From Eubacterium ventriosum (lineage in GTDB: Bacteria; Bacillota; Clostridia; Lachnospirales; Lachnospiraceae): a stretch of DNA of 64,000 nucleotides. The DNA is taken from assembly GCF_025150745.1 (NCBI RefSeq), contig NZ_CP102282.1, forward strand, positions 1,933,501 through 1,997,500. The letters run 5' to 3'. The translations under genes were made by a program, and so were the position numbers. Each line of letters starts with the position of its first letter. Position 1 is the stretch's first letter. The notes beneath the pieces are model-generated. The model was not told the DNA's origin. It saw only the letters and a list, made by a program, of their open reading frames with translations, and did not search any database. Shown here one piece after another: positions 1 to 64,000 of this stretch.

Positions 1-51
1 GAATAGGCTCCAAATCAGAAATGACTTGAAGCCTGTTGTTACTTGTTTAAA

Positions 52-336
52 TTATTCAGCTACTGGATATACAGAAACCTGTTTCTTGTCTCTGCCCTTT
101 CTTTCGAATCTAACGATACCATCTGATGTAGCAAATAATGTATCATCACCACCACGGCCTACATTGATACCAGGGTGAATCTTTGTACCACGCTGTCTGT
201 AAAGAATGTTTCCAGCCTTAACAAACTGTCCGTCTGCTCTTTTAGCACCAAGTCTCTTTGATTCTGAGTCTCTACCGTTCTTTGTAGAACCCATACCTTT
301 TTTATGAGCGAAGAACTGAAGGTTCATCTTCATCAT
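52..336 (-). CDS. rpmA: 50S ribosomal protein L27
   Basis: This 94-residue protein is bacterial L27, a component of the large ribosomal subunit near the peptidyl transferase centre. The N-terminus carries the Firmicute pre-sequence ending [11 protein letters not shown]. In this group L27 is made with such a short extension, which the protease Prp removes after the FF pair, leaving AHKKG as the mature start. The prp gene lies directly upstream (339-662), so substrate and protease are co-transcribed. The ATG at 334-336 is chosen because an AAGGAGG site sits 7 nt before it. The remaining body ([19 protein letters not shown]) is typical L27 at full length. Confidence 0.97.
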
Positions 337-338
337 AG

Positions 339-662
339 CTATACCTCCTTATAATCTAATGATATAAAATCTCTGTTTTCTTCATATAAATCATTTAACC
401 CTAAGGCCAAAGACTTAAATAATAGTTGGGATTGTTCTGACGATTTAGACTTGAACTTAAATTCAATTAATGCCTTATCAGGATTCTCATTTAAAATGAA
501 CTTGTCATTTGTAAAAGAATCAACGGAATTAATAAAATTAATTGTCAAAACCGAAATCCCCGCACAAACAATGTCACTGCCCTCTTCAGCGTATCCGGAA
601 TGTCCTAAAACTCTGAAACCAACAAATGAATTATTTGTTTTATAAAAAGTTATATTAGTCAT
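339..662 (-). CDS. prp: Ribosomal-processing cysteine protease Prp
   Basis: This 107-residue protein belongs to the Prp (YsxB) family, which cleaves the N-terminal extension of L27. The expected catalytic pair is visible: His21 in GHSGYAE and Cys33 in SDIVCAGIS, at the usual spacing. It lies between rplU and rpmA, the standard arrangement, 14 nt after rplU and 2 nt before rpmA. A GAAGGTGG ribosome binding site precedes the ATG. Family function is established from Staphylococcus aureus; here it is inferred from motif and position. Confidence 0.93.
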
Positions 663-676
663 ACAACCACCTTCAA

Positions 677-985
677 TTAAGCGTTGATCTTGTCAATCTT
701 AACTTCTGTGTACTGCTGTCTGTGACCATTCTTTTTATGATAACCTGTTTTTCTCTTATACTTGTAAACGATAACTTTCTTAGCCTTGCCATCACCTACT
801 ACTGTAGCTTCAACGCTTGCTCCGTCAACTGTTGGTTCACCAACCTTAACGTCATCACCGCCAACTAAAAGAACCTGGTCAAAAGTAAACTTGCTTCCAG
901 CTTCAACACCAAGCTTTTCAACTCTGATTGTCTGGCCTTCTTCAACTTTATACTGTTTACCACCTGTTGCTATAATTGCGTACAT
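677..985 (-). CDS. rplU: 50S ribosomal protein L21
   Basis: This is L21, a large-subunit ribosomal protein that binds 23S rRNA. The start is set at the ATG at 983-985 ([14 protein letters not shown], 102 residues), because a clean AGGAGG lies 8 nt upstream. The in-frame GTG at 994 overlaps that site and is rejected. The C-terminus ([15 protein letters not shown]) is typical of the family. It is the first gene of rplU-prp-rpmA and has its own promoter (1073-1101) and a structured leader (1011-1062), which probably regulates the operon. Confidence 0.96.
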
Positions 986-1010
986 TATGGGCACCTCCTA
1001 TTACTCATTA

Positions 1011-1062
1011 CTCGCCAGTTTCGGTGACTGCTATTGCAGTACTTATAACCACACTGAGCGGC
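1011..1062 (-). ncRNA. Structured rplU mRNA leader (L21 leader type)
   Basis: The 5' untranslated region of rplU can fold into an outer stem pairing CGCTCAGT (1053-1060) with ACTGGCG (1013-1019), leaving one bulged base. This encloses a perfect hairpin with arms ACTGC and GCAGT (1027-1040) and an AATA loop. Position and shape fit the L21 leader found upstream of rplU in low-GC Gram-positive bacteria, thought to be an autoregulatory ribosomal-protein leader. Assignment rests on position and hand folding, not on a covariance search. Confidence 0.65.
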
Positions 1063-1072
1063 ATACTATAGT

Positions 1073-1101
1073 ATAGTATCACAGGTATTTGCTCTTGTCA
1101 A
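1073..1101 (-). promoter_or_regulatory. Sigma-A-type promoter of rplU-prp-rpmA
   Basis: On the minus strand a perfect -35 TTGACA (1096-1101) is followed after exactly 17 nt by a -10 TACTAT (1073-1078). Transcription would begin near 1066, just before the leader hairpins. This is the only strong promoter-like sequence upstream of rplU. Confidence 0.75.
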
Positions 1102-1191
1102 ACAAATTTTTTCATATTATAGAAATAATCTATAGAATTCTTTTTATTATTCATATTGTGAGAGGTTTAGCAATTATATAATCAGGTAATC

Positions 1192-2385
1192 TTATTTTAT
1201 CATTACATTATCATTATCAGTTAATGGAATTACAACGCAAGGCTGTCCGTCTATTGTTTCCTGGCGGATTAATTCTTTCTTGCCTGAGTTGACTTTTATG
1301 ATAATGTCACTTTCTCCCAGCTCTTCACCACTTTGTTCTTCTGTTATAGTGGCAATCTTTCTGTTTAATTCTTTAATTTCTTCTTTAAGGAGATACTTTT
1401 CGTTATTATCTTTCACAATTTTTGCGGCTTTATTAGGAACGATATCTCCAATCAAAGGAATCTCCTCATTGTTAATAGATGTCATATATTTGTCGCCAAT
1501 AGATTCGGCTTTGTTTTCCTGAATGCCGGCATATTCCAAGGCACTTTTTATGTGTGTTTTAGAAATAGTTGATTCAGGCTCATCTTCTGAAATTTGGGCA
1601 AGCTCAATATTCACTGATTCCATTACTTCTTTAATATTGTCTTCTCCTGTTACTTCCAAAACCATATCATTTAAAACATTCTGCTGCTGGGCATATGTTA
1701 ACTTCTGCCTGCACCCAAGAATGTCTTCAATCATTTCGGTATGAACATTCTTTGAATCGGCTGTATATAAAAGTACAGAATGGATATCACTGCTTCTATC
1801 AATAAATGCAGGGAAAACAAAACCTGTTTCAGGCATTCCAACAAACCACTCCCGGTTTAATGTGCTGATTCTGTTTTTGTCTTTGTTGTAGCCAAGTCCC
1901 GGTTTTGACAGAACCATTGGACAAATGGCACATATTATGTATTCATAAACTTCTTCTGATTCATCTAATTTATTATTGTCAGATGTTTTTGTCATAACGT
2001 CGTAAACATCATGAAAAAGTAAAATTAAATAATTTCCAAGTGAATCATATTTTTCAATAATCATATCATAGAAAGTATCAACTAAGCCCTGATCTTTTAA
2101 GGCACTTTTCTTAAGTCCCATTAAGAATTGCTGATGACCTCCCGGCTGTTCTTCTTCGATAGGAAAATTAAGCTCCAAAATATTATTTCCAACATTAGTG
2201 GAAAGAACTTTTTTGCCTATTTCCAAGTATTTGTAATATTCTTCATCTTCAAGATTCATAAATATTTCATCAAGATTTGTAACTTTATTCTTATTGTCAT
2301 CTACGTAACAACCACATATTTTTGTGAACGTACAACTGTCTTTTTTCAATCTTCTTCTTAATTCACCAATTGATTTCTTATCCAT
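1192..2385 (-). CDS. DUF4317 family protein
   Basis: This 397-residue protein matches my recollection of the DUF4317 family, found mainly in Clostridia and of unknown function. The recognisable opening is MDKKSIGELRRRLKKDSC, followed by a motif like ICGCYVD, and the central part carries GYNKDKNRIS. There is no signal peptide or membrane segment, so it is probably cytoplasmic. The ATG is preceded by AGGAGC at 7 nt. It lies between rplU and a SanA-type gene, 11 nt from the latter, and probably ends the transcript that begins at the radical SAM gene upstream. I see no catalytic motif. Confidence 0.8.
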   Translation of the reverse strand: MDKKSIGELRRRLKKDSCTFTKICGCYVDDNKNKVTNLDEIFMNLEDEEYYKYLEIGKKVLSTNVGNNILELNFPIEEEQPGGHQQFLMGLKKSALKDQGLVDTFYDMIIEKYDSLGNYLILLFHDVYDVMTKTSDNNKLDESEEVYEYIICAICPMVLSKPGLGYNKDKNRISTLNREWFVGMPETGFVFPAFIDRSSDIHSVLLYTADSKNVHTEMIEDILGCRQKLTYAQQQNVLNDMVLEVTGEDNIKEVMESVNIELAQISEDEPESTISKTHIKSALEYAGIQENKAESIGDKYMTSINNEEIPLIGDIVPNKAAKIVKDNNEKYLLKEEIKELNRKIATITEEQSGEELGESDIIIKVNSGKKELIRQETIDGQPCVVIPLTDNDNVMIK

Positions 2386-2396
2386 ATATTCTGCTC

Positions 2397-3071
2397 CTAA
2401 TCATTAGTCACATCACCGCTTGCCTTTAAATCAATGGAATCTCCTAAATATTTAGGCTGCGGTTTTGCGATACATTTTATAAACGACTTAACTCTTGCAA
2501 GCCATTCCCTCGCTTCTCTATAATATTGTTTTTTTGAATAATATCTAAGGTCTGACGAAACTCCGTATGCGTCTAAGCCCATTTTTTTTGCAATGTAAAG
2601 AGAACGGTATAAATGATATTTCTGTGAAACAATAACTACTTTCTTAGCACCGAATATTTTCTTTGCTCTGTACATTGAATCGTATGTTTCAAAACCGGCA
2701 TGATCCATAAAAATATCTTCTGAAGGTATGCCATCATTAATGGCATAATTCTTCATTGTATTAACTTCATCATAATTCTCTCTGCCGTGGTCGCCTGACA
2801 TTAAAAGCTTTGGAGCTGCATTAACATTGTATAACTGTTCGCCTACAATAATTCTGTCTTCAAGCATCCATGAAGGCTTACCTGAAGGTTTAACACCTGC
2901 ACCTAAAACAATAATGCAATCAGCATTTATGTCCTTAGCATCATCTACAGAAATAATTCTTTTTGATGTGGTTGTAACCATATAAATGTTTATTGCACCT
3001 ACTATTAATGCAATTACCAATCCAATAAATATTATCCAACTTATAATTTTAATTATCATCTTTTTTCTCAT
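2397..3071 (-). CDS. SanA/YdcF-type DUF218 membrane-anchored protein
   Basis: This 224-residue protein has one N-terminal membrane segment (about residues 5-27) followed by a DUF218 domain. Hallmarks are ADCIIVLGAGV, an acidic glycine loop LMSGDHG, and VVIVSQKYHLYRS with the conserved His. SanA-type proteins affect envelope barrier function; the reaction is not known. The start is the ATG at 3071, with AGAGG 9 nt upstream, rather than the TTG at 3077. It overlaps the end of the RNase gene by 23 nt, implying translational coupling. Confidence 0.82.
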   Translation of the reverse strand: MRKKMIIKIISWIIFIGLVIALIVGAINIYMVTTTSKRIISVDDAKDINADCIIVLGAGVKPSGKPSWMLEDRIIVGEQLYNVNAAPKLLMSGDHGRENYDEVNTMKNYAINDGIPSEDIFMDHAGFETYDSMYRAKKIFGAKKVVIVSQKYHLYRSLYIAKKMGLDAYGVSSDLRYYSKKQYYREAREWLARVKSFIKCIAKPQPKYLGDSIDLKASGDVTND

Positions 3072-4188
3072 TAACAATTTCCTCTAAAGATTTTTCTTTC
3101 TTCTTTCTTGTTAATTCCATTAAACCAAGTTTTGTAATATCAACAACATTACTTATAGAAAAATCATTAGTAAGATATTCTGACATTTCATGGGTTAAAA
3201 TATCATAATCCTTATTATTACTCATATTAATAAAGTCAACTATGATTATACCCGATATATTTCGTAATTTCATTTGCAGGGCAATCTCTTTTGCCGCTTC
3301 TAAATTTATCTTTTTAAAAGTACTTTCTTTATTAGTTTTTAAGTCAGCCTTTCCGGTATTAACATCAATAACCGTTAGGGCTTCTGTAGGTTCTATTATG
3401 AGATAAGCACCTGATTTAAGCCATACTTTCTTAGATAAAAGGCGGTTTAAATGAGTTTCTAAAGAATATTTGTTGCACAAACTGATTTTGGAATTGTCAT
3501 TATATGTAACCATATCATTATGTTCTTTTAATGTATCATAAATGTAAACTACATCAGTTATAATTGACAATTCTCCATGTTTCTTAAATTCACTAATTAA
3601 ATCCTGCAAATAATCTTTTTTCAGTAACGCAGCCTTAGGAGTAACAAAAGCAAATCGCTTTTTTAAATCTTCTAACTGATTAATTAAATCATCAGCCTGT
3701 TTTAAAATATCCTCCTTAGAAAAGTCTAATGCATTAGTTCTTATAATAAAACCATATACATCATTCTTTTTAACACTTAAAGTACTTTTTAATTCTTCGC
3801 GGATGTCCTTATCCTTAATTTTTCTTGAAACGCTTATGCCTGTATTGCCAACAGTTAAAACAAGACATTCTGAATTAAGATTAATTCGTGAAGTTAATGA
3901 ATAATCTTTTGTTTTAATTTTGTCTCCTGATACCTGAACAAGAACTTTATCTCCCTGCTTAACCGGGTTCTTAAAGTCTTTTAAGGAAAGATACCCTTTT
4001 TTGTTGTCATCGAAAAGTACAAAAGCACCGTTAATATTTTTGACTACATCTTTTACGTAGCCGCAATATATATTTCCAACAACATTGTCATTTTTTAAGT
4101 TTACTAATCTTTGTAATTTGTCGTCTTCAAAATAAAAACCAAATAATATGTTTTTATAAAAATCAGAAATAATTAATTTGTTACTCAA
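3049..4188 (-). CDS. rng: Ribonuclease E/G family protein
   Basis: This protein is in the RNase E/G family of single-strand endoribonucleases that process rRNA and mRNA. It has an N-terminal S1-like region (about residues 35-110; GNIYCGYVKDVV, GAFVLF). The two catalytic-site motifs are present: TVIDVNTGK and IIVDFINM, each supplying a metal-binding aspartate. At 379 residues it is shorter than typical RNase G and lacks an obvious zinc-link cysteine pair. The start is taken as TTG at 4188, 5 nt after a strong TTGGAGG; an in-frame TTG at 4200 overlaps that site. It overlaps the upstream radical-SAM partner gene by 8 nt. Confidence 0.87.
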   Translation of the reverse strand: MSNKLIISDFYKNILFGFYFEDDKLQRLVNLKNDNVVGNIYCGYVKDVVKNINGAFVLFDDNKKGYLSLKDFKNPVKQGDKVLVQVSGDKIKTKDYSLTSRINLNSECLVLTVGNTGISVSRKIKDKDIREELKSTLSVKKNDVYGFIIRTNALDFSKEDILKQADDLINQLEDLKKRFAFVTPKAALLKKDYLQDLISEFKKHGELSIITDVVYIYDTLKEHNDMVTYNDNSKISLCNKYSLETHLNRLLSKKVWLKSGAYLIIEPTEALTVIDVNTGKADLKTNKESTFKKINLEAAKEIALQMKLRNISGIIIVDFINMSNNKDYDILTHEMSEYLTNDFSISNVVDITKLGLMELTRKKKEKSLEEIVNEKKDDN

Positions 4189-4852
4189 TGTTGCCTCCAA
4201 TATCGTCTAAAGAAACAAGATTGTCATCTTCCAAACAATACATATCAAGTCTTTCATATGTTACATATTCAGGAAGTGTAACCTGTGCAAATTTGGCGAA
4301 AGCATCCATTACAAGGTCAGGCTTAAGGTTAGAAGCACTACCTTGTGCCACCTGCATAAAAATTCCGTCATCTTCCAACTTAATATTATAAATTAAAGGT
4401 TTAATATCTACTTCTTTTTCGCTTTTTTTAGTTTTCTTTAAAACAATAATCTGGTCCTGATTCATGAAAGCGTCTAACATATTCTGATTAAAAAGGTCTG
4501 TGTAAACCTTATAATCAGCTCCTGCAACTACACTCATGGCATTTTTTGCGTCGTCAGGAAGAAGCTTATAGCTTAAAACTTCCACACCTTCTGCATTTTG
4601 GGCGTTAATCCTTTCAAGCATAACTTTAGAAGATTCTGTTGAATTAACTTCCAAGTCAAAATATTCCCCACGGCTTAAAACACCTACACTTAAAGGAGCT
4701 GCAAAAGACATTTTCTGGTGAGGTGAAAAGCCTTCTGAATAGGCAACGTCAACTTCACTACGACGCATTACTTTCTGAAAATATCTTACCATATCCAAGT
4801 GGCCGATAAACTTCATCTGTCCCTGTTTTGAGAATCTTAATCTAATTTTCAT
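4181..4852 (-). CDS. TIGR03936 (DUF2344) radical SAM-associated protein
   Basis: This 223-residue protein starts MKIRLRFSKQGQMKFIGHLD, the signature of the TIGR03936/DUF2344 family. Members sit next to, or are fused to, a TIGR03960 radical SAM protein. The substrate is not established; the conserved setting beside RNase E/G and ribosomal protein genes suggests RNA or ribosome modification, which is inference. The ATG at 4852 follows GGAGGTGG and overlaps the radical SAM gene by 11 nt. An upstream in-frame extension to 4936 is coding sequence of the neighbour read in another frame and is rejected. Confidence 0.88.
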   Translation of the reverse strand: MKIRLRFSKQGQMKFIGHLDMVRYFQKVMRRSEVDVAYSEGFSPHQKMSFAAPLSVGVLSRGEYFDLEVNSTESSKVMLERINAQNAEGVEVLSYKLLPDDAKNAMSVVAGADYKVYTDLFNQNMLDAFMNQDQIIVLKKTKKSEKEVDIKPLIYNIKLEDDGIFMQVAQGSASNLKPDLVMDAFAKFAQVTLPEYVTYERLDMYCLEDDNLVSLDDIGGNIE

Positions 4853-6704
4853 AACAAATACCACCTCCAAAGCTTGCTGCACCACAGCCTGAACATTGCA
4901 TTCTACAGTTAGGTGTAACCTTTTCGTTCTGGGCATTATGCCACTCTCTTAACAGAAATTTCTTTGTAACACCTGTATCTATAAAGTCCCAAGGGAAGAT
5001 TTCGTCATCGTTTCTCGCTCTTGTAACATAAAAATCAACATCAATATTATTTTCGGCAATTGCCTCATCCCACAACTCTTTCTTAAAACATTCTGACCAG
5101 GCATCATAAATACCGCCTTTTTCATAAACCGATAATATAAGCTTAGAAAGTCTTCTGTCTCCACGTGCTAAAAGTCCTTCAAGAACACTAATGTCTGATT
5201 CATGCCAGTTATATCTTATACTCTTTCTGTTAAGAAGAGTTTTTAATTTGTCATTTACACGTTTAGCCTTATCAAGGAATGTGTGTGCTTCACACATTGG
5301 TGCCCACTGAAATGGAGTAAAAGGCTTTGGAACAAAGAATGAAGAGCTTGCTGTAATCTGGCATTTACCTTTTCTTTGTTCTTTAGGAACTGTTTCATAA
5401 TAAACTTCAGCAATCTTTTCGCACAAATCCATTATTCCGTCTACATCATCATTAGTTTCAGTAGGCTGACCTAACATAAAATATAATTTCACTTTATTCC
5501 AACCGGCTGAAAATGCCTGTGTACATCCGTTTATAATATCTTCTTCAGTTAAACCTTTATTTATAACATTACGCATACGCTGAGTACCTGCCTCAGGGGC
5601 AAAAGTAATCGAACTTTTTTTAACATCCTGAACCTTGCTCATTACATCTAATGAAAAAGCATCAATTCTAAGGGAGGGAAGTGATATATTAATGTGTCGT
5701 GATTTACATTCTTCAATTAAGAAATCAATAAGCTCCTTAATTTTTGAATAGTCGCTTGTACTAAGGGAACTTAAAGATATTTCTTCATTTCCCGTAGCTT
5801 TTAACATATCTATTGCAAGCTTCTTTAATGTTTCAAGGCTTTTTTCTCTTAAAGGCTTATAAACTGAACCTGCCTGACAGAAACGACACTCTCTAATACA
5901 TCCTCTCTGGATTTCAAGAACACATCTGTCCTGTACAACTTTAATAAATGGAACCAATGGCTTGTCAGGGTAAGGAACATTGTCAAAATCAAGAACAATT
6001 GACTTTCTTACAGTCTTTTTTGCGTGACTGTTATTAGGTTTCATTTCCTTAATTGTTCCATCTTCATTGTATTTAATATCATAAAATGCAGGAACATACA
6101 TACATGGAATTTCTGCTACCATTTCAAGAAATTCTTTCTTTGTTCCACCATTTTTCTTATTTTCCTGATATAAATCAATAAGGTGATAATATTCAGTTTC
6201 ACCTTCACCGATATAAAAAATGTCAAAGAAATCTGCAATTGGTTCAGGATTGTAAGTACAAGGTCCGCCACCGATTACAATAGGATCATCTTCTGTTCTG
6301 TCTTTTGAAAGAAGAGGGATTCCTGACAAATCAAGAACCTGTAATATGTTTGTGTAACACATTTCGTACTGAAGAGTAATTGCTAGAAAATCAAAATTCT
6401 TAACAGGTGTCTGTGTTTCAAGTGAGAACAAAGGAATATTTTGTTCTCTCATAATCTTATCTAAATCAATCCAAGGTGAATACACTCTCTCACAACATAC
6501 GTCATCTCTTCTGTTTAATAAATCATATAAAATCTGTATTCCAAGATGTGACATGCCAACTTCGTAAACATCAGGGAAAACAAAAGCAAATGTTGTGTCT
6601 ACTTCATTATGGTCTTTTACAATAGCATTAAATTCGCCACCAATATATCTTGCCGGCTTTTCTATTTTCATTAATATTTCATCTGATAGTGCTAATTTTC
6701 TCAT
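4842..6704 (-). CDS. TIGR03960 B12-binding-type radical SAM protein
   Basis: This 620-residue protein has an N-terminal cobalamin-binding-like region (VFPDVYEVGMSHLG, VIGGGPCTYNPEP) and a radical SAM core from about residue 260. The cluster motif is CIRECRFCQAG (C-x3-C-x2-C), which binds a 4Fe-4S cluster and S-adenosylmethionine. It is full length for TIGR03960, whose reaction is not known. A cysteine-rich tail (CRMQCSGCGAASFGGGIC) could bind another metal centre. It heads a tight overlapping cluster with the TIGR03936 partner and the RNase E/G gene. Confidence 0.9.
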   Translation of the reverse strand: MRKLALSDEILMKIEKPARYIGGEFNAIVKDHNEVDTTFAFVFPDVYEVGMSHLGIQILYDLLNRRDDVCCERVYSPWIDLDKIMREQNIPLFSLETQTPVKNFDFLAITLQYEMCYTNILQVLDLSGIPLLSKDRTEDDPIVIGGGPCTYNPEPIADFFDIFYIGEGETEYYHLIDLYQENKKNGGTKKEFLEMVAEIPCMYVPAFYDIKYNEDGTIKEMKPNNSHAKKTVRKSIVLDFDNVPYPDKPLVPFIKVVQDRCVLEIQRGCIRECRFCQAGSVYKPLREKSLETLKKLAIDMLKATGNEEISLSSLSTSDYSKIKELIDFLIEECKSRHINISLPSLRIDAFSLDVMSKVQDVKKSSITFAPEAGTQRMRNVINKGLTEEDIINGCTQAFSAGWNKVKLYFMLGQPTETNDDVDGIMDLCEKIAEVYYETVPKEQRKGKCQITASSSFFVPKPFTPFQWAPMCEAHTFLDKAKRVNDKLKTLLNRKSIRYNWHESDISVLEGLLARGDRRLSKLILSVYEKGGIYDAWSECFKKELWDEAIAENNIDVDFYVTRARNDDEIFPWDFIDTGVTKKFLLREWHNAQNEKVTPNCRMQCSGCGAASFGGGICYEN

Positions 6705-6727
6705 TTATGCTCCTTAAAATTAAATTG

Positions 6728-7402
6728 CTAGTTGTCAGTATCTTTTGACAATAAATCATCTATAAATTCAGGCAATTCTTTTATATTGTTTATTTTCATT
6801 CTGTCTGCAGGAACTGTACCAAAACCGTAAGCTGCGTGGATAAATGGTATTCCTGCCTTGTCAGTAGATTCCATGTCTCCCAATGTATCACCTACATAAA
6901 AAGCCTTATCTAAGTGATTACGCTTAATTACTAATCGGATATTTTCATCCTTTGGCATACCTGTTCTGCCGGCTTCCTCGTAATCTAATACATACTTGTT
7001 GAAATCATAGTATTCAAGGAATGTTCGAAGATACCCTTCCTGGCAGTTACTTACAATAAAAACATTATATTTCTTATTTAATTCTTTAAAAACATCTTCT
7101 ACTCCATCGTAAACATTGGCTCCGTTTTTTAAAAGATATTCGTTTTCGTAAGATAAACATTCTTCAAATATTTCATATCTTATATTTTCAGGAATGCCAT
7201 TAAAAAGAGAATCAGCAATATCTCTCATAAGCTTACCCATCTCTTTTGAAACCTGTTCTACTGTTAATTTAAGATTTTCGTATCCGTACTTAACAAGTAC
7301 TTCATTCCAGGCTTTTGTTATATTTTCAGTGGAATCCCAAAGAGTTCCATCCATATCAAAAATTATTCCTACGTTTTGAACTTTTTTAATAGATTCTTTC
7401 AT
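6728..7402 (-). CDS. HAD-family phosphatase (phosphoglycolate phosphatase-like)
   Basis: This is a haloacid dehalogenase superfamily hydrolase of the phosphoglycolate/beta-phosphoglucomutase type. Motif I is FDMDGTLWDS, with nucleophile and acid aspartates; motif II lies in VFIVSNCQEG; motifs III/IV are GMPKDENI and YVGDTLGDME. The region between motifs I and II is a helical cap. The substrate cannot be told from sequence. The ATG at 7402 is listed, but neither it nor the upstream TTG at 7429 has a well-placed ribosome binding site (GAAAGGG lies about 17 nt before the ATG), so the start is uncertain. It has its own promoter at 7484-7512. Confidence 0.83.
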   Translation of the reverse strand: MKESIKKVQNVGIIFDMDGTLWDSTENITKAWNEVLVKYGYENLKLTVEQVSKEMGKLMRDIADSLFNGIPENIRYEIFEECLSYENEYLLKNGANVYDGVEDVFKELNKKYNVFIVSNCQEGYLRTFLEYYDFNKYVLDYEEAGRTGMPKDENIRLVIKRNHLDKAFYVGDTLGDMESTDKAGIPFIHAAYGFGTVPADRMKINNIKELPEFIDDLLSKDTDN

Positions 7403-7483
7403 ATATTGTTTATTAAATATCCCTTTCAAAATTTATATATAAATGTATAATACACATCTTTTTTGATTTTAGTCCTATCCACA

Positions 7484-7512
7484 ATAATACTATACAAAAA
7501 TCTTTTTTTCAA
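7484..7512 (-). promoter_or_regulatory. Promoter of the HAD phosphatase gene
   Basis: Minus-strand TTGAAA (7507-7512) is followed after 17 nt by TATTAT (7484-7489). It lies directly downstream of the histidine operon terminator, so the phosphatase gene can be transcribed independently. Confidence 0.55.
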
Positions 7513-7518
7513 CGAAAG

Positions 7519-7547
7519 AAATCGGGCAACCTGTAGTTACCCGATTT
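7519..7547 (-). terminator. Intrinsic terminator of the his operon
   Basis: A 12-bp stem (7536-7547 with 7519-7530, one G-U pair) closes a 5-nt loop. On the minus strand it is followed by a pyrimidine-rich tract. It lies 50 nt after the hisIE stop codon. Confidence 0.75.
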
Positions 7548-7596
7548 AATATAAAATTCTTGTAATTAATATATTGATGTTTTAACACCCAAATCC

Positions 7597-8868
7597 CTAT
7601 CTTCTTGAAAGTTCTTTTGTTATTTCTTTCCATGAAACTCCTTTTTCTGCCATTAATACCATTACGTGGTATAAGAAATCAGAAATTTCATATTTAACTT
7701 CCTGAGGATCAGGATTCTTTGCTGCAATAACAATTTCAGTAGCTTCTTCTCCAACTTTCTTAAGAATTTTGTCAATTCCCTTATCGAAAAGATAGTTAGT
7801 ATATGAACCTTCCTTTGGATTCTTCTTTCTGTCCAGAATGACATTATATACATCTTCAAAAACTCTCATTGGATTAGATTCATCGTATTCTTTCTTAACA
7901 AGAGTGTTAAAGAAACATGTATCAGCTCCTGTATGACATGGAACTCCTACCTGATATACTTTTGCAAGCATTGTATCTAAATCGCAGTCCATAGAAAGTT
8001 CTTTTACATATTGAAAATTCCCCGATGTAACACCTTTAACCCAGATTTCATTTCTACTTCTGCTAAAATATGTCATCTTTCCAGTCTTTATTGTAAGATT
8101 AAAGGCTTCTTCGTTCATATAAGCAACCATTAAAACTTTGTCTGTCTTATAGTCCTGAACAACAACAGGAATCATTCCGTCGGAATTCTTTTTAAACTGA
8201 TCAAAACTCATTGCACTTTCAAAAACAATAGTGTTAACTCCTTCTTCTTTTAACTGAGCTTTGAAATTAAGAAAATCAAAATCTCCGGCAAAACTGTTAT
8301 CTGAAATACCGTAAACCTTGTCCTGTTTACCAAATTCAACCATATCGTTAAATGTAAAGTTACAGTTAAAAGCTAAAATTTTAATGCCTAAACCTATACA
8401 TTCATTTGCACAACTGTCAGCAATAATTAAAGATACGCCATCATATTTAAGTTGTTTAATTTTTGAAAAATCATAATCCTTATTTAACATTACGGCAATT
8501 TTGTCACTACCGAAACGTTCAGAAGCTTCCTTTACTATTTCAACATTAGTGTCTTTACTCATATCGAGAATGGCTTTCTTGGCTCCTGTATAAATATATT
8601 TTTTTACATCTTCAAGACGTTTAACATTTCCACCAACAATCATCTGAATGTCAACAGCATCCTGAATCTTAATCATTGTACCGATATTTGCATCATGTTC
8701 ACTGTCTGATGAAGATAAGTCAAAAACTAATAATTCATCTGCCCCTCTATTATTATAGAAAGTGGCAAGTTCAACAGCATCTCCATCCCCAACTATTTCC
8801 TTTGTCTCTTTATCTACAACATTACCATTATATAAATAAATAGATGGTATAATTCTAAACTTTCCCAT
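7597..8868 (-). CDS. hisIE: HisIE bifunctional enzyme with an N-terminal HisF-like barrel
   Basis: Three parts are visible in 423 residues. Residues 1-225 resemble the HisF/HisA TIM barrel (RIIPSIYLYNG, GADELLVFDLSSS, IVGGNVKRLEDV). Residues about 230-325 are HisI, phosphoribosyl-AMP cyclohydrolase, with VAYMNEEAF, the metal-ligand region SMDCDLD and VGVPCHTGADTC. Residues about 335-423 are HisE, phosphoribosyl-ATP pyrophosphatase (KVGEEATEIVIAAKN). HisI and HisE catalyse steps 2 and 3 of histidine synthesis. In the barrel the aspartate of the HisF CLDV motif is Tyr and the second catalytic Asp position is Asn, so it is unlikely to be an active cyclase. The start codon overlaps the hisB stop (TAATG). 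Confidence 0.92.
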   Translation of the reverse strand: MGKFRIIPSIYLYNGNVVDKETKEIVGDGDAVELATFYNNRGADELLVFDLSSSDSEHDANIGTMIKIQDAVDIQMIVGGNVKRLEDVKKYIYTGAKKAILDMSKDTNVEIVKEASERFGSDKIAVMLNKDYDFSKIKQLKYDGVSLIIADSCANECIGLGIKILAFNCNFTFNDMVEFGKQDKVYGISDNSFAGDFDFLNFKAQLKEEGVNTIVFESAMSFDQFKKNSDGMIPVVVQDYKTDKVLMVAYMNEEAFNLTIKTGKMTYFSRSRNEIWVKGVTSGNFQYVKELSMDCDLDTMLAKVYQVGVPCHTGADTCFFNTLVKKEYDESNPMRVFEDVYNVILDRKKNPKEGSYTNYLFDKGIDKILKKVGEEATEIVIAAKNPDPQEVKYEISDFLYHVMVLMAEKGVSWKEITKELSRR

Positions 8869-9455
8869 TATAGTGTTCCTTTCGTTGATAATACATCTGT
8901 AATTCTTTCATCCTTAATTGTTGCCTGATCTAAAGCCTTAGCAAAAGCTTTGTATATGCCTTCAATCATATGATGATTGTTGCCAGGTTCTAACATCTTA
9001 ATATGCAAATTCATTCCTGTGGAATAAGTTATGGCATGGAAAAATTCCTTAACCATTTCAGTGTCAAAGCCACCAACACTATCTGTAGTGAATTCAGCAT
9101 TAAAAACAAGATAAGGTCTTCCGGATAAATCAAGAGCACACATAGTTAAGCACTCATCCATTGGAAGAATCATATAACCATATCTTTTAATGGATTTCTT
9201 ATCTCCTAAAGCTTCTTTTATTGCATTTCCAATGGCAATACCTGTATCTTCGATAGTATGATGACAGTCAACATACAAATCACCGTTAACTTTTACATTT
9301 AAATCGAAAAGACCATGCTTAGCAAAGCTGATTAACATATGGTCAAAAAAACCAATGCCTGTATTAATATCGGATTTACCTGTACCATCAAGATTAATTG
9401 AAACTTCAATCTGTGTTTCACTTGTATTTCTAACGCATTTACCAATTCTACTCAT
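8868..9455 (-). CDS. hisB: Imidazoleglycerol-phosphate dehydratase
   Basis: This 195-residue protein catalyses a late dehydration step of histidine synthesis, forming imidazole-acetol phosphate. The manganese-ligand motifs are present: GIGFFDHML, DCHHTIEDTGI, and EFFHAI with MLEPGNNHHMIEG. It is the monofunctional form without a phosphatase domain. AAAGGAG precedes the ATG. It lies 4 nt after hisD and overlaps hisIE by one base, so the genes are translationally coupled. Confidence 0.97.
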   Translation of the reverse strand: MSRIGKCVRNTSETQIEVSINLDGTGKSDINTGIGFFDHMLISFAKHGLFDLNVKVNGDLYVDCHHTIEDTGIAIGNAIKEALGDKKSIKRYGYMILPMDECLTMCALDLSGRPYLVFNAEFTTDSVGGFDTEMVKEFFHAITYSTGMNLHIKMLEPGNNHHMIEGIYKAFAKALDQATIKDERITDVLSTKGTL

Positions 9456-9459
9456 ATTT

Positions 9460-10773
9460 CTACTCCTTTATATCATCATCTTCTTCAAATCTAACTCTAA
9501 TAGAATTAGCGTGAGCTGTCAAACCTTCGGCCTTGGCAAATTTCTGAATATCTTCACTTAAAGGTTCAAGTGCTTCTCTTGAATAAGAGATAATACTTGA
9601 TTTCTTAATGAAATCATCAACACTTAAAGGTGAGAAAAATTTTGCTGTTCCGTTAGTTGGAAGAACGTGGTTAGGACCTGCAAAATAATCTCCAAGTGGT
9701 TCGGAACTGTTCTCTCCAAGGAAAATAGCCCCTGCGTTTTTAATTCTTGTCATTGTATCAAAAGGATTCTTAGTAACAATTTCTAAGTGCTCTGAAGCAA
9801 TGTCATTAGCTGTGTCAATAGCATCCTGCATGGTATCAGTAACAAGAATATATCCATAGTTGTCTAATGATTTCTGTAAAATTTCTTTTCTCTTTAATTT
9901 AGAAACAAACATATCTACATATTCAGATACTTTGTTAGCCAATTCTTCACTTGTTGTAACAAGAATAGCTGAAGCAAGTTCGTCATGTTCTGCCTGTGAT
10001 AAAAGGTCTGCTGCAACATATCTTGGATTAGCTGTTTCATCAGCAAGAACTAAGATTTCACTAGGACCTGCTACAGAGTCAATACTTACATAACCAAATA
10101 CTGCTTTTTTAGCCAAAGCTACATAAATATTTCCCGGACCTACAATCTTGTCAACCTTGGCAATTGATTCGGTACCATAAGCCAAAGCTGCAATAGCCTG
10201 TGCTCCACCGACTTTATATATTACGTCAACACCTGCTTCGTTAGCTGCTACTAATGTATTAGGATTAACTTTTCCATCTTTTCCAGGAGGTGTAACCATA
10301 ACAATCTGTTCAACACCGGCAACCTTTGCAGGAATAACATTCATCAAAACAGATGATGGATAAGCTGCTTTTCCACCAGGTACGTAAACACCAACTCTTG
10401 ACAATGGTGTTACCTTCTGACCCAAAATGGAGCCATCAGGTTTTGAATCAAACCAGCTGTACTGTTTCTGTTTTTCGTGGTATTCCTTAATATTCTTTAA
10501 TGATCTTCTAATAACCTGAACTAATTCAGGGTTTTCAAGTCTGTCGTATGCTTCCTTAATTTCTTCTTCAGTAACTTTAATGTTTGAAGCATTAATATCA
10601 GCCTTATCGAAATCCTTTGTGTACTGGAATAAAGCTTTGTCGCCGTTTTCCTTAACATTTGCAAGAATTGCATTTACGCTGTCTGCAAAATTGTCGTAGT
10701 TATTAGGACTTCTTTTAAGTAAGTCATTTAAAATATTTTTCTTTGAACTCTCATCTAATTTTATAATTCTCAT
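9460..10773 (-). CDS. hisD: Histidinol dehydrogenase
   Basis: This 437-residue enzyme oxidises histidinol to histidine in two NAD-dependent steps, the last reactions of the pathway. Family motifs include VYVPGGKAAYPSSVLM, GGAQAIAALAYGT, the long signature around GPGNIYVALAK and DLLSQAEHDELASA, and EHLEI. The catalytic Glu-His pair is in SEHLE and zinc ligands lie in QAEHD. AGGAGG precedes the ATG. A short hairpin (AAAGATTA-AC-TAATCTTT, 10783-10800 region) sits just before the ribosome binding site and may influence its initiation. Confidence 0.97.
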   Translation of the reverse strand: MRIIKLDESSKKNILNDLLKRSPNNYDNFADSVNAILANVKENGDKALFQYTKDFDKADINASNIKVTEEEIKEAYDRLENPELVQVIRRSLKNIKEYHEKQKQYSWFDSKPDGSILGQKVTPLSRVGVYVPGGKAAYPSSVLMNVIPAKVAGVEQIVMVTPPGKDGKVNPNTLVAANEAGVDVIYKVGGAQAIAALAYGTESIAKVDKIVGPGNIYVALAKKAVFGYVSIDSVAGPSEILVLADETANPRYVAADLLSQAEHDELASAILVTTSEELANKVSEYVDMFVSKLKRKEILQKSLDNYGYILVTDTMQDAIDTANDIASEHLEIVTKNPFDTMTRIKNAGAIFLGENSSEPLGDYFAGPNHVLPTNGTAKFFSPLSVDDFIKKSSIISYSREALEPLSEDIQKFAKAEGLTAHANSIRVRFEEDDDIKE

Positions 10774-10838
10774 TTCAGCCTCCTAAAGATTAGTTAATCT
10801 TTATAATTAGTCTTTTAAACAATCTTTTTTTATAAAAT

Positions 10839-11477
10839 TTATTTTATTTTTTCTTTTAAATCAGAAATAATCTTTCTGATTCTTTCGTCTTCCATCTTCA
10901 TACTAACCTGGTTAACAACCATTCTTGCAGACAATGGACAAACTTCTTCCAAAACTCCAAGACCGTTTTCTTTTAATGTAGTACCTGTTTCAACAATATC
11001 AACTATAACTTCTGATAAGCCAACAATAGGTGCTAGCTCAACAGAACCGTTAAGCTTTATAATCTCAACTGTTTGACCTTTTTTGTTATTAAAATAATCC
11101 TTGGCAATCTTTGGATATTTTGATGCTACTCTTATCATACCATGATTTTTTAATAAGTCACGGGCTGATTCAGGTCCGCAGACACACATTCTGCATTTTC
11201 CAAAACCTAAATCTAATACTTCATATAATTTTCTGTCTTCTTCCAAAATAGTATCTTTACCTACAATACCAATGTCTGCCGCACCATATTCAACATATGT
11301 CGGAACATCACTTGCCTTGGCAAGAAAAAATTTTAATTTTAATTCTTCGTTAACAAAAATAAGTTTACGTGTTTTTTCATCTTTCATTTCTTCACACTGG
11401 ATACCAATCTGTTCAAACATATCCATTGCTGTTTTTGCCAAACGACCCTTTGCAAGGGCAAAAGTTAAATATCTCAT
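10839..11477 (-). CDS. hisG: ATP phosphoribosyltransferase, short form
   Basis: This is the catalytic subunit for the first, committed step of histidine synthesis, joining ATP and PRPP. Motifs are [23 protein letters not shown], and the PRPP loop region [18 protein letters not shown]. At 212 residues it is the short HisG lacking the C-terminal regulatory domain, which therefore needs HisZ, encoded directly upstream. The start is the ATG at 11477, 5 nt after AGGTGA; a GTG at 11486 overlaps that site. Feedback control is expected through HisZ. Confidence 0.95.
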
Positions 11478-11486
11478 ACTGCTCAC

Positions 11487-12692
11487 CTATAATTCTACAG
11501 CGCCATCTTTTGAAACATATGTAATCTTAGTAGCACCGTCTTCTTTCTTAAATGTTGTATATTCCTCTAATGATATATTCTCTTTTTTAGAAATTAATTC
11601 TGTCTTAACACCCTGATCTCTAAGTGCATTAGTAAGGGATAAAGCAGCTTTTCTAAATTCAGAATCATAAATAATGACTTCATATGAGTAATCATTGTTT
11701 TCTTTTAATCGCTGTCCGTTTACAGCTAAAAGAATCTGATCCATATATACAGCAAAACCAACTGCTGCAGCTTCTTTTCCAAACTGACCAAGTAACTTGT
11801 CATAACGACCGCCGGCTACAATTTGGTCACCGGAGCCATAAGTATAAGCTTTAAAAATTATTCCGGTATAGTAATTAAAATTACTAATCATTCCAAGGTC
11901 AAAACTTATATATTTAGATACGCCATAATCCTCAAGAATTGAATATAATTTTTCAAGACGTTCAATTGATTGTAAGGCTTTCTTGTTGTCTGTAAGCTCT
12001 TTAGCTGATTTTATAACATCAATGGAACCAAATAATTCCGGCAATTTCAAAAATGCCTCTTTAAGCTGTCCTGTAATATTGTTATTATCAAGAATTTCTT
12101 CAACTCCAAAATAGTTTTTATTTTCTATTCTTTTTCGTAATTCCTGTTCATTTTCGGTGTCAAAACCGCATTCTTCCAAAAGCCCCTTGTAGAAATCTGC
12201 ATGACCGATTTCCACCAAAAATTCTTTAAGTCCTGCTGCTTTTAATGAATCTACAACAAGAGCAAGAATTTCTGCATCAGCTTCAACTGAATCATCATTA
12301 ATAAGTTCACATCCAAGCTGTGTATTTTCTTTTAATTTTCCCTGTAATTCTGAGTTATTAATATATGTATTGGCATTGTAGCAAAGCTTAACAGGAACTT
12401 TAACGTCCATATAATATTTTGCAACAAGTCTTGCAATTGAAGGAGTAACATCAGGTCTTAAAACTAAAGTATTACCTTCTCTGTCAAAGAACTTATATAA
12501 ATTCTTTGAAGCAACAGAGCCTCGCTCTTTACTGAAAATATCAAAAAACTCAAAAGTTGGTGTTTGAATATTATGATATCCATATATATTAAAAACTTTG
12601 TTAATGCTATTCTCTATTGTTAACTTTACGGCACATTCTTTGCCATAAACATCTCTAACTCCCTCAGGAGTATGTAATAATACTTTTTCCAT
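11487..12692 (-). CDS. hisZ: ATP phosphoribosyltransferase regulatory subunit HisZ
   Basis: HisZ is a paralogue of histidyl-tRNA synthetase without aminoacylation activity; it forms an octamer with short HisG and confers histidine feedback. The class II synthetase core is visible: TPEGVRDVYG, FEFFDIFS, LVLRPDVTPSIAR, and a late YYTGIIFKAY and GGRYDKLLGQFG. At 401 residues it lacks the anticodon-binding domain. The ATG at 12692 follows GGAGG by 6 nt; an ATG at 12704 precedes that site and is rejected. It is the first gene of the operon and pairs with hisG, which starts about 10 nt after it. Confidence 0.94.
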   Translation of the reverse strand: MEKVLLHTPEGVRDVYGKECAVKLTIENSINKVFNIYGYHNIQTPTFEFFDIFSKERGSVASKNLYKFFDREGNTLVLRPDVTPSIARLVAKYYMDVKVPVKLCYNANTYINNSELQGKLKENTQLGCELINDDSVEADAEILALVVDSLKAAGLKEFLVEIGHADFYKGLLEECGFDTENEQELRKRIENKNYFGVEEILDNNNITGQLKEAFLKLPELFGSIDVIKSAKELTDNKKALQSIERLEKLYSILEDYGVSKYISFDLGMISNFNYYTGIIFKAYTYGSGDQIVAGGRYDKLLGQFGKEAAAVGFAVYMDQILLAVNGQRLKENNDYSYEVIIYDSEFRKAALSLTNALRDQGVKTELISKKENISLEEYTTFKKEDGATKITYVSKDGAVEL

Positions 12693-12761
12693 GTTATCCT
12701 CCATTTGTTACTTTAATACTTTAAAGTGGTAATTCACTGCCTTAGTAATGAACTAAAATGT

Positions 12762-12790
12762 ATATTACAATATTTTATAATAAATGTCAA
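12762..12790 (-). promoter_or_regulatory. Sigma-A-type promoter of the histidine operon
   Basis: A perfect -35 TTGACA (12785-12790, overlapping the recU stop codon) is followed after 17 nt by -10 TAATAT (12762-12767). The leader of about 60 nt up to hisZ contains a short palindrome (ACTTTAAAGT) but is too short for a T-box, so control may act through the promoter or through HisZ. Confidence 0.75.
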
Positions 12791-13323
12791 CCTTCCCTTG
12801 AATCTAAATCTTTCTGAATTCCTTCCAAATAATGAACAAGGGCACCGGGTGCTGATTTTATAAGATAATTTTTATCAATTTCCTCATATCTGAAACTTTT
12901 TCGGCCACCATTAATACTTCTATCATAAAATCTTTTAATATCCTTAAAAGGTATATAGTAAGTTTCGTTTAAAGATGTATAAAATAATAATATAAATGAA
13001 ATACCTCCCTGGGATTCAAAGTCTTCCATAAACTTAACCTGATGCTCGTGAATATTCATCATAGGAAATGTTGTAACTGCACATTCCTTGGCATCAAAGC
13101 ATACAGGAATCCCCTGTACCGTTCCAATGTAGTCTACCGTACTTTGTTTGTCAAAATAAGCAAGGGTAATATGCCTTGTACTTTGATCAATGTTAATGGG
13201 CGTTATTGGAGTAGGTATTTTTTGAATTAATGCAAGTCCCTTTTCACGATAACTTTCATTAGTCATATTAATCATATCTTCTAATGTAGAACCTCTAAGT
13301 CCTCTTGTCTTCCATGTTCCCAT
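12787..13323 (-). CDS. recU: Holliday junction resolvase RecU
   Basis: This 178-residue nuclease cleaves four-way DNA junctions during recombination and is the Gram-positive counterpart of RuvC. RecU hallmarks are the N-terminal RGLRGSTLEDMI, the active-site region STVDYIGTVQGIPVCFDAKE with metal-binding Asp and the E-x-K-like FDAKE, and the HEHQVKFME motif. It is near normal length. The start at ATG 13323 has only a weak upstream site (TAGAGC). It is not beside ponA as in Bacillus; here it precedes the his operon, whose promoter overlaps its stop codon. RuvA and RuvB are encoded in the same window. Confidence 0.92.
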   Translation of the reverse strand: MGTWKTRGLRGSTLEDMINMTNESYREKGLALIQKIPTPITPINIDQSTRHITLAYFDKQSTVDYIGTVQGIPVCFDAKECAVTTFPMMNIHEHQVKFMEDFESQGGISFILLFYTSLNETYYIPFKDIKRFYDRSINGGRKSFRYEEIDKNYLIKSAPGALVHYLEGIQKDLDSREG

Positions 13324-13374
13324 AATTGCTCTAAATCTTCTTTCCTGTAATCAAAAACCAACCTTAATGTATAG

Positions 13375-14391
13375 TTATTTTTTAATCTGTTTTTCTTTAA
13401 TAAAGTCATTAACAACATTACTATTCTTAAATTCATTGCTTAAAACTTTTATAAAATCATCAGGCAGTGTTGCTGTAAATTCTTTACCTGACAGATTATC
13501 ACAGTCTCCCGTAAACTTTGGAAAAACAGTCGTTCTTGAATGTAACATCTGGTCTTTAATACCATATTGTTTCTTATATATATCATTAATCTTCTTATTC
13601 CCATACTTGTAGTCACCAATTAGCGGATGACCTACAGATGAAAGGTGTGCTCTAATCTGATGAGTTCGACCTGTAATCAGCTTAACTTTTAATAAAGTGA
13701 TTCTATCATTTGCTAAAACAGGCTCATACTCTGTCTCAATTGGCTGACTGTCTTTTTGCTCTTTTTTATATATTGTTACTTTGTTTGTTCTTTCATCTTT
13801 TTTCAAGTAACCTTTTATGTTTATTTTATTTTCTATTTTGCCGTTAACTAATGCAAAATAGTATTTATCCATTGTTCTTTCCTTAAACATTTTAGACATT
13901 GTCTGCAAACCTTTTAAGGATTTACCGGCAATAATTAAGCCACTGGTATTTCTGTCAAGTCGATTGCAGACACCGGGTTTAAATGTTTTAAGTTGTTCTT
14001 CACTTAGTTTGTTAGTGGATACTAAATAAGAAATAATATATTCATTAACTGATACATCACTTGCTTCAGCCTTTTGACTAAGCATTCCTGACGGTTTATT
14101 TATAATTAGAATATTATCATCTTCATAAACAATATCTAAATCAATAGGTTTAACAATGTCTACTTTTGTCTCACCTCTAAATTTAAGTATGGTATCATCA
14201 GCCATAAAAATCTTAATTGAATCGCCTACATTAAGCTTTTCTTTTCCATCTGATTTCTTACCATTTAAGACAATGTTCTTTTTTCTAAGCATTTTATATA
14301 TAAAGCCGGATGTAGCTTCCTTAAAGTATTTAAATAAAAACTTGTCAAAGCGCTGTCCTGCCTGATTTTCCGTAATTTTAATTTCCTGCAT
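13375..14391 (-). CDS. RluA-family 23S rRNA pseudouridine synthase
   Basis: This 338-residue enzyme isomerises uridine to pseudouridine in large-subunit rRNA. It has an N-terminal S4 RNA-binding domain (about residues 13-75; RFDKFLFKYF, KNIVLNGKKSDG) and an RluA catalytic domain. The catalytic aspartate is in CNRLDRNTSGLII, where the usual HRLDR is NRLDR. The motif TGRTHQIRAHL is intact. The S4 domain suggests an RluC/RluD-type target, but the uridine modified cannot be told from sequence. Confidence 0.9.
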   Translation of the reverse strand: MQEIKITENQAGQRFDKFLFKYFKEATSGFIYKMLRKKNIVLNGKKSDGKEKLNVGDSIKIFMADDTILKFRGETKVDIVKPIDLDIVYEDDNILIINKPSGMLSQKAEASDVSVNEYIISYLVSTNKLSEEQLKTFKPGVCNRLDRNTSGLIIAGKSLKGLQTMSKMFKERTMDKYYFALVNGKIENKINIKGYLKKDERTNKVTIYKKEQKDSQPIETEYEPVLANDRITLLKVKLITGRTHQIRAHLSSVGHPLIGDYKYGNKKINDIYKKQYGIKDQMLHSRTTVFPKFTGDCDNLSGKEFTATLPDDFIKVLSNEFKNSNVVNDFIKEKQIKK

Positions 14392-14489
14392 ATTAATATC
14401 TTTCTAATGTTTATACTTTCTAAATATTATTCTAATAATTTTACTTTTTAAATTTTTAAAATATTATATTAAAATATGTTTTAATTATT

Positions 14490-15206
14490 TTAGTTATTTC
14501 TAGGTTTATTATTAAGCAAGGCTTCTACTTCACTGACTGTAAGCTTTCTATATTCTCCGGGTTTCAGATTTTCATCTAATTTAAGAGGTCCCATTGTAAG
14601 TCTTTTAAGAAAAGTTACCGTTAGTCCTATTGCCTGAAACATCCTTTTAACCTGATGGTATTTTCCTTCTGTTATTGTAATTAAAGCTGTACTTCTTTTT
14701 TCAAGTATTTTAAGGATGGCAGGCTTAGTAAGATTTTTCTCACCTATATCCAAACCTTTTTCAAATAGTTCAATATCGCTGTCTATTAAATCCCCGTTAA
14801 GTTCCACATAATATGTTTTATCAACGTGCTTAGCTGGAGACAGAAGATTGTGTGAAAGTTCACCGTCATTAGTTATAAGAAGTAAGCCTTCTGTGTCCTT
14901 ATCAAGTCTTCCAACAGGAAAAAGTCCTTTTTTAGGCGTAACATCAAGCAAATCAATTACTGTTTTGCAATTATTGTCTGATACTGCAGATAATACTCCT
15001 GCAGGTTTGTTTAGCATATAATAATAGAATTTGTTATATTTTAAATTAACACCGTTTAAATCTACTTCATCATTATTTTCATCAATATGAATGTCAGGCT
15101 TTAAAATCTTTTCGCCGTTAACAGTGATTTTTCCTTTTTTTATTAATTCCTTAACCTGTGTTCGTGAACCAATTCCTAATGTGGTTAAATATTTATCCAG
15201 TCGCAC
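14490..15206 (-). CDS. RsuA-family rRNA pseudouridine synthase
   Basis: This 238-residue protein has an N-terminal S4 domain (MRLDKYLTTLGIGSRTQ) and an RsuA/RluB/E/F-type catalytic domain. The catalytic aspartate is in VGRLDKDTEGLLLITNDG, and GKYHQVKRMF is the conserved C-terminal motif. By length it resembles RsuA, which modifies U516 of 16S rRNA, but paralogues act on 23S rRNA. It starts with GTG, 7 nt after GCGAGGT. The preceding AT-rich 98 bp (14392-14489) hold no gene I can recognise. Confidence 0.89.
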   Translation of the reverse strand: MRLDKYLTTLGIGSRTQVKELIKKGKITVNGEKILKPDIHIDENNDEVDLNGVNLKYNKFYYYMLNKPAGVLSAVSDNNCKTVIDLLDVTPKKGLFPVGRLDKDTEGLLLITNDGELSHNLLSPAKHVDKTYYVELNGDLIDSDIELFEKGLDIGEKNLTKPAILKILEKRSTALITITEGKYHQVKRMFQAIGLTVTFLKRLTMGPLKLDENLKPGEYRKLTVSEVEALLNNKPRNN

Positions 15207-15307
15207 TAAAAATACCTCGCTTGTTTTCGGTTGTCTGTTTTACATATTAAAGGTCCCAGATTTAAAAGTCGATTTTCTTTTAAAAGTGAGACCTTAGTTA
15301 TATAAAT

Positions 15308-15727
15308 CTATGAATTTACTTCCTTATACAACTTTTCAATAATTTTTTTCTGCTCTAAAGTTAATTTTTCTTTAGGTGAATTGTCGTCAGTTGTGTCAAC
15401 ATTTTCAACAATAAGCACTGTTGAATTTTTTTCAGGAGTATGGGTATGATATGTACCTCTTTTAACATTATATAGTTTAAGAGGTTCAAGTTTAATAGCC
15501 TCAATCTCTCCTATGTGTTCCCCATTGCCACCTAAGAATAATGTGAAATCGCCTTCCAATAATACAAAAACTTCATCCGTTTCATCATGCTTCTGCATAT
15601 CTTTAAGCTTGTCCACTTCTAATTCTTCACAGTATCTAAGTTCGGCAACACGCCAATGGGAATAATCAATTAAAGGAACATAACCTTCACCATCATAACC
15701 TGTAATTTCCAATAAGTTTTTATCCAT
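15308..15727 (-). CDS. Small cupin-like protein of unknown function
   Basis: This 139-residue protein has a cupin-like stretch: DEVFVLLEGDFTLFLGG, then a turn, then VKRGTYHTHTPEKNSTVLI. These resemble the two conserved cupin motifs, but the histidine ligands are incomplete (one His near DETDEVF and HTH later), so metal binding is uncertain. The start at ATG 15727 is chosen for the GGAGG 8 nt upstream. It lies 31 nt after ridA and may be co-transcribed with it. I do not recognise a specific function. Confidence 0.7.
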   Translation of the reverse strand: MDKNLLEITGYDGEGYVPLIDYSHWRVAELRYCEELEVDKLKDMQKHDETDEVFVLLEGDFTLFLGGNGEHIGEIEAIKLEPLKLYNVKRGTYHTHTPEKNSTVLIVENVDTTDDNSPKEKLTLEQKKIIEKLYKEVNS

Positions 15728-15758
15728 ATAAAATTCCTCCATTATAGACATATAATGA

Positions 15759-16130
15759 TTAGATTTCAGCTATAACTTCAACTTCGCATAAAACATTCTT
15801 TGGAAGTTCTTTAACAGCTACGCAGCTTCTTGCCGGTTTTTCTGTGAAATATTTTCCATATACTTCATTAAATGCTCCAAAGTCTCCCATGTCAGCAAGG
15901 AAGCATACTGTCTTAATTGTTTTTTCATAGCTTGAACCTGCTTCTTCAAGGATTGCTCCCAAATTTTTCATAACCTGTTCAGCCTGTTCTTCAATAGTTG
16001 AGCCAACAATTTCTCCTGTTGCAGGATCTAATGCAATCTGTCCGGATGAGAATAATGTATTGTTTACAACAACTCCCTGTGAATATGGTCCGATTGCTGC
16101 AGGTGCTTTTTCTGTACTAATCTTTTTCAT
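15759..16130 (-). CDS. ridA: RidA-family enamine/imine deaminase
   Basis: This 123-residue protein is in the RidA (YjgF/YER057c/UK114) family, which hydrolyses reactive 2-aminoacrylate and related imines released by PLP enzymes. Signature segments are [27 protein letters not shown] and the C-terminal [11 protein letters not shown] with the arginine that binds the substrate carboxylate. It is normal length. GAGGT precedes the ATG at 16130, and a promoter lies at 16173-16201. Confidence 0.93.
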
Positions 16131-16172
16131 GTCAAATACCTCACTTGTTTCTAAATTTATTTTCTCCGTTTT

Positions 16173-16201
16173 ATTTTACTCCTTTGCCTAAGTTATGGCA
16201 A
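16173..16201 (-). promoter_or_regulatory. Candidate promoter of ridA
   Basis: TTGCCA (16196-16201) is followed after 17 nt by TAAAAT (16173-16178) on the minus strand, about 45 nt upstream of ridA. The match is fair and is the best in this 135-nt gap. Confidence 0.4.
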
Positions 16202-16265
16202 GTTTCTATTTTATTAATTGCTAATTAATTATTGATTTATAGCCCACTAATTACTGCTTTTATTT

Positions 16266-17102
16266 TTAATAACTTGCAAGTATTACATTGTTTTCCAAAT
16301 ATTTTAAAATACAATATGGGTTATAACTTAGCTCATAATAATTTTTAGTCTTAGCATATATGCCAAAATGAAGATGAACGTCAAAGCAACCGGTTGTACC
16401 CTCAGTCCCATATCCTGTGTTACCCATGTAACCTAAAAGAGTTCCGGCTTTAATTTTGTCACCTTTTTTTATGTCCGAATAACTGCTTAAATGAGCATAA
16501 TAAAAATAGCCCCCTTGACTACTTCTTATGCCAACACGATAACCACCTTTTTCAAGCCAGCCTATATTTTCAACTGTTCCGTCAGACACACTTACAATGG
16601 GATAATAACCACTTACATTATTTTCAGCCATAATATCACAACCTTCGTGAGGATAACTTCCATTGTAATTTCTCTCAGCGCCAAAAGAATCTTCATAAGA
16701 AACCCACTTGCCACTGGTTGTGCTTTTTGCAACAGGAAAATAAACAATGTCGTCAAAAATGGCAGCAATGTTTTTTGATACATTATTATATTCATTAGCA
16801 CTTTTCTTTTTGTAACAACCTTTTAAATCAGAATAGCGCTCCCTTGTATAATTTACTTTAGTTAAGTTTAAATTGCTGTTCAAAAACATTACCGATAATA
16901 AATCTGAAAAGTCACACTTATCTTTTGAGGATATTTTATTTATAGTCTGCAAACATTCAGGCTTGATATTTAAGGTGCGGTAATCATAGCTTTCCACAAT
17001 GTTTTTTTTGATTTTATATTTGTGATAATCGATTTCTTCGGTAATTTTTATTGTAACTGTTGAAAAGAACATTAAAGCCAGGATATAAATAAATTTTTTA
17101 AT
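16266..17102 (-). CDS. M23-family (LytM-type) metallopeptidase
   Basis: This protein of about 278 residues has a hydrophobic N-terminal segment and a C-terminal M23 peptidase domain that would cut peptide bridges of the cell wall from outside. Zinc-site motifs are SYPHEGCDIM (H-x3-D) and CFDVHLHFGIY (H-x-H). The start is uncertain. An in-frame GTG at 17111 has no spaced ribosome binding site, an ATT at 17102 has AAAGAGGTG 6 nt upstream, and an ATG occurs at 17072. I list the ATT as best supported by the ribosome binding site. The N-terminus overlaps the U-tract of the upstream ABC operon terminator. Confidence 0.8.
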   Translation of the reverse strand: MKKFIYILALMFFSTVTIKITEEIDYHKYKIKKNIVESYDYRTLNIKPECLQTINKISSKDKCDFSDLLSVMFLNSNLNLTKVNYTRERYSDLKGCYKKKSANEYNNVSKNIAAIFDDIVYFPVAKSTTSGKWVSYEDSFGAERNYNGSYPHEGCDIMAENNVSGYYPIVSVSDGTVENIGWLEKGGYRVGIRSSQGGYFYYAHLSSYSDIKKGDKIKAGTLLGYMGNTGYGTEGTTGCFDVHLHFGIYAKTKNYYELSYNPYCILKYLENNVILASY

Positions 17103-17155
17103 AAAAAACACCTCTTTAGATGAATATAGTTAAGTATATTCTTCCGAAGAGATGT
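17103..17155 (-). terminator. Hairpin terminator after the ABC exporter operon
   Basis: On the minus strand ACATCTCTT (17147-17155) pairs with AAGAGGTGT (17108-17116), with an inner stem GAATATA/TATATTC, followed directly by a T tract. The 3' arm also contains the only good ribosome binding site of the M23 gene. Confidence 0.65.
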
Positions 17156-17185
17156 TTATAATAAAGAGATTTAATATTTAAATTC

Positions 17186-19111
17186 TTAGTTAGGTGAACT
17201 TCCTGTTTGAAGACGATAGTAAGTTCCTTTCTGTTTCATCAAGTCGTCGTGATTTCCACGTTCAATAATTCGTCCCTGCTCAAGAACCATAATACAGTCA
17301 CTATTTCTGATAGTTGATAATCTATGAGCAATTACAAAAGTTGTTCTGCCCTTCATTAAAGCATCCATACCTTCCTGAACAAGTCTTTCAGTTCTTGTAT
17401 CAATTGAAGATGTTGCTTCATCCAAAATAAGTGCCGGTGGATTTGCAACTGCTGCTCTGGCAATTGAAAGCAACTGTCTCTGTCCCTGACTTAAGTTACC
17501 GCCGTTTCCTGTTAACATAGTGTTATAACCGTCAGGAAGTCTTCTAATAAAACTGTCAGCATTGGCAAGCTTAGCTGCTGCAATAACTTCTTCATCTGTA
17601 GCATCCAATTTACCATATCTGATATTTTCCATTACTGTAGCTGAGAAAAGATTTGTTTCCTGTAAAACTATACCAAGAGAACGTCTAAGGTCAGCCTTTT
17701 TAATCTTATTAATATTAATACCATCATATCGGATTTTTCCATCCTGAATGTCATAGAAACGGTTAATAAGGTTTGTAATAGTAGTTTTTCCTGCACCTGT
17801 TGAGCCAACGAAAGCAAGCTTTTCGCCCGGATTAGCGTAAAGTTTTACATCATGTAAAACAATCTTGTCATCAGTATATCCGAAGTCAACACCGTTAAAT
17901 ACGATTTCGCCCTTCATTTCAACATAAGTAGTTGTATCTGTATCCTTGTGGTAATGTTTCCAAGCCCACATTCCTGTTCTGTTTTCACATTCAACAATAT
18001 TACCGTCAACCTTTTTAGCTCTTACAAGTGTAACATATCCGTCGTCAACTTCAGGTTTCTCATCTAATAATTTGAAGATTCGCTCGCCACCTGCAATAGC
18101 CATAACAATACTGTTCATCTGCATTGTAATCTGGTTAATTGGCTGTGCAAACTGTTTATTATAAGTTAAGAAACTAATTAAACTTCCCGGTGTCATTGTA
18201 AAACCGGCAATACCTTTAATGGCAATAATGGCACCAATGCAGGCACAAAGAACGTAACTTACATTACCAACCTGTGCATTAAAAGGTCCCATAACATTGG
18301 CAAATTTGTTAGCATTATTAGCTGATTCAAAAAGGTGGTCGTTTAACTTGTTAAATTCTTCCATTGATTTTTCTTCGTGACAGAATACTTTAACAACTTT
18401 CTGACCTTCCATCATTTCTTCAATGTAACCGTTAACAGCACCAATATCTTTCTGCTGAGCAATAAAGTACTTACCTGATAAAAATGTAAGTTTCTTTGAA
18501 CCTAGTGTAATTACACCAATCATAATTAAAGTTAAAAGTGTAAGGGGGATGCTTAAAGCAACCATACATGCAAATACACTGACAATAGTCATTGCACTAT
18601 TAAACATCTGAGGCATTGACTGGCTTATCATCTGTCTTAATGTATCAATATCATTAGTGTACATAGACATAATATCGCCATGAGAATGTGTGTCAAAATA
18701 CTTAATTGGAAGGCCCTGCATATGATTAAACATATCATCTCTTAAATGCTTTAAAGTTCCCTGAGTAACAAAAACCATGATTTCAGCCTGAATCAATGAA
18801 GCAATAACACCTGCTCCATAGAAACCGCCTACTCGAATCATTGCTTTAAGAAGTGGTCCGAAATCATTACTGCCTTCTTTAATCATTGGTAAAATATATT
18901 CGTCAACTAATGCCTTCATGAACCATGTTCCGTTAACACTGGCAAATACATTGGCAATAATACATAAAACTACAATAACCATATGTATGCCATAATATTT
19001 TCCCATATACTTAATAAGACGTGAAAGAGTTTTTAATGGATTATTAAGTCTTGGTCTTGGTCCCATATTACGTCTGTTTCCCGGACCTTTTACTGTTTTA
19101 GCTTTTTCCAT
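17186..19111 (-). CDS. ABC exporter subunit with catalytically competent ATPase
   Basis: This 641-residue half-transporter has an N-terminal transmembrane domain (about six segments, residues 30-340) and a C-terminal nucleotide-binding domain. The ATPase motifs are Walker A GSTGAGKTT, signature LSQGQRQ, Walker B LILDEATSS with the catalytic Glu, and H-loop FVIAHRLST. It pairs with the next-upstream gene, whose stop it overlaps by one base (TAATG), to form a heterodimeric type IV exporter. This subunit supplies the consensus Walker site. Substrate is unknown; control by the adjacent MarR regulator suggests drug or toxic compound export. Confidence 0.9.
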   Translation of the reverse strand: MEKAKTVKGPGNRRNMGPRPRLNNPLKTLSRLIKYMGKYYGIHMVIVVLCIIANVFASVNGTWFMKALVDEYILPMIKEGSNDFGPLLKAMIRVGGFYGAGVIASLIQAEIMVFVTQGTLKHLRDDMFNHMQGLPIKYFDTHSHGDIMSMYTNDIDTLRQMISQSMPQMFNSAMTIVSVFACMVALSIPLTLLTLIMIGVITLGSKKLTFLSGKYFIAQQKDIGAVNGYIEEMMEGQKVVKVFCHEEKSMEEFNKLNDHLFESANNANKFANVMGPFNAQVGNVSYVLCACIGAIIAIKGIAGFTMTPGSLISFLTYNKQFAQPINQITMQMNSIVMAIAGGERIFKLLDEKPEVDDGYVTLVRAKKVDGNIVECENRTGMWAWKHYHKDTDTTTYVEMKGEIVFNGVDFGYTDDKIVLHDVKLYANPGEKLAFVGSTGAGKTTITNLINRFYDIQDGKIRYDGININKIKKADLRRSLGIVLQETNLFSATVMENIRYGKLDATDEEVIAAAKLANADSFIRRLPDGYNTMLTGNGGNLSQGQRQLLSIARAAVANPPALILDEATSSIDTRTERLVQEGMDALMKGRTTFVIAHRLSTIRNSDCIMVLEQGRIIERGNHDDLMKQKGTYYRLQTGSSPN

Positions 19112-20877
19112 TACTGTTCTCCTCCTTTCTTATCAAAGTCAGCATTATCATTCATCTGCTGATTATATACTTCTCTATAAATGCTATTGTTTTTAAGTAA
19201 TTCTTCATGTGTTCCAACGCCATCTATCTTACCGTCATCAAATACAATAATTCTGTCAGCGTCCTTAACACTGGAAATTCTCTGTGCAATAATAATTTTT
19301 GTAGTATCAGGAATTTCTTCTCTGAAAGCTTTCCTAATTTTTGCATCAGTTACTGTATCTACGGCACTTGTACTATCATCAAGAATAAGAATCTTAGGTT
19401 TTTTAAGTAATGCTCTTGCAATACATAATCGCTGTTTCTGTCCACCTGATACGTTAGAACCACCCTGTTCAATATATGTATTATATTTGTCAGGCATTCT
19501 TTCAATAAATTCATCAGCACAGGCAAGCTTACATGCTCTAATACATTCTTCATCAGTTGCGTTTTCATCTCCCCAACGAAGGTTTTCAAGAATTGTTCCT
19601 GAGAACAATACGTTCTTCTGAAGAACAACGCTAACTTCTTTTCTTAATACATCAAGGTCGTATTCTCTAACATCCTTTCCACCAACAATTACTCTGCCCT
19701 TTTCTACATCATAAAGTCGACTTAAAAGATTAACAAAACTTGATTTTGCACTACCGGTACCACCCATAATACCGATTGTTTCACCTGATTTAATTGAAAT
19801 ATTAATATTTTCGAGAACAGGTTTTTCGCTTGTCTTGTTATACCTGAAATCAACATTTTCAAAACGAATGCTTCCGTTGGCAACTTCATATTCAGGGTTT
19901 TCAGGATTAGTAATATCAGCTTTTTCATTTATAACTTCAGCAATTCTCTCAGCACTTGCCATACTCATTGTAACCATAACGAATACCATTGAAAGCATCA
20001 TGAGGCTCATAAGAATATTCATACAATATGCAAGAAGTGAAGTTAAGTTACCTGTTGTAAGACCTACGGCAGGATTATTTCCGCTGGCAATAATCATATG
20101 TGCACTAAGCCAGCTTATAAATAAAATACAACTGTATATGGCAAGCATCATTGAAGGTGCATTTAATGAAACAATACCTTCTGCCTTAATAAACATCTTG
20201 TAAATATTGTAACTTGCCTTTCCAAATTTACCACGTTCGTAATCTTCACGAACATAAGCCTTAACTACTCGCATTGCACTTACATTTTCCTGTACGCTTT
20301 CATTAAGTTTATCGTATTTCTTAAATACCTGTGTAAAATACTTATGGGCATTAAGTGTAATAATTGCAAGTACAATTCCAAGAATAATAACAGTTATTAA
20401 ATATACACTTGCAACTCTTGGTGAAACTGAGAATGCCATAATCATTGCAACAAGTAAACTGAAAGGTGCTCTTACGCACATTCTAAGAATCATCTGATAT
20501 GCGTTTTGAATATTAGTAACGTCTGTTGTTAAACGTGTAACAAGTCCTGCTGTGCTAAATTTGTCAATGTTTGAAAATGAAAATGTCTGAATATTTTCAT
20601 ACATTGCCTTTCTTAAGTTTCTTGCAAAACCTGTAGAAGCCTTAGCTCCCCATACACCACCCATATATCCGGCAATTAAACCTGACAATGCAAGTAAAAG
20701 CATTATAAAGGATGTTTTGTAAATTGTACTTAAGTCATTTTTTCCAATTGAATCAATTATAACGGCCATTTGAAGTGGAATAAAGTTTTCAACAATTACT
20801 TCCGCCAACATACCTAAAGGTGTAAGCAAAGAAACAAGTTTAAATTCTTTAACCTGACCTAATAATGTTTTAATCAT
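19111..20877 (-). CDS. ABC exporter subunit with degenerate ATPase motifs
   Basis: This 588-residue half-transporter has an N-terminal six-segment membrane domain and a nucleotide-binding domain. Its own ATP site is degenerate: Walker A is GGTGSAKSS (the glycine before Lys is Ala), Walker B is LILDDSTSA with Asp replacing the catalytic Glu, and the H-loop is IIIAQRISS with Gln replacing His. The signature VSGGQKQR is canonical. This is the pattern of the non-catalytic half of heterodimeric exporters such as TM287/288 and BmrCD. It overlaps marR by 8 nt and the partner subunit by 1 nt, so the three genes form one coupled unit. Confidence 0.91.
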   Translation of the reverse strand: MIKTLLGQVKEFKLVSLLTPLGMLAEVIVENFIPLQMAVIIDSIGKNDLSTIYKTSFIMLLLALSGLIAGYMGGVWGAKASTGFARNLRKAMYENIQTFSFSNIDKFSTAGLVTRLTTDVTNIQNAYQMILRMCVRAPFSLLVAMIMAFSVSPRVASVYLITVIILGIVLAIITLNAHKYFTQVFKKYDKLNESVQENVSAMRVVKAYVREDYERGKFGKASYNIYKMFIKAEGIVSLNAPSMMLAIYSCILFISWLSAHMIIASGNNPAVGLTTGNLTSLLAYCMNILMSLMMLSMVFVMVTMSMASAERIAEVINEKADITNPENPEYEVANGSIRFENVDFRYNKTSEKPVLENINISIKSGETIGIMGGTGSAKSSFVNLLSRLYDVEKGRVIVGGKDVREYDLDVLRKEVSVVLQKNVLFSGTILENLRWGDENATDEECIRACKLACADEFIERMPDKYNTYIEQGGSNVSGGQKQRLCIARALLKKPKILILDDSTSAVDTVTDAKIRKAFREEIPDTTKIIIAQRISSVKDADRIIVFDDGKIDGVGTHEELLKNNSIYREVYNQQMNDNADFDKKGGEQ

Positions 20878-21349
20878 TTTCCATAAATCTCCTCTCTATT
20901 AAGTCTTTCTCTTCCGGTGATAATGAAGAATCGTTTAATAAGTTATGAAAAACCTTAAATAATGTTTTTTCAAAGTATTCTTTTTCATCAGGTGTAAAGT
21001 CCTTTATTATAACAGATTCCGTATACTCACGATATGCTGAGGCTTTATCCTGAAGACTTTTAGCTTTTTCCGTAAGGAATATATTTTTAAATTTCTTATT
21101 GTCAGGATTTGGTCTTATTTCAAGAAGATCTTTTTCAACCATTCTTTGAAGTATGCCTGCCATTGTAGAATGCTTCACATTAAAAGCTTCAGATAATTGT
21201 TTCTGGGTTACATTTCTTTCAGTGTGATGTTCCATATAACATAATACATTCATCTGTGCCGTTGTAATGCCAAGATTCTCAAGATTCTTATCCATACGGC
21301 TTCTAAACTGTCTGTCAATAAGCTTGATTTTGTGACCTAAATGTCCCAT
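20870..21349 (-). CDS. MarR-family transcriptional regulator
   Basis: This 159-residue protein is a MarR-type winged-helix dimer. The DNA-binding region is around residues 30-95 (LGITTAQMNVLCYM, TQKQLSEAFNVKHSTMAGIL), with the basic wing GILQRMVEKDLLEIR and PDNKKFKNIFLT. The ATG at 21349 follows AGGAGG closely. It is first in the operon with the two ABC subunits and almost certainly represses it. A 46-bp palindrome overlapping the promoter (21379-21424) is the likely operator. Ligand unknown. Confidence 0.92.
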   Translation of the reverse strand: MGHLGHKIKLIDRQFRSRMDKNLENLGITTAQMNVLCYMEHHTERNVTQKQLSEAFNVKHSTMAGILQRMVEKDLLEIRPNPDNKKFKNIFLTEKAKSLQDKASAYREYTESVIIKDFTPDEKEYFEKTLFKVFHNLLNDSSLSPEEKDLIERRFMEND

Positions 21350-21378
21350 AATTCCTCCTTTCAAAAAAATCTAAACAC

Positions 21379-21424
21379 AAAAAGAACCACAATATGTAGC
21401 GTGCTACCTATTGTAGTTCTTTTT
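21379..21424 (-). promoter_or_regulatory. 46-bp palindrome: likely MarR operator and possible coaE terminator
   Basis: Each arm is 22 nt around a 2-nt centre and only two symmetric positions mismatch. The left arm covers 21379-21400 and the right arm 21403-21424; the centre reads GTAGC-GT-GCTAC. The palindrome overlaps the -10 box and expected start of the marR promoter, as an operator would. Read from coaE, the same sequence would form a hairpin ending in a T tract, so it may also stop coaE transcription. Confidence 0.65.
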
Positions 21425-21438
21425 AAAAATATTGTCAA
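21410..21438 (-). promoter_or_regulatory. Promoter of the marR-ABC operon
   Basis: A perfect TTGACA (21433-21438) is followed after 17 nt by TACAAT (21410-21415). The -10 box lies inside the palindrome, so repressor binding there would block polymerase. Confidence 0.75.
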
Positions 21439-21468
21439 TACGATTTTAGTAAAAAATCATTTTATTTT

Positions 21469-22047
21469 TTAGCATTCTTTGTTGCTTAAAATCATATCTA
21501 TTTGTTCTCTTGTTTTTTCCACACTAAAAGTATTGTCAATAAACTCATCTGCAAAGTGGTTATATTCTTCATCACTTGGTTGATTAGAAATAATCTCCTC
21601 AGACTTTTCTACTGAATAGCCTCTGTTTTCAACAAGACGGTTTACTCTCTCATTATGTTCACAGTATACATACCATAATTCATCACAATGGGATTCAAGG
21701 CCTGAACCTAAAAGTAAGGCTGATTCCACAACAATAATTGAATTATTACTTTGCTCTATTCTATTAAGAATTTCTTCTATTGTTCCCGGATGAGTAATGG
21801 AATTAAGAGTGTCAAGCTTATCCTTATCATTAAAAACTATTGAGGCAAGCTTCTTGCTGTTAATCTTTCCATTTTCAATAACTTCTGGAAAAGCTTTTGA
21901 AAGTTTATCAAAAACCTTAAAGCCGGGAGTCATGATTTCCTTTGCCACATGGTCTGACTGAATAATATATGCGCCATAATTTTCTTCTAAATAATCAAGT
22001 ACTGTAGACTTTCCGCTGCCTACGCCACCCATTAATCCTATAACCAT
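21469..22047 (-). CDS. coaE: Dephospho-CoA kinase
   Basis: This 192-residue P-loop kinase phosphorylates dephospho-CoA in the last step of coenzyme A synthesis. The P-loop is GLMGGVGSGKST at the N-terminus, with QSDHVAKEIM and TLNSITHPG (the conserved HP pair) and VVESALLLGSGLE following. Length is normal. It lies 15 nt after polA, with which it is probably co-transcribed; the polA-coaE order is common in Firmicutes. Confidence 0.94.
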   Translation of the reverse strand: MVIGLMGGVGSGKSTVLDYLEENYGAYIIQSDHVAKEIMTPGFKVFDKLSKAFPEVIENGKINSKKLASIVFNDKDKLDTLNSITHPGTIEEILNRIEQSNNSIIVVESALLLGSGLESHCDELWYVYCEHNERVNRLVENRGYSVEKSEEIISNQPSDEEYNHFADEFIDNTFSVEKTREQIDMILSNKEC

Positions 22048-22062
22048 AATAACACCGCCTTT

Positions 22063-24696
22063 TTAATGTGCTTCATCCCAGTTATTTCCGACCTGAACAT
22101 CAACATCCAAAGGAACATTAAGATGAGCTGCCTGTTCCATGTTGCGTTTCAGAATATCCTTAACCTGTTCAACTTCATTTTCGTACGCTTCAATTAAAAG
22201 TTCATCGTGTACCTGCAAAACAATTTTAGATTTTAAATCTTTCTCTTTTAACTCTTTTGCAACATTAATCATTGCTATTTTCATAATATCTGCAGCAGAA
22301 CCCTGAATAGGAGAGTTCATTGCCACACGTTCACCGAACTGTCTTTGCATAAAGTTGCCTGATGTTAATTCAGGGATAGGTCTTCTTCTGCCAAACATTG
22401 TAACAGAGTATCCTTTTTCCTTAGCTTCTTTTACTGAATTATCAAGATAATTCTTAATACCCGGATAACTGATAAAATAATCCTTTATATACTGTTCAGC
22501 TTCCTTTCTGCTAATCGAAAGGTCATTACTTAAACCAAATGAACTGATTCCGTATACGATTCCAAAGTTTACAGCCTTGGCATTACTTCTCTGTTCCTTA
22601 GTAACCTCTTCAAGTGGAACATGGAAAACCAAAGAAGCTGTTGCAGCATGAATATCTTTAGAATGATTATATGCATCAATTAAATTCTTGTCATCAGACA
22701 TATGAGCTAAAATTCTTAATTCAATCTGAGAATAATCTGCATCAATAAACACACAACCTTCTTTTGGAATAAAGACTTTCCTAATCTCTCTTCCAAGAGG
22801 CATACGTACAGGAATATTCTGAAGGTTTGGCTCAGTACTGCTTATTCTGCCTGTTGCGGTAATTGTTTGGTTAAACTTACCGTGTATTCTGTTATCTTCG
22901 CCTATATAAACAGCCAATCCATCAGCGTATGTTGACTTTAATTTTGCAAGCTGCCTGTACTCTAATATCTTACTTACAAAAGGATAATCAGGTTCAAGTT
23001 TCTCTAATACAGAAGCAGATGTTGAATATCCTGTTTTAGTTTTTTTGCCACCGGGAAGCTGCATTTCACCAAATAAAATCTCGCCTAACTGCTTAGGTGA
23101 ATTAATATTAAATTCGTGACCTGCTTCAGCAAAAATATCTTTCTCTAATGCATCAATGCCAGTTTTAAGTCTTTCACCATATTCTTTAAGCTTGTCGCCT
23201 GCAACCATAATTCCTGCCTGCTCCATATCATATAAAGCATAAGTTAAAGGAATTTCCACATTGTTGTAAATATCAAGCATTTCTGTTTCTTTTAACTTTT
23301 CAGTTAAAGCATCTTTTGCCTTGTAAGCCACATAAGCATTATAGCAGGCATATTTTAATATGTTTTCAGGTATTTCATCTGATGGAGTTTCGTTTTTCTT
23401 AGTTTTTGGGAAAATCTCATCAAAAGCCGGCACATTCATTCCTAAATATTCTCTTGCAATATCGTCATAATCGTAAGTATTCTGCAATGGATTTAATAGA
23501 TATGCAGCAATAGAAATATCGAAAATACTTTCCGCGTCATCATTTTCCAAAATATCATTATTTTCTTTAATATTTAAAATTGTAAGTTCAGCCTTGGCAT
23601 TTACAAGGTCTCTAACTTTTTCGATTATATAATCTTCTGTTACAAAACCTTCTTTTCCAATGTAATAAACATTGTCATTGTTAAAACACAAAGAAACACC
23701 AAAATTGTCTTTGTTTCTATAAATAAAAACACCTATATTGTCAGCATTTTTAGCCTGCTCAAAAATAGGATCAGCATCAAAAGGATTATTAATATACTTA
23801 AATCCTCCCTCACAATCATTAGTTGAAGTAACTGAGCCGAATCTTTGAATCATACTTTTAAATTCCAAACGTTTAATCATTTCAAGAGCATCTTCTGTGT
23901 AAATATCTTCTAACTTACACTGTTCAGGTGTTACTTCTACAGGTGACTGAATATTAATTGTGGCAAGAGTTTTACTCATCTGTGCCATTTCGTAATTATT
24001 TAAAAGTGCATTTCTGTTACGTGTATTGGAAATTTCTTCTGCGTGATCGTAGGCATTTTCAATTGAACCAAACTGAGAAATAATGGCTGTTGCACCTTTC
24101 TCTCCAATTCCCGGAACCCCCGGAATATTGTCAGATGAGTCACCCATTAAAGCTTTAACATCAATAAACTCAGTTGGGGTAACTTTATATAATTTCCTAA
24201 CACCTTCTGTATTGTATTCTTCAACTGTAGTCTGACCTTTTTTAGTTTTTGGAATACAGATTGTAATATGGTCACTTGCAAGCTGAAGTAAATCTCTGTC
24301 ACCTGAAATAACATCTACTTCCATGCCTGCTTTTTCACCTTTCTTAGACAAAGTACCAATAACATCGTCTGCTTCGTATCCCGGCAATTCTACAGTTGTA
24401 ATGTTCATTTTCTGCAATAATTCCTTAATTACAGGCACCTGTTCCCTTAATTCTTCCATCATAGGCTTTCTTGTACCTTTGTAATCCTTAAACATTTCGT
24501 GTCTGAATGTAGGCTGATGAACGTCAAAAGCAACAGCCATGTAATCCGGCTGTTTTGAATCTATTATTTTAAACATAATATTCAGAAAACCAAAAACAGC
24601 ATTTGTATGTAGTCCCTCACTGTTAGTAAAAATAGGAACTCCATAAAATGCTCTGTTTAAAATACTATGTCCGTCTATTAACACAAATTTACTCAT
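22063..24696 (-). CDS. polA: DNA polymerase I
   Basis: This 877-residue repair and Okazaki-fragment polymerase has a 5'-3' flap exonuclease domain (residues 1-290; DGHSILNRAFYG, GYEADDVIGTL, GDRDLLQLAS, GDSSDNIPGVPGIG), a degenerate 3'-5' exonuclease region (about 310-480) and the polymerase domain. Polymerase motifs are A DADYSQIELRILAHMS, B KAVNFGIVYGIS and C QVHDELLIE. The 3'-5' region lacks the first D-x-E motif, so proofreading is probably absent, as in many Gram-positive homologues. The ATG at 24696 follows AAAGGA; an extension to 24741 is rejected. Confidence 0.96.
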   Translation of the reverse strand: MSKFVLIDGHSILNRAFYGVPIFTNSEGLHTNAVFGFLNIMFKIIDSKQPDYMAVAFDVHQPTFRHEMFKDYKGTRKPMMEELREQVPVIKELLQKMNITTVELPGYEADDVIGTLSKKGEKAGMEVDVISGDRDLLQLASDHITICIPKTKKGQTTVEEYNTEGVRKLYKVTPTEFIDVKALMGDSSDNIPGVPGIGEKGATAIISQFGSIENAYDHAEEISNTRNRNALLNNYEMAQMSKTLATINIQSPVEVTPEQCKLEDIYTEDALEMIKRLEFKSMIQRFGSVTSTNDCEGGFKYINNPFDADPIFEQAKNADNIGVFIYRNKDNFGVSLCFNNDNVYYIGKEGFVTEDYIIEKVRDLVNAKAELTILNIKENNDILENDDAESIFDISIAAYLLNPLQNTYDYDDIAREYLGMNVPAFDEIFPKTKKNETPSDEIPENILKYACYNAYVAYKAKDALTEKLKETEMLDIYNNVEIPLTYALYDMEQAGIMVAGDKLKEYGERLKTGIDALEKDIFAEAGHEFNINSPKQLGEILFGEMQLPGGKKTKTGYSTSASVLEKLEPDYPFVSKILEYRQLAKLKSTYADGLAVYIGEDNRIHGKFNQTITATGRISSTEPNLQNIPVRMPLGREIRKVFIPKEGCVFIDADYSQIELRILAHMSDDKNLIDAYNHSKDIHAATASLVFHVPLEEVTKEQRSNAKAVNFGIVYGISSFGLSNDLSISRKEAEQYIKDYFISYPGIKNYLDNSVKEAKEKGYSVTMFGRRRPIPELTSGNFMQRQFGERVAMNSPIQGSAADIMKIAMINVAKELKEKDLKSKIVLQVHDELLIEAYENEVEQVKDILKRNMEQAAHLNVPLDVDVQVGNNWDEAH

Positions 24697-24727
24697 TAAA
24701 ATATAGTCCTTTCCAAAGTAATACACT

Positions 24728-25081
24728 TTATATAATACCAATGGTATTTAAATATAAACATACAATTACAAATATAATCATTAACATTGCTATTATAACA
24801 GAAATAATGGCTGCTTTCTTTCTTTTTCTTTGTTTTTCAAAATATTCATCATAAAAATTAATAATATTTTCCAATTCCTGTGTAGCATCAACACTTTCCT
24901 CACTGCCATCAGGGGCCTTGACATCGCCAAGTCCCCTTCTGATAGTGTAGTAAAGTTCTAATTCTTCTCCACAGTTTTTGCATGTTTTTGCGTGATTCAA
25001 AAATTCCTTTAAATCTTCAGAATATTCAATTTTGTCGAAAATAAAATCATTTATTAATTTTTGAAAATCCTTACATTCCAT
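24728..25081 (-). CDS. Anti-sigma-factor-like zinc-finger membrane protein
   Basis: This 117-residue protein has an N-terminal segment MECKDFQKLINDFIFDKI and H-x3-C-x2-C (NHAKTCKNCGEE), like the HC2/ZAS-type zinc finger of anti-sigma factors. It ends with one membrane segment (about residues 89-112). The topology, N-terminus in the cytoplasm, fits a small membrane-tethered regulator. No sigma factor gene is adjacent, so a partner is unknown. The ATG at 25081 has AGGTG 6 nt upstream. It lies between copA and polA. Confidence 0.72.
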   Translation of the reverse strand: MECKDFQKLINDFIFDKIEYSEDLKEFLNHAKTCKNCGEELELYYTIRRGLGDVKAPDGSEESVDATQELENIINFYDEYFEKQRKRKKAAIISVIIAMLMIIFVIVCLYLNTIGII

Positions 25082-25102
25082 ACTTAACACCTAAATAATA
25101 AA

Positions 25103-25315
25103 CTAACCGATAATATCGTTTACTGTGTAATCCTTATCTTCTACTGTTTTCTTAAGAACATCATTTGAGATGTCGCTGTTTAATTTTACAACAGCTGTTC
25201 CTTCTTCATGACTTACAATTGCCTCGTCAACCTGTTCTAATGCTTCTAAAGCCTTCTTAACAGTTGCTTCACAATGTCCACACATCATACCTGTTATTTT
25301 CATTGTCTTTTCCAT
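25103..25315 (-). CDS. Possible internal in-frame start giving a free CopZ-like chaperone
   Basis: An ATG at 25313-25315, in frame within copA, is preceded by AAAAGGAG with 9 nt spacing. Initiation there would give a 70-residue protein that is just the C-terminal HMA domain (MKITGMMCGHC), the size of a free CopZ copper chaperone. The ribosome binding site resembles the one before copA itself (AAAGGAGACT in both). It may be a relic of a copA-copZ gene fusion or a genuine dual-output gene. This is inference from sequence only. Confidence 0.45.
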   Translation of the reverse strand: MEKTMKITGMMCGHCEATVKKALEALEQVDEAIVSHEEGTAVVKLNSDISNDVLKKTVEDKDYTVNDIIG

Positions 25316-27685
25316 AGTGTTAGTCTCCTTTTCTGATTCTTTATTGTCTAAATTATTTGATAAGTCATTATTTCCTATTACTTCTGTAATGCTATTTTTA
25401 ATCTTTCTGTCTTTCTTGTTATTATAAATATTTACAAGATTTAATCTTAATGCATTAGTTACAACGCAGAAACTTGATAAGCTCATGGCTGCTGCACCAA
25501 ACATCGGATTTAGTTTCCAGCCAAATATAGGATACCATATTCCGGCTGCAAGTGGAATGCCTATTATGTTGTAAATAAATGCCCAGAAAAGATTTTCGTG
25601 AATGTTTCGAAGAACTGCCTTACTTAATCTGATTGCAGCAGGAACATCCTTTAAATTACTTTTCATAAGAACCACGTCAGCGGCATCAATTGCCACATCA
25701 GTTCCGGCGCCGATTGCCATTCCTATATTAGCTCTTGTAAGTGCAGGAGCATCGTTTATTCCATCACCTACCATAACAGTGTTACCGTATTCAGTTAGTT
25801 CTCTGATAGTAGATTCCTTCCCCTGTGGAAGCACTCCGGCAATAACCTGATCAACACCTGCTTTATTGCCAATGGCTTTGGCAGTTTTCTCGTTATCTCC
25901 TGTAAGCATTATAACTTTTATTCCCATATTTTCAAGTTCAAAAATAGCTTCCCTGCTGTCCTCTTTAATAACATCGGCAACAGCAATTATGCCAAGAACC
26001 TTATTATCTTTGGTAAAAAACAAAGGTGTCATACCTTTTTCTGATAACTTCTCAGTTTTATTAATTAAATTAGTTGAAATAGTACAGTTCTTTTCAATAA
26101 ACTTTCTATTTCCCGTAAAAACTTTTGAGCCATTATATTCGCCAACTAAACCATTACCAACTTCTGACTTAAAATTAACAATTTCATATGGCTTAATGTT
26201 GTTTTCTTTTGCATAAATGGTAATTGCTTTTGCAAGAGGATGTTCGCTTTTACTTTCAAGACCTATTGCAATTCCAAGCAATTCTTTTTCATCTGTTTCT
26301 TTTTCAGTAATAATAGCAGTAACCTTAGGCTTTCCAACTGTAATAGTTCCTGTTTTATCAAGTGCAACAATCTGGGTTTTACCTGTAGTTTCAAGGGATG
26401 TTGCATTCTTAAAAAGAATACCTTTTTTTGCCCCTACTCCGTTACCAACCATAATTGCAACAGGTGTGGCAAGTCCTAATGCACAAGGGCAACTGATTAC
26501 AAGAACTGAAATGCCTCTTGCTAAGGCAAAACCAACTGTTTCACCTGCAATAAGCCAGGCAAAAATAGTTACAAGTGCAATACATATTACAACAGGAACA
26601 AATATTCCTGAAACCTTATCTGCAACCTTTGCTATTGGTGCTTTTGTGGCAGATGCATCACTAACCATCTGAATAATCTGAGCTAAAGTTGTATCTTCAC
26701 CAACTCTTGTGGCCTTACATTTTAAGTAACCTGACTGGTTAACGCCTGCTGATGAAACCTTAGATCCTATAGTCTTATCAACCGGAATACTTTCTCCTGT
26801 AATAGCAGATTCATCAACTGCACCGAAGCCATCTATAACTATACCATCTACCGGTATATTTTCGCCCGGTTTTACAACAAATACATCATTTATATTTATA
26901 TCTTCAATGGAAACTATTTTTTCCTTTTCGTTTCCGGTTAAATCCTTTTCGATAATTGTAGCAGTCTTTGGAACCATCTTCATAAGACTTTTTAGTGCAT
27001 CTGTTGTCTTGCCCTTAGAATAAGATTCAAGCATCTTTCCTAATGTAATAAGAGTTACAATCATTGCAGCAGATTCAAAATAAAAATCATGCATGTATTC
27101 CATAACCTTATCACTATTGCCCGAAACCTGAGCATCTGTCATTGCAAATAAAACATAAGTACTATATGCAAAAGCCGCACCTGCTCCCATTGCCACCAAA
27201 GTATCCATATTAGGTGCCTTATTTAAAACACCTTTAATACCACTAATAAAGAACTTCTGATTAATTACAAGAATAGCAATTGTAAAAAGCATCTGAATTA
27301 ATCCCATTGCGATGTGGTTGCCGATTAAAAACGCCGGTAAAGGCCAATCCCACATCATATGTCCCATGGAAATATACATAAGTGGAATTAATAATACTAA
27401 AGACACAATTAAACGTTTTCTTAAAATAGGTGTCTGAGTATCCTTTAACTGGTCTTCCTCCATTGATGCTGTATCTTTCTTAGAACCTCCGGCTGTTTTT
27501 GCACCATAACCTGCCTTCTCCACAGTCTGAATTATTTCACTGTCGCTGGCGGAGCCTTCAACCTGCATGCTGTTAGTCAACAGACTTACAACTGCTGAAT
27601 CAACATTTGGCAGGGCGTTAACTGCTTTTTCTACACGGCTTTGACAGGCGGCACAACTCATGCCGGAAATTGTGTATTTTTTCAT
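25103..27685 (-). CDS. copA: Copper-translocating P1B-type ATPase with N- and C-terminal metal-binding domains
   Basis: This 860-residue pump exports Cu(I). It has an N-terminal HMA domain (GMSCAAC, residues 8-14), membrane segments, the actuator motif TGES (296-299), the transmembrane copper site ISCPCALGLATP (CPC at 399-401), phosphorylation motif DKTGT (443-447), the SEHP loop (about 480-483), and GDGINDAPAL. After the last membrane segments comes a polar linker and a second HMA domain (MKITGMMCGHC, from about residue 791), which resembles CopZ. The ATG at 27685 follows AAAGGAG. It is downstream of csoR, presumably in the same copper-induced transcript. Confidence 0.95.
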   Translation of the reverse strand: MKKYTISGMSCAACQSRVEKAVNALPNVDSAVVSLLTNSMQVEGSASDSEIIQTVEKAGYGAKTAGGSKKDTASMEEDQLKDTQTPILRKRLIVSLVLLIPLMYISMGHMMWDWPLPAFLIGNHIAMGLIQMLFTIAILVINQKFFISGIKGVLNKAPNMDTLVAMGAGAAFAYSTYVLFAMTDAQVSGNSDKVMEYMHDFYFESAAMIVTLITLGKMLESYSKGKTTDALKSLMKMVPKTATIIEKDLTGNEKEKIVSIEDININDVFVVKPGENIPVDGIVIDGFGAVDESAITGESIPVDKTIGSKVSSAGVNQSGYLKCKATRVGEDTTLAQIIQMVSDASATKAPIAKVADKVSGIFVPVVICIALVTIFAWLIAGETVGFALARGISVLVISCPCALGLATPVAIMVGNGVGAKKGILFKNATSLETTGKTQIVALDKTGTITVGKPKVTAIITEKETDEKELLGIAIGLESKSEHPLAKAITIYAKENNIKPYEIVNFKSEVGNGLVGEYNGSKVFTGNRKFIEKNCTISTNLINKTEKLSEKGMTPLFFTKDNKVLGIIAVADVIKEDSREAIFELENMGIKVIMLTGDNEKTAKAIGNKAGVDQVIAGVLPQGKESTIRELTEYGNTVMVGDGINDAPALTRANIGMAIGAGTDVAIDAADVVLMKSNLKDVPAAIRLSKAVLRNIHENLFWAFIYNIIGIPLAAGIWYPIFGWKLNPMFGAAAMSLSSFCVVTNALRLNLVNIYNNKKDRKIKNSITEVIGNNDLSNNLDNKESEKETNTMEKTMKITGMMCGHCEATVKKALEALEQVDEAIVSHEEGTAVVKLNSDISNDVLKKTVEDKDYTVNDIIG

Positions 27686-27716
27686 TTTAAAGTCTCCTTT
27701 ACTTTTTAGTCTCCCC

Positions 27717-27897
27717 TGCGCCCTGAAAAATTTCCAGTACAAACACGTTGATTTTTTTATTTTGCTCCGTCGTCTATTGTAAAGCGAAAACTTAAACTCG
27801 CCTTACGGCTCAGACAGAAAGTTTTGCGCTTTACACTATACTCGCAAAATTGCAAAAATCTGCCTATTGTTTGTTACTGGAGATTTTTCAGGGCGCA
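27717..27897 (-). repeat. 181-bp inverted repeat between csoR and copA
   Basis: Arms 27717-27745 and 27868-27897 match over about 29 nt with one mismatch and one extra base. Inside them, 27750-27765 can pair with 27844-27860, and 27779-27793 with 27819-27834. The whole interval can fold into a long rod on the csoR-copA transcript, with GCC-GTAA-GGC near the tip. No coding function is seen and no T tract follows on the minus strand. It may be a non-autonomous palindromic element, an mRNA stability element or an attenuator. Confidence 0.7.
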
Positions 27898-27920
27898 AGG
27901 TAGTAAAATGTTGTGTTTTT

Positions 27921-28223
27921 TTATTTCATTGACTTCTTTAGCATTGTTATTAGTTCGTCTACTACTTCGTCGTTGCCTTCTCTTATGTTGTCGACTACGC
28001 ATGTCTTGATGTGGTTGGATAGTAGGACTTTGTTGAAGCTGTTTAGTGCAGCAGCTACAGCTGATGCCTGTGTAATGATGTCCATGCAGTAGGCATCGTT
28101 TTCAACCATGTTTTTTACGCCTCGCACTTGTCCTTCTATTCTGTTTAGTCTGTTTATCAGGTCTTTGTATTCTTTTTCTGTTCGTTCTTTCTTTTTGGCA
28201 CAGTGTGCACATTTATATTCCAT
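27921..28223 (-). CDS. csoR: CsoR-family copper-sensing repressor
   Basis: This 100-residue all-helical protein is in the CsoR/RcnR family. The Cu(I) ligand pattern Cys-His-Cys is present: Cys in NDAYCMDII, and His and Cys in SNHIKTCVVD. The DNA-contact region is INRLNRIEGQVRGV. An extra N-terminal CAHC could also bind metal. The ATG at 28223 follows AAGGAG by about 9 nt. It is upstream of copA and autoregulated, judging from the palindrome in its own promoter (28258-28286). Confidence 0.93.
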   Translation of the reverse strand: MEYKCAHCAKKKERTEKEYKDLINRLNRIEGQVRGVKNMVENDAYCMDIITQASAVAAALNSFNKVLLSNHIKTCVVDNIREGNDEVVDELITMLKKSMK

Positions 28224-28257
28224 ATATTTTTGCTCCTTTTTGTTTATTACAGTTGGT

Positions 28258-28286
28258 ATTATATACCCTATGGGGGTATATTTCAA
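28258..28286 (-). promoter_or_regulatory. csoR promoter with CsoR operator in the spacer
   Basis: TTGAAA (28281-28286) and TATAAT (28258-28263) are separated by exactly 17 nt on the minus strand. The spacer carries the GC-rich palindrome ATATACCC-N5-GGGTATAT (28261-28281), the layout expected of a CsoR operator. Repressor on this site would cover both promoter boxes, and Cu(I) would release it. Confidence 0.75.
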
Positions 28287-28418
28287 TAGTGTTTTATATT
28301 ATTATGAATTTATTATTTTGTTTGTTTTATGTAATTATGCATTTGTGGGAGATTAATTTGGTTTTGGAATCAAAAAAGAAGCTATACGATTTTGTACAGC
28401 CTCTTTTAAAATTAAAGT

Positions 28419-28634
28419 TTATTTAATTTTGTTTAAAATCTTTCTTGCATAGTAAGTTATATATGCAATTAGCATTGGAAAACCTATTAATAATAATTCT
28501 TCGGTATTTTCGCCTTCAGTCATTTGATTTGGAAATATTATGTAACTTAATGCGATTAACACAGCTAGAAATATAATTCCCATTGCAAATGCAAGTAAAA
28601 CTTCCTTAATTATGTTTGAACTATTTTTGTTCAT
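28419..28634 (-). CDS. Small two-segment membrane protein
   Basis: This 71-residue protein has two predicted membrane segments (about residues 11-33 and 45-63) and a basic C-terminus (YYARKILNKIK). The ribosome binding site GGGAGG is strong, 6 nt before the ATG, and a promoter lies at 28674-28701, so the gene is likely real. I recognise no family. It stands alone between csoR and the DUF5692-type gene. Confidence 0.65.
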   Translation of the reverse strand: MNKNSSNIIKEVLLAFAMGIIFLAVLIALSYIIFPNQMTEGENTEELLLIGFPMLIAYITYYARKILNKIK

Positions 28635-28673
28635 AAACTTCCTCCCTATCTAATCATTAAGATGTTATCAATA

Positions 28674-28701
28674 ATTATATACACATAAGACTTTTTTTCA
28701 A
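28674..28701 (-). promoter_or_regulatory. Promoter of the small membrane protein gene
   Basis: TTGAAA (28696-28701) and TATAAT (28674-28679) are separated by 16 nt on the minus strand, about 40 nt before the ATG. Confidence 0.6.
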
Positions 28702-28884
28702 CAATGTTAAATATTATTTTTTGGTTATTTAAACAAATTTTTTAACCACTTATATATGTGAAAATACAAAGTATATTCCTTTCCACACGTGTTAAATAAA
28801 TTGTTCGAACACCATATATAATACTTTTTTATTTATATAAGAAAATAGAAATTGCAAATTCGGGAGAAAATCCGCATAATAGGG

Positions 28885-28914
28885 CAAAAAAAGACTAGCC
28901 ATTTCTGACTAGCC
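28885..28914 (-). terminator. Terminator of the hypB-hypA-DUF5692 operon
   Basis: On the minus strand two copies of GGCTAGTC (28907-28914 and 28893-28900) flank AGAAAT and are followed by seven T residues. The octamers are direct repeats but pair with each other through the CTAG palindrome and two G-U pairs, giving an 8-bp stem. Confidence 0.7.
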
Positions 28915-28941
28915 CATTTCTTTATAGATATTTTAATGTCT

Positions 28942-29997
28942 TTATTCTGCTCTTTCCATTGCTTCAACGAAGTCTTTTGTTCCTGCAAAGATTTCTTCTT
29001 TGTATGGATTCTTCTTCTGTTCAATGGCACGCTTAATTATTACTGAAAGACATACAACATTGGCTGCAAGTGCAAGTATTGCACATACTCCCATTGCTGT
29101 TGTGTTTGGTGTAATTGTAGACATTGTTGCGCTGTCAATTGCAGCAAGGTCAAGACCTGTTTTTGCACCTGTTACGTTGTTGTAAAGTGATGGTATTACT
29201 GAGAATACACCACTAATCTGGAATAATGGTAATACCTGTGCGAACATACACCATGTTGCAAGTGTGTTGGCACGATTCTGAATCCATCCACCTTTGTTCC
29301 ATAATGCGTTAGCAAATGTTGGAGCCAAAAGTAAAGCTACACCACAGTACCAGCTATGTGTTGGTAAATTACAGTATGTGTATGTAAAGTTCCAAATATC
29401 ATATGCTACGATAAACCATATTGTCATATCAGGCCACAACATATCCTGATGATTTTTGTCTTTTGATGAGTAAATTCCCCACCAGCCTGTCATACAGAAA
29501 ATATTAAGGATTCCGGCAATACCGTTTACCCAGTTCCACCAGCCACCGTTAAGCCATACTTTTTCATTTGAGAACCACCAGCCGTTAACGGCATCAGCAC
29601 CTTTGATTGCTGATTCAAAGTCTGAACCTACTGCAATAAGAATGTTAATTGCTACAATTATGAATGGGAAACATTTAAACCACTGTTTGTTACCAAGACC
29701 TGTTTTGTACTTTAATAACATGAAACCGATACATCCGGCAACTGCAGCATAAAGTTTTGCATAATGAAACCAACCATTCATATATTTATAAGTCTGGCTG
29801 TTTAATGCCCATGATGCTCCTATGTTTGCACCAATCTGAATAGCTACAAAGTATACTGTTAATGCTGCTAAAACTATTCCAAAGAAAAAGATACCGCCTT
29901 TCTTAGTACGACGTTCAATTTCATTTGTAATAATTAATCCGGCAAATACTAAAACCCAGCCTAATATCTGCCACATACTGTTAATTTGAAATAACAT
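28942..29997 (-). CDS. Multi-pass membrane protein, probably DUF5692 family
   Basis: This 351-residue protein has about nine hydrophobic segments and unusually many tryptophans (WWFSNEKVWLNGGWWNWVNG). I believe it matches DUF5692, a Clostridia membrane family of unknown function, but the name is from memory. It ends in a short cytoplasmic tail rich in charge. It is the last gene of an operon with hypB, a large Fe-S flavoprotein and hypA, 41 nt after hypA. The context suggests a role linked to nickel handling or redox, which is speculative. AGGAGG-like GGAGGT precedes the ATG. Confidence 0.62.
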   Translation of the reverse strand: MLFQINSMWQILGWVLVFAGLIITNEIERRTKKGGIFFFGIVLAALTVYFVAIQIGANIGASWALNSQTYKYMNGWFHYAKLYAAVAGCIGFMLLKYKTGLGNKQWFKCFPFIIVAINILIAVGSDFESAIKGADAVNGWWFSNEKVWLNGGWWNWVNGIAGILNIFCMTGWWGIYSSKDKNHQDMLWPDMTIWFIVAYDIWNFTYTYCNLPTHSWYCGVALLLAPTFANALWNKGGWIQNRANTLATWCMFAQVLPLFQISGVFSVIPSLYNNVTGAKTGLDLAAIDSATMSTITPNTTAMGVCAILALAANVVCLSVIIKRAIEQKKNPYKEEIFAGTKDFVEAMERAE

Positions 29998-30038
29998 AAT
30001 TTTACCTCCGTGTATTTTATTAATTTGCTATGCAAATT

Positions 30039-30386
30039 TTAACATCCCTCAATTTCCTTTATGTTAAACTCGTTACCCTGTAAAAGATAAGTATGAGTGC
30101 TGTTACATTTAGGACAAGTTTTGCCATATGTGACAGTCTCATATTTGTTTCCACAGTCCTGACAATAGGTAATTGCAGGAATTTTTTCAACGTGTAATTT
30201 ACAATTATGCATAATGTCTGATTTCTTTTCTACAGACCACTTCCAGCAGTTCTGAAGATATGATTCTATAACTGTTGAAACTTCTCCAATTTCCACAGTT
30301 ACACTTTCTATTTCAGTAAGATTATTTTCCTTGGCTACTTCTTCTACGATTTTTATAGCCTGAAAAACAACACCTAATTCATGCAT
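30039..30386 (-). CDS. hypA: Nickel metallochaperone HypA
   Basis: This 115-residue protein inserts nickel into [NiFe]-hydrogenase together with HypB, and in some bacteria into urease. The N-terminal MHE supplies the nickel-binding His2 and Glu3. The structural zinc site is two CxxC pairs, CQDC and CPKC. Length is normal. AAAAGGGG precedes the ATG. No hydrogenase or other hyp genes are in the window apart from hypB, so the client enzyme is not known. Confidence 0.92.
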   Translation of the reverse strand: MHELGVVFQAIKIVEEVAKENNLTEIESVTVEIGEVSTVIESYLQNCWKWSVEKKSDIMHNCKLHVEKIPAITYCQDCGNKYETVTYGKTCPKCNSTHTYLLQGNEFNIKEIEGC

Positions 30387-30485
30387 AATTTTCCCCTTTT
30401 ATCTTATTAGTTGTTTAATAAATTTATAACTTAATAGTTTTAATTAAAATTTCTAATAAATAGTCTTAACAAATATTTTTAATAA

Positions 30486-33254
30486 TTATTTTTTCTTAGA
30501 AAATTTAATTTTAATTGCCTGTTTTGCACCGTTTGGCAAAATGTATTTAAGCTTGTCTTCACTCTTTCTCATAACACTTGCACCCGGCAAGTCTCTTTCT
30601 AAGTGAATTGCTTCAAACTCACATTTAGTTGTACAAATACCGCAACCGATACATTTGTTTTCGTCAACGATTGTTGCACCACATCCAAGACAACGGGCTG
30701 TTTCCTTTTTAACCTGTTCTTCGGTAAAAGGAAGTTTGGCATCTCTGAAAGGATTATTTTTGCTAATGTTTTCATCCTTCATTGGAACCTGTCTGCTTGA
30801 ATTGTCATAGTTTTCAATGTTTATGTCATCCTTATTAAGTTCAACGAAATAATGAGGATCACGTCCAATTGTAAGACTGCTGTGTGGCTGTACAAATCTG
30901 TGAATTGAAATAGCCCCCTGCTTTCCTGCAGCTATGGCATCAATGGCAAATTTTGGACCTGTATAAACATCGCCACCAACAAATACATCAGGTTCGTCAG
31001 TCTGGAATGTAAATGAGTCAGCGATTGCTCTGTTGCCTCTATCTAGTTTTACATTTAAGCCATCTAAAAGGTTGTCCCAAACAATAGCCTGTCCTACTGA
31101 CAATACTACGTGCTTGCAAGACAATGTAATTGTTTCATTTTCATCATATGTTGGGTTAAATCTTCCATCATAGTCCATAACAGAAAGGCATTTCTTAAGA
31201 ACAATGCCATCAACTTTTCCGTCTCTGACAATGATTTCCTTTGGTCCCCAACCACAATTAATTTTAATTCCTTCTTCTGTGGCTTCTTCAATTTCTTCTT
31301 CCGAAGCAGGCATGTGCTCTCTGTCTTCAAGACAGAACATTGATACATTAACATCACCACAACGTTTGCTATTTCTTGCTACGTCAATGGCTACGTTACC
31401 ACCACCGATTACAACAACGTCTCCTTCAATAGGATATTCTTCCTTGTCATTTACTTCTCTTAAGAAATCTACGGCTGTCATTACACCTTCTGCATCTTCT
31501 CCAGGAATACCGGCTTTTCTTCCACCCTGACATCCGATTGCAATGTAGAATGCTTTGTAGCCCTGTTTTCTTAATTCTTCAATTGTTATGTCCTTACCTA
31601 CTTCAACGCCTGTTTTAATAGTAACACCCATAGCTTTTATTACATCAATCTCAGCCTGAACTACATCTTTTTCTAACTTGTATGATGGGATTCCGTATAC
31701 AAGCATTCCTCCGGCATTTTCATGTTTTTCAAAAACTGTAGGTGCATATCCTTTTTCTGCCAAATAGAATGCACAGGATAAACCGGCAGGCCCACCACCA
31801 ATTATGGCAATCTTTTCGTCAAACTGTCCCTTAAGTGATGGAACAACTTTCTTTGGAATGTAACGTGTTTCTGCTTCCAAATCTTTAGCAGCAATAAACT
31901 TCTTTACTTCATCAATTGCCACTGCCTGATCAATATTTCCTCTTGTGCAGGCATCTTCACATCTTCTGTTACAAATATGTCCGCAAACTGCAGGGAATGG
32001 ATTTTCCTTCTTAATCAACGCAAGAGCTTCCTTATATCTTCCCTGTGAAGCCATTTTCAAATATCCCTGAACTGCTATATGTGCAGGGCAGGCTGTTTTA
32101 CAAGGTGCGGTTCCTGTTTTATGAGTATTAATACGGTTTTTGTCTCTGTAATCCTCAGTCCACATTTCAGGTCCCCACTTCTTTTCAGAAGGTAAAGGCA
32201 TCTTTGGATATTCAACCTGACTTCCATCTTTTTTGCAAAGTTTCTGACCAAGCTTCACGGCTCCGGCAGGACAGAACTCAACGCAACGTCCACAGGCAAC
32301 ACATTTATCCTTTTCAACATGGGCAACATAAGCCGAACGAGACATGTTTGGTGTATTAAATAACTGTGATGTACGAAGTGCATAACATACGTTAACATTA
32401 CAGTTACATATTGCAAAAATCTTATTTTCACCGTCAATGTTTGTAATCTGGTGAACAAAACCGTTTTCTTCTGCCTGTTCAAGGATTTCGTATACTTCTT
32501 CTCTTGTTATGTAACGTCCACCTTTGTTAGTTTCAACAACATAATCTGCCATATCACCTACAGCAATACACCAGCCTTCAGGATCATCGGCACAGCCTTC
32601 GTCATATGTAACTCTTGAGCGACGGCACGAACAAGGACTTGCAGCATATTTTCCTTCATACTTATCAAGCCAATGTGAAATATGTTCAACTGAAACTGAA
32701 TGGTTTTCCATTTCAATTGCTTTCTCTACAGGAATAACATGCATTCCGATTCCTGCTCCGCCAAGTGGAACCATTGGTGTAACCTTTTCAAGCGGAAGAC
32801 GACTCATTCTTTCAAAAAATCTACCCATTTCAGGATGATCTCTTAAAACATCTGCATTCATATTGGTAAATTCTGCACTTCCAGGAACATACATAGGTAA
32901 AACGTACTGTTTCTCGTGCTGTGGATTCTCCCAATTGTATTCAATTAAACCATTGTTAGACATTTCGTCTAACTGCTTTTGCAAATATTCATCGTCATTA
33001 ATCTTTGTTAATTTCTTAATCTGTGCAAAAGTTCTAGGTTTTCTCTTTCCCATTTTTATGGCAATAAGAGCCTGTTCGTCAGTACATATAGGTGCAAGGC
33101 CCCAGTACTCAGGTGACTCTTTTGTAATTTTTTCTTTGCCAAGCATAACTTCCATTCTGTCGGAAATCATTTTGCCTAAACGCGCAATGGGCTCACGGAT
33201 AGGTTCATCGTTTTTTACGGTATCCGGTACATAACCTCCTAATGGATCTGCCAT
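30486..33254 (-). CDS. Large Fe-S flavoprotein with GltD-like FAD/NAD(P) domain
   Basis: This 922-residue protein is modular. Residues 1-130 include a winged-helix-like stretch (FAQIKKLTKINDDEY). A cysteine-rich region follows (SPCSCRRSRV, CADDPEGWC, CNCNVNVC), then a 4Fe-4S motif CVACGRCVEFCP near residue 320. A GltD-type oxidoreductase occupies about 375-780: CPAHIAVQGYL, FAD site IIGGGPAGLS, NAD(P)H site IGGGNVAIDVARNSKRCG. A second Fe-S motif CIGCGICTTKC is near the C-terminus. It likely moves electrons between NAD(P)H and a ferredoxin or partner enzyme. Its place between hypB and hypA is notable. Confidence 0.85.
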   Translation of the reverse strand: MADPLGGYVPDTVKNDEPIREPIARLGKMISDRMEVMLGKEKITKESPEYWGLAPICTDEQALIAIKMGKRKPRTFAQIKKLTKINDDEYLQKQLDEMSNNGLIEYNWENPQHEKQYVLPMYVPGSAEFTNMNADVLRDHPEMGRFFERMSRLPLEKVTPMVPLGGAGIGMHVIPVEKAIEMENHSVSVEHISHWLDKYEGKYAASPCSCRRSRVTYDEGCADDPEGWCIAVGDMADYVVETNKGGRYITREEVYEILEQAEENGFVHQITNIDGENKIFAICNCNVNVCYALRTSQLFNTPNMSRSAYVAHVEKDKCVACGRCVEFCPAGAVKLGQKLCKKDGSQVEYPKMPLPSEKKWGPEMWTEDYRDKNRINTHKTGTAPCKTACPAHIAVQGYLKMASQGRYKEALALIKKENPFPAVCGHICNRRCEDACTRGNIDQAVAIDEVKKFIAAKDLEAETRYIPKKVVPSLKGQFDEKIAIIGGGPAGLSCAFYLAEKGYAPTVFEKHENAGGMLVYGIPSYKLEKDVVQAEIDVIKAMGVTIKTGVEVGKDITIEELRKQGYKAFYIAIGCQGGRKAGIPGEDAEGVMTAVDFLREVNDKEEYPIEGDVVVIGGGNVAIDVARNSKRCGDVNVSMFCLEDREHMPASEEEIEEATEEGIKINCGWGPKEIIVRDGKVDGIVLKKCLSVMDYDGRFNPTYDENETITLSCKHVVLSVGQAIVWDNLLDGLNVKLDRGNRAIADSFTFQTDEPDVFVGGDVYTGPKFAIDAIAAGKQGAISIHRFVQPHSSLTIGRDPHYFVELNKDDINIENYDNSSRQVPMKDENISKNNPFRDAKLPFTEEQVKKETARCLGCGATIVDENKCIGCGICTTKCEFEAIHLERDLPGASVMRKSEDKLKYILPNGAKQAIKIKFSKKK

Positions 33255-33272
33255 AAAACTTCCTCCTTAGCA

Positions 33273-33944
33273 TTATTTAGAATATATTTTTAATTCGTTT
33301 TTCAACCAATCTGTCCACTGTTCAAAGCCTTCTCCTGTCTTTGCAGACACAAAGAATACCTTAGCATTTGGATTTAAATTATGTATTCTTTCCTCAACGT
33401 CTTTCTTTGAAAAATCGTCAAAAACGCTTAATGTATCACACTTGTTAATTAATACTACATCGCTTATTGTAAACATAAGCGGATATTTAAGGGGTTTGTC
33501 ATCTCCTTCAGGAACTGACAAAATCATTGCATTCTTAGTACTGCCTGTATCAAATTCCGCAGGGCAAACAAGATTGCCTACGTTTTCTAAAAATACAAGG
33601 TCTAAATCCTTTGTTCCAAATTCGTTAATTCCCTGTCTTGTCATGTCAGCATCTAAGTGACACATTCCACCTGTATGAATCTGAATGGCTCTAACACCTG
33701 TATCAGTTATTGCCTGTGCATCTACATCCGAATCAATATCTGCTTCCATAACACCAATGTTTATTTCGTCTTTAAGCATATTAATTGTTCTCTTTAATGT
33801 TGTTGTCTTTCCGGCACCCGGTGAAGACATTAAATTAAGCAGAAATGTTCCCTCTGACTTTAACTGTTCTCTTAGTCTGTCAGCGTCTGCATTATTGTCT
33901 TCAAAAATACTTCTTTTAACTTCAATAACTTTAAAATCTTTCAT
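33273..33944 (-). CDS. hypB: HypB GTPase for nickel insertion
   Basis: This 223-residue GTPase drives nickel transfer during metalloenzyme maturation. Motifs are P-loop MSSPGAGKTT, the metal-site region GGMCHLDADM with Cys and His, FLENVGNLVCP, and guanine specificity motif NKCD. It lacks the N-terminal CxxCGC nickel site and histidine-rich stretch of some homologues, so it has the minimal form. It is the first gene of the operon with the Fe-S flavoprotein and hypA. Confidence 0.93.
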   Translation of the reverse strand: MKDFKVIEVKRSIFEDNNADADRLREQLKSEGTFLLNLMSSPGAGKTTTLKRTINMLKDEINIGVMEADIDSDVDAQAITDTGVRAIQIHTGGMCHLDADMTRQGINEFGTKDLDLVFLENVGNLVCPAEFDTGSTKNAMILSVPEGDDKPLKYPLMFTISDVVLINKCDTLSVFDDFSKKDVEERIHNLNPNAKVFFVSAKTGEGFEQWTDWLKNELKIYSK

Positions 33945-33992
33945 ATATAGCCTTTGTATTTATAACCCTTTCATAATATTCTTAAGTTAATT

Positions 33993-34628
33993 TTAGTCAA
34001 TAAGTGCTTTGTCAATTATCTGGAAGTTAGCTCTGTGAATATACAATGCCTTTCCATCAATCATAAGCTTAGTTGTCTTAGGCAAGTCGTCTCTTACTTC
34101 CCAATAAACCTTTTCACCGCTGTAAGCACAAATAGGTACACCAAGCTGACTCTGAATTACTACTACCTGGGCTTTTCCAAATGCATTTTTATATTTATTA
34201 ATAACATTTGAAACAATAGCATTCTCGCTTAGTTTTCCTGTGGATTTGCTGTTAATATCTTCTGTTGTAAACTCAGCATCAGGCTGCAAACCTGTCTGTT
34301 CAAAGATAATTGTATCACCACAGCTTTCTAACTGCTTTCCGTCAATGTTTAATGTAATGATAGATGACAAACCATAACTCTTGCTATATGTACCGTCATC
34401 TGAATCAACATGACCTTCTTCCACAACGTTGCTTGTAAGCCCTATTTTGTCTCCTTTTGCAGTCATAAATTTGTTTCCACTGTTGTCATAAAAATAGCAT
34501 GAATATGAATTACCTGTAAGCTTACCTTTAATGTCATTAACTCCACTACTAAAAAGGGCGCAACCGGTAAATATACCTATGCTTGTAATAACAGCAATAG
34601 CCAAAAATACTTTCTTTAGTTTTTTCAT
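33993..34628 (-). CDS. Lipoprotein of unknown function
   Basis: This 211-residue protein begins MKKLKKVFLAIAVITSIGIFTG followed by CALF, giving a lipobox TGC, so it should be a membrane-anchored lipoprotein exposed outside. The mature part is mostly beta-strand-like (SYSCYFYDNSGNKFMTAKGD) with no catalytic motif I recognise; it may be in a small Clostridia lipoprotein DUF family (perhaps DUF5052, uncertain). The ATG at 34628 follows AAGGAG. A longer frame reading through tRNA-Leu to 34811 is rejected. Confidence 0.8.
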   Translation of the reverse strand: MKKLKKVFLAIAVITSIGIFTGCALFSSGVNDIKGKLTGNSYSCYFYDNSGNKFMTAKGDKIGLTSNVVEEGHVDSDDGTYSKSYGLSSIITLNIDGKQLESCGDTIIFEQTGLQPDAEFTTEDINSKSTGKLSENAIVSNVINKYKNAFGKAQVVVIQSQLGVPICAYSGEKVYWEVRDDLPKTTKLMIDGKALYIHRANFQIIDKALID

Positions 34629-34656
34629 TTTAATCTCCTTTTTCTTTATTTTACAG

Positions 34657-34681
34657 TAAAAAAAATGCACCTTCAAGGTGC
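34657..34681 (-). terminator. Terminator of tRNA-Leu
   Basis: The minus strand has GCACCT-TGA-AGGTGC (34667-34681) followed by a run of eight or more T residues. It separates the tRNA transcript from the lipoprotein gene. Confidence 0.8.
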
Positions 34682-34708
34682 AGTATCTACAAAATGCAAA
34701 AAAAATAG

Positions 34709-34790
34709 TGCGGATGGCGGGACTTGAACCCGCACGCTTTGAGGGCGGCAGATTTTGAGTCTGCTGCGTCTGCCATTCCGCCACATCCGC
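34709..34790 (-). tRNA. tRNA-Leu (CAA)
   Basis: The 82-nt sequence folds as a cloverleaf. The acceptor stem is GCGGATG with CATCCGC plus discriminator A, the anticodon stem is GCAGA/TCTGC around loop CTCAAAA, and the T arm is CGGG-TTCAAGT-CCCG. The anticodon CAA reads the leucine codon UUG. The variable arm is long, as in class II tRNAs. CCA is not encoded. Confidence 0.96.
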
Positions 34791-34801
34791 ATAACAACGA
34801 T

Positions 34802-34830
34802 ATGTTATCATTTTTCTTTACAAATGTCAA
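34802..34830 (-). promoter_or_regulatory. Promoter of tRNA-Leu
   Basis: A perfect TTGACA (34825-34830) is followed after 17 nt by TAACAT (34802-34807), just upstream of the tRNA. The transcript would begin a few bases before the mature 5' end. Confidence 0.7.
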
Positions 34831-34892
34831 ATCCTTTTTCGATTTTATTTGTATTTATATTACTATTACATTTATCAGGTTAATCTGTTTTC

Positions 34893-35264
34893 TTAGTTTC
34901 TTGCTATGTACCTGTAATATTCTGTTTTGGTTGCTACTTCTATTTTTACAATGTCCCCTGCATATTCTCTTATAGTAAATAATAAATCATTATCATCATT
35001 ATATGCCATAAAGACTCCTTCGGCGCTACCTTTTGGAATTGTATAACATGGTTTAAAGTAACCATACTTGTATAATGATAAATGTTTAATACTATTTTCG
35101 CCCTTTGCATTTTCCATTTTTGTCACTTCAATATATTGACACCCGGTTGCATCATAAAAAGAATATCTGACATAATTCTCTCTTGTCATAAATAAAAAAG
35201 ATATAACCACAACAATTAGAATTATAACAATTGTTGCAAAGATTCTGCTTTTCCTGTCACTCAC
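34893..35264 (-). CDS. Small single-pass membrane protein
   Basis: This 123-residue protein has one N-terminal membrane segment (about residues 8-26) and an outside domain with YSFYDATGCQYIEV, loosely resembling the SYSCYFYDNSGNKF segment of the neighbouring lipoprotein. That similarity is slight and may only reflect a shared small beta fold. It starts with GTG, with GAGGGG 5 nt upstream. Function unknown. Confidence 0.65.
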   Translation of the reverse strand: MSDRKSRIFATIVIILIVVVISFLFMTRENYVRYSFYDATGCQYIEVTKMENAKGENSIKHLSLYKYGYFKPCYTIPKGSAEGVFMAYNDDNDLLFTIREYAGDIVKIEVATKTEYYRYIARN

Positions 35265-35326
35265 CGTATCCCCTCTTTCCTGTTTAGTCTATATTTATTA
35301 TAACGTTTTTATTGCAAAAAACAAGA

Positions 35327-35385
35327 AAAACTCCTACTTTTGTTTACACATTGGTAATAAATGTGCAAACAAAAGTAGGAGTTTT
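35327..35385. terminator. Long bidirectional-type terminator
   Basis: Arms 35327-35351 and 35361-35385 are complementary over 25 bp with one mismatch, with A and T tracts at the ends. It closes the zinc-ribbon gene, which ends 9 nt away, and could act in both directions. Confidence 0.85.
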
Positions 35386-35393
35386 CTTATTAA

Positions 35394-37025
35394 TTAGTCA
35401 TCGTTTGATGTTGATATTGAATAATTTCCATCAGAACCATAACTAGCCTTGTAACATATTGCATCATCACATGATACAGCATATGTTGTTGACTTAGTTT
35501 TGTTTTTCTTAGTTGTCATTTCACAGGAAATAATATAGTAATACTTGTCACTTATTTCTGCAATCTCTCTGTATTCAAAATTGTAAATATCACCATCGTC
35601 ATTATCGTTAAATATGATGTCCATTCCACCAATGCTTCTCTTTAATGATTCAAGTGCCTCATCATAAGTCTTAGAATATTCCGGTGTAAAATTATAGACT
35701 CTTGTTGTAACATCACTTACAACACCTTCAGCGTTAACTGCTATAAAGTAATATATGCTGTCACCCTTTGGCATGTCTATTGCACCTTTATATTTCTTTG
35801 ACTTAGTTGTAGGTGTTGTGCCGTCTGTTGTGTAGTAAATTATAGTGTCACTGGCTGCAGTTGCTTCAATCTTTTGATTTGATGTGTATTTTCCACTATC
35901 AGGCTTAATAATTGGAGCGTCTACTTTAATAAATTCAAGTGTATATTTTATTGTCATTTCTTTACTTGCTTTTCCGTTTTTGTCTACTGAATAAGCTCGT
36001 ATAGTATATATTCCTTCCTTCTTTAATTTAATTGGAGAAGAATATTCCGTCTTAGTTTCACTTTCAATGGCATTGCTTCCGTCTGTTGTGTAATAAATAG
36101 TTACATCATTACTTGATGAAAGTTCAACATTAATAGGGTTACGGTAAACCCCTTCTTTATAATTTGCAACCGGAATTGTACCGTTGTAATTAGTTAATTC
36201 TTCCTTCATGTTAGAAGGTGCACCTGCAATTAAAGGTTCAATCTTTGAGTTCATATCGTTATTCTGATATAAAACAATAAGCTCTTTGTAATAATCAATG
36301 TTAGAATTGTCAATTGCAATAAGAGCTTCAAGAAATTCAATTTCTTCCTTTTCATAACCACCAATAATTGAGTCTACCTTATAAACCATTACATAAGATT
36401 TAACTCTCTGCTCATTAGTAACTGCATTGTTAGATGCTGTATAGAACTGAGTTCTTGCATCCTTATAATTCTGCTGGTTGTAGTAAACTGTTCCATTGTT
36501 ATAGTACTGGTTAAACTTCTTAGTCATGGAAGCTTTTTTAATTGAAATAGTTATTGCAACTGTTGCAACCACTGCCACAATGGCAATTAAAGCTACAATG
36601 GCAACATTTTTGCCTGACTTCTTAGGGTTAACGTTCTTATTTGATGGAACATTATATTTATCATTTTTGTATTTAGCTTTCGTCTTCTTTGAAGCAAAAC
36701 CTGCATCTGTTATATTATCATTATCCAGTAATTCTGATTCCAAACGTCTGCTATTCTTTTTAGGCTTTTTATTTTCCTTATTTAAAGCATTATCATTCTT
36801 GCCTTTATTTTCCTTATTTAAAAAATTATCATTCTTGCCTTTATTTCCGGTATTAATAGCCGCTGTTCTTGATTCTTCCCGGTGTATATTAGAAGTAGGT
36901 CTTGTTCTGTCAGGCACCACAATTTCTTCCTGATCGGTAGGGACGAAATTCTTAAGTTTTGTGCCACAGGCATTACAAAACATCTGATTATCATCACATT
37001 CATTTCCACATTTTGGACAAATCAT
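35394..37025 (-). CDS. Zinc-ribbon membrane protein with chitobiase C-terminal-like repeats
   Basis: This 543-residue protein opens with a zinc ribbon (CPKCGNECDDNQMFCNACG). A basic, asparagine-rich linker follows with a tandem repeat (KGKNDNFLNKEN, KGKNDNALNKEN), then one membrane segment (about 140-162). A TPR-like helical part comes next (YYNQQNYKDARTQFY). The outer region has two repeats of the chitobiase/beta-hexosaminidase C-terminal type (TIYYTTDGSNA, IIYYTTDGTTP), and a final small domain. Such proteins are common in Clostridia; role unknown, probably surface sensing or binding. AAAGGA precedes the ATG. Confidence 0.8.
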   Translation of the reverse strand: MICPKCGNECDDNQMFCNACGTKLKNFVPTDQEEIVVPDRTRPTSNIHREESRTAAINTGNKGKNDNFLNKENKGKNDNALNKENKKPKKNSRRLESELLDNDNITDAGFASKKTKAKYKNDKYNVPSNKNVNPKKSGKNVAIVALIAIVAVVATVAITISIKKASMTKKFNQYYNNGTVYYNQQNYKDARTQFYTASNNAVTNEQRVKSYVMVYKVDSIIGGYEKEEIEFLEALIAIDNSNIDYYKELIVLYQNNDMNSKIEPLIAGAPSNMKEELTNYNGTIPVANYKEGVYRNPINVELSSSNDVTIYYTTDGSNAIESETKTEYSSPIKLKKEGIYTIRAYSVDKNGKASKEMTIKYTLEFIKVDAPIIKPDSGKYTSNQKIEATAASDTIIYYTTDGTTPTTKSKKYKGAIDMPKGDSIYYFIAVNAEGVVSDVTTRVYNFTPEYSKTYDEALESLKRSIGGMDIIFNDNDDGDIYNFEYREIAEISDKYYYIISCEMTTKKNKTKSTTYAVSCDDAICYKASYGSDGNYSISTSNDD

Positions 37026-37103
37026 ATTAAATATCCTTTCAAATATATGTATTAAAAATACTAGCTAACTAAATGTAACTTCGTTCTATGAATATATCAC
37101 AAT

Positions 37104-37133
37104 ATTATATCCCTTGCAAATATTAACTTGCAA
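37104..37133 (-). promoter_or_regulatory. Candidate promoter of the zinc-ribbon gene
   Basis: TTGCAA (37128-37133) and TATAAT (37104-37109) are separated by 18 nt on the minus strand, about 80 nt upstream of the ATG. Confidence 0.45.
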
Positions 37134-37175
37134 ATTTTATTTTACAAAATAACTGTTTAAGTTTTCTACTAAAAT

Positions 37176-37790
37176 TTAATCGTTTGGCTTTGAAAATTCA
37201 CAACCACAGAAATTCTGTCTGTACAAATTGTATTCTTTGGAAAGTTCAATGGAACGCTTATATCCGTTCTTCTTCTTAAAATCGGAATATAAATATTTAA
37301 CTCCATATTCCTTTTCCAAAGCTTGTCCTATTTCGTTAAGCTTTTGAGAATCCTTTAAAGGACTAATTGAAAGTGTTGTTGTAAAATAATCAAACTGCTC
37401 TTCTTTTGCCATTTTTGCTGTTTGTTCAAGTCTTAATCGATAACATTTGAAACAACGGGCACCACCTTCAGGACAATCTTCCAATCCTTTAGCCATATCA
37501 TAAAATTCCTGCGGAATATAATCACTTATAACTATTTTAATGGGATTTTCAAAATCTTTCTCATTTATGAAACGTATAAGTTCCTTTGCCCTATGATTAT
37601 ATTCTTCATCTGTTGATATATTAGGATTATAAAATAAAGCAGTAATATTAAAATACTTATTTAAATATTCTAATACATAACTGCTACATGGTGCACAGCA
37701 TACATGTAGTAAAAGTGATGGCTTAATATCACTTTTTGTTATGTTTTCTAATGTCTTTTCCAATTCTTTCTGATAATTTATTTTATTCAT
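37176..37790 (-). CDS. queH: Epoxyqueuosine reductase QueH
   Basis: This 204-residue protein matches QueH (formerly DUF208), which reduces epoxyqueuosine to queuosine in tRNA without cobalamin. The metal-site cysteines are CCAPC in LLHVCCAPCSSYVLEYL and the later pair in GARCFKCYRLRL; a FCGCEFS motif is at the C-terminus. Length is normal for the family. AGAGGAG precedes the ATG, and a terminator hairpin lies in the gap to the Nudix gene. Confidence 0.92.
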   Translation of the reverse strand: MNKINYQKELEKTLENITKSDIKPSLLLHVCCAPCSSYVLEYLNKYFNITALFYNPNISTDEEYNHRAKELIRFINEKDFENPIKIVISDYIPQEFYDMAKGLEDCPEGGARCFKCYRLRLEQTAKMAKEEQFDYFTTTLSISPLKDSQKLNEIGQALEKEYGVKYLYSDFKKKNGYKRSIELSKEYNLYRQNFCGCEFSKPND

Positions 37791-37802
37791 TTCTCCTCTA
37801 CA

Positions 37803-37831
37803 AAAGAGACAGGATAAATTCCTGTCTCTTT
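37803..37831 (-). terminator. Terminator between the Nudix gene and queH
   Basis: Perfect 12-bp arms AAAGAGACAGGA (37803-37814) and TCCTGTCTCTTT (37820-37831) around a 5-nt loop follow the Nudix stop by 4 nt. Confidence 0.7.
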
Positions 37832-37834
37832 GTC

Positions 37835-38275
37835 CTATCTTTTTTTGTTTTTTGATCTTTCCATTTTAAGGTAAAGTTTGTATGCCTTTTCAAGCATATT
37901 ACGCTCATTAGGAAATTTTAACAGATGATACGCTTCAATATATCTGTAATAACCTGAATGGGTAAAAAACTCTTCCCTTTGTGGTCTGCTAAAATAGCTG
38001 TCAGAAGTCATTAAATACCAATGAACCTCTTTTTCTACAATATCATGGGGAATGTTGAATGTATATTCACTCTTTCCAAGGTATTCAATTATTGTTGCTT
38101 TCACTCCTGTTTCTTCATGAACCTCTCTTAATGCTGTCTGTTCATGCGTTTCGCCATTTTCAACAGTGCCCTTTGGTAAAACCCATCCTTCATACCTATT
38201 GTGATAATTCTTGTAAAGCAATAATATCTTTCCTCGAAAAATAACCACACCACCACAGCTGACTGCGTTCTCCAT
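37835..38275 (-). CDS. Nudix hydrolase
   Basis: This 146-residue enzyme hydrolyses a nucleoside diphosphate linked to another group. The Nudix box is complete (G-x5-E-x7-R-E-x2-E-E-x-G, beginning GTVENGETHE). An N-terminal strand VVIFRGKILLLYKNYHN resembles diadenosine polyphosphate or 8-oxo-dGTP hydrolases; the substrate is not predictable. AGGAGG precedes the ATG and a good promoter lies at 38338-38366. Confidence 0.87.
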   Translation of the reverse strand: MENAVSCGGVVIFRGKILLLYKNYHNRYEGWVLPKGTVENGETHEQTALREVHEETGVKATIIEYLGKSEYTFNIPHDIVEKEVHWYLMTSDSYFSRPQREEFFTHSGYYRYIEAYHLLKFPNERNMLEKAYKLYLKMERSKNKKR

Positions 38276-38337
38276 GGGAAGCCTCCTGTTTTTAAGCGTG
38301 ATTTTGACTTCTTTAACGTCAAACTTAAATTACCTTT

Positions 38338-38366
38338 AGTATACAAGAATAAGTTTATAATTTCAA
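38338..38366 (-). promoter_or_regulatory. Promoter of the Nudix gene
   Basis: TTGAAA (38361-38366) is followed after 17 nt by TATACT (38338-38343). The leader of about 60 nt contains a short inverted repeat (TTTGAC and GTCAAA) of unknown role. Confidence 0.6.
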
Positions 38367-38413
38367 TATTACCATATTAGTATTTCAATTTTTTTGTATT
38401 TATTGACAACAAT

Positions 38414-39925
38414 TTATTTAAAATAATCATCAAAAATCTCTTTTGCACATTCCTTGGCTGAAATTGTTCCGTCTTTTATATTTTCGTAAACAACTGCAAT
38501 GGCAAGCTGCTTTTTGCCCTTCTTTGCATAGCCCACAAACCAAGAGTTAACGTTGTTATTCTTATCAAGCTCTGCTGTACCTGTCTTACCATATACTTCA
38601 TAAGAAGAACTTGAAAAAATTCTTGCAGTACCATAATCACATACTGCAGACATATATTCCTGCAACTGCTTTGCCTGTGCCTTAGTCATAAGCTTCTTGC
38701 ATTCAGTCTGTTCTGCCTGACTCACTATAGTTCCATTGCTGTTCTCAACTTTATCAATCATATATGGCTTCATAAGAACACCCTTGTTTGCAATTGCAGC
38801 TGCAAGCATAGCCATGTGAGCTGGTGTAACTAATGTTTCACCCTGTCCTATACTTGTCTGAGCTACTTCTGCCTGAGTTGAATTTTCATTCAAGACAAAA
38901 CGACTCTTTTTGCAATAGTTTGAATCCCTTGTATTAAAGTTATCAAAAGGAATAATCTCATTAAACAATAATCCATTAACAGTCTTTATATATTTCTTAA
39001 GATTAAGTTCATCACCCATTGTTGAAAAAGCACTGTTACATGAGTTGGCAAATGCGTGTTCAAAATCTTCACTGCCGTGAGCATGACCATCAAAACAGTT
39101 AATCTTAAAATTATGGAAAAGCGCACGTCCCTGACAATAATATGAGAAATTATTGTAATCATTCTTATGCTGGTTCATATAAGCAAGTGTTGTGACAATC
39201 TTAAATGTTGAGCCTGGTGTATACAAACCTAAAGTTGCTCTGTTAAGCAATGGTGAATTTTCATTATCCGTTGAAATATCATCCCATATCTTGTCTAACT
39301 TTTCAGGATTAAATGAAGGTTTTGAAGCAGTAGTTAAAACAGCTCCAGTTGAAGGATCCATTATAAAAACAGCACCTTTATCTGAACCGATTGACTCATA
39401 AGCTTTCTTCTGCAACTTAACATTTAAAGTTGTATATACGTTACAGCCACTTACTGTTGTATTCGAAAAATCATTGGCAATCTTTTCTATCTCAGTAGTT
39501 CCTTCAGTTGAAAGATCTGAGTTACATCTCTGTTCAAGTCCTGTAAAGCCCTTTGTTGAATAGCCAATTACCTGAGCAAAAGTTTTACCATAAGGATATT
39601 TTCTTGTGTCATCCGTTAAATCTTCTTCTGTTGAGTTTGTGTCTGTGTAGGCAAGTTTTTCACCGCCTTCAGCATAAATAGTTCCTCTTATAATGGTTTT
39701 CGCTTTTTCGGCAACTCTTTCATTATGAGTATCTTTTATAATATCCTGACTTTTATTTACAATAAAGTTTAAGTAAAATCCTGCCATAAATACAAAAATT
39801 ATGCAAAATATTACTGAAGTAACCATTGCCTGTCTATTTAATTTTCGTCTTTCTTTTTGTTCCGACTTGTATCTCCTGCGTCTTGCGGAGTCCTTTGACA
39901 TTTGATGTTGTTCTCGTCGTGACAT
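38414..39925 (-). CDS. Class B penicillin-binding protein (transpeptidase)
   Basis: This 503-residue protein has a very basic cytoplasmic tail, one membrane segment (about 34-56) and a penicillin-binding transpeptidase domain. The active-site motifs are intact: STFK at 239-242 (nucleophile Ser), SCN at 295-297 and KTGT at 447-450. It cross-links peptidoglycan. It partners the FtsW/RodA-type gene directly upstream, as in PbpA-RodA pairs. It starts within that gene, overlapping its end by 92 nt; GGAGG lies 9 nt before the ATG. Confidence 0.92.
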   Translation of the reverse strand: MSRREQHQMSKDSARRRRYKSEQKERRKLNRQAMVTSVIFCIIFVFMAGFYLNFIVNKSQDIIKDTHNERVAEKAKTIIRGTIYAEGGEKLAYTDTNSTEEDLTDDTRKYPYGKTFAQVIGYSTKGFTGLEQRCNSDLSTEGTTEIEKIANDFSNTTVSGCNVYTTLNVKLQKKAYESIGSDKGAVFIMDPSTGAVLTTASKPSFNPEKLDKIWDDISTDNENSPLLNRATLGLYTPGSTFKIVTTLAYMNQHKNDYNNFSYYCQGRALFHNFKINCFDGHAHGSEDFEHAFANSCNSAFSTMGDELNLKKYIKTVNGLLFNEIIPFDNFNTRDSNYCKKSRFVLNENSTQAEVAQTSIGQGETLVTPAHMAMLAAAIANKGVLMKPYMIDKVENSNGTIVSQAEQTECKKLMTKAQAKQLQEYMSAVCDYGTARIFSSSSYEVYGKTGTAELDKNNNVNSWFVGYAKKGKKQLAIAVVYENIKDGTISAKECAKEIFDDYFK

Positions 39926-41282
39926 TTCCTGTTCCCTCCGTTGGTACTTTTCTTCTAACTGAATTCATGTTAGCCGTACCTACAATTGCAAGTCCCTGTA
40001 TAATTGCAAAGACAATTAATGTACTTAAAATTGAACTACCACCACTACTTATAAGTGGTAAAGTTACGCCTGTAGACGGAATCATGTTAATTGCACCACC
40101 TACAGTCAAAATAATCTGTATTGCATAGCCTACACCTAAGCCTACGCAAACCAGTCTGTTAAACATACTGTTCTGTTCCATTGCCGTATTTAAGAATGAA
40201 ATAAAACAGCTTAAACATACAAGAATCAGAAGTATTCCGAATATTGCTCCAAATTCTTCTCCAATAGCTGAAAAAACAAAGTCATTATCAACAATTGGTA
40301 TCTTGTTAGGATATCCCTGATAAAGTCCAGTTCCCATTAAGCCACCACTTCCCAAAGCAAAAAGTGACTGTGAAACCTGATATCCTGAATTATTTATAAT
40401 ATCGGCAGCAAAAGGATTTTTCCATACAAGCACTCTGACCTGAACATGGGAAAATAGCTTGTATGCTATCACCGAAGCCGTCGATATACCTGCCATTCCG
40501 ATAAAAAGGTATCGAACCTTCTTTGTTCCAACATATACCATAAACAGATACATCATAAAGAATATTAATGCACTACCAAGGTCTGTTGAAATCACAAGAA
40601 CAATAACATAAAGCCCTGCAAAAACAGCCGATAAAATTAAGTGGCCAAATTCTGCTGACTTACTTAGCATTCCTGCTATAAAAAATACAAATATTATTTT
40701 TACAAATTCTGATGGTTGGAAAGTGAATCCGCTAATCTTAATATAAAGTTTAGCTCCTCTTGAAAGGGTTCCCACTACAAGAACCGCAACTAACAGACCA
40801 AGACCTACAAAGCAATAAATCCATGTTAAGGATTTCCACATATTAAACCTGCTCATTAAATACGGTACAATTAATGAGAGCATGGTTACAACAGCTACAA
40901 TAATAAACTGTTTTACGCTTTTTTCAAAACTAAGTCTTGCCAGAATAATAAAACCGATAGTCAAAAGCATACACATATTACTTAGTATGCCTTTGTTAAT
41001 GTTAGGATAAATAATAGGGAATATGCCTAAAACCACTATTAAAAAGCACATTTGCAACCCACCTAAAATAATAACATTAACATCTGTTGTATCTTTCTGG
41101 TTCATAAAAATAGTAACTATACCCAGAATATAGGTCACAAAAATAATCGCATTCTGACGTTGAAATATACCTGCCGCCTGATAGCGCTTAGTATGAATAA
41201 GCGCGCTAAAAGACTCCCATGTATAAAACAACATAAGCAAAATAAATAAATATTTAGTTACAATAACAATAAAAGTATCCAT
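39834..41282 (-). CDS. FtsW/RodA/SpoVE-family SEDS glycosyltransferase
   Basis: This 482-residue multi-pass membrane protein is a SEDS peptidoglycan polymerase. The family signature is IPSTGVTLPLISSGGSSIL near the C-terminus; the region around QPSEFVKIIFVFF is also typical. It ends in a basic Thr/Lys-rich cytoplasmic tail encoded in the stretch overlapping the PBP start. The ATG at 41282 follows GGAG by 6 nt; a TTG at 41294 overlaps that site. Which process it serves (elongation, division or spore cortex) cannot be told. Confidence 0.91.
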   Translation of the reverse strand: MDTFIVIVTKYLFILLMLFYTWESFSALIHTKRYQAAGIFQRQNAIIFVTYILGIVTIFMNQKDTTDVNVIILGGLQMCFLIVVLGIFPIIYPNINKGILSNMCMLLTIGFIILARLSFEKSVKQFIIVAVVTMLSLIVPYLMSRFNMWKSLTWIYCFVGLGLLVAVLVVGTLSRGAKLYIKISGFTFQPSEFVKIIFVFFIAGMLSKSAEFGHLILSAVFAGLYVIVLVISTDLGSALIFFMMYLFMVYVGTKKVRYLFIGMAGISTASVIAYKLFSHVQVRVLVWKNPFAADIINNSGYQVSQSLFALGSGGLMGTGLYQGYPNKIPIVDNDFVFSAIGEEFGAIFGILLILVCLSCFISFLNTAMEQNSMFNRLVCVGLGVGYAIQIILTVGGAINMIPSTGVTLPLISSGGSSILSTLIVFAIIQGLAIVGTANMNSVRRKVPTEGTGNVTTRTTSNVKGLRKTQEIQVGTKRKTKIK

Positions 41283-41300
41283 ATCAGTCTCCAATTTTTT

Positions 41301-43505
41301 CTAAAGAACCCCACGTTTAAAGTGTCCTCTTGTAGATTGATCATCTTCCTGTATATTTTTTTCGTATATAAAAGCCTGTTGTGCCTTATTTAATATCTGT
41401 TCAGTAATATTTCCGCTTTCTGTTGTAAATGAAAGTCTTACTGAATCAGGTGTCATGGAAATAATTTCCTTTGAAAACTTAAAAAGGGATAATGGCTTAC
41501 AATTATACATTACATTATAGCAATACCTACATACACACTTTGTTACAAATCTGTTTCGATGTTTATCCACAACTTCATAAGTACTATTATCTGATTTACA
41601 ACTATTGCAGGTTTTTAAACCACAACCTGCTGAAATCATTGCCGGCATATATCCATAAACAATCATTTCATCTCCTGCCAAACCTCTAAATTCAATTTCT
41701 TTATAATTTAGTTCCAAAGGAACTGTTGTCTGTACACCACCAAAATTCAGATAAAAATCTTTGGCTATCCTATTGTAAGTATACACATTATAATCAAAAA
41801 TGCAATTTTTTGCCATATTTATTTTTCTTAAATCCAGATATTCCTCAAAACTTCTTATAAGAGATCCATCTGCTTTTTCAATGATTTTCACATAATTTCT
41901 GTGAAAATTATTCTTGTCAGCCATTCTGTAAACATAAGGCATTGCAATATATATTTCTTTGTCAGCCTTGTGTCCTTCTTCGATTATTTCAAGAATTTTA
42001 TTTTCTGAAAAGTCAGAGCTTTCAACATATATTCTTTTAACGAAATCCTTGTTCATTGAAACTTTAAACTGCTCGTTTGTACTTACAAGTACATTAACAT
42101 TAACGGATATTGTTGTATTTTTATTGCATAAATCAACAATATACTTATTATTGGTATTACTCTTATCACTTTGAATGTTTGAATCTTCTACACTCTTTCT
42201 TGTGTACTGTGATATTAAATATTGTCTTACCTTTTCAAGAAAATCTCTTCTCGCCTGATTAATTGCACCTATTGGTAAAAATCCATCTTCATCACAGATA
42301 ATCTCAATATTAGTAAAATCAAAGTCACTGTTACCTGTTTTTTTCATTTGCTTTAATAAAATTTCTTTGTCAATAGGCTTATTTAAAGCTTTTGATACAG
42401 GATTTCCTTCATAAATTATTTCAGTCCCATTAACCATTGTTGAAATTGTAAATGGCTGCTCTTTTATAAAAGTTACTTTAATATTAAGATTCTTTTTTAA
42501 GGTGAAACCTATATATTTTTCTTTTAAATACTGATTAAATTCTCTATTTTCTTTTCTAAACTCTGGTTTCTTTAATGAAATCATATTTCTGCCGTTATGT
42601 TGCTTATAATAACTTTCATTAAAACCATTTCTGTTAAATAAATCAGCAAGTTTCTTTATATCATTTTCATCAACATTATACTTATCAGGTATGTTTAAAT
42701 ACATATCAAGATATTTTCTATAAATACTTACAACACCTGTAATATATTCGGTCTTCTTCATTCGTCCTTCAATCTTTAAGGAGTATACACCTGATTTAAT
42801 GATTTCGGGAAGAATCTTTAATGTGCAAATGTCTTTTGGACTTAAAACATATTTGTTATTTCCGGGATTTAAGACCTTGCCATCTTTTAATACATCATAT
42901 TCCATTCTACAAGGCTGGGCGCATCTTCCTCTGTTACCACTTCTTCCTCCAATGTAGCTACTCATAAAACACTGACCTGAATAGCAATAACACAATGCAC
43001 CGTGTACAAAGCTTTCTATCTCCATATCCTTAAGCCTAGTGTCATTCTTTATGTCTTCTATCTCTTTTAAAGAAAGCTCTCTTGGAGTTACAATTCGTGA
43101 AGCACCTAAATCTTTAAGAAATGCAACTGTATCTTTTCCAAATATTGTCATCTGGGTACTTGCATGTATATGCATTAGTGGAAAATTATCTCTTATAAAT
43201 TTGAAAACTCCAATATCCTGCACAATAACTGCATCTAAGCCATTTTCATAAAGAGGAAGCAGGTAATCATATAATTCCGTCTCTATCTCCTTATCTTTAA
43301 GCAAGGTATTTACTGTAAGATATAGCTTTCTGTCGTGAACATGTGCATATTCTAAGGCTTCAATTAATTCTTCAGTTGTAAGATTATTGGCTCCGGCTCT
43401 GGCTCCAAACATTAATCCTCCTGTATAAACAGCATCAGCACCTGCATTATATGCTGCTATAACACTTTCAAAGGAACCACCAGGGGCTAAAAGTTCAACT
43501 TTCAT
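41301..43505 (-). CDS. U32-family peptidase / RlhA-type protein
   Basis: This 734-residue protein starts VELLAPGGSFESVIAAYNAGADAVYTGG, the U32 signature. The family cysteines are present (ALCYCYSGQCFMSS, GRCAQPCR). The middle (about 390-480) resembles the DUF3656 insert of the longer U32 proteins. A C-terminal cysteine group (CGLKTCNSCK, CVCRYC, NC) could hold an Fe-S cluster. The homologue RlhA hydroxylates C2501 of 23S rRNA, so rRNA modification is more likely than proteolysis. It lies between the cell-wall gene pair and zapA. Confidence 0.88.
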   Translation of the reverse strand: MKVELLAPGGSFESVIAAYNAGADAVYTGGLMFGARAGANNLTTEELIEALEYAHVHDRKLYLTVNTLLKDKEIETELYDYLLPLYENGLDAVIVQDIGVFKFIRDNFPLMHIHASTQMTIFGKDTVAFLKDLGASRIVTPRELSLKEIEDIKNDTRLKDMEIESFVHGALCYCYSGQCFMSSYIGGRSGNRGRCAQPCRMEYDVLKDGKVLNPGNNKYVLSPKDICTLKILPEIIKSGVYSLKIEGRMKKTEYITGVVSIYRKYLDMYLNIPDKYNVDENDIKKLADLFNRNGFNESYYKQHNGRNMISLKKPEFRKENREFNQYLKEKYIGFTLKKNLNIKVTFIKEQPFTISTMVNGTEIIYEGNPVSKALNKPIDKEILLKQMKKTGNSDFDFTNIEIICDEDGFLPIGAINQARRDFLEKVRQYLISQYTRKSVEDSNIQSDKSNTNNKYIVDLCNKNTTISVNVNVLVSTNEQFKVSMNKDFVKRIYVESSDFSENKILEIIEEGHKADKEIYIAMPYVYRMADKNNFHRNYVKIIEKADGSLIRSFEEYLDLRKINMAKNCIFDYNVYTYNRIAKDFYLNFGGVQTTVPLELNYKEIEFRGLAGDEMIVYGYMPAMISAGCGLKTCNSCKSDNSTYEVVDKHRNRFVTKCVCRYCYNVMYNCKPLSLFKFSKEIISMTPDSVRLSFTTESGNITEQILNKAQQAFIYEKNIQEDDQSTRGHFKRGVL

Positions 43506-43550
43506 AAATCCTCCACTTACGTTTTTCTATGACCGTACATATTAAACACT

Positions 43551-43577
43551 AAACGATCAGGCAAAACCTGACCGTTT
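43551..43577 (-). terminator. Probable terminator of zapA
   Basis: Arms 43551-43561 and 43567-43577 form an 11-bp stem with one G-U pair around a 5-nt loop, 11 nt after the zapA stop. The T tract is poor, so termination strength is uncertain. Confidence 0.5.
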
Positions 43578-43588
43578 CTTTCAAGTTA

Positions 43589-43987
43589 TTATTTTTCTAA
43601 TTCTGTCTGTAATTTAATGATTTCTTTTTCTAATGATTCAATCTTTTCTAAGGCTTCATTTAATTCTTTTGTTGCTGTTTCAGCTTTTGAGTCTGAAACA
43701 ATAAGTTCGTGTTTTAAATCATATACTTCCTTCTCTTTCAATTCAATATCATTCTGAAGTAAATCAGCCTGCTTCTTTGCTTTAAAATAATCATTTGCAA
43801 TGTTGATTTCAAGAAGAATCCTCTGCATATCAACTTTTTGAACTCTGTAATTCTCGTTCTGCTTAAACTCAGCAATCATATTGTTAATGTATGATGCTAC
43901 TTTCTGAAGATAAGCTTCGCTTTCAAAACCGCCAATATTGTAAATCTTTCCATCTATTATAACGTCTATGTAATTCTTTGATGACAT
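43589..43987 (-). CDS. zapA: Cell division protein ZapA
   Basis: This 132-residue protein stabilises FtsZ filaments at midcell. The N-terminal half (DVIIDGKIYNIGGFESEAYLQ, VASYINNMI) is the ZapA fold, and the remainder (about 60-132) is a long charged coiled coil (LQNDIELKEKEVYDLKHEL). The ATG at 43987 follows AAGGAGAG; an extension to 44038 is rejected. It is followed by the U32 gene, a frequent neighbour. Confidence 0.88.
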   Translation of the reverse strand: MSSKNYIDVIIDGKIYNIGGFESEAYLQKVASYINNMIAEFKQNENYRVQKVDMQRILLEINIANDYFKAKKQADLLQNDIELKEKEVYDLKHELIVSDSKAETATKELNEALEKIESLEKEIIKLQTELEK

Positions 43988-44062
43988 AATTCTCTCCTTG
44001 TCCTTGGTTAAACTACCACGTATTCTATCACAAAACATATAAAATGTAAATTTAGGAGTAAG

Positions 44063-45064
44063 TTAATCTTCTAGAAAGGGAACTCCCAAATGTTCATATG
44101 CAAGTCTTGTTGCAATTCTTCCTCTTGGTGTACGCTGTAAAAGTCCATTTTGAATAAGATATGGTTCATAAACATCTTCCAATGTTCCGGAATCTTCTCC
44201 AAGGGCTGCAGCCAATGTATCAAGACCTACAGGGCCACCATCAAACTTATCAATCATGGTTTCAAGAATTGATCTGTCGCCCTTATCAAGTCCTAACTTA
44301 TCCACTTCTAAAAGGTCTAAAGCCAGATTTGCCACATCTTCAGTTATGACACCATCATATTTAACCTGTGCAAAATCTCTTACACGCTTTAACAGTCTGT
44401 TGGCAAGTCGCGGTGTTCCTCTAGAACGGCGTGCAAGTTCTGTAGCACCTTTCTCGTCAATTTCTACATTAAGTAATCCTGCTGACCTTATAATAATCTG
44501 CTTAAGTTCGTCAACTGTATAAAATTCAAGCTTATTAATTACACCAAATCTATCCCTTAAAGGTGCTGTAAGAAGTCCGGCTCTTGTAGTTGCCCCTACT
44601 AAAGTAAATTTAGGCAAATCAAGTCTGATACTTCTTGCCCCCTGACCTTTTCCAATCATAATATCAATGGAATAATCTTCCATTGCAGGATACAGGACTT
44701 CTTCAACCTGTCTGTTTAAACGATGAATTTCATCAATGAATAAAATATCATTCTCTGCAAGATTATTTAATATTGCTGCCATTTCTCCCGGTTTTTCAAT
44801 TGCAGGGCCTGAAGTCACTTTAATATGAACTCCCATTTCATGAGCAATAATCGTTGCAAGTGTTGTTTTACCAAGCCCCGGTGGACCATAAAACAAAACA
44901 TGATCAAGTGGCTCATTTCTCGATTTTGCCGCCTCTATAAATATTTTCAAATTATTTTTTGCTTTGCTCTGACCTACATATTGATCTAATGATTCGGGTC
45001 TTAAACCTTTCTCAATAACAATATCTTCTCCTGCCAAATCTGTCTGTATAATTCTTTTTGCCAT
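44063..45064 (-). CDS. ruvB: Holliday junction branch migration helicase RuvB
   Basis: This 333-residue AAA+ motor drives branch migration with RuvA. Motifs are Walker [10 protein letters not shown], Walker [10 protein letters not shown], sensor-type [18 protein letters not shown] with arginine finger, and C-terminal winged-helix [16 protein letters not shown]. Length and order (ruvA then ruvB, 9 nt apart) are standard. RuvC is absent, as expected in Firmicutes that use RecU, which is encoded at 12787-13323. Confidence 0.97.
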
Positions 45065-45073
45065 AATACTATC

Positions 45074-45667
45074 CTAAAATATATTTTTTAAAGCTTTCTT
45101 TAAAATTTCCTCAACATCCATTCCGTCAACATTTTCGATGGATTTAATTGCCTGATACGCCATAGTCTGGGAATAACCCAGTGCAGTAAGTGCCTCAACG
45201 GCATCTCCAACAACACCACTTGCCTTAGTCATAGGTTTGCTAATTGTCTCTCCTGCAATCATATCTTCTATATCAATCTTATCTTTTAATTCGATAATAA
45301 TCTTTTGAGCTGTCTTTGCTCCAATTCCGGGTGCCTTTGAAATAGCTTTGGCATCATCTGCCAAAACAGCCATTGACAAGCTGTCTCCCGGACAAGTTGA
45401 CAATATTGCAAGTCCACCTTTTGGCCCTACACCACTTACTCCTATCAGCAGCTTAAATAATTGTAATTCCTGCCTAGAAAGGAAACCGTACAATTGCATT
45501 GCATCCTCCCTAACACTAAAATATGTATAAATTTTAACCTGCTCACCAATTCCAATCTGCTCTAATGTAGACTGGGAAGCAAATATTCCATAACCTATAC
45601 CATTATTATCTACTACAACTTTATCTTTTTCAATCTCTTCAACTACTCCTGATATATAGGATATCAT
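45074..45667 (-). CDS. ruvA: Holliday junction DNA-binding protein RuvA
   Basis: This 197-residue protein binds four-way junctions as tetramers and loads RuvB. Domain I is MISYISGVVEEIEKDKVVVD with the OB fold; domain II has two helix-hairpin-helix motifs (LIGVSGVGPKGGLAIL, APGIGAKTAQKIIIELKD); domain III (VEALTALGYSQTMAYQAI) contacts RuvB. AAGGAG precedes the ATG. Confidence 0.97.
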   Translation of the reverse strand: MISYISGVVEEIEKDKVVVDNNGIGYGIFASQSTLEQIGIGEQVKIYTYFSVREDAMQLYGFLSRQELQLFKLLIGVSGVGPKGGLAILSTCPGDSLSMAVLADDAKAISKAPGIGAKTAQKIIIELKDKIDIEDMIAGETISKPMTKASGVVGDAVEALTALGYSQTMAYQAIKSIENVDGMDVEEILKKALKNIF

Positions 45668-45697
45668 AATAAAAATCTCCTTGTAAAACCATGTTGT

Positions 45698-46192
45698 CTA
45701 TAGTTTAATATACTCTCTTGTTCTTTTATAAAGAATATTGGACAGAATTCCAATAACTGTCCCTGTAATTATTCCCGCAATCATAAGTATAGGTACATAA
45801 GTAAAAATACCTACATTTTTCAAAATAACAGAAGCTATTATAATCTGTCCTACATTATGTAGAACACCACCTATAATAGCTACTGTAATCATAGAAATTC
45901 TCTTTGTACTTTTTAACAAGACCATACCTATAAAGCTTACCAAAGCCCCGGCAATACTGTAACAAATGCTAAACATATTACCGAAAAATAATCCTATTAT
46001 TATAATTCGTATAACATTAATAAAAAAAGCTTCTTTGTTTCCAACAGCATACATAACCATTATAACCGCAAAATTAGCCAGACCAAGTTTCGCTCCAGGA
46101 ATGCCGACTGTAGGAATAAAAGTTTCAATATAACTTAGAATCACTGCAAAAGCCGTAAATAAAGCCATTAATGAAATCTTCTTACTTACCAT
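45698..46192 (-). CDS. Gx-type small membrane transporter (heptaprenyl diphosphate synthase component I-like)
   Basis: This 164-residue protein has five or six membrane segments and the motif IPGAKLGLANFAVI typical of the Gx transporter family, often labelled HepS or heptaprenyl diphosphate synthase component I. Members resemble ECF-type S-components. It lies 41 nt after the NusG domain II gene, a conserved pairing in Clostridia that often accompanies Rnf or FMN-related genes. The substrate is unknown. The ribosome binding site is weak and distant. Confidence 0.8.
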   Translation of the reverse strand: MVSKKISLMALFTAFAVILSYIETFIPTVGIPGAKLGLANFAVIMVMYAVGNKEAFFINVIRIIIIGLFFGNMFSICYSIAGALVSFIGMVLLKSTKRISMITVAIIGGVLHNVGQIIIASVILKNVGIFTYVPILMIAGIITGTVIGILSNILYKRTREYIKL

Positions 46193-46233
46193 TAATTCTT
46201 ATTAATCCTTTCCCTTGTCATTTTCCAATAACG

Positions 46234-46608
46234 TTAGTCTACATTAGAATCAACTTCAGGATACTCCTCTGACGCAATTCTGATTACCAACTTATGCGGC
46301 AGACAGATAATCGACTCACCCTGTTTCTTAATCTTACCCTGTTTAACACAAATCTGATCAGGACAGTCGGAGCTTTTCATGTATACTTCTCTGTTCTTTA
46401 TAGTAATAATATTACTATATTCACCATCATCAACCTGATATTCGCCGTCATCATTAAGGGAAATAACCTTCTGAACGTGATTGTCCACAATGACTTCAAC
46501 ATAGTCTCCGTTAACATCAAATAATACCGTTACTGCTATCCAACTGCCAATGGCAATTACAATAAGTACAATTAAAATAATAATGTCAAGTCTGCGTTTT
46601 TTTACCAT
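46234..46608 (-). CDS. NusG domain II-containing membrane protein
   Basis: This 124-residue protein has one N-terminal membrane segment and a domain of the NusG domain II (DUF1312) type. Visible signatures are MKSSDCPDQICVKQGKI and SIICLPHKLVIRI. The two cysteines in CPDQIC and one in CLPH may be redox active. The ATG at 46608 follows AAAGGTGG by 8 nt. It is commonly paired with the Gx transporter gene, as here. Function is unknown. Confidence 0.85.
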   Translation of the reverse strand: MVKKRRLDIIILIVLIVIAIGSWIAVTVLFDVNGDYVEVIVDNHVQKVISLNDDGEYQVDDGEYSNIITIKNREVYMKSSDCPDQICVKQGKIKKQGESIICLPHKLVIRIASEEYPEVDSNVD

Positions 46609-46670
46609 CGACAAAACCACCTTTCCGTATCGTTTAGCTTTAAAAACCAAACGAATGTTTACCTATCTTT

Positions 46671-46699
46671 ATAATACCATATCCCCCTAATTTATACAA
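46671..46699 (-). promoter_or_regulatory. Candidate promoter of the NusG domain II / Gx operon
   Basis: TTGTAT (46694-46699) and TATTAT (46671-46676) are 17 nt apart on the minus strand, directly downstream of the structured repeat element. Confidence 0.4.
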
Positions 46700-46721
46700 T
46701 TATATTTACCAAAAAATTCAG

Positions 46722-46874
46722 AAAACTCCGTGCGAAAAATAATTATCGAAAGCACGCTACCGCTACTCTCAGCTAGTAGCGATCCTTAGAAGCTATGGTA
46801 GCTTTGCTACCCCATTTTCTTCGAACCGACGGCTTCGAAGTACTTTCTTACAATTATTTTTCGCACGGAGTTTT
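46722..46874 (-). repeat. Structured repeat element, copy 1 (100-nt core in a terminator-like stem)
   Basis: Arms 46722-46744 and 46852-46874 are perfectly complementary over 23 bp and end in A/T tracts, like a bidirectional terminator. They enclose a core at 46748-46847. Read on the minus strand, the core folds into an outer helix (GAAAGTAC with GTGCTTTC) and three hairpins: CTTCGAA/TTCGAAG with a GCCGTCGG loop, GGTAGC-AAA-GCTACC, and CGCTACT/AGTAGCG. The core aligns without gaps to copy 2 (49657-49756) at 74 of 100 positions. It starts 31 nt after the DUF6273 gene stop. No coding potential is seen. Confidence 0.8.
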
Positions 46875-46904
46875 AATATAATTTGCAAATCTTAGAGTGG
46901 TTTT

Positions 46905-48026
46905 TTACTTAATTGATACCCACAATGCAGGACGAATATGGATATTTGTGTCTGTAACAATGTATCCATAATCCATCACTTTGCCGTATGATACATACTG
47001 TGCTGTATTTTCGCTATTTCCCGGACCGATTAACCACCAGTCTCTTAAATAGTTGCTTAAGATTTCTTCATACTGTTCTGCCTGACTTCCATTAAGCATA
47101 AATATTTTATCTACTGTATCTTTTCCGGCTTTTGTACCATATGTACTATTATTTTCAACCTTAATATTTGTATCTAAAATTTTCTTTTGCATATTTAGAC
47201 TAAAAGTTCCATCTAAAAATGAACCATTTAAGTATTCTCTTAAAGTACATTCACTCCATGTTGTAGCTTTATCTCTTTCATTATAGGCTAATCCGTTAAT
47301 TGGTTCAGATTTTACAAGAAGTACTTTATCTCCATCATTTTCTAATATAAGCCAATGAAAATTACCAAATATAACATTTGTGCCGATTTTCTGCTTTTTA
47401 ATGTATTCAATTTCTAAATCAGCAAGTTTTTCTTCACTGTCACCATATTCAGACTCAACTAATTCCCTAAACATCTTAATTGCAGGCTCATAGTCTTCAT
47501 CTTTCCAGCACTGAAGTGCAAACTGATACTTACAGTCTCTCTTTCTTTCCTTGCTGTCTTTGTAATTCTTTAAGTTCTTAAACATCTTATAAGACTTCTC
47601 GTAATTGCCCTTGTTTTCATAAAAAGTTGCTCTCTGGTACCTTCCGGGTTTAGTCTTTAGATATACAATTCCACCGGCTGCGGCAATAACAAGTACAATA
47701 ACAAGGCCTATAATAACTTTTCCAATAATTCCATTGCTCTTGCTTTTGTTCTCATTAAAATCTTCTTCCTTAGGCTGAATTTCTTTCACTATCTTGGACT
47801 GTTCCTTATAATATTTGTGCTTCTTTAAGCATTCTTCATATTTATCTTTTGAATCCTCATATTCTCCTAAGTCTTTATATCTATCAGCAAGATTTTTAAA
47901 AAACTCTGCCTTTTCTTTATCTCTTGTTAAGCATTCAGTAGCTTTTAAAAGTCTTTCTGCATCTAAGTACATTTCTTCCTGAGTCTTAACCACTACGGTT
48001 TCCTTTTCTTTAGTTTTAGCTGCCAT
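46905..48026 (-). CDS. Membrane-anchored TPR-like protein with C-terminal DUF6273 domain
   Basis: This 373-residue protein has an N-terminal helical region (about 15-75; AERLLKATECLTRDKEKAEFF), a membrane segment (about 101-122; IGKVIIGLVIVLVIAAAGG), TPR-like helices (ATFYENKGNYEKSYKMFKNL, CWKDEDYEPAIKMFRELV) and a C-terminal DUF6273-type domain (about 230-373). The last has features such as FHWLILENDGDKVLLV, the WSECTLREYLNG segment and a final IHIRPALWV. This domain is common in surface proteins of Clostridia; function unknown. GGGAGG precedes the ATG. Confidence 0.78.
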   Translation of the reverse strand: MAAKTKEKETVVVKTQEEMYLDAERLLKATECLTRDKEKAEFFKNLADRYKDLGEYEDSKDKYEECLKKHKYYKEQSKIVKEIQPKEEDFNENKSKSNGIIGKVIIGLVIVLVIAAAGGIVYLKTKPGRYQRATFYENKGNYEKSYKMFKNLKNYKDSKERKRDCKYQFALQCWKDEDYEPAIKMFRELVESEYGDSEEKLADLEIEYIKKQKIGTNVIFGNFHWLILENDGDKVLLVKSEPINGLAYNERDKATTWSECTLREYLNGSFLDGTFSLNMQKKILDTNIKVENNSTYGTKAGKDTVDKIFMLNGSQAEQYEEILSNYLRDWWLIGPGNSENTAQYVSYGKVMDYGYIVTDTNIHIRPALWVSIK

Positions 48027-48052
48027 ATAAACCTCCCTTAACTGTATATATT

Positions 48053-48080
48053 ATTATACTCATTTAGACAAACTTTGCAA
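48053..48080 (-). promoter_or_regulatory. Promoter of the DUF6273 gene
   Basis: TTGCAA (48075-48080) and TATAAT (48053-48058) are 16 nt apart on the minus strand, about 30 nt before the ATG. Confidence 0.55.
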
Positions 48081-48136
48081 CGACAGTTATTTCATTAACG
48101 TTTTTTTGATTATAAAACCAATTCATTTTAGTTTTT

Positions 48137-49597
48137 TTATTTCTTGTTTTTAGCCTTTAATGATACTCTGTAAAATCTTTGCAAAAATACTTTAAAATCA
48201 AGGGGCATCAAAGGATAAACATAGCTTGTTCCTGCAATTGTTTTGTTTAATCCTACTACTGCCAATGTAAAAATTATCCCACCAATAAATCCGTATAATC
48301 CGAAAATCTGAGTAAAAATAAGCATAATTATTCTTAAAAATTTAACTGAGTATGCCAGTTCATAATTTTCGTGAGTAAAGTTTGCAATGGCAACAACAGC
48401 CATATATAACATAGTCTGCTGGTTAAACCACCCTGTATTAACAGAAAACTCGCCAATTACAATTGCTGCAATTAAACTTAAAGGTGTATTTAAAGTGCTT
48501 GGAGTGTTAATTGCTGCCAACTTTAATCCGTCAACAGCCAACTCCAAAATCAATAGTTGCCAAAAAATCGGCACATATTCAGGCTGTTCTATTTTAGTGA
48601 ACATTAACCAATCCGGTAAAATTTCAGGATTATTTGCATAAAGTAAAAACAACGGTGTCAGCAATAATGACATAACTGTAACGATCATTCTTGCAAGTCT
48701 TAAATAAGTTCCGGTAACCGGTGGGAAATAATAGTCGTCCGCCTCTTCTATCACATCAAAAATAGTTGTGGGAAGAAGCATTGCCGCAGGGGAATTGTCA
48801 ACAAGAATGGCAATCTGTCCCTCTAAAACAGATGCAGCAACCGTATCAGGTCTTTCAGTATAGCGAAACTTTGGAAATGGATTAAACCACTTGCCTTTAT
48901 AAACCGCCTCCGAAAGACTTTCCTGATTCATAGTTAATGCATCAACATCTATTTTTTCAATATTACTAATAATACGGTCAAGCAATTTTCTGTCAACCCT
49001 GTCATTCATATAACAAATAGCAATGTCCGTTCTTGAACTTTTTCCTGCACGCATAACTTTGCAAATATACTCAGGATTTCTAATTCTTCTTCTAATAAGG
49101 GCTGTATTAAGAATTAAAGTCTCAACGAAACCATCTCTTGAACCTCTAAGGACCTTGTACTTCTCTGGCTCCTGAACATTTCTTGCGGGATACTCCCTAG
49201 CATCAATCAAAATAGCCTTATTAAAGCCATCAATAAGCAAACAGGAAACCCCGGACAAAAGCATGGTAACCACGTTATACTTATCCCCATACAAATTAAT
49301 TTCCAAATAAGGAATCTGATTATTGGCAAAATCTATTACAGAGCTCTCCACATCAGACACATCAATCCCCAAAAAAAACTCCTGAATCTTCTGCAGCATA
49401 TCATCTTTACAAAAACCATTAATGTAATAAATAACAGCCCTCTTATCTCCAATATCAAACTCTCTTTTAAGTAAATCAAAATTTTCCTCTAAATGCAACA
49501 ACTGGTCCAATTTTTGTTCATCCAATTCGATATTACCCTTAATGAAACTATATTCAGAATTTTTTTCATAGTTTTCTCTCTTCTCTTTATTTAACAT
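48137..49597 (-). CDS. GerA-family spore germination protein (SpoVAF-like)
   Basis: This 486-residue protein has the GerA/SpoVAF layout: a soluble N-terminal half (about 1-290) with SRDGFVETLILNTALIRRRIR and IAILVDNSPAAMLLPTTIFD, and a C-terminal membrane domain with about five segments. GerA proteins are A subunits of germinant receptors; SpoVAF forms a related channel. No GerB or GerC gene is adjacent and the gene stands alone, which favours a SpoVAF-like or orphan role. The ATG at 49597 follows GAGG by 6 nt. It supports endospore formation in this organism. Confidence 0.88.
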   Translation of the reverse strand: MLNKEKRENYEKNSEYSFIKGNIELDEQKLDQLLHLEENFDLLKREFDIGDKRAVIYYINGFCKDDMLQKIQEFFLGIDVSDVESSVIDFANNQIPYLEINLYGDKYNVVTMLLSGVSCLLIDGFNKAILIDAREYPARNVQEPEKYKVLRGSRDGFVETLILNTALIRRRIRNPEYICKVMRAGKSSRTDIAICYMNDRVDRKLLDRIISNIEKIDVDALTMNQESLSEAVYKGKWFNPFPKFRYTERPDTVAASVLEGQIAILVDNSPAAMLLPTTIFDVIEEADDYYFPPVTGTYLRLARMIVTVMSLLLTPLFLLYANNPEILPDWLMFTKIEQPEYVPIFWQLLILELAVDGLKLAAINTPSTLNTPLSLIAAIVIGEFSVNTGWFNQQTMLYMAVVAIANFTHENYELAYSVKFLRIIMLIFTQIFGLYGFIGGIIFTLAVVGLNKTIAGTSYVYPLMPLDFKVFLQRFYRVSLKAKNKK

Positions 49598-49632
49598 AAA
49601 AAACCTCACACTTTCCGGATTCGAATTTCTAA

Positions 49633-49782
49633 AAAATTGTACAGGTTTGCCATTGCTAAAGCACGCTTCCGCTGCCCTCGGCTCGTAGCGGTACTAAGAA
49701 GCTGTAGCAGTTTCACTGCCCCACCTCCTAAGGACCGACGGCCTCAGAGCACTTTCGGCAAAAGGCAAACCCGTACAATTTT
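49633..49782 (-). repeat. Structured repeat element, copy 2 (100-nt core in a terminator-like stem)
   Basis: Arms 49633-49651 and 49764-49782 are complementary over 19 bp with a single non-Watson-Crick position, which is G-U when read as minus-strand RNA. The minus-strand 3' arm runs into a T tract. The core (49657-49756) aligns base for base to copy 1. It keeps the stems by compensatory changes, for example C-G for T-A and T-A for C-G in the middle hairpin (GGCAGT-GAA-ACTGCT here). The arm sequences are unrelated to those of copy 1. It begins 60 nt after the rnfB stop, where an operon terminator is expected. Confidence 0.8.
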
Positions 49783-49842
49783 AAAATCTTCGTATCTATA
49801 ATAGTGTGAGGTTTTTTATTAATATTATGCATAGAAAGAAAA

Positions 49843-50661
49843 CTATGATAATTTTTCTATAACTTTCTTAGGGCATTTTGCAGCACAAATGCCACAGTTT
49901 TTGCATTTGTCCTGATTTATTGTTGCAAGATTATATTCAAAATCGATTGCATCATTTGGACAGTTCTTTGCACATAGTCCACATCCGATACATCCTGCTG
50001 TACATGCCTGCATTACATCACGTCCTTTGTCTTTTGATCGACATTTTACCATGTATTGATGATCTGCAGGAATTATTGAAATAAGTCCTTTTGGACATGC
50101 TGCAACACATTTTCCACAGGCTTTACATTTTTCTCTGTCTACAAGTGCTTTTCCGTTTACTATATGGATTGCGTCAAATTCGCAAGCTTTTACACATGAG
50201 CCAAGTCCTAAACAACCATAGCTACATGCTTTTGCACCGCCACCGGGAATGTTTGCCGCATCCTGGCATGACATGTTTCCATAATAGTTGTATTTGTCTT
50301 TTGCCTTGTCACAGTCTCCTGAACATGAAACATAAGCTACTTTTGGAACTACTTCTGCTTCAACTCCAAGAATGTCTGCAATTTTTTTGGCTACAGGTGC
50401 GCCACCAACAGGACAAGCTGAAGGTTCACTTTCACCACTTGCTATTGCTGCAGCAAGTCCGTCACATCCCGGATATCCGCAACCACCACAGTTATTGCCC
50501 GGAAGTGCTTCTCTTATTGCAACTTCTTTTTCATCCACTTCTACTGAAAGGAATTTTCCTGCTATTCCAAGTGCAATACCTATAAATAAGCCTACACCAC
50601 CTACGATTAATACGGCATATAAGATACTGTTAACTGATATACTAACTGCTAATAAACTCAT
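49843..50661 (-). CDS. rnfB: Rnf complex subunit RnfB (ferredoxin-like)
   Basis: This 272-residue protein has an N-terminal membrane anchor (about 10-33) and many Fe-S motifs. The first is the RnfB signature NNCGGCGYPGCDGL with CP further on. Ferredoxin-type motifs follow (CLGLGSCVKACEF, CKACGKCVAACP, CIGCGLCAKNCP, CKNCGICAAKCP). It is thought to be the entry point for electrons from reduced ferredoxin into the ion-pumping Rnf complex. It is the last gene of rnfCDGEAB. Confidence 0.95.
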   Translation of the reverse strand: MSLLAVSISVNSILYAVLIVGGVGLFIGIALGIAGKFLSVEVDEKEVAIREALPGNNCGGCGYPGCDGLAAAIASGESEPSACPVGGAPVAKKIADILGVEAEVVPKVAYVSCSGDCDKAKDKYNYYGNMSCQDAANIPGGGAKACSYGCLGLGSCVKACEFDAIHIVNGKALVDREKCKACGKCVAACPKGLISIIPADHQYMVKCRSKDKGRDVMQACTAGCIGCGLCAKNCPNDAIDFEYNLATINQDKCKNCGICAAKCPKKVIEKLS

Positions 50662-50672
50662 ATCTTACCTCC

Positions 50673-51248
50673 TTAAATAACTCCGGTAAAACCGGTAAAT
50701 GCTATAGCCATTAATCCTGCTGAAACAAGAACAATAGGTGTTCCCTGGAAAGGCTTTGGAATATTATTGTGTTCTGATTTTTCTCTAATTCCTGCAAGGA
50801 TAACAATTGAAATTAAGAAACCGAATGATGTTCCGAATGAACATGCAAGACTTTCTGCAAAATTGTATCCATTGTCAATGTTAGAAATAGCTACACCTAA
50901 AACTGCACAGTTTGTTGTAATAAGTGGAAGGTATACACCAAGCGCTTCATATAAAGGTTTAATGAACTTCTTCAAAATCATTTCAACAAGCTGAACTAAT
51001 GCGGCAATTACAAGAATAAATACAATAGTCTGTAAATATTCAAGATTAAGTGGTGTAAGAATTGCATAATATACACCATATGTAACTGCTGATGCAATCA
51101 TTATAACAAAGATAACAGCTGCTCCCATACCTGCCGCTGTATCTGTCTTTTTTGATACTCCAAGGAATGGGCATAATCCTAAGAACTGACTTAATACTAC
51201 ATTATTAACTAAAGCAGCACCTACTGCTATTAACATACATTCTGCCAT
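50673..51248 (-). CDS. rnfA: Rnf complex subunit RnfA
   Basis: This 191-residue integral membrane protein has six segments and the RnfA/NqrE signature near the N-terminus (NNVVLSQFLGLCPFLGVSKK) and in the middle (ITTNCAVLGVAI). In the complex RnfA and RnfE together hold an Fe-S cluster through cysteines within the membrane, here in LGLCPF and TTNCAV. It abuts rnfE. Confidence 0.96.
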   Translation of the reverse strand: MAECMLIAVGAALVNNVVLSQFLGLCPFLGVSKKTDTAAGMGAAVIFVIMIASAVTYGVYYAILTPLNLEYLQTIVFILVIAALVQLVEMILKKFIKPLYEALGVYLPLITTNCAVLGVAISNIDNGYNFAESLACSFGTSFGFLISIVILAGIREKSEHNNIPKPFQGTPIVLVSAGLMAIAFTGFTGVI

Positions 51249-51938
51249 TTATGCTTCCTCCTTTTCTTCTTTATTACACTGTGAATAATCACTGCCACAG
51301 CCTGTACAACCTGCACAGCCCTGTTCGCACTGAAGCTTTCTAGGCTTTTTGCCATGACTTATTCTAATCTGGTTCTGTATTGCAATTAAAGCAGCAAGAA
51401 CAAAGAATGCTCCCGGTGCCATAACAAAGATTCCAATACCGTCCCAATGTGGAATATTAATTCCAAGAATTGTACCTGCACCTAAGATTTCTCTGAAACC
51501 GCCTAATAAAGATAAGGCAATTGTAAATCCAAGTCCCATTCCAAGTCCGTCAAAAATTGATGGTAAAACAGGATTCTTTGATGCATAACTTTCTGCTCTT
51601 CCTAAAATAATACAGTTAACAACAATTAAAGGAATATAAATACCAAGGGCACTGTTAAGTGATGGTAAATATGCCTCTAATAAAAACTGCAAAATTGTAA
51701 CAAAGCTGGCTACAATTACAATAAATGCAGGAACTCTCACTCCGTTAGGAATAATATTTCTAAGCATTGAAATAACCATGTTAGACAATACCAAAACTGC
51801 CATTGTACTAAGTCCCATTCCCGCACCGTTAACTAATGATGAAGTAACGGCAAGTGTAGGACACATACCGAGAATTAATACAAAAGTAGGATTTTCTTTT
51901 ATAATACCGTTATATAAACGTTCAATACATTTGTTCAT
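51249..51938 (-). CDS. rnfE: Rnf complex subunit RnfE with cysteine-rich tail
   Basis: This 229-residue membrane protein has six segments with RnfE/NqrD motifs (LILGMCPTLAVTSS, VVNCIILGRAE) containing the conserved membrane cysteines. After the last segment there is a cytoplasmic tail of about 35 residues ending with five cysteines in 18 residues (CEQGCAGCTGCGSDYSQC). This is unlike the short tail I expect for the family and could bind a metal or cluster. The ATG overlaps the rnfG stop by one base. Confidence 0.94.
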   Translation of the reverse strand: MNKCIERLYNGIIKENPTFVLILGMCPTLAVTSSLVNGAGMGLSTMAVLVLSNMVISMLRNIIPNGVRVPAFIVIVASFVTILQFLLEAYLPSLNSALGIYIPLIVVNCIILGRAESYASKNPVLPSIFDGLGMGLGFTIALSLLGGFREILGAGTILGINIPHWDGIGIFVMAPGAFFVLAALIAIQNQIRISHGKKPRKLQCEQGCAGCTGCGSDYSQCNKEEKEEA

Positions 51939-52573
51939 TATTTGCCACCTCCTGTAATAAAGTCTACACAGTAAATAGCACCGTTTACACCATGTGTTAC
52001 GGCATTAGATGTTATTGTGGCACTGCTTATTGCATTAATTTCATTGTCAGCTTTTGCTCCTGACTTAGTATATTTGAAGAAATCTACTTTCTTTTTGGAA
52101 AACTGACTCATAAAATCATCATCTTTGGCTTTCATTCCAAGCCCAGGTGTTTCACTTAAAGAAAGGAATGAAATACCCATAACAGTTCCGTCATCTTTTA
52201 TACCTACAGTCATCTGTAATGAACCACCATAAGCTTCATTATCTGTAACTGTAATAATGTATCCTAAATCATTACCACTTTTGTCTTTAGCCTTAATAAC
52301 CTCATCAATTGTGGCATTGTAAGATTTAATTGTTTTTTCTGTTTCATTTTTGTTAATCTGCTCTTTAATATATTTGTCGGCAGCCACGCTGTCAAAACTT
52401 ACATTATCGAAACTTCCAAGCCCCGGCATAACTGTATTGTATGCTTCAGTCTTAGTCTTTTCTTCCTGCATTGCTCTTGAATTAGCTGTAACATTATATA
52501 CAAGACCTAATCCAAGTCCTGCTACCAAAGTGATAGCAAATAATATAAGAGTATCTTTAATTATATTTTTCAT
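51938..52573 (-). CDS. rnfG: Rnf complex subunit RnfG (covalent FMN)
   Basis: This 211-residue protein has one N-terminal membrane segment and an FMN-binding domain facing outside. The flavinylation motif is ISSATITSNAV, in which a Thr carries FMN through a phosphoester bond placed by ApbE. LSETPGLGMKAKDDDF is also conserved. The start is the ATG at 52573 after AAGGAGGG; an extension to 52636 would overlap rnfD and is rejected. Confidence 0.95.
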   Translation of the reverse strand: MKNIIKDTLILFAITLVAGLGLGLVYNVTANSRAMQEEKTKTEAYNTVMPGLGSFDNVSFDSVAADKYIKEQINKNETEKTIKSYNATIDEVIKAKDKSGNDLGYIITVTDNEAYGGSLQMTVGIKDDGTVMGISFLSLSETPGLGMKAKDDDFMSQFSKKKVDFFKYTKSGAKADNEINAISSATITSNAVTHGVNGAIYCVDFITGGGK

Positions 52574-52574
52574 A

Positions 52575-53552
52575 TTATTTGCCCTCCTTTTTTGCCTTAA
52601 CAATTCCAAAAGCTCTTGGAATTGTCCATTTTTCAATTAATGGAACTAAAAGATTGCAGAATATAATTGCATATGAAACGCCTTCTGCAGTATTTCCAAA
52701 TGTTCTGAAAATAGCTGTCAAAAGACCTAAACATATACCAAAAATATATCTTCCTGTTTTTGTAATAGGAGATGTCGTATAATCAGTTGCCATAAAGAAG
52801 GCCCCAAAAATCAAACCACCACCGCAAAGATGTTTTGCAAGGAAAACAGGATCTGTACTCTGGTTAAAAAGCATAATACAAACAGCAAATACTGCTATGT
52901 ATGTAAGAGGGATACGCAAATCAATAATCTTTCTTACAACAAGATATACAGCACCGATTAACAATGCAATAATGCATGTTTCACCGATTGTACCTGAATG
53001 ATTACCAATAAACATATCTGCAAGACTTGCAACACTGTCCCCTGTATTCTTTAATGAAGTTAAAGGTGTTGCACTTGTAGCCGCATCTACTCCACTAACA
53101 TCTGTAGGATAGAATGCAGTCATGTTTCCTGCAAATGACAAAACAAGAAAACATCTTGCACCTAAAGCAGGGTTCATAAAGTTCTGGCCTAAACCGCCAA
53201 ATAACTGTTTTACAATTACAATTGCAAAAAATCCGCCAAGCATTGCTTTCCAATAAGGGAAAGTACAAGGAAGATTCAATGCAAGAATCATACCTGTAAC
53301 TACTGCACTTAAATCATCAAGTGTGCTTTCTCTCTTAGTAATCTTTTCAAAAACATATTCAGATAATACACATGCAACTACCGTTAAAATAATAAGTAAT
53401 GCACTTCTTAATCCGTACTTTGCTCCGAAGAGATGACTATAATTATATATACCAAAAATTGTAGCCGGCATTAAAGCGATAATTACATCTCTCATTATGC
53501 TCTGAGTTGTAACCTTGCTTTTTACATGAGGGCTGGATGATACGTTATACAT
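52575..53552 (-). CDS. rnfD: Rnf complex subunit RnfD (covalent FMN, membrane core)
   Basis: This 325-residue protein has about nine membrane segments. The FMN attachment motif is TSATPLTSLK, matching the S-x-A-T pattern of RnfD/NqrB. Other family segments are GGLGQNFMNPALGARCFL and TDYTTSPITKTGRYIFG. It forms part of the ion path of the complex. It ends one base before the rnfG start codon and follows rnfC by 13 nt. Confidence 0.95.
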   Translation of the reverse strand: MYNVSSSPHVKSKVTTQSIMRDVIIALMPATIFGIYNYSHLFGAKYGLRSALLIILTVVACVLSEYVFEKITKRESTLDDLSAVVTGMILALNLPCTFPYWKAMLGGFFAIVIVKQLFGGLGQNFMNPALGARCFLVLSFAGNMTAFYPTDVSGVDAATSATPLTSLKNTGDSVASLADMFIGNHSGTIGETCIIALLIGAVYLVVRKIIDLRIPLTYIAVFAVCIMLFNQSTDPVFLAKHLCGGGLIFGAFFMATDYTTSPITKTGRYIFGICLGLLTAIFRTFGNTAEGVSYAIIFCNLLVPLIEKWTIPRAFGIVKAKKEGK

Positions 53553-53565
53553 TTTTTATTCACTC

Positions 53566-54879
53566 TTACCCTTTCCTACGTGCTGCCTGCACTTTTCTTT
53601 TCATTGTTCTTACGCTTTGTGTAATGTTTCTGTTAGCAGGGCAATTGTAATTGCATGTACCACATTCAATACATTCCATTCCATGCATTTTTACGAAAGC
53701 CTCCATATCATCTGCATCTGCCGCATGAGCAAGTTTTGCACAAATTAAACCTTCCGGGCAAACCTGAGCACATTTTCCACAGTTAAGACAGTTAGTTGTC
53801 TTAGCATGGGCAACCTGATCGTTTTTAAATGCTAAAAGTGCAGACGAACCTTTTATAACAGGAACATCCAAAGTAAACATTGCCTGACCCATCATAGGAC
53901 CACCTGACAAAATCTTTTCAACAGATTCATCCATACCGCCTGCTTCTTCCACAAGCTGGCTGTGACTTGTTCCAAAAGGAACTAACAGGTTACAAGGATT
54001 CTTTATACCGTTACCTGAAACAGTAACAATTCTTTCTGTTAACGGTTTGTGGAATTTTACAGCCTGATAAATGTTGTAAATTGTGTCAACATTATCAACT
54101 ATACAGCCACCATCTGCCGGCAACATTGAAGAATTGATTTTTCTCTTTGTAACAGCATAAATAATATGTCTTTCTGATCCCTGAGGATACTTAGTCTTTA
54201 ATTCTGCTACCTGTATCCTATCTTCATTTTCAGTAAGTTTCTTTAAGTTTTCAATAACATCAGGCTTATTATTTTCTACTGCAATAACACCTTTTGCATT
54301 CTCAAATAAAGATAAAACAATCTTTAATCCTTCGATTACTTCCTGTGGCTGTTCAACCAATCTTCTGTAATCGGATGTTATGTATGGCTCACATTCAGCA
54401 GCGTTAACAATAACATAATCGATTGCATTATCGTCCTTAGGTGTAAGTTTTACGTTAGTTGGGAAGCATGCGCCACCTAAACCTACAACCCCACAGTCCT
54501 TAACAGCCTCTCTAATATATTCCTTTGACCATGGCTGTTCTTTGGCTTCATATTGAAACTCTTCATATTGTTCATCATTTTCAATTACTATTGAAAGAAC
54601 CTTGCTTCCGTTAGGAACAACTCTCTGTTCTATCTTCTTTACAGTTCCTGAAACTGATGAGTGAATGTTAGCTGAAATAAATCCTGCCGCTTCTGCTATA
54701 AGCTGTCCCTTTAATACTCTCTGTCCCACTTCAACAACCGGTTTTGCCGGTGCCCCTATATGCTGTGCAACAGGAATAACAACTTCTCCTTTTGGAAGCA
54801 CTTTTCTAACAGCAACATCCTTGGATAGTTCTTTTCCATCGTATGGATGAACTCCACCCTTAAATGTTAGAATAGACAT
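53566..54879 (-). CDS. rnfC: Rnf complex subunit RnfC (NADH-binding)
   Basis: This 437-residue peripheral subunit oxidises or reduces NAD. It has an N-terminal barrel-hybrid region (FKGGVHPYDGKELS), the nucleotide and flavin fold of the NuoF type (GLGGACFPTNVKL, NAAECEPYITSD) and two 4Fe-4S motifs (CLNCGKCAQVCPEG and CIECGTCNYNCP). It is the first gene of the operon, with a promoter at 54917-54945. Confidence 0.96.
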   Translation of the reverse strand: MSILTFKGGVHPYDGKELSKDVAVRKVLPKGEVVIPVAQHIGAPAKPVVEVGQRVLKGQLIAEAAGFISANIHSSVSGTVKKIEQRVVPNGSKVLSIVIENDEQYEEFQYEAKEQPWSKEYIREAVKDCGVVGLGGACFPTNVKLTPKDDNAIDYVIVNAAECEPYITSDYRRLVEQPQEVIEGLKIVLSLFENAKGVIAVENNKPDVIENLKKLTENEDRIQVAELKTKYPQGSERHIIYAVTKRKINSSMLPADGGCIVDNVDTIYNIYQAVKFHKPLTERIVTVSGNGIKNPCNLLVPFGTSHSQLVEEAGGMDESVEKILSGGPMMGQAMFTLDVPVIKGSSALLAFKNDQVAHAKTTNCLNCGKCAQVCPEGLICAKLAHAADADDMEAFVKMHGMECIECGTCNYNCPANRNITQSVRTMKRKVQAARRKG

Positions 54880-54916
54880 AACTCTACCTCTCTTCGTAAT
54901 TTTTTACATCTATTCT

Positions 54917-54945
54917 ATAATAATACTTTTGTCCAATTTCTTCAA
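54917..54945 (-). promoter_or_regulatory. Promoter of rnfCDGEAB
   Basis: TTGAAG (54940-54945) and TATTAT (54917-54922) are 17 nt apart on the minus strand, about 40 nt before rnfC. Confidence 0.55.
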
Positions 54946-55041
54946 TGTAAATAACATCCAATTGATACTCTTTTTTCACTAATTAGGCATTAACTTAATA
55001 TTGTAAAAGAATTTTTAATTTTCCAAAAAAATCAAAAAATC

Positions 55042-55070
55042 TTGTTGTGTTTTTATTAATTTGATAAAAT
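55042..55070 (+). promoter_or_regulatory. Promoter of the DEDD exonuclease gene, probably leaderless
   Basis: TTGTTG (55042-55047) and TAAAAT (55065-55070) are 17 nt apart on the plus strand. The -10 box ends 7 nt before the ATG at 55078 and there is no ribosome binding site between them, so transcription should begin at or next to the start codon. Confidence 0.55.
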
Positions 55071-55077
55071 AAGATTT

Positions 55078-56187
55078 ATGTTAGTATTTAGAAATAAAGT
55101 GGATATAGAAATTAACTATCCAATAGAGAATTTTTCAAAAAAAGAGAAAATAATATATTTTGATATTGAAACAACAGGTTTTTCAAGAAAGTACTGTATT
55201 GTCTACTTAATCGGCTGTATGTACTATTCAGGAGATGAACTTTGTTATACTCAATGGCTTGCAGAAAATTTTAATGATGAAGCCAATGTTCTTATGGCAT
55301 TTAATAAGTTTATAAAGGATTTCGATACTGTTATTCATTTTAATGGTAACAGTTTTGACATACCGTTTGTAACAGAAAGGGGTAAAAAATACAATTTAGA
55401 ATTTGACTTTGATAATTACCAAAGTATTGATATTTACAAACCGGTTTCAAAGCTTAATCACATTCTTAAAATGGAAAACAATAAACAGAAATCTTTTGAG
55501 AAACTTCTTGGAATTAACAGAAGTGATCCTTTTTCAGGTGGAGATTTAATTGAAGTCTTTAAGCATTATGTGGAATCTAAAGATGAACGTTTACTATTCC
55601 CACTTCTTTTACATAATAAAGAAGATGTTTGGAATATGGGTGTCTTAACGGATTTACTTTCCATATCTGATATTTTTGAATATAAGTATAAGGTTAATTC
55701 TTACGAAATTCATGAATATAAGAATTTTGACGGGGATATTCAACAGGAATTACTTGTTAGTATAACTTTAAACAATGCTGTGCCTGTTAATATTTCACAT
55801 AACTTTAATGGCATTCACTTAAATATTCAGAATAACACTTTAAACATTTCAATTAATTTATGTAACGGCACATTTAAGTATTTCTTTAAAAATTATAAGG
55901 ATTATTATTTTCTTCCATTGGAAGACCGTGCTATTCACAAAAGTATCGGAGAATTTATGGATAAAAAGTTTCGAAAGGCTGCCACTGCTTCCACATGTTA
56001 TGAAAAGTTTTCAGGAAGTTTTCTTCCTATATTTGATTCAAAGTCTAAGAATTTTGAAAATTGTTTTAAATTAGAATATAAGGATAAGAATCAATATATT
56101 AAGGCTGACAGTATTAACGATAATACTATTACTGAATATAGCCACATTATATTAGATTATTTGAAAAATAATAAATCTGAATATTGA
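55078..56187 (+). CDS. Ribonuclease H-like DEDD exonuclease (YprB-type)
   Basis: This 369-residue protein has a DEDD exonuclease domain in residues 20-200: IIYFDIETTGF (D-x-E), VIHFNGNSFDIPF (second Asp region) and LLHNKEDVWNMG (the late Asp). This matches the YprB-like RNase H-fold family (RNase_H_2). The C-terminal 170 residues are rich in beta strands and not assigned. No Shine-Dalgarno is present before the ATG. It is divergent from the rnf operon. The nucleic acid substrate is unknown. Confidence 0.85.
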   Translation: MLVFRNKVDIEINYPIENFSKKEKIIYFDIETTGFSRKYCIVYLIGCMYYSGDELCYTQWLAENFNDEANVLMAFNKFIKDFDTVIHFNGNSFDIPFVTERGKKYNLEFDFDNYQSIDIYKPVSKLNHILKMENNKQKSFEKLLGINRSDPFSGGDLIEVFKHYVESKDERLLFPLLLHNKEDVWNMGVLTDLLSISDIFEYKYKVNSYEIHEYKNFDGDIQQELLVSITLNNAVPVNISHNFNGIHLNIQNNTLNISINLCNGTFKYFFKNYKDYYFLPLEDRAIHKSIGEFMDKKFRKAATASTCYEKFSGSFLPIFDSKSKNFENCFKLEYKDKNQYIKADSINDNTITEYSHIILDYLKNNKSEY

Positions 56188-56340
56188 TTTGACGTCTTAT
56201 TTTTTTATGAAAGATGGATTTTTTTGTCATATTAGCAACAAGTTACCAGTTTATAAAAATAAAACTTCCACATAATATTAGTGTAACAACTTCATATGAA
56301 CTTAGTTACTAAATAATTTAATTGTTGGAGGTAATGAGTA

Positions 56341-56541
56341 ATGAGTAACACTAACAAAGTTAATGTTCCTGAAGCAAAGGGTGCTATGAACAGATTCAAA
56401 ATGGAATGTGCATCAGAGGTAGGCGTTCAGCTTACAGATGGTTATAACGGAAACTTAACATCAGCCCAGGCAGGTTCTGTGGGTGGACAGATGGTTAAGA
56501 AGATGATTGAAGCTCAGGAAAGACAGATGAGCGGTAAATAA
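56341..56541 (+). CDS. Small acid-soluble spore protein, alpha/beta type
   Basis: This 66-residue protein coats and protects DNA in dormant spores. It carries the family core from MNRFKMECASEVGVQL to NGSVGGQ-like AGSVGGQMVKKMIEAQE. The site where the germination protease GPR cuts is ECASE; most homologues have Ile or Phe where this has Cys. GGAGG lies 9 nt before the ATG. A CATAATA upstream (56271-56277) resembles a sigma-G -10 box, but I do not find a convincing -35. It is monocistronic. Confidence 0.93.
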   Translation: MSNTNKVNVPEAKGAMNRFKMECASEVGVQLTDGYNGNLTSAQAGSVGGQMVKKMIEAQERQMSGK

Positions 56542-56567
56542 TCATGATTTAATTATTTAATAGGATT

Positions 56568-56609
56568 TTTACTTAATAGAAATTCCAAAGGAATTTCTTA
56601 TTAAGTAAA
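56568..56609. terminator. Long hairpin after the spore protein gene
   Basis: Arms 56568-56586 and 56590-56609 pair over 19 bp with one extra base around an AAA loop, 26 nt after the spore protein stop. No proper T tract follows on the plus strand, so it may be a stability element more than a terminator. Confidence 0.5.
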
Positions 56610-56613
56610 TAAA

Positions 56614-56639
56614 GGGGCCGCCGCTTTTGCGACAGCCCC
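56614..56639 (-). terminator. Terminator of the ddl-murF transcript
   Basis: On the minus strand an 11-bp GC-rich stem (56629-56639 with 56614-56624, two G-U pairs) with an AAAA loop is followed by TTTATTTA, 29 nt after the murF stop. Confidence 0.75.
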
Positions 56640-56668
56640 TAACTTTATGTCTAATCTCTTGTCTATAA

Positions 56669-58027
56669 TTAACCTTTTAATTTTTCAACTATTGTTTTAA
56701 ACTTCATACCATTGGAAGCTTTAATTAAAACAGTATCTCCTTCTTTAATGTATGCAGAAAGATTATCCTCGAAATCTGCTTTATTAGGGAAATACAATGT
56801 ATTACATCCGCCTTCTATTGCCGCTTCTGCAATGTCTTTTGAAAGATTTCCAATACATACAAGTATGTCTACTTTTCCAACAGCAGCCTGTCCAACTTCT
56901 TTATGTAATTTTTTTGAGTTTTCGCCTAATTCAAACATATCACCTAAAATAGCAACTTTTCTGCCATTAGCCTGTGATAAAACATTAATTGAAGCTTTCA
57001 TTGACATTGGATTTGCATTATAACAATCATCTATTACAGTTATTCCGTTTGTTGTAAAAATATTATTTCTACCACCAATTGCTTTAAGATTTCTGATTCC
57101 TGAATCTATTTCATCTAAAGTCATTCCAAAATAAGAGCCAATGCAAACTGCGGCCATTGCATTATAAATCATATGATAGCCTGGAATAGGGATTACTGTA
57201 TCTAATTCCTTATCAAAATATTTAATTTTAACCTTTGTTCCCTGGATACCAAGACTTTCGTATTTTATTGCCATAACATCTCTGTCCGTGTCAATTCCAA
57301 AAAAAACAGGAGCATGTCCATTAACTTCCTTAACATTAGATAACTTATCGTCATCACCATTAAGTACAACAAAGCAATCTTTAGATGCATAATCAAACAT
57401 TTCTGTCTTTGCCTTAAATACACCATCTCTATCTCCTAAGTTTTCAAGATGACATGTTCCAATATTGGTAATTACACAAACATCAGGTCTTGAAACTTTA
57501 GCTAATCTGTGCATTTCCTCAAAATCACTAATGCCCATTTCTATAACAGCAACTTCATGTTCATCTCTTATTTTTAAAATTGTAAGAGGTTCACCAATTT
57601 CGTTATTGTAATTGCCCTCAGTTTTTAAAACTTTAAATTTTTCTTCCAAAACAGACGCAATAATCTCTTTTGTGCTTGTTTTTCCAACACTTCCTGTTAT
57701 TCCGATAATCTTACAGCTAAGTTGTTTTCTATAGAATTCAGCAATATCTTTAAGGGCTGTTGCAACTGATTCTACCTTAATATAAGGTCCCTTAGGATTA
57801 TTCAAATCCTTTTCTGATAAAGTACACAAAGCCCCTTTATCAAAAACCTGTGGTATAAAATCGTGACCATCCACTCTTGCTCCCACAAAAGGAAGATACA
57901 AATAACCGTCTTCAATAAGTCGGCTATCTTTTTCCACACCTGTTATTTCTTTTGATTTTAAATCTTCATCTCCAACATAAATACCATTGCAGGCTTTCGC
58001 AATGTTTTCCAAAGTCATATTTTTCAT
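56669..58027 (-). CDS. murF: UDP-MurNAc-tripeptide:D-Ala-D-Ala ligase MurF
   Basis: This 452-residue Mur ligase adds D-Ala-D-Ala to the peptidoglycan precursor in the cytoplasm. The ATP loop is IGITGSVGKTSTKE; other Mur motifs are TEGNYNNEIGEPLT, VIEMGISDFEEMHRLA and DDCYNANPMSMKAS. All three Mur domains are present. It lies downstream of ddl (48 nt), which makes its substrate, a common ddl-murF order. The listed ATG has only a weak site; an ATG three codons later is possible. Confidence 0.94.
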   Translation of the reverse strand: MKNMTLENIAKACNGIYVGDEDLKSKEITGVEKDSRLIEDGYLYLPFVGARVDGHDFIPQVFDKGALCTLSEKDLNNPKGPYIKVESVATALKDIAEFYRKQLSCKIIGITGSVGKTSTKEIIASVLEEKFKVLKTEGNYNNEIGEPLTILKIRDEHEVAVIEMGISDFEEMHRLAKVSRPDVCVITNIGTCHLENLGDRDGVFKAKTEMFDYASKDCFVVLNGDDDKLSNVKEVNGHAPVFFGIDTDRDVMAIKYESLGIQGTKVKIKYFDKELDTVIPIPGYHMIYNAMAAVCIGSYFGMTLDEIDSGIRNLKAIGGRNNIFTTNGITVIDDCYNANPMSMKASINVLSQANGRKVAILGDMFELGENSKKLHKEVGQAAVGKVDILVCIGNLSKDIAEAAIEGGCNTLYFPNKADFEDNLSAYIKEGDTVLIKASNGMKFKTIVEKLKG

Positions 58028-58075
58028 AAAAGTATATTCCTTATTTTCAGTTCAAAATTGTTTAATTAAAATATT

Positions 58076-59095
58076 TTAGTTATTCTTTTTTAATGATAAC
58101 TCTACAAGATAATCACACAATGTAGGGAAATCCATACCTACTGCCTTTGCTTCCTGTGGTACAAGTGATGTTGCTGTCATTCCCGGCAAGGTATTAACTT
58201 CAAGACAGAACATATTGCCATCAGCATCCATCATAACATCTGCTCTTGCATAAGGTTCACAGCCAATAGCATTACATGCATCCTCAGCTACCTTTTGAAT
58301 CTTCTTTGTTAATTCATCATTAAGATTGGCAGGACAGACTTCTTCTGTAGCTCCGTTATATTTATTCTTGTAATCATACCATCCATCTCTTGGAATAATT
58401 TCAACTACAGGAAGGGCTTTTTTATTAATAACTCCAATGGAAAACTCTCTGCCTTTAATAAAGTCTTCCACAAGGATCTGATTATCTAATTCAAAACAGG
58501 TTTTTACTGCATCTTCATATTCACTTTCTTGGTGAACAAGAACAACGCCAACGCTTGAACCTCCATTACATGCTTTAACTACAACAGGAACTTTCATTCC
58601 ATAGTCTTTAAGGTCTGTGCTTTCGCCTTTTTTAATCCACACACTCTTAGCTGTTGGAACACCTTTTGACATAAAAATCTGTTTTGTAACGCCTTTGTCC
58701 ATTCCTATTGCACTTGCAAGATGGCCTGAACCTGTATATTTAATACCATATAAATCAAAAGCTGCCTGACACTTTCCGTCTTCACCATTCTTTCCGTGAA
58801 GAGCCATAAAAACAATATCAGCTTTCTGGCAAATTTCAATAACATTATTACCAAAGAAACTTCTTCTGTCTTCGCTAACCTTATCTGATAATGACTGAAT
58901 GTTCTTCTTTACACTTTCAACATCATATTTGCTAGCTGATTTTTCAAAAATATCTATATCTTCAAGTCCAAAGTATACATCCATCAGAATAGCATTATGA
59001 TTCTTCTTTCTTAAAGCTTCACAAACCATTGATCCTGAATTTATTGATACTTCTCTTTCTGTGCTGTTTCCACCACAAAGAACTACTATATTCAT
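58076..59095 (-). CDS. ddl: D-alanine-D-alanine ligase
   Basis: This 339-residue ATP-grasp enzyme makes D-Ala-D-Ala for cell wall synthesis. Motifs are VVLCGGNSTEREVSINSG, ALHGKNGEDGKCQAAFDL, GYTGSG-type KYTGSGHLASAIGMDKG, and the C-terminal LEVNTLPGMTATSLVP. Tyr in the omega-loop position suggests normal D-Ala specificity rather than D-Lac, though I did not align it. The ATG at 59095 follows GGAG; a start at 59107 is rejected. Confidence 0.95.
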   Translation of the reverse strand: MNIVVLCGGNSTEREVSINSGSMVCEALRKKNHNAILMDVYFGLEDIDIFEKSASKYDVESVKKNIQSLSDKVSEDRRSFFGNNVIEICQKADIVFMALHGKNGEDGKCQAAFDLYGIKYTGSGHLASAIGMDKGVTKQIFMSKGVPTAKSVWIKKGESTDLKDYGMKVPVVVKACNGGSSVGVVLVHQESEYEDAVKTCFELDNQILVEDFIKGREFSIGVINKKALPVVEIIPRDGWYDYKNKYNGATEEVCPANLNDELTKKIQKVAEDACNAIGCEPYARADVMMDADGNMFCLEVNTLPGMTATSLVPQEAKAVGMDFPTLCDYLVELSLKKNN

Positions 59096-59135
59096 TTTAA
59101 ACTCCATTCCGTTACTTTATGTAACACCAAATATT

Positions 59136-61160
59136 TTATATATTGATAGAATCGTTTTCATATTCTATGATTATTTTACGCTGTTTGTCAGAAATTTCAA
59201 CCTCTTCATTTAAAATTAATTCGACAGCCTCTGATGCCTGCTTTAATATATTTGCATCGTTCATTATATCTCCTAGTCTAAACTCAAAATCACCACTTTG
59301 TCTTACACCGAAGAAGTCTCCGGGGCCTCGCAATTTTAAGTCCTCATTGGCTATTAAGAAGCCATCATTTGACTTGCAAAGAATATTTAGTCTTTCTAAT
59401 GCTTCTTTCTTTCCTGAGCCATTAATAAAAATGCAGTAAGACTGATATTTTCCTCGACCTACACGTCCTCTAAGCTGATGAAGTTGGGCAAGACCGAATC
59501 GTTCAGCATTTTCCACCATCATTACAGTTGCATTAGGCACATTAACCCCTACTTCAACTACCGTTGTAGAAACAAGTATTTGAATCTGATTATTGGCAAA
59601 TCTATCCATAATCTCATTTTTTTCTGCCGGTTTCATTCTTCCGTGAAGGAATTCAATGTTTACTGATACAGGCATTATTCTTTTTAATTTTTCTGCATAT
59701 TCAATAACATTCTCACCTTCAACAGCTTCACTATATTCAACAGTAGGACAGATAACATAAACCTGTCGGCCCTTTGCTATCTGCTTAGTCATAAAATCAT
59801 ATGCGTTAGGTCTGTAATCTGTTCCAACAACACAGTTAGCTATAGGAAGTCTGTTAGCCGGAAGTTCATCAATTACGGAAATATCCAAATCACCATACAT
59901 TATTATTGCTAATGTTCTTGGAATTGGAGTTGCGCTCATTACCATAATGTGTGGGTGTTCACCTTTTTCAGAAATGGCTTCTCTTTGTCTTACACCAAAC
60001 CTGTGCTGTTCGTCTGTAACAACCATTGTCAAATTATTGTAATTAACTTTTTCCTGAATTAAGGCATGAGTTCCAATTATTATATCTGCATCTCCTGATT
60101 CGATAACTTTATAAGCTTCTCTTTTTTCTTTTGCTGTCATTGATCCTACAAGAACTACCGGATTCACATTAATGTTATGTTCCTTAATCAATTCTATAAG
60201 GTTATCATAGTGCTGTCTTGCAAGAACTTCAGTTGGAGCCATCATCGCCCCCTGACCATTATTTAATGCAGCAGTTATTAATGCAAAAAAAGCTATAATT
60301 GTTTTTCCTGAACCTACATCTCCCTGTATTAATCGGTTCATAACCTTAGTTGAAGATATATCTCTTTTAATCTCTTCCCAGGTACGTTTTTGCGCATTTG
60401 TAAGTTCATATGGAAGATTATTTATTAAAGTTTTAACTTCTTTTGGTTCCACCAATATATGTCGGTTATGAATTTCAGTGTTTTTATCCTTTAAATTACG
60501 AATGTTATAAATAAACATAAAGAACTCATCAAAAATCAGTCTTTTTCTTGCACTGTATAACTGATTTTTGTCTGTAGGATAATGAATATGCTCTATTGCC
60601 TGCTGTAAACCCTCCAAGCCATATTTATTCCTGATTTTCTCTGGAAGAAATTCTTCTGTTTCAACTAGTTTAAGCGCCTGCTTAACAGCTTTTTGAACCA
60701 TATTATTTGTTAACCCTGAAACTAATGGATATACAGGTTGCATTTCACCTTTTTTCTTATTGTATTCTGCAATGCCAAAGATTTTAGGTTGCTCAATAGA
60801 AAAGTTGCTATAGTTTTCTTTTACAAATCCTCTAAAAATAAAAGTACTTCCAATTGTAAGCTTTCCCTTTAAATAAGGTGAGTTAAACCATGTGGCCTTA
60901 ATGGCGTCCCCTCTTTCATCTCTAAGATACCCTGTAACAACCTGAAGATTTCGCACACGTTTAACAGAAACTTCTCTTACGACAGTTCCCTTAATTGCCT
61001 GAGTTCTGTCACATTCCAAATCTCTTATTAAAACAGGCTCTTCAAAAACATCATAATATCTTGGATAGTATCTTAAAAGGTCATTAACCTTTTCAACACC
61101 TGCCTTATAAAATAATTTTTCAGTTTTTTCTCCAATACCTTTCAAATTATTTAAATCCAT
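59136..61160 (-). CDS. recG: ATP-dependent DNA helicase RecG
   Basis: This 674-residue helicase reverses stalled forks and processes recombination intermediates. It has an N-terminal wedge OB-fold (about 45-200), helicase motif I LIQGDVGSGKT, Ia MAPTEVLARQHY, II VVTDEQHRFGVRQRE, III MSATPIPRTLA and VI QLRGRVGRG. It is complete. The ATG at 61160 follows TTTGGAG by about 7 nt. It is the first gene of a probable recG-ddl-murF transcript with gaps of 40-48 nt. Confidence 0.96.
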   Translation of the reverse strand: MDLNNLKGIGEKTEKLFYKAGVEKVNDLLRYYPRYYDVFEEPVLIRDLECDRTQAIKGTVVREVSVKRVRNLQVVTGYLRDERGDAIKATWFNSPYLKGKLTIGSTFIFRGFVKENYSNFSIEQPKIFGIAEYNKKKGEMQPVYPLVSGLTNNMVQKAVKQALKLVETEEFLPEKIRNKYGLEGLQQAIEHIHYPTDKNQLYSARKRLIFDEFFMFIYNIRNLKDKNTEIHNRHILVEPKEVKTLINNLPYELTNAQKRTWEEIKRDISSTKVMNRLIQGDVGSGKTIIAFFALITAALNNGQGAMMAPTEVLARQHYDNLIELIKEHNINVNPVVLVGSMTAKEKREAYKVIESGDADIIIGTHALIQEKVNYNNLTMVVTDEQHRFGVRQREAISEKGEHPHIMVMSATPIPRTLAIIMYGDLDISVIDELPANRLPIANCVVGTDYRPNAYDFMTKQIAKGRQVYVICPTVEYSEAVEGENVIEYAEKLKRIMPVSVNIEFLHGRMKPAEKNEIMDRFANNQIQILVSTTVVEVGVNVPNATVMMVENAERFGLAQLHQLRGRVGRGKYQSYCIFINGSGKKEALERLNILCKSNDGFLIANEDLKLRGPGDFFGVRQSGDFEFRLGDIMNDANILKQASEAVELILNEEVEISDKQRKIIIEYENDSINI

Positions 61161-61232
61161 TTTATTCTCCAAAGCTAATCATTATGTAAAGCTACAGGTT
61201 ATTTTATCATAGAAAAAGTCCTATTGCCATAT

Positions 61233-61276
61233 AAAAAGGACTATTTGCATAATCTTAATACGTAAATAGTCCTTTT
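61233..61276 (-). terminator. Terminator of the secreted beta-helix protein gene
   Basis: Arms AAAAGGACTATTT (61264-61276 on the minus strand) and AAATAGTCCTTTTT (61233-61246) pair over 13 bp around a 17-nt loop. The 3' arm ends in T residues, about 40 nt after the gene stop. Confidence 0.75.
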
Positions 61277-61313
61277 CTTAAAAAATCAAATTGAAAACTT
61301 TTTGACAGCTTCT

Positions 61314-63893
61314 TTATTTAATTGTTATTCTCTTTGTATAATTTCCATATACATATTTCTTACCAATTTTTTTGTAAGCTCTAACCTTTACATAATACTT
61401 ACCTGATTTCTTTCTCTTAATAACAACAGTTCTCTTCTTTGTGTTAATGTTTTTCTTACCCTTAAAGTTCTTTTTAAGAGAATACACAACCTGATAGCCT
61501 GTTGCACCTTTAACTTTTTTAAGTTTTAAAGTGATTTTTTTCTTTGTAGCTTTCTTCTTTGTTATCTTTGTCTTAGCTGGAATAATTTTCATCTTATATG
61601 TATTGCTGTCTTTAAAATTATTAAGACCAATTACATAAATCTTTGCTGTGCCGATTTTTTTGTTGTTCTTGTAAACAACTTTATAGTCAATGCCTTCTCT
61701 TAAAGTAATGTTTTTATATTTTACTGTTACCTTAGGGGTAATGTTCTTACCTGTATATGTTGCTTTAAATGTATCTGAGAATAAATCTGTCTTCCCTTTA
61801 ATGTCAACTGTTGTACCCCAAATATATTTTCTGGCATTTTCATATGTCTTGTCCTGTGCTGCATTGCCATTGTTGTATGACATTACTTTACACATTTCAC
61901 CGTTTGCCATAACGGCGTAACCACTGTTATTAATGGCATAATCTATACCACCATTTCCACTTAAACTATATGTACATACATTTGTAAACTTAACATTTGG
62001 TGTGTCAGGACATTCAATTGCTGACTTAAGGAAACATGTTCCTGCCTGATAACATGAGTAAATGCCTATTCCATATCCTTCATGACTTGTTACATTATCG
62101 GCAACCTTATAGTCTGTATATCCATAACTTCCAGATGCATTCCATGAACTCTGATTAGGAATATCGTACGGAAGTTCGCTCTGATACATATAACATTTTC
62201 CACCGTTACCATTCCACATTGTCTGGTATTTCTGGAAATGTTCAACCATTAAACCGTATGTTGTAACATTATCACCGTTAATAATTACACCGTGATCTGC
62301 TGTATTCTTTGTCCATGCTACACCTTTACCGTGGTCTGCTCTCCATACCCAGAAGTTATCTCCAATTACATCACTACTATTAATTATGACGCAAGTTGTT
62401 GCCTTACCCGGAGTTTCATCTGCTCCACCTACTCTATAGAATGTATCGCAAAGAGTAATAGGATTATCCTTGTGGCTTGTCTTATTTCCTGCTGTACCAA
62501 CAGTTAAAAGTGTTGATGAATTAACCTGTCCGGCATCAAATAAAACACCTGCAATAGAAACGCCACCAACATCAGCAACTTTCATACATTCATTGCCATT
62601 TGTTGGCTTTAATGTTGCATATCCAAGTCCTAAAACTATTGTGTCTTCATTCTTGATTTCAATAGGTGCATCTAATGAATAGATACCAGGTGTTAAGATT
62701 AAATTCTTTCCTGCATTAAGCTGACTATTAATCTTTGCAACACTATCGCCAGGTTTTGCAACATAAAATTTATCTAAATCAATAAACTCACCGTCAACCT
62801 TATCCCCTGACCATGAAACACCTACTGTATTGTTTTTTACTTTAGGAACAAAAACACTGTATTTACCGTCATTTACTGTAAGAAATGGCTTTTCTACTTC
62901 TTCAGGAGTTTTTTCTACTACTGTGTTAGCTGCATATGGCCAGCCTTTTTCCACTCCTTTAACGTTGCTGCCACACCCAACTAAAACATTGTTCCAAACA
63001 ACACCTTCAAATTTACTCATTTCAGAGTTTCTTGTAAGCCACTGTTGCTGTGAACCACCTGAAACTGTTCCTGCCACCTTTGTATCTGCAAGGAAACCAC
63101 CGCTGGCATAACCTCCATCCTGATGTAAATATAAATTTCCTTTTATATTCATTCTTCTCATTGATGTTGCCTGAGAAACAGCCCAAATTGTAGACTTAGA
63201 TGTTGTTGTTAAGTTTTCTACTGAACGCCAGAAGTTACATAATGCATTATAGTTTACACCACCATCATACTTTCTGCCTTTCATCCATTCAGCCTTAGAA
63301 CGAACATTTCCAACTGTTGTTTCTGTTGGAGTTAATCCAAGTCCTGCAACCTGAGTATAAAATCCAATTTCAACATTTAAGCTGTCAGAATATGTTCCAG
63401 GTGCAAAAAGAAATGCATATCTGTCACTACCAAACTGACCTGATTCTGTTGTCTTATAAACATTGTTTATGTAACTTTGAATTTCTGAATTGTTATCTGT
63501 TGGTTCAAAAATATTAGTATTATAACCAAATGTTTCAATTTCATATGATGTTGCAAGTGACATAGACGATTCTGTACCATTAACTACAGATGTAACCTTA
63601 TAATATTCACCATCATATGCTGTGTCAGTGTATGAGTTAGTGTCTACTGTAGCAACCTTGTTATATGTTGCATAACGGCTTTTAGCCTTGTAAACATTAT
63701 AAGTTGCTCCCTGAACACTACTCCACTTGATTGTGCATGTACTATCATCCTGTTCTACAAAAGATAATACACTTGGAGCAACAGCAGTTGCCGCATTAAC
63801 TGTTGTAACCGGCAGATTTATGCCTGAAAAAGTAACTGCTGTCACTAATGTTACAACCAAAAATTTCTTTTTAAAATCTTTTAATCCTTTCAT
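61314..63893 (-). CDS. Large secreted beta-helix protein with Ig-like and FN3-like tail
   Basis: This 859-residue protein has a signal peptide ending near TTVNA-AT. Residues about 45-110 form an FN3-like domain. The central part (about 120-690) resembles a family often labelled adenylyl cyclase-like or GH55-related in actinobacteria. Recognisable segments are LILTPGIYSLDAPIEIK, VLGLGYATLKPTNGN, WRADHGKGVAWTKNTADHGV and EHFQKYQTMWNGNGG, which point to a right-handed beta-helix of the pectate lyase type. The tail has an Ig-like repeat (ATYTGKNITPKVTVKYKN) and a lysine-rich FN3-like domain. It likely acts on or binds polysaccharide outside the cell. The ATG at 63893 follows AAGGAG. Confidence 0.78.
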   Translation of the reverse strand: MKGLKDFKKKFLVVTLVTAVTFSGINLPVTTVNAATAVAPSVLSFVEQDDSTCTIKWSSVQGATYNVYKAKSRYATYNKVATVDTNSYTDTAYDGEYYKVTSVVNGTESSMSLATSYEIETFGYNTNIFEPTDNNSEIQSYINNVYKTTESGQFGSDRYAFLFAPGTYSDSLNVEIGFYTQVAGLGLTPTETTVGNVRSKAEWMKGRKYDGGVNYNALCNFWRSVENLTTTSKSTIWAVSQATSMRRMNIKGNLYLHQDGGYASGGFLADTKVAGTVSGGSQQQWLTRNSEMSKFEGVVWNNVLVGCGSNVKGVEKGWPYAANTVVEKTPEEVEKPFLTVNDGKYSVFVPKVKNNTVGVSWSGDKVDGEFIDLDKFYVAKPGDSVAKINSQLNAGKNLILTPGIYSLDAPIEIKNEDTIVLGLGYATLKPTNGNECMKVADVGGVSIAGVLFDAGQVNSSTLLTVGTAGNKTSHKDNPITLCDTFYRVGGADETPGKATTCVIINSSDVIGDNFWVWRADHGKGVAWTKNTADHGVIINGDNVTTYGLMVEHFQKYQTMWNGNGGKCYMYQSELPYDIPNQSSWNASGSYGYTDYKVADNVTSHEGYGIGIYSCYQAGTCFLKSAIECPDTPNVKFTNVCTYSLSGNGGIDYAINNSGYAVMANGEMCKVMSYNNGNAAQDKTYENARKYIWGTTVDIKGKTDLFSDTFKATYTGKNITPKVTVKYKNITLREGIDYKVVYKNNKKIGTAKIYVIGLNNFKDSNTYKMKIIPAKTKITKKKATKKKITLKLKKVKGATGYQVVYSLKKNFKGKKNINTKKRTVVIKRKKSGKYYVKVRAYKKIGKKYVYGNYTKRITIK

Positions 63894-64000
63894 TATTTTC
63901 TCCTTTTTCATTCCCATAAAATAATTTAAATCGTTTCAATTATTTTACCATAGTATAAACCCTATTCCAAATAATTAACGGTAAAAAAATGTTTTTAAAC

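Follow-up and report, generated by a model that had tools for sequence, protein, structure and literature searches.

The bcr1 repeats of the Bacillus cereus group are intergenic, multi-copy sequences of about 150 bp, which combine a conserved secondary structure with mobile-element behaviour and have a fixed target duplication, TTTAT. In ERIC, Correia/NEMIS, RUP and the Rickettsia palindromic elements, the end sequences are family-wide. Group IIC introns target hairpins, at terminators. The family Bcr1 is listed in PMC2267715, while PMC2229807 reviews small bacterial mobile repeats, among them ERIC, Correia/NEMIS, RUP and the Rickettsia elements. A noncoding RNA survey of 50 genomes (PMC11109978) describes mobile/repeat sequence candidates (MRSC), which are multi-copy and show inconsistent gene orientation. 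One of them, MRSC-65-2, is a single long covarying stem with a UYCCGG repeat, present in dozens of copies in diverse phyla.

Here we analyzed a structured repeat with two copies in a 64,000-nucleotide stretch of the Eubacterium ventriosum genome (the window). By description, not by sequence, it is similar to bcr1: it is intergenic, multi-copy and mobile in behaviour, with a conserved, covarying secondary structure and presence/absence differences between relatives. In contrast to bcr1, no target duplication was seen by eye, and the arms are often locus-specific and separable from the core. Like ERIC, Correia/NEMIS, RUP and the Rickettsia elements as reviewed in PMC2229807, the element is small, non-autonomous, palindromic and multi-copy, but its conservation resides in the core, with variable ends. 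The working definition of MRSC, as given in the accessible part of PMC11109978, fits it. Compared with MRSC-65-2, the single candidate of that survey used for comparison, the element is branched, with a GNRA hairpin, and was detected in a single bacterial family only. With group IIC introns it shares an insertion linked to a hairpin (copy 2, see below), but its size is far below that of a group II intron, and Rfam at gathering thresholds revealed no group II match in the window and 18 copy-bearing loci.

Fold and covariation

The cores of the two window copies (46748-46847 and 49657-49756) align without a gap with 74 identities over 100 positions, exactly as counted in a preliminary description of this DNA; 200 random 100-mers of the window (approximately 900 placements each) reached 51 identities at most (mean, 43.6). 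The pair changes listed in that description are present on the minus strand: T-A to C-G at 39/49, C-G to T-A at 42/46, G-C to G-U at 37/51, and T-G to C-G at 66/88. Both copies fold much more strongly than shuffled sequence on both strands, the minus strand (z = -6.87 and -6.70) being ahead of the plus strand (z = -5.27 and -4.65).

The 100-nt core is the inner part only, and long complementary arms flank both window copies. In copy 1, the conserved core (46747..46847, minus strand; match to covariance model R1 at 46736-46859, 120.3 bits), which is supported by covariation, is carried by a long outer stem whose 5' arm (46848..46874, minus strand) pairs with the 3' arm (46722..46747, minus strand) in the fold; base 46747 is common to arm and core as drawn. 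Its small hairpin GC-GGTA-GC (46756..46763, minus strand) has a GNNA loop, versus GNRA in most copies. The core of copy 2 (49656..49756, minus strand; R1 match at 49645-49769, 121.2 bits) includes the small hairpin GC-GGAA-GC (49665..49672, minus strand) with a GNRA loop.

Across 44 copies, 94.5% of 1903 cells were paired, versus 66.7% in shuffles. A two-sided change was detected in 43 of the 48 pairs of this alignment, confirming a structured element with compensatory change, and the covariation score was 0.640, versus 0.065 to 0.101 with slid partners. When seven copies were aligned by MAFFT without a model, 18 of the 48 pairs had already changed on both sides. The preliminary interpretation of a structured, multi-copy element outside Rfam was upheld, except in one part: GCCGTCGG and AGCTTCT, thought to be unpaired or nearly so, both fall in paired columns of the consensus fold, and the columns of GCCGTCGG covary (e.g., CG 23 and UA 21 at columns 38-136).

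In the consensus model, the core is a predicted structure of approximately 80 to 100 nt on one strand, with three parts: a closing helix, one long hairpin, and a second, small hairpin of the form GC-GNRA-GC. The long hairpin is modelled with a two-base internal loop (GA/GA), a bulge, and a helix between two CUUAG strands that contains a U-U mismatch. The GNRA loop was found in 92 of 94 rows (three rows occur in both alignments). The core is carried on a long stem, the sequence of which is often locus-specific, and a larger variant with four extra hairpins was seen in six copies. In 36 core pairs, we observed a strand asymmetry, with 135 G-U cells versus 10 A-C cells, and it is very likely that the strand-specific fold matters. 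This asymmetry is not proof of RNA, since G-T pairing is also well tolerated in DNA; we somewhat favour RNA over single-stranded DNA as the recognized form.

Distribution and gene context

The prediction of more copies in the genome was borne out, since eight were found. The preliminary description had also proposed a covariance-model search for intergenic matches with covarying stems. Many such matches were obtained: a model built on seven of the eight copies matched 108 of 397 genomes from the family to which the window belongs, its own genome counted. In a draw of 398 genomes from the phylum, four matched, all of them from this family. The closely examined genomes harbor from 5 to at least 122 copies each, and these numbers are floors, since 150 candidates at most were scored per genome. 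The highest number was obtained for genome G418 (150 of 424 first-look candidates scored; L173, at a contig edge, omitted from the sets), while G200 of the same genus has at least 36 copies, excluding its six copies of the larger variant. No copies were found in G419 and G425 of that genus, and none was found by DNA similarity in 22 congeners of the window's genome. Copies occur in both orientations, without a consistent gene orientation. Because it is patchy, multi-copy and present in both orientations, the element behaves like a mobile repeat and not like a fixed gene, and we are nearly certain that it represents a mobile structured repeat family.

Rfam at gathering thresholds, applied to the whole window and 18 copy-bearing loci, detected one tRNA and one T-box, which both lie outside the copies, in agreement with the earlier statement that no known RNA family came to mind. 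A permissive search of 46600-49900 gave two weak matches, neither on a copy. The Rfam release used lacks, therefore, a structured element found in 108 of 397 genomes of one family and in at least 122 copies in one of them. There was no match in phage and plasmid collections for the two copies queried in each, and viral contigs scanned twice with exact patterns yielded none either. Eight pattern matches in public genomes of assorted taxa were taken as chance, because model R1 does not recognize them at E values up to 1. We found no description of the element in the open literature searched; it may already be present, unnamed, among the 250 mobile/repeat candidates tabulated for PMC11109978 or the 3161 candidates tabulated for PMC8040213.

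Of the gene pairs flanking 115 copies, 41 are in '++' and 37 in '--' orientation, and convergent pairs (29) outnumber divergent ones (8). The same tendency is seen when every pair of neighbouring open reading frames in these loci is counted (42 convergent, 20 divergent). By eye, the orientation of the G200 copies relative to the replication strand showed no clear pattern.

Insertion sites and arms

Copy 2 is located between the genes for RnfB (49843..50661, minus strand; TIGR01944, 102.8 bits, cut-off 68.7) and a GerA-type spore germination protein (48137..49597, minus strand; Pfam PF03323, E = 3.3e-138), both outside the element. It is enclosed by an older hairpin with the 5' arm AAAAAACCTCACACTAT (49801..49817, minus strand) and a 3' arm (49598..49613, minus strand) directly before the gerA start codon; by eye, the latter includes a possible ribosome-binding sequence, GAGGT. 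In 10 of the 12 congeners examined, the rnfB-gerA interval contains an uninterrupted hairpin of this type, with a loop of 3 to 10 bases; in the window, the loop carries approximately 187 additional bases, which are the element. (Thirteen of 21 congener rnfB loci were inspected, among them L104, in which rnfB was not recognized by motif.) The arm matches to genome G018 total 21 bases, whereas 2000 block shuffles gave 12.9 on average and 20 at most. The inner arms of copy 2 (5', 49764..49795; 3', 49619..49651; both minus strand), which pair with each other in the fold, are missing from the 10 congener hairpins. Copy 2 is the clearest case of mobility and the only one for which insertion into the loop of a pre-existing conserved hairpin was shown, and it provides a natural test case for site choice by small folded elements, the hairpin being uninterrupted in relatives and filled here. 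Neither this location nor a mobile repeat with locus-specific arms had been foreseen in the preliminary description.

The copy 2 locus was the only clean empty site obtained. At loci L008, L010 and L011, the fetched congeners have, by eye, a short gap without a long hairpin. The G200 sites orthologous to G418 copies were not alignable base by base: a BLAST comparison of 35 loci from G418 with 34 from G200 revealed only a few orthologous neighbourhoods, and one G200 locus that was aligned to G418 showed a larger rearrangement without a clean empty site. For the G418 flanks, neighbour genes were found in G200, G419, G420 and G426, with gaps too diverged for alignment. That hairpin loops are the general target has, in our view, a little less than an even chance.

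Some near-identical cores are flanked by arms that are unrelated yet self-complementary. Examples are L008/L009 of the window's genome (core 99% alike, inner arms 46%), L165/L166 of G418 (99% and 55%), and L114/L115/L132/L134 of G200 (95 to 98% and 46 to 57%). Arms can also move with the core: L013 and L014 of the window's genome have common arms, and arms and outer ends are common to most of the 17 G200 copies viewed. In G200 overall, inner-arm similarity climbs with core similarity, from 0.44 below 70% to 0.90 at cores of at least 97%. Among the G418 pairs of L163, L165 and L166, with cores at least 96% alike, two of three had inner-arm similarities (0.63 and 0.73) above the genome baseline of 0.57. 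Gene conversion between cores could mimic the core-arm separation. That arms are simply borrowed, pre-existing long hairpins is unlikely as a general rule, because such hairpins without the element are rare (four of arm length in approximately 223 kb of fetched sequence, with loops of up to 40 bases) and because the inner arms of copy 2 are missing in congeners.

Explanations for spread and arm pairing

On balance, we favour small non-autonomous mobile elements with a folded core as the whole explanation. A putative protein would recognize the fold in single-stranded form, more likely as RNA than as DNA, so that the element spreads; hairpins and gene 3' ends would be preferred landing sites, as insertion there does little harm. 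The arms would be made or renewed at insertion, and their pairing may be maintained by replication template switching plus selection. A more speculative reading, which we rate well below even, is a new class of mobile element: its transposing unit would be a folded core, of RNA or single-stranded DNA, that targets hairpin loops and forms long palindromic arms of its own at each new site; if the arms are self-built, they record insertion, not ancestry.

The repeats could instead be ordinary DNA miniature transposons (MITEs), mobilized by a transposase through their terminal inverted repeats, with the folded core carried along passively. Indeed, the outer end AGGGGCTGTAAAAAATCAAAA occurs 55 times in G200 and 39 times in G418 with up to three mismatches, while the reversed control and G419 gave none, and most of the 17 G200 copies viewed have or resemble these ends. 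However, the ends are, by eye, unrelated among copies of other genomes, family-wide conservation falls on the core instead, and visual inspection of the 17 G200 copies revealed no target-site duplication. Moreover, a core that is carried along passively would not be expected to show covariation with a pronounced strand bias, and we consider a MITE rather improbable. Still less probable is a host-useful structure that happens to repeat, such as a transcription terminator, an insulator or an mRNA 3'-end stabilizer. It would account for the location at gene 3' ends (8 of 115 pairs divergent), and at the L014 locus six congeners have, by eye, their own hairpin between convergent genes. The patchy presence argues against it, as does one copy flanked by a pair of V-ATPase-like genes (identified by eye), a position at which seven congeners have a short gap. 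T-rich sequence past the outermost helix was found in 23 of 105 copies, mostly in G200, versus 14 of 105 at a control place, so that a terminator as the general identity is weakly supported. Strong covariation would also suit a fixed, vertically inherited cis-regulatory RNA (riboswitch or leader). This reading was rejected as highly improbable on the basis of distribution and gene context, given the inconsistent gene orientation, the absence by DNA similarity from all 22 congeners, and the at least 122 copies in one genome.

Finally, the paired arms may result from mutation, by template switching or quasi-palindrome correction, rather than from selection or a special mode of insertion. Template switching is described in PMC8794818 as a process that generates and repairs perfect hairpins, and it would explain why arms are paired even though copies with similar cores can have unrelated ones; it leaves the conserved core, the wobble pairs and the spread between loci unexplained. 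We regard this origin of the arms as plausible, if somewhat short of an even chance, and it is compatible with the favoured mobile elements with a folded core. Conserved cores in changing yet paired arms bear on the open question of how long stems originate and are kept up.

Copies can also be nested. In one clear case, another copy is split into two halves with L167 between them, and nesting is possible for L116 and L184, where one half scores 12.5, just under the threshold of 13.

Fold and copy number of the element

The preliminary description had reported two similar 100-nt cores with compensatory base changes. Indeed, the cores of copy 1 (46748-46847) and copy 2 (49657-49756) align ungapped with 74 identities in 100 positions, compared to a maximum of 51 for 200 random 100-mers (~900 placements each). 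All four named base-pair changes were found, on the minus strand. Folding energies of the two copies fell below those of shuffled sequences by 6.87 and 6.70 SD for the minus strand, and by 5.27 and 4.65 SD for the plus strand. The 100-nt core is present but is only part of the element, since each core has a predicted long stem beneath it. On the minus strand, 46848-46874 pairs with 46722-46747 in copy 1, and the inner arms 49764-49795 and 49619-49651 pair in copy 2. Outside these inner arms, copy 2 has a second predicted minus-strand stem (49801-49817 with 49598-49613).

In 44 copies aligned by fitting to the model, and hence biased towards it, 94.5% of 1903 alignment cells were paired (66.7% when shuffled), 43 of 48 pairs had two-sided changes, and the covariation score was 0.640 compared to 0.065 to 0.101 with slid partners. 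The structure was derived from the window's genome and tested largely on other genomes. Two-sided change was already present at 18 of the 48 pairs in a 7-copy alignment not fitted to the model, and the proposed compensation in stems is borne out across copies. In core pairs, G-U occupied 135 cells and A-C 10 (37 to 8 once four wobble-rich pairs were dropped). Therefore, the fold of one strand is under constraint. In 92 of 94 rows (3 rows common to both alignments), the loop of the small hairpin GC-NNNN-GC was of the GNRA type, and by eye the long hairpin has GA opposite GA, a bulge, and a CUUAG/CUUAG helix with U-U at its centre. GNRA loops and G-U pairs are typical of RNA, but folded single-stranded DNA can have compact GNNA loops and G-T pairs, too. 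The folded molecule is therefore likely, though short of proven, to be RNA.

The predicted further genome copies were found, first by a DNA search of the window's genome. The covariance model R1, made from 7 copies of this genome, identified 8 full copies on the 2.86-Mb chromosome; seven weaker rows were the opposite-strand reading of the same places and were not counted. R1 matched 108 of 397 same-family genomes, the window's own included, at an E value of 0.01 or better. In a draw from the phylum, 4 of 398 genomes matched at 0.001 or better, all from the window's family and its own genome among them. Outside the family, no match was found in about 393 genomes of this draw (398 less the 4 matching and 1 non-matching family member among the genomes listed). 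Eight genomes, picked for already having matches, carried at least 5, 12, 36, 20, 23, 22, 22, and 6 copies. G418 has at least 122 copies (150 of 424 candidates scored), and no copies were found in G419 and G425, which belong to its genus. A DNA similarity search found no copy in 22 congeners (other genomes of the window genome's genus).

No copy matched Rfam at gathering thresholds, and a permissive search of 46600-49900 gave no match on a copy. Two copies searched with blastn had no match in phage and plasmid collections, and no description of the element was found in the literature, supplements and subscription papers aside. As far as their descriptions go, the "mobile/repeat sequence candidates" of a recent survey (PMC11109978) and the bcr1 repeats resemble it in kind; unlike them, the element has a conserved core flanked by paired arms that vary, and evidence of hairpin-loop insertion.

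The hairpin between rnfB and gerA

At the site of copy 2, between rnfB and a gerA-type gene, 10 of 12 congeners with a recognised rnfB have an uninterrupted hairpin, CCTCACACTA-loop-TAGTGTGAGG or sequence variants of it, with a loop of 3 to 10 bases, immediately 5' of the gerA start codon. Loci were inspected in 13 of 21 congeners; G002 has a weaker form of the hairpin, and in G007 it is absent. The corresponding two arms in the window lie ~187 bases apart, with the inner arms and core in between. The arm matches to congener G018 total 21 bases (mean 12.9 in 2000 block shuffles), near the shuffle maximum of 20, and the ten congeners and the position therefore carry more weight in this case than the shuffle test. 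Since the hairpin is uninterrupted in congeners and split in the window, it is older than the element, which entered its loop at this one empty site. The inner arms of copy 2 are not ancestral here.

The 3' arm of the pre-gerA hairpin (49598-49613) has GAGGT just 5' of the start codon, and the hairpin (congener loci L093-L105) may therefore mask the ribosome-binding site of gerA. The element interrupts this possible masking hairpin in the window (49801-49817/49598-49613).

At three other loci of the window's genome, with gene names assigned by eye, congeners have a short gap and, by eye, no long hairpin: rnhB/yraN (L008; 4 congeners), a V-ATPase-like gene pair (L010; 7), and an fmt-like/peptidase-like pair (L011; 6). 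Therefore, a hairpin target is not supported there. At L014, six congeners have varied hairpins between convergent genes (by eye). In gaps that hold the element in the window's genome, the congeners G007 and G020 (L215 and L217) have other tandem hairpin-like repeats.

Cores, arms, and mode of spread

Most likely, the folded core is recognised by a putative trans-acting protein that copies or moves the core, through a putative intermediate, to new places, which at least sometimes would be hairpin loops. The arms would be formed or renewed at the insertion site, and their pairing could be kept by template switching, perhaps by selection too. Template switching is reported for other RNAs in PMC8794818. 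As the main rival explanation, the element would be a conventional MITE, with the folded core as passive cargo. In pairwise comparisons, conserved core and arms can separate: in L008/L009 of the window's genome, cores were 99% identical and inner arms 46%, at chance level; in G418, L165/L166 had 99% and 55% (baseline 57%); in G200, of the same genus, L114, L115, L132, and L134 had cores of 95 to 98% and inner arms of 46 to 57%. Contrary G418 pairs were L163/L165 and L163/L166, with cores of 97% and 96% and inner arms of 63% and 73%. In G200 overall, arm likeness rises with core likeness, and most of 17 copies viewed were amplified together with arms and outer ends; the MITE reading suits this G200/G418 subfamily best. 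L013 and L014 of the window's genome also have arms in common.

Hairpins of comparable length without the core were rare (4 in about 223 kb). Core-less hairpins bearing the same or similar end sequence as G200/G418 copies (L265, L239 [G200], L242, L183 [G418]) may represent either empty sites or the results of internal deletion; that at L183:1116 lies directly 3' of a tRNA-Arg gene. A larger variant in G200 has four additional hairpins in the core bulge, between CGU and GGCG. Six copies were seen (L243, L249, L253, L255, L259, and L261), with ~310 bp between end repeats where both were located, and end-repeat spacing suggests a seventh.

Nesting and placement of copies

In one nested case, L167 (G418) lies between two halves of another copy, both above the threshold of 13. 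At L116 (G200) and L184 (G418), one flanking half scores 12.5 against this threshold, and at L142, L170, L172, L176, and L009 the adjoining sequence is only part of another copy. The opposite-strand control gave 0/87 (5' half) and 3/87 (3' half).

By a simple open-reading-frame caller, 115 copies lay between tandem (41 sense, 37 antisense), convergent (29), or divergent (8) genes; all adjacent reading frames at the same loci formed 155 tandem, 42 convergent, and 20 divergent pairs. T-rich sequence 3' of the outermost helix was only slightly enriched (23 of 105 copies; control, 14), and a terminator was rejected as a general description.

Among 257 copies in 7 genomes, pairs less than 700 bp apart were divergent in 11 cases, tandem in 4, and convergent in 0. 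Close pairs were seen in G418, G292, G412, G030, and G200. At L145 (G292:C2:86500-92500), three same-strand copies with related arms, spaced about 900 to 1000 bp, seem to belong to a larger unit repeated in tandem. At L009:1490-1800, L166, L178, and L180, full copies are adjoined, by eye, by a partial tandem duplication that involves the 3' half or the right arm.
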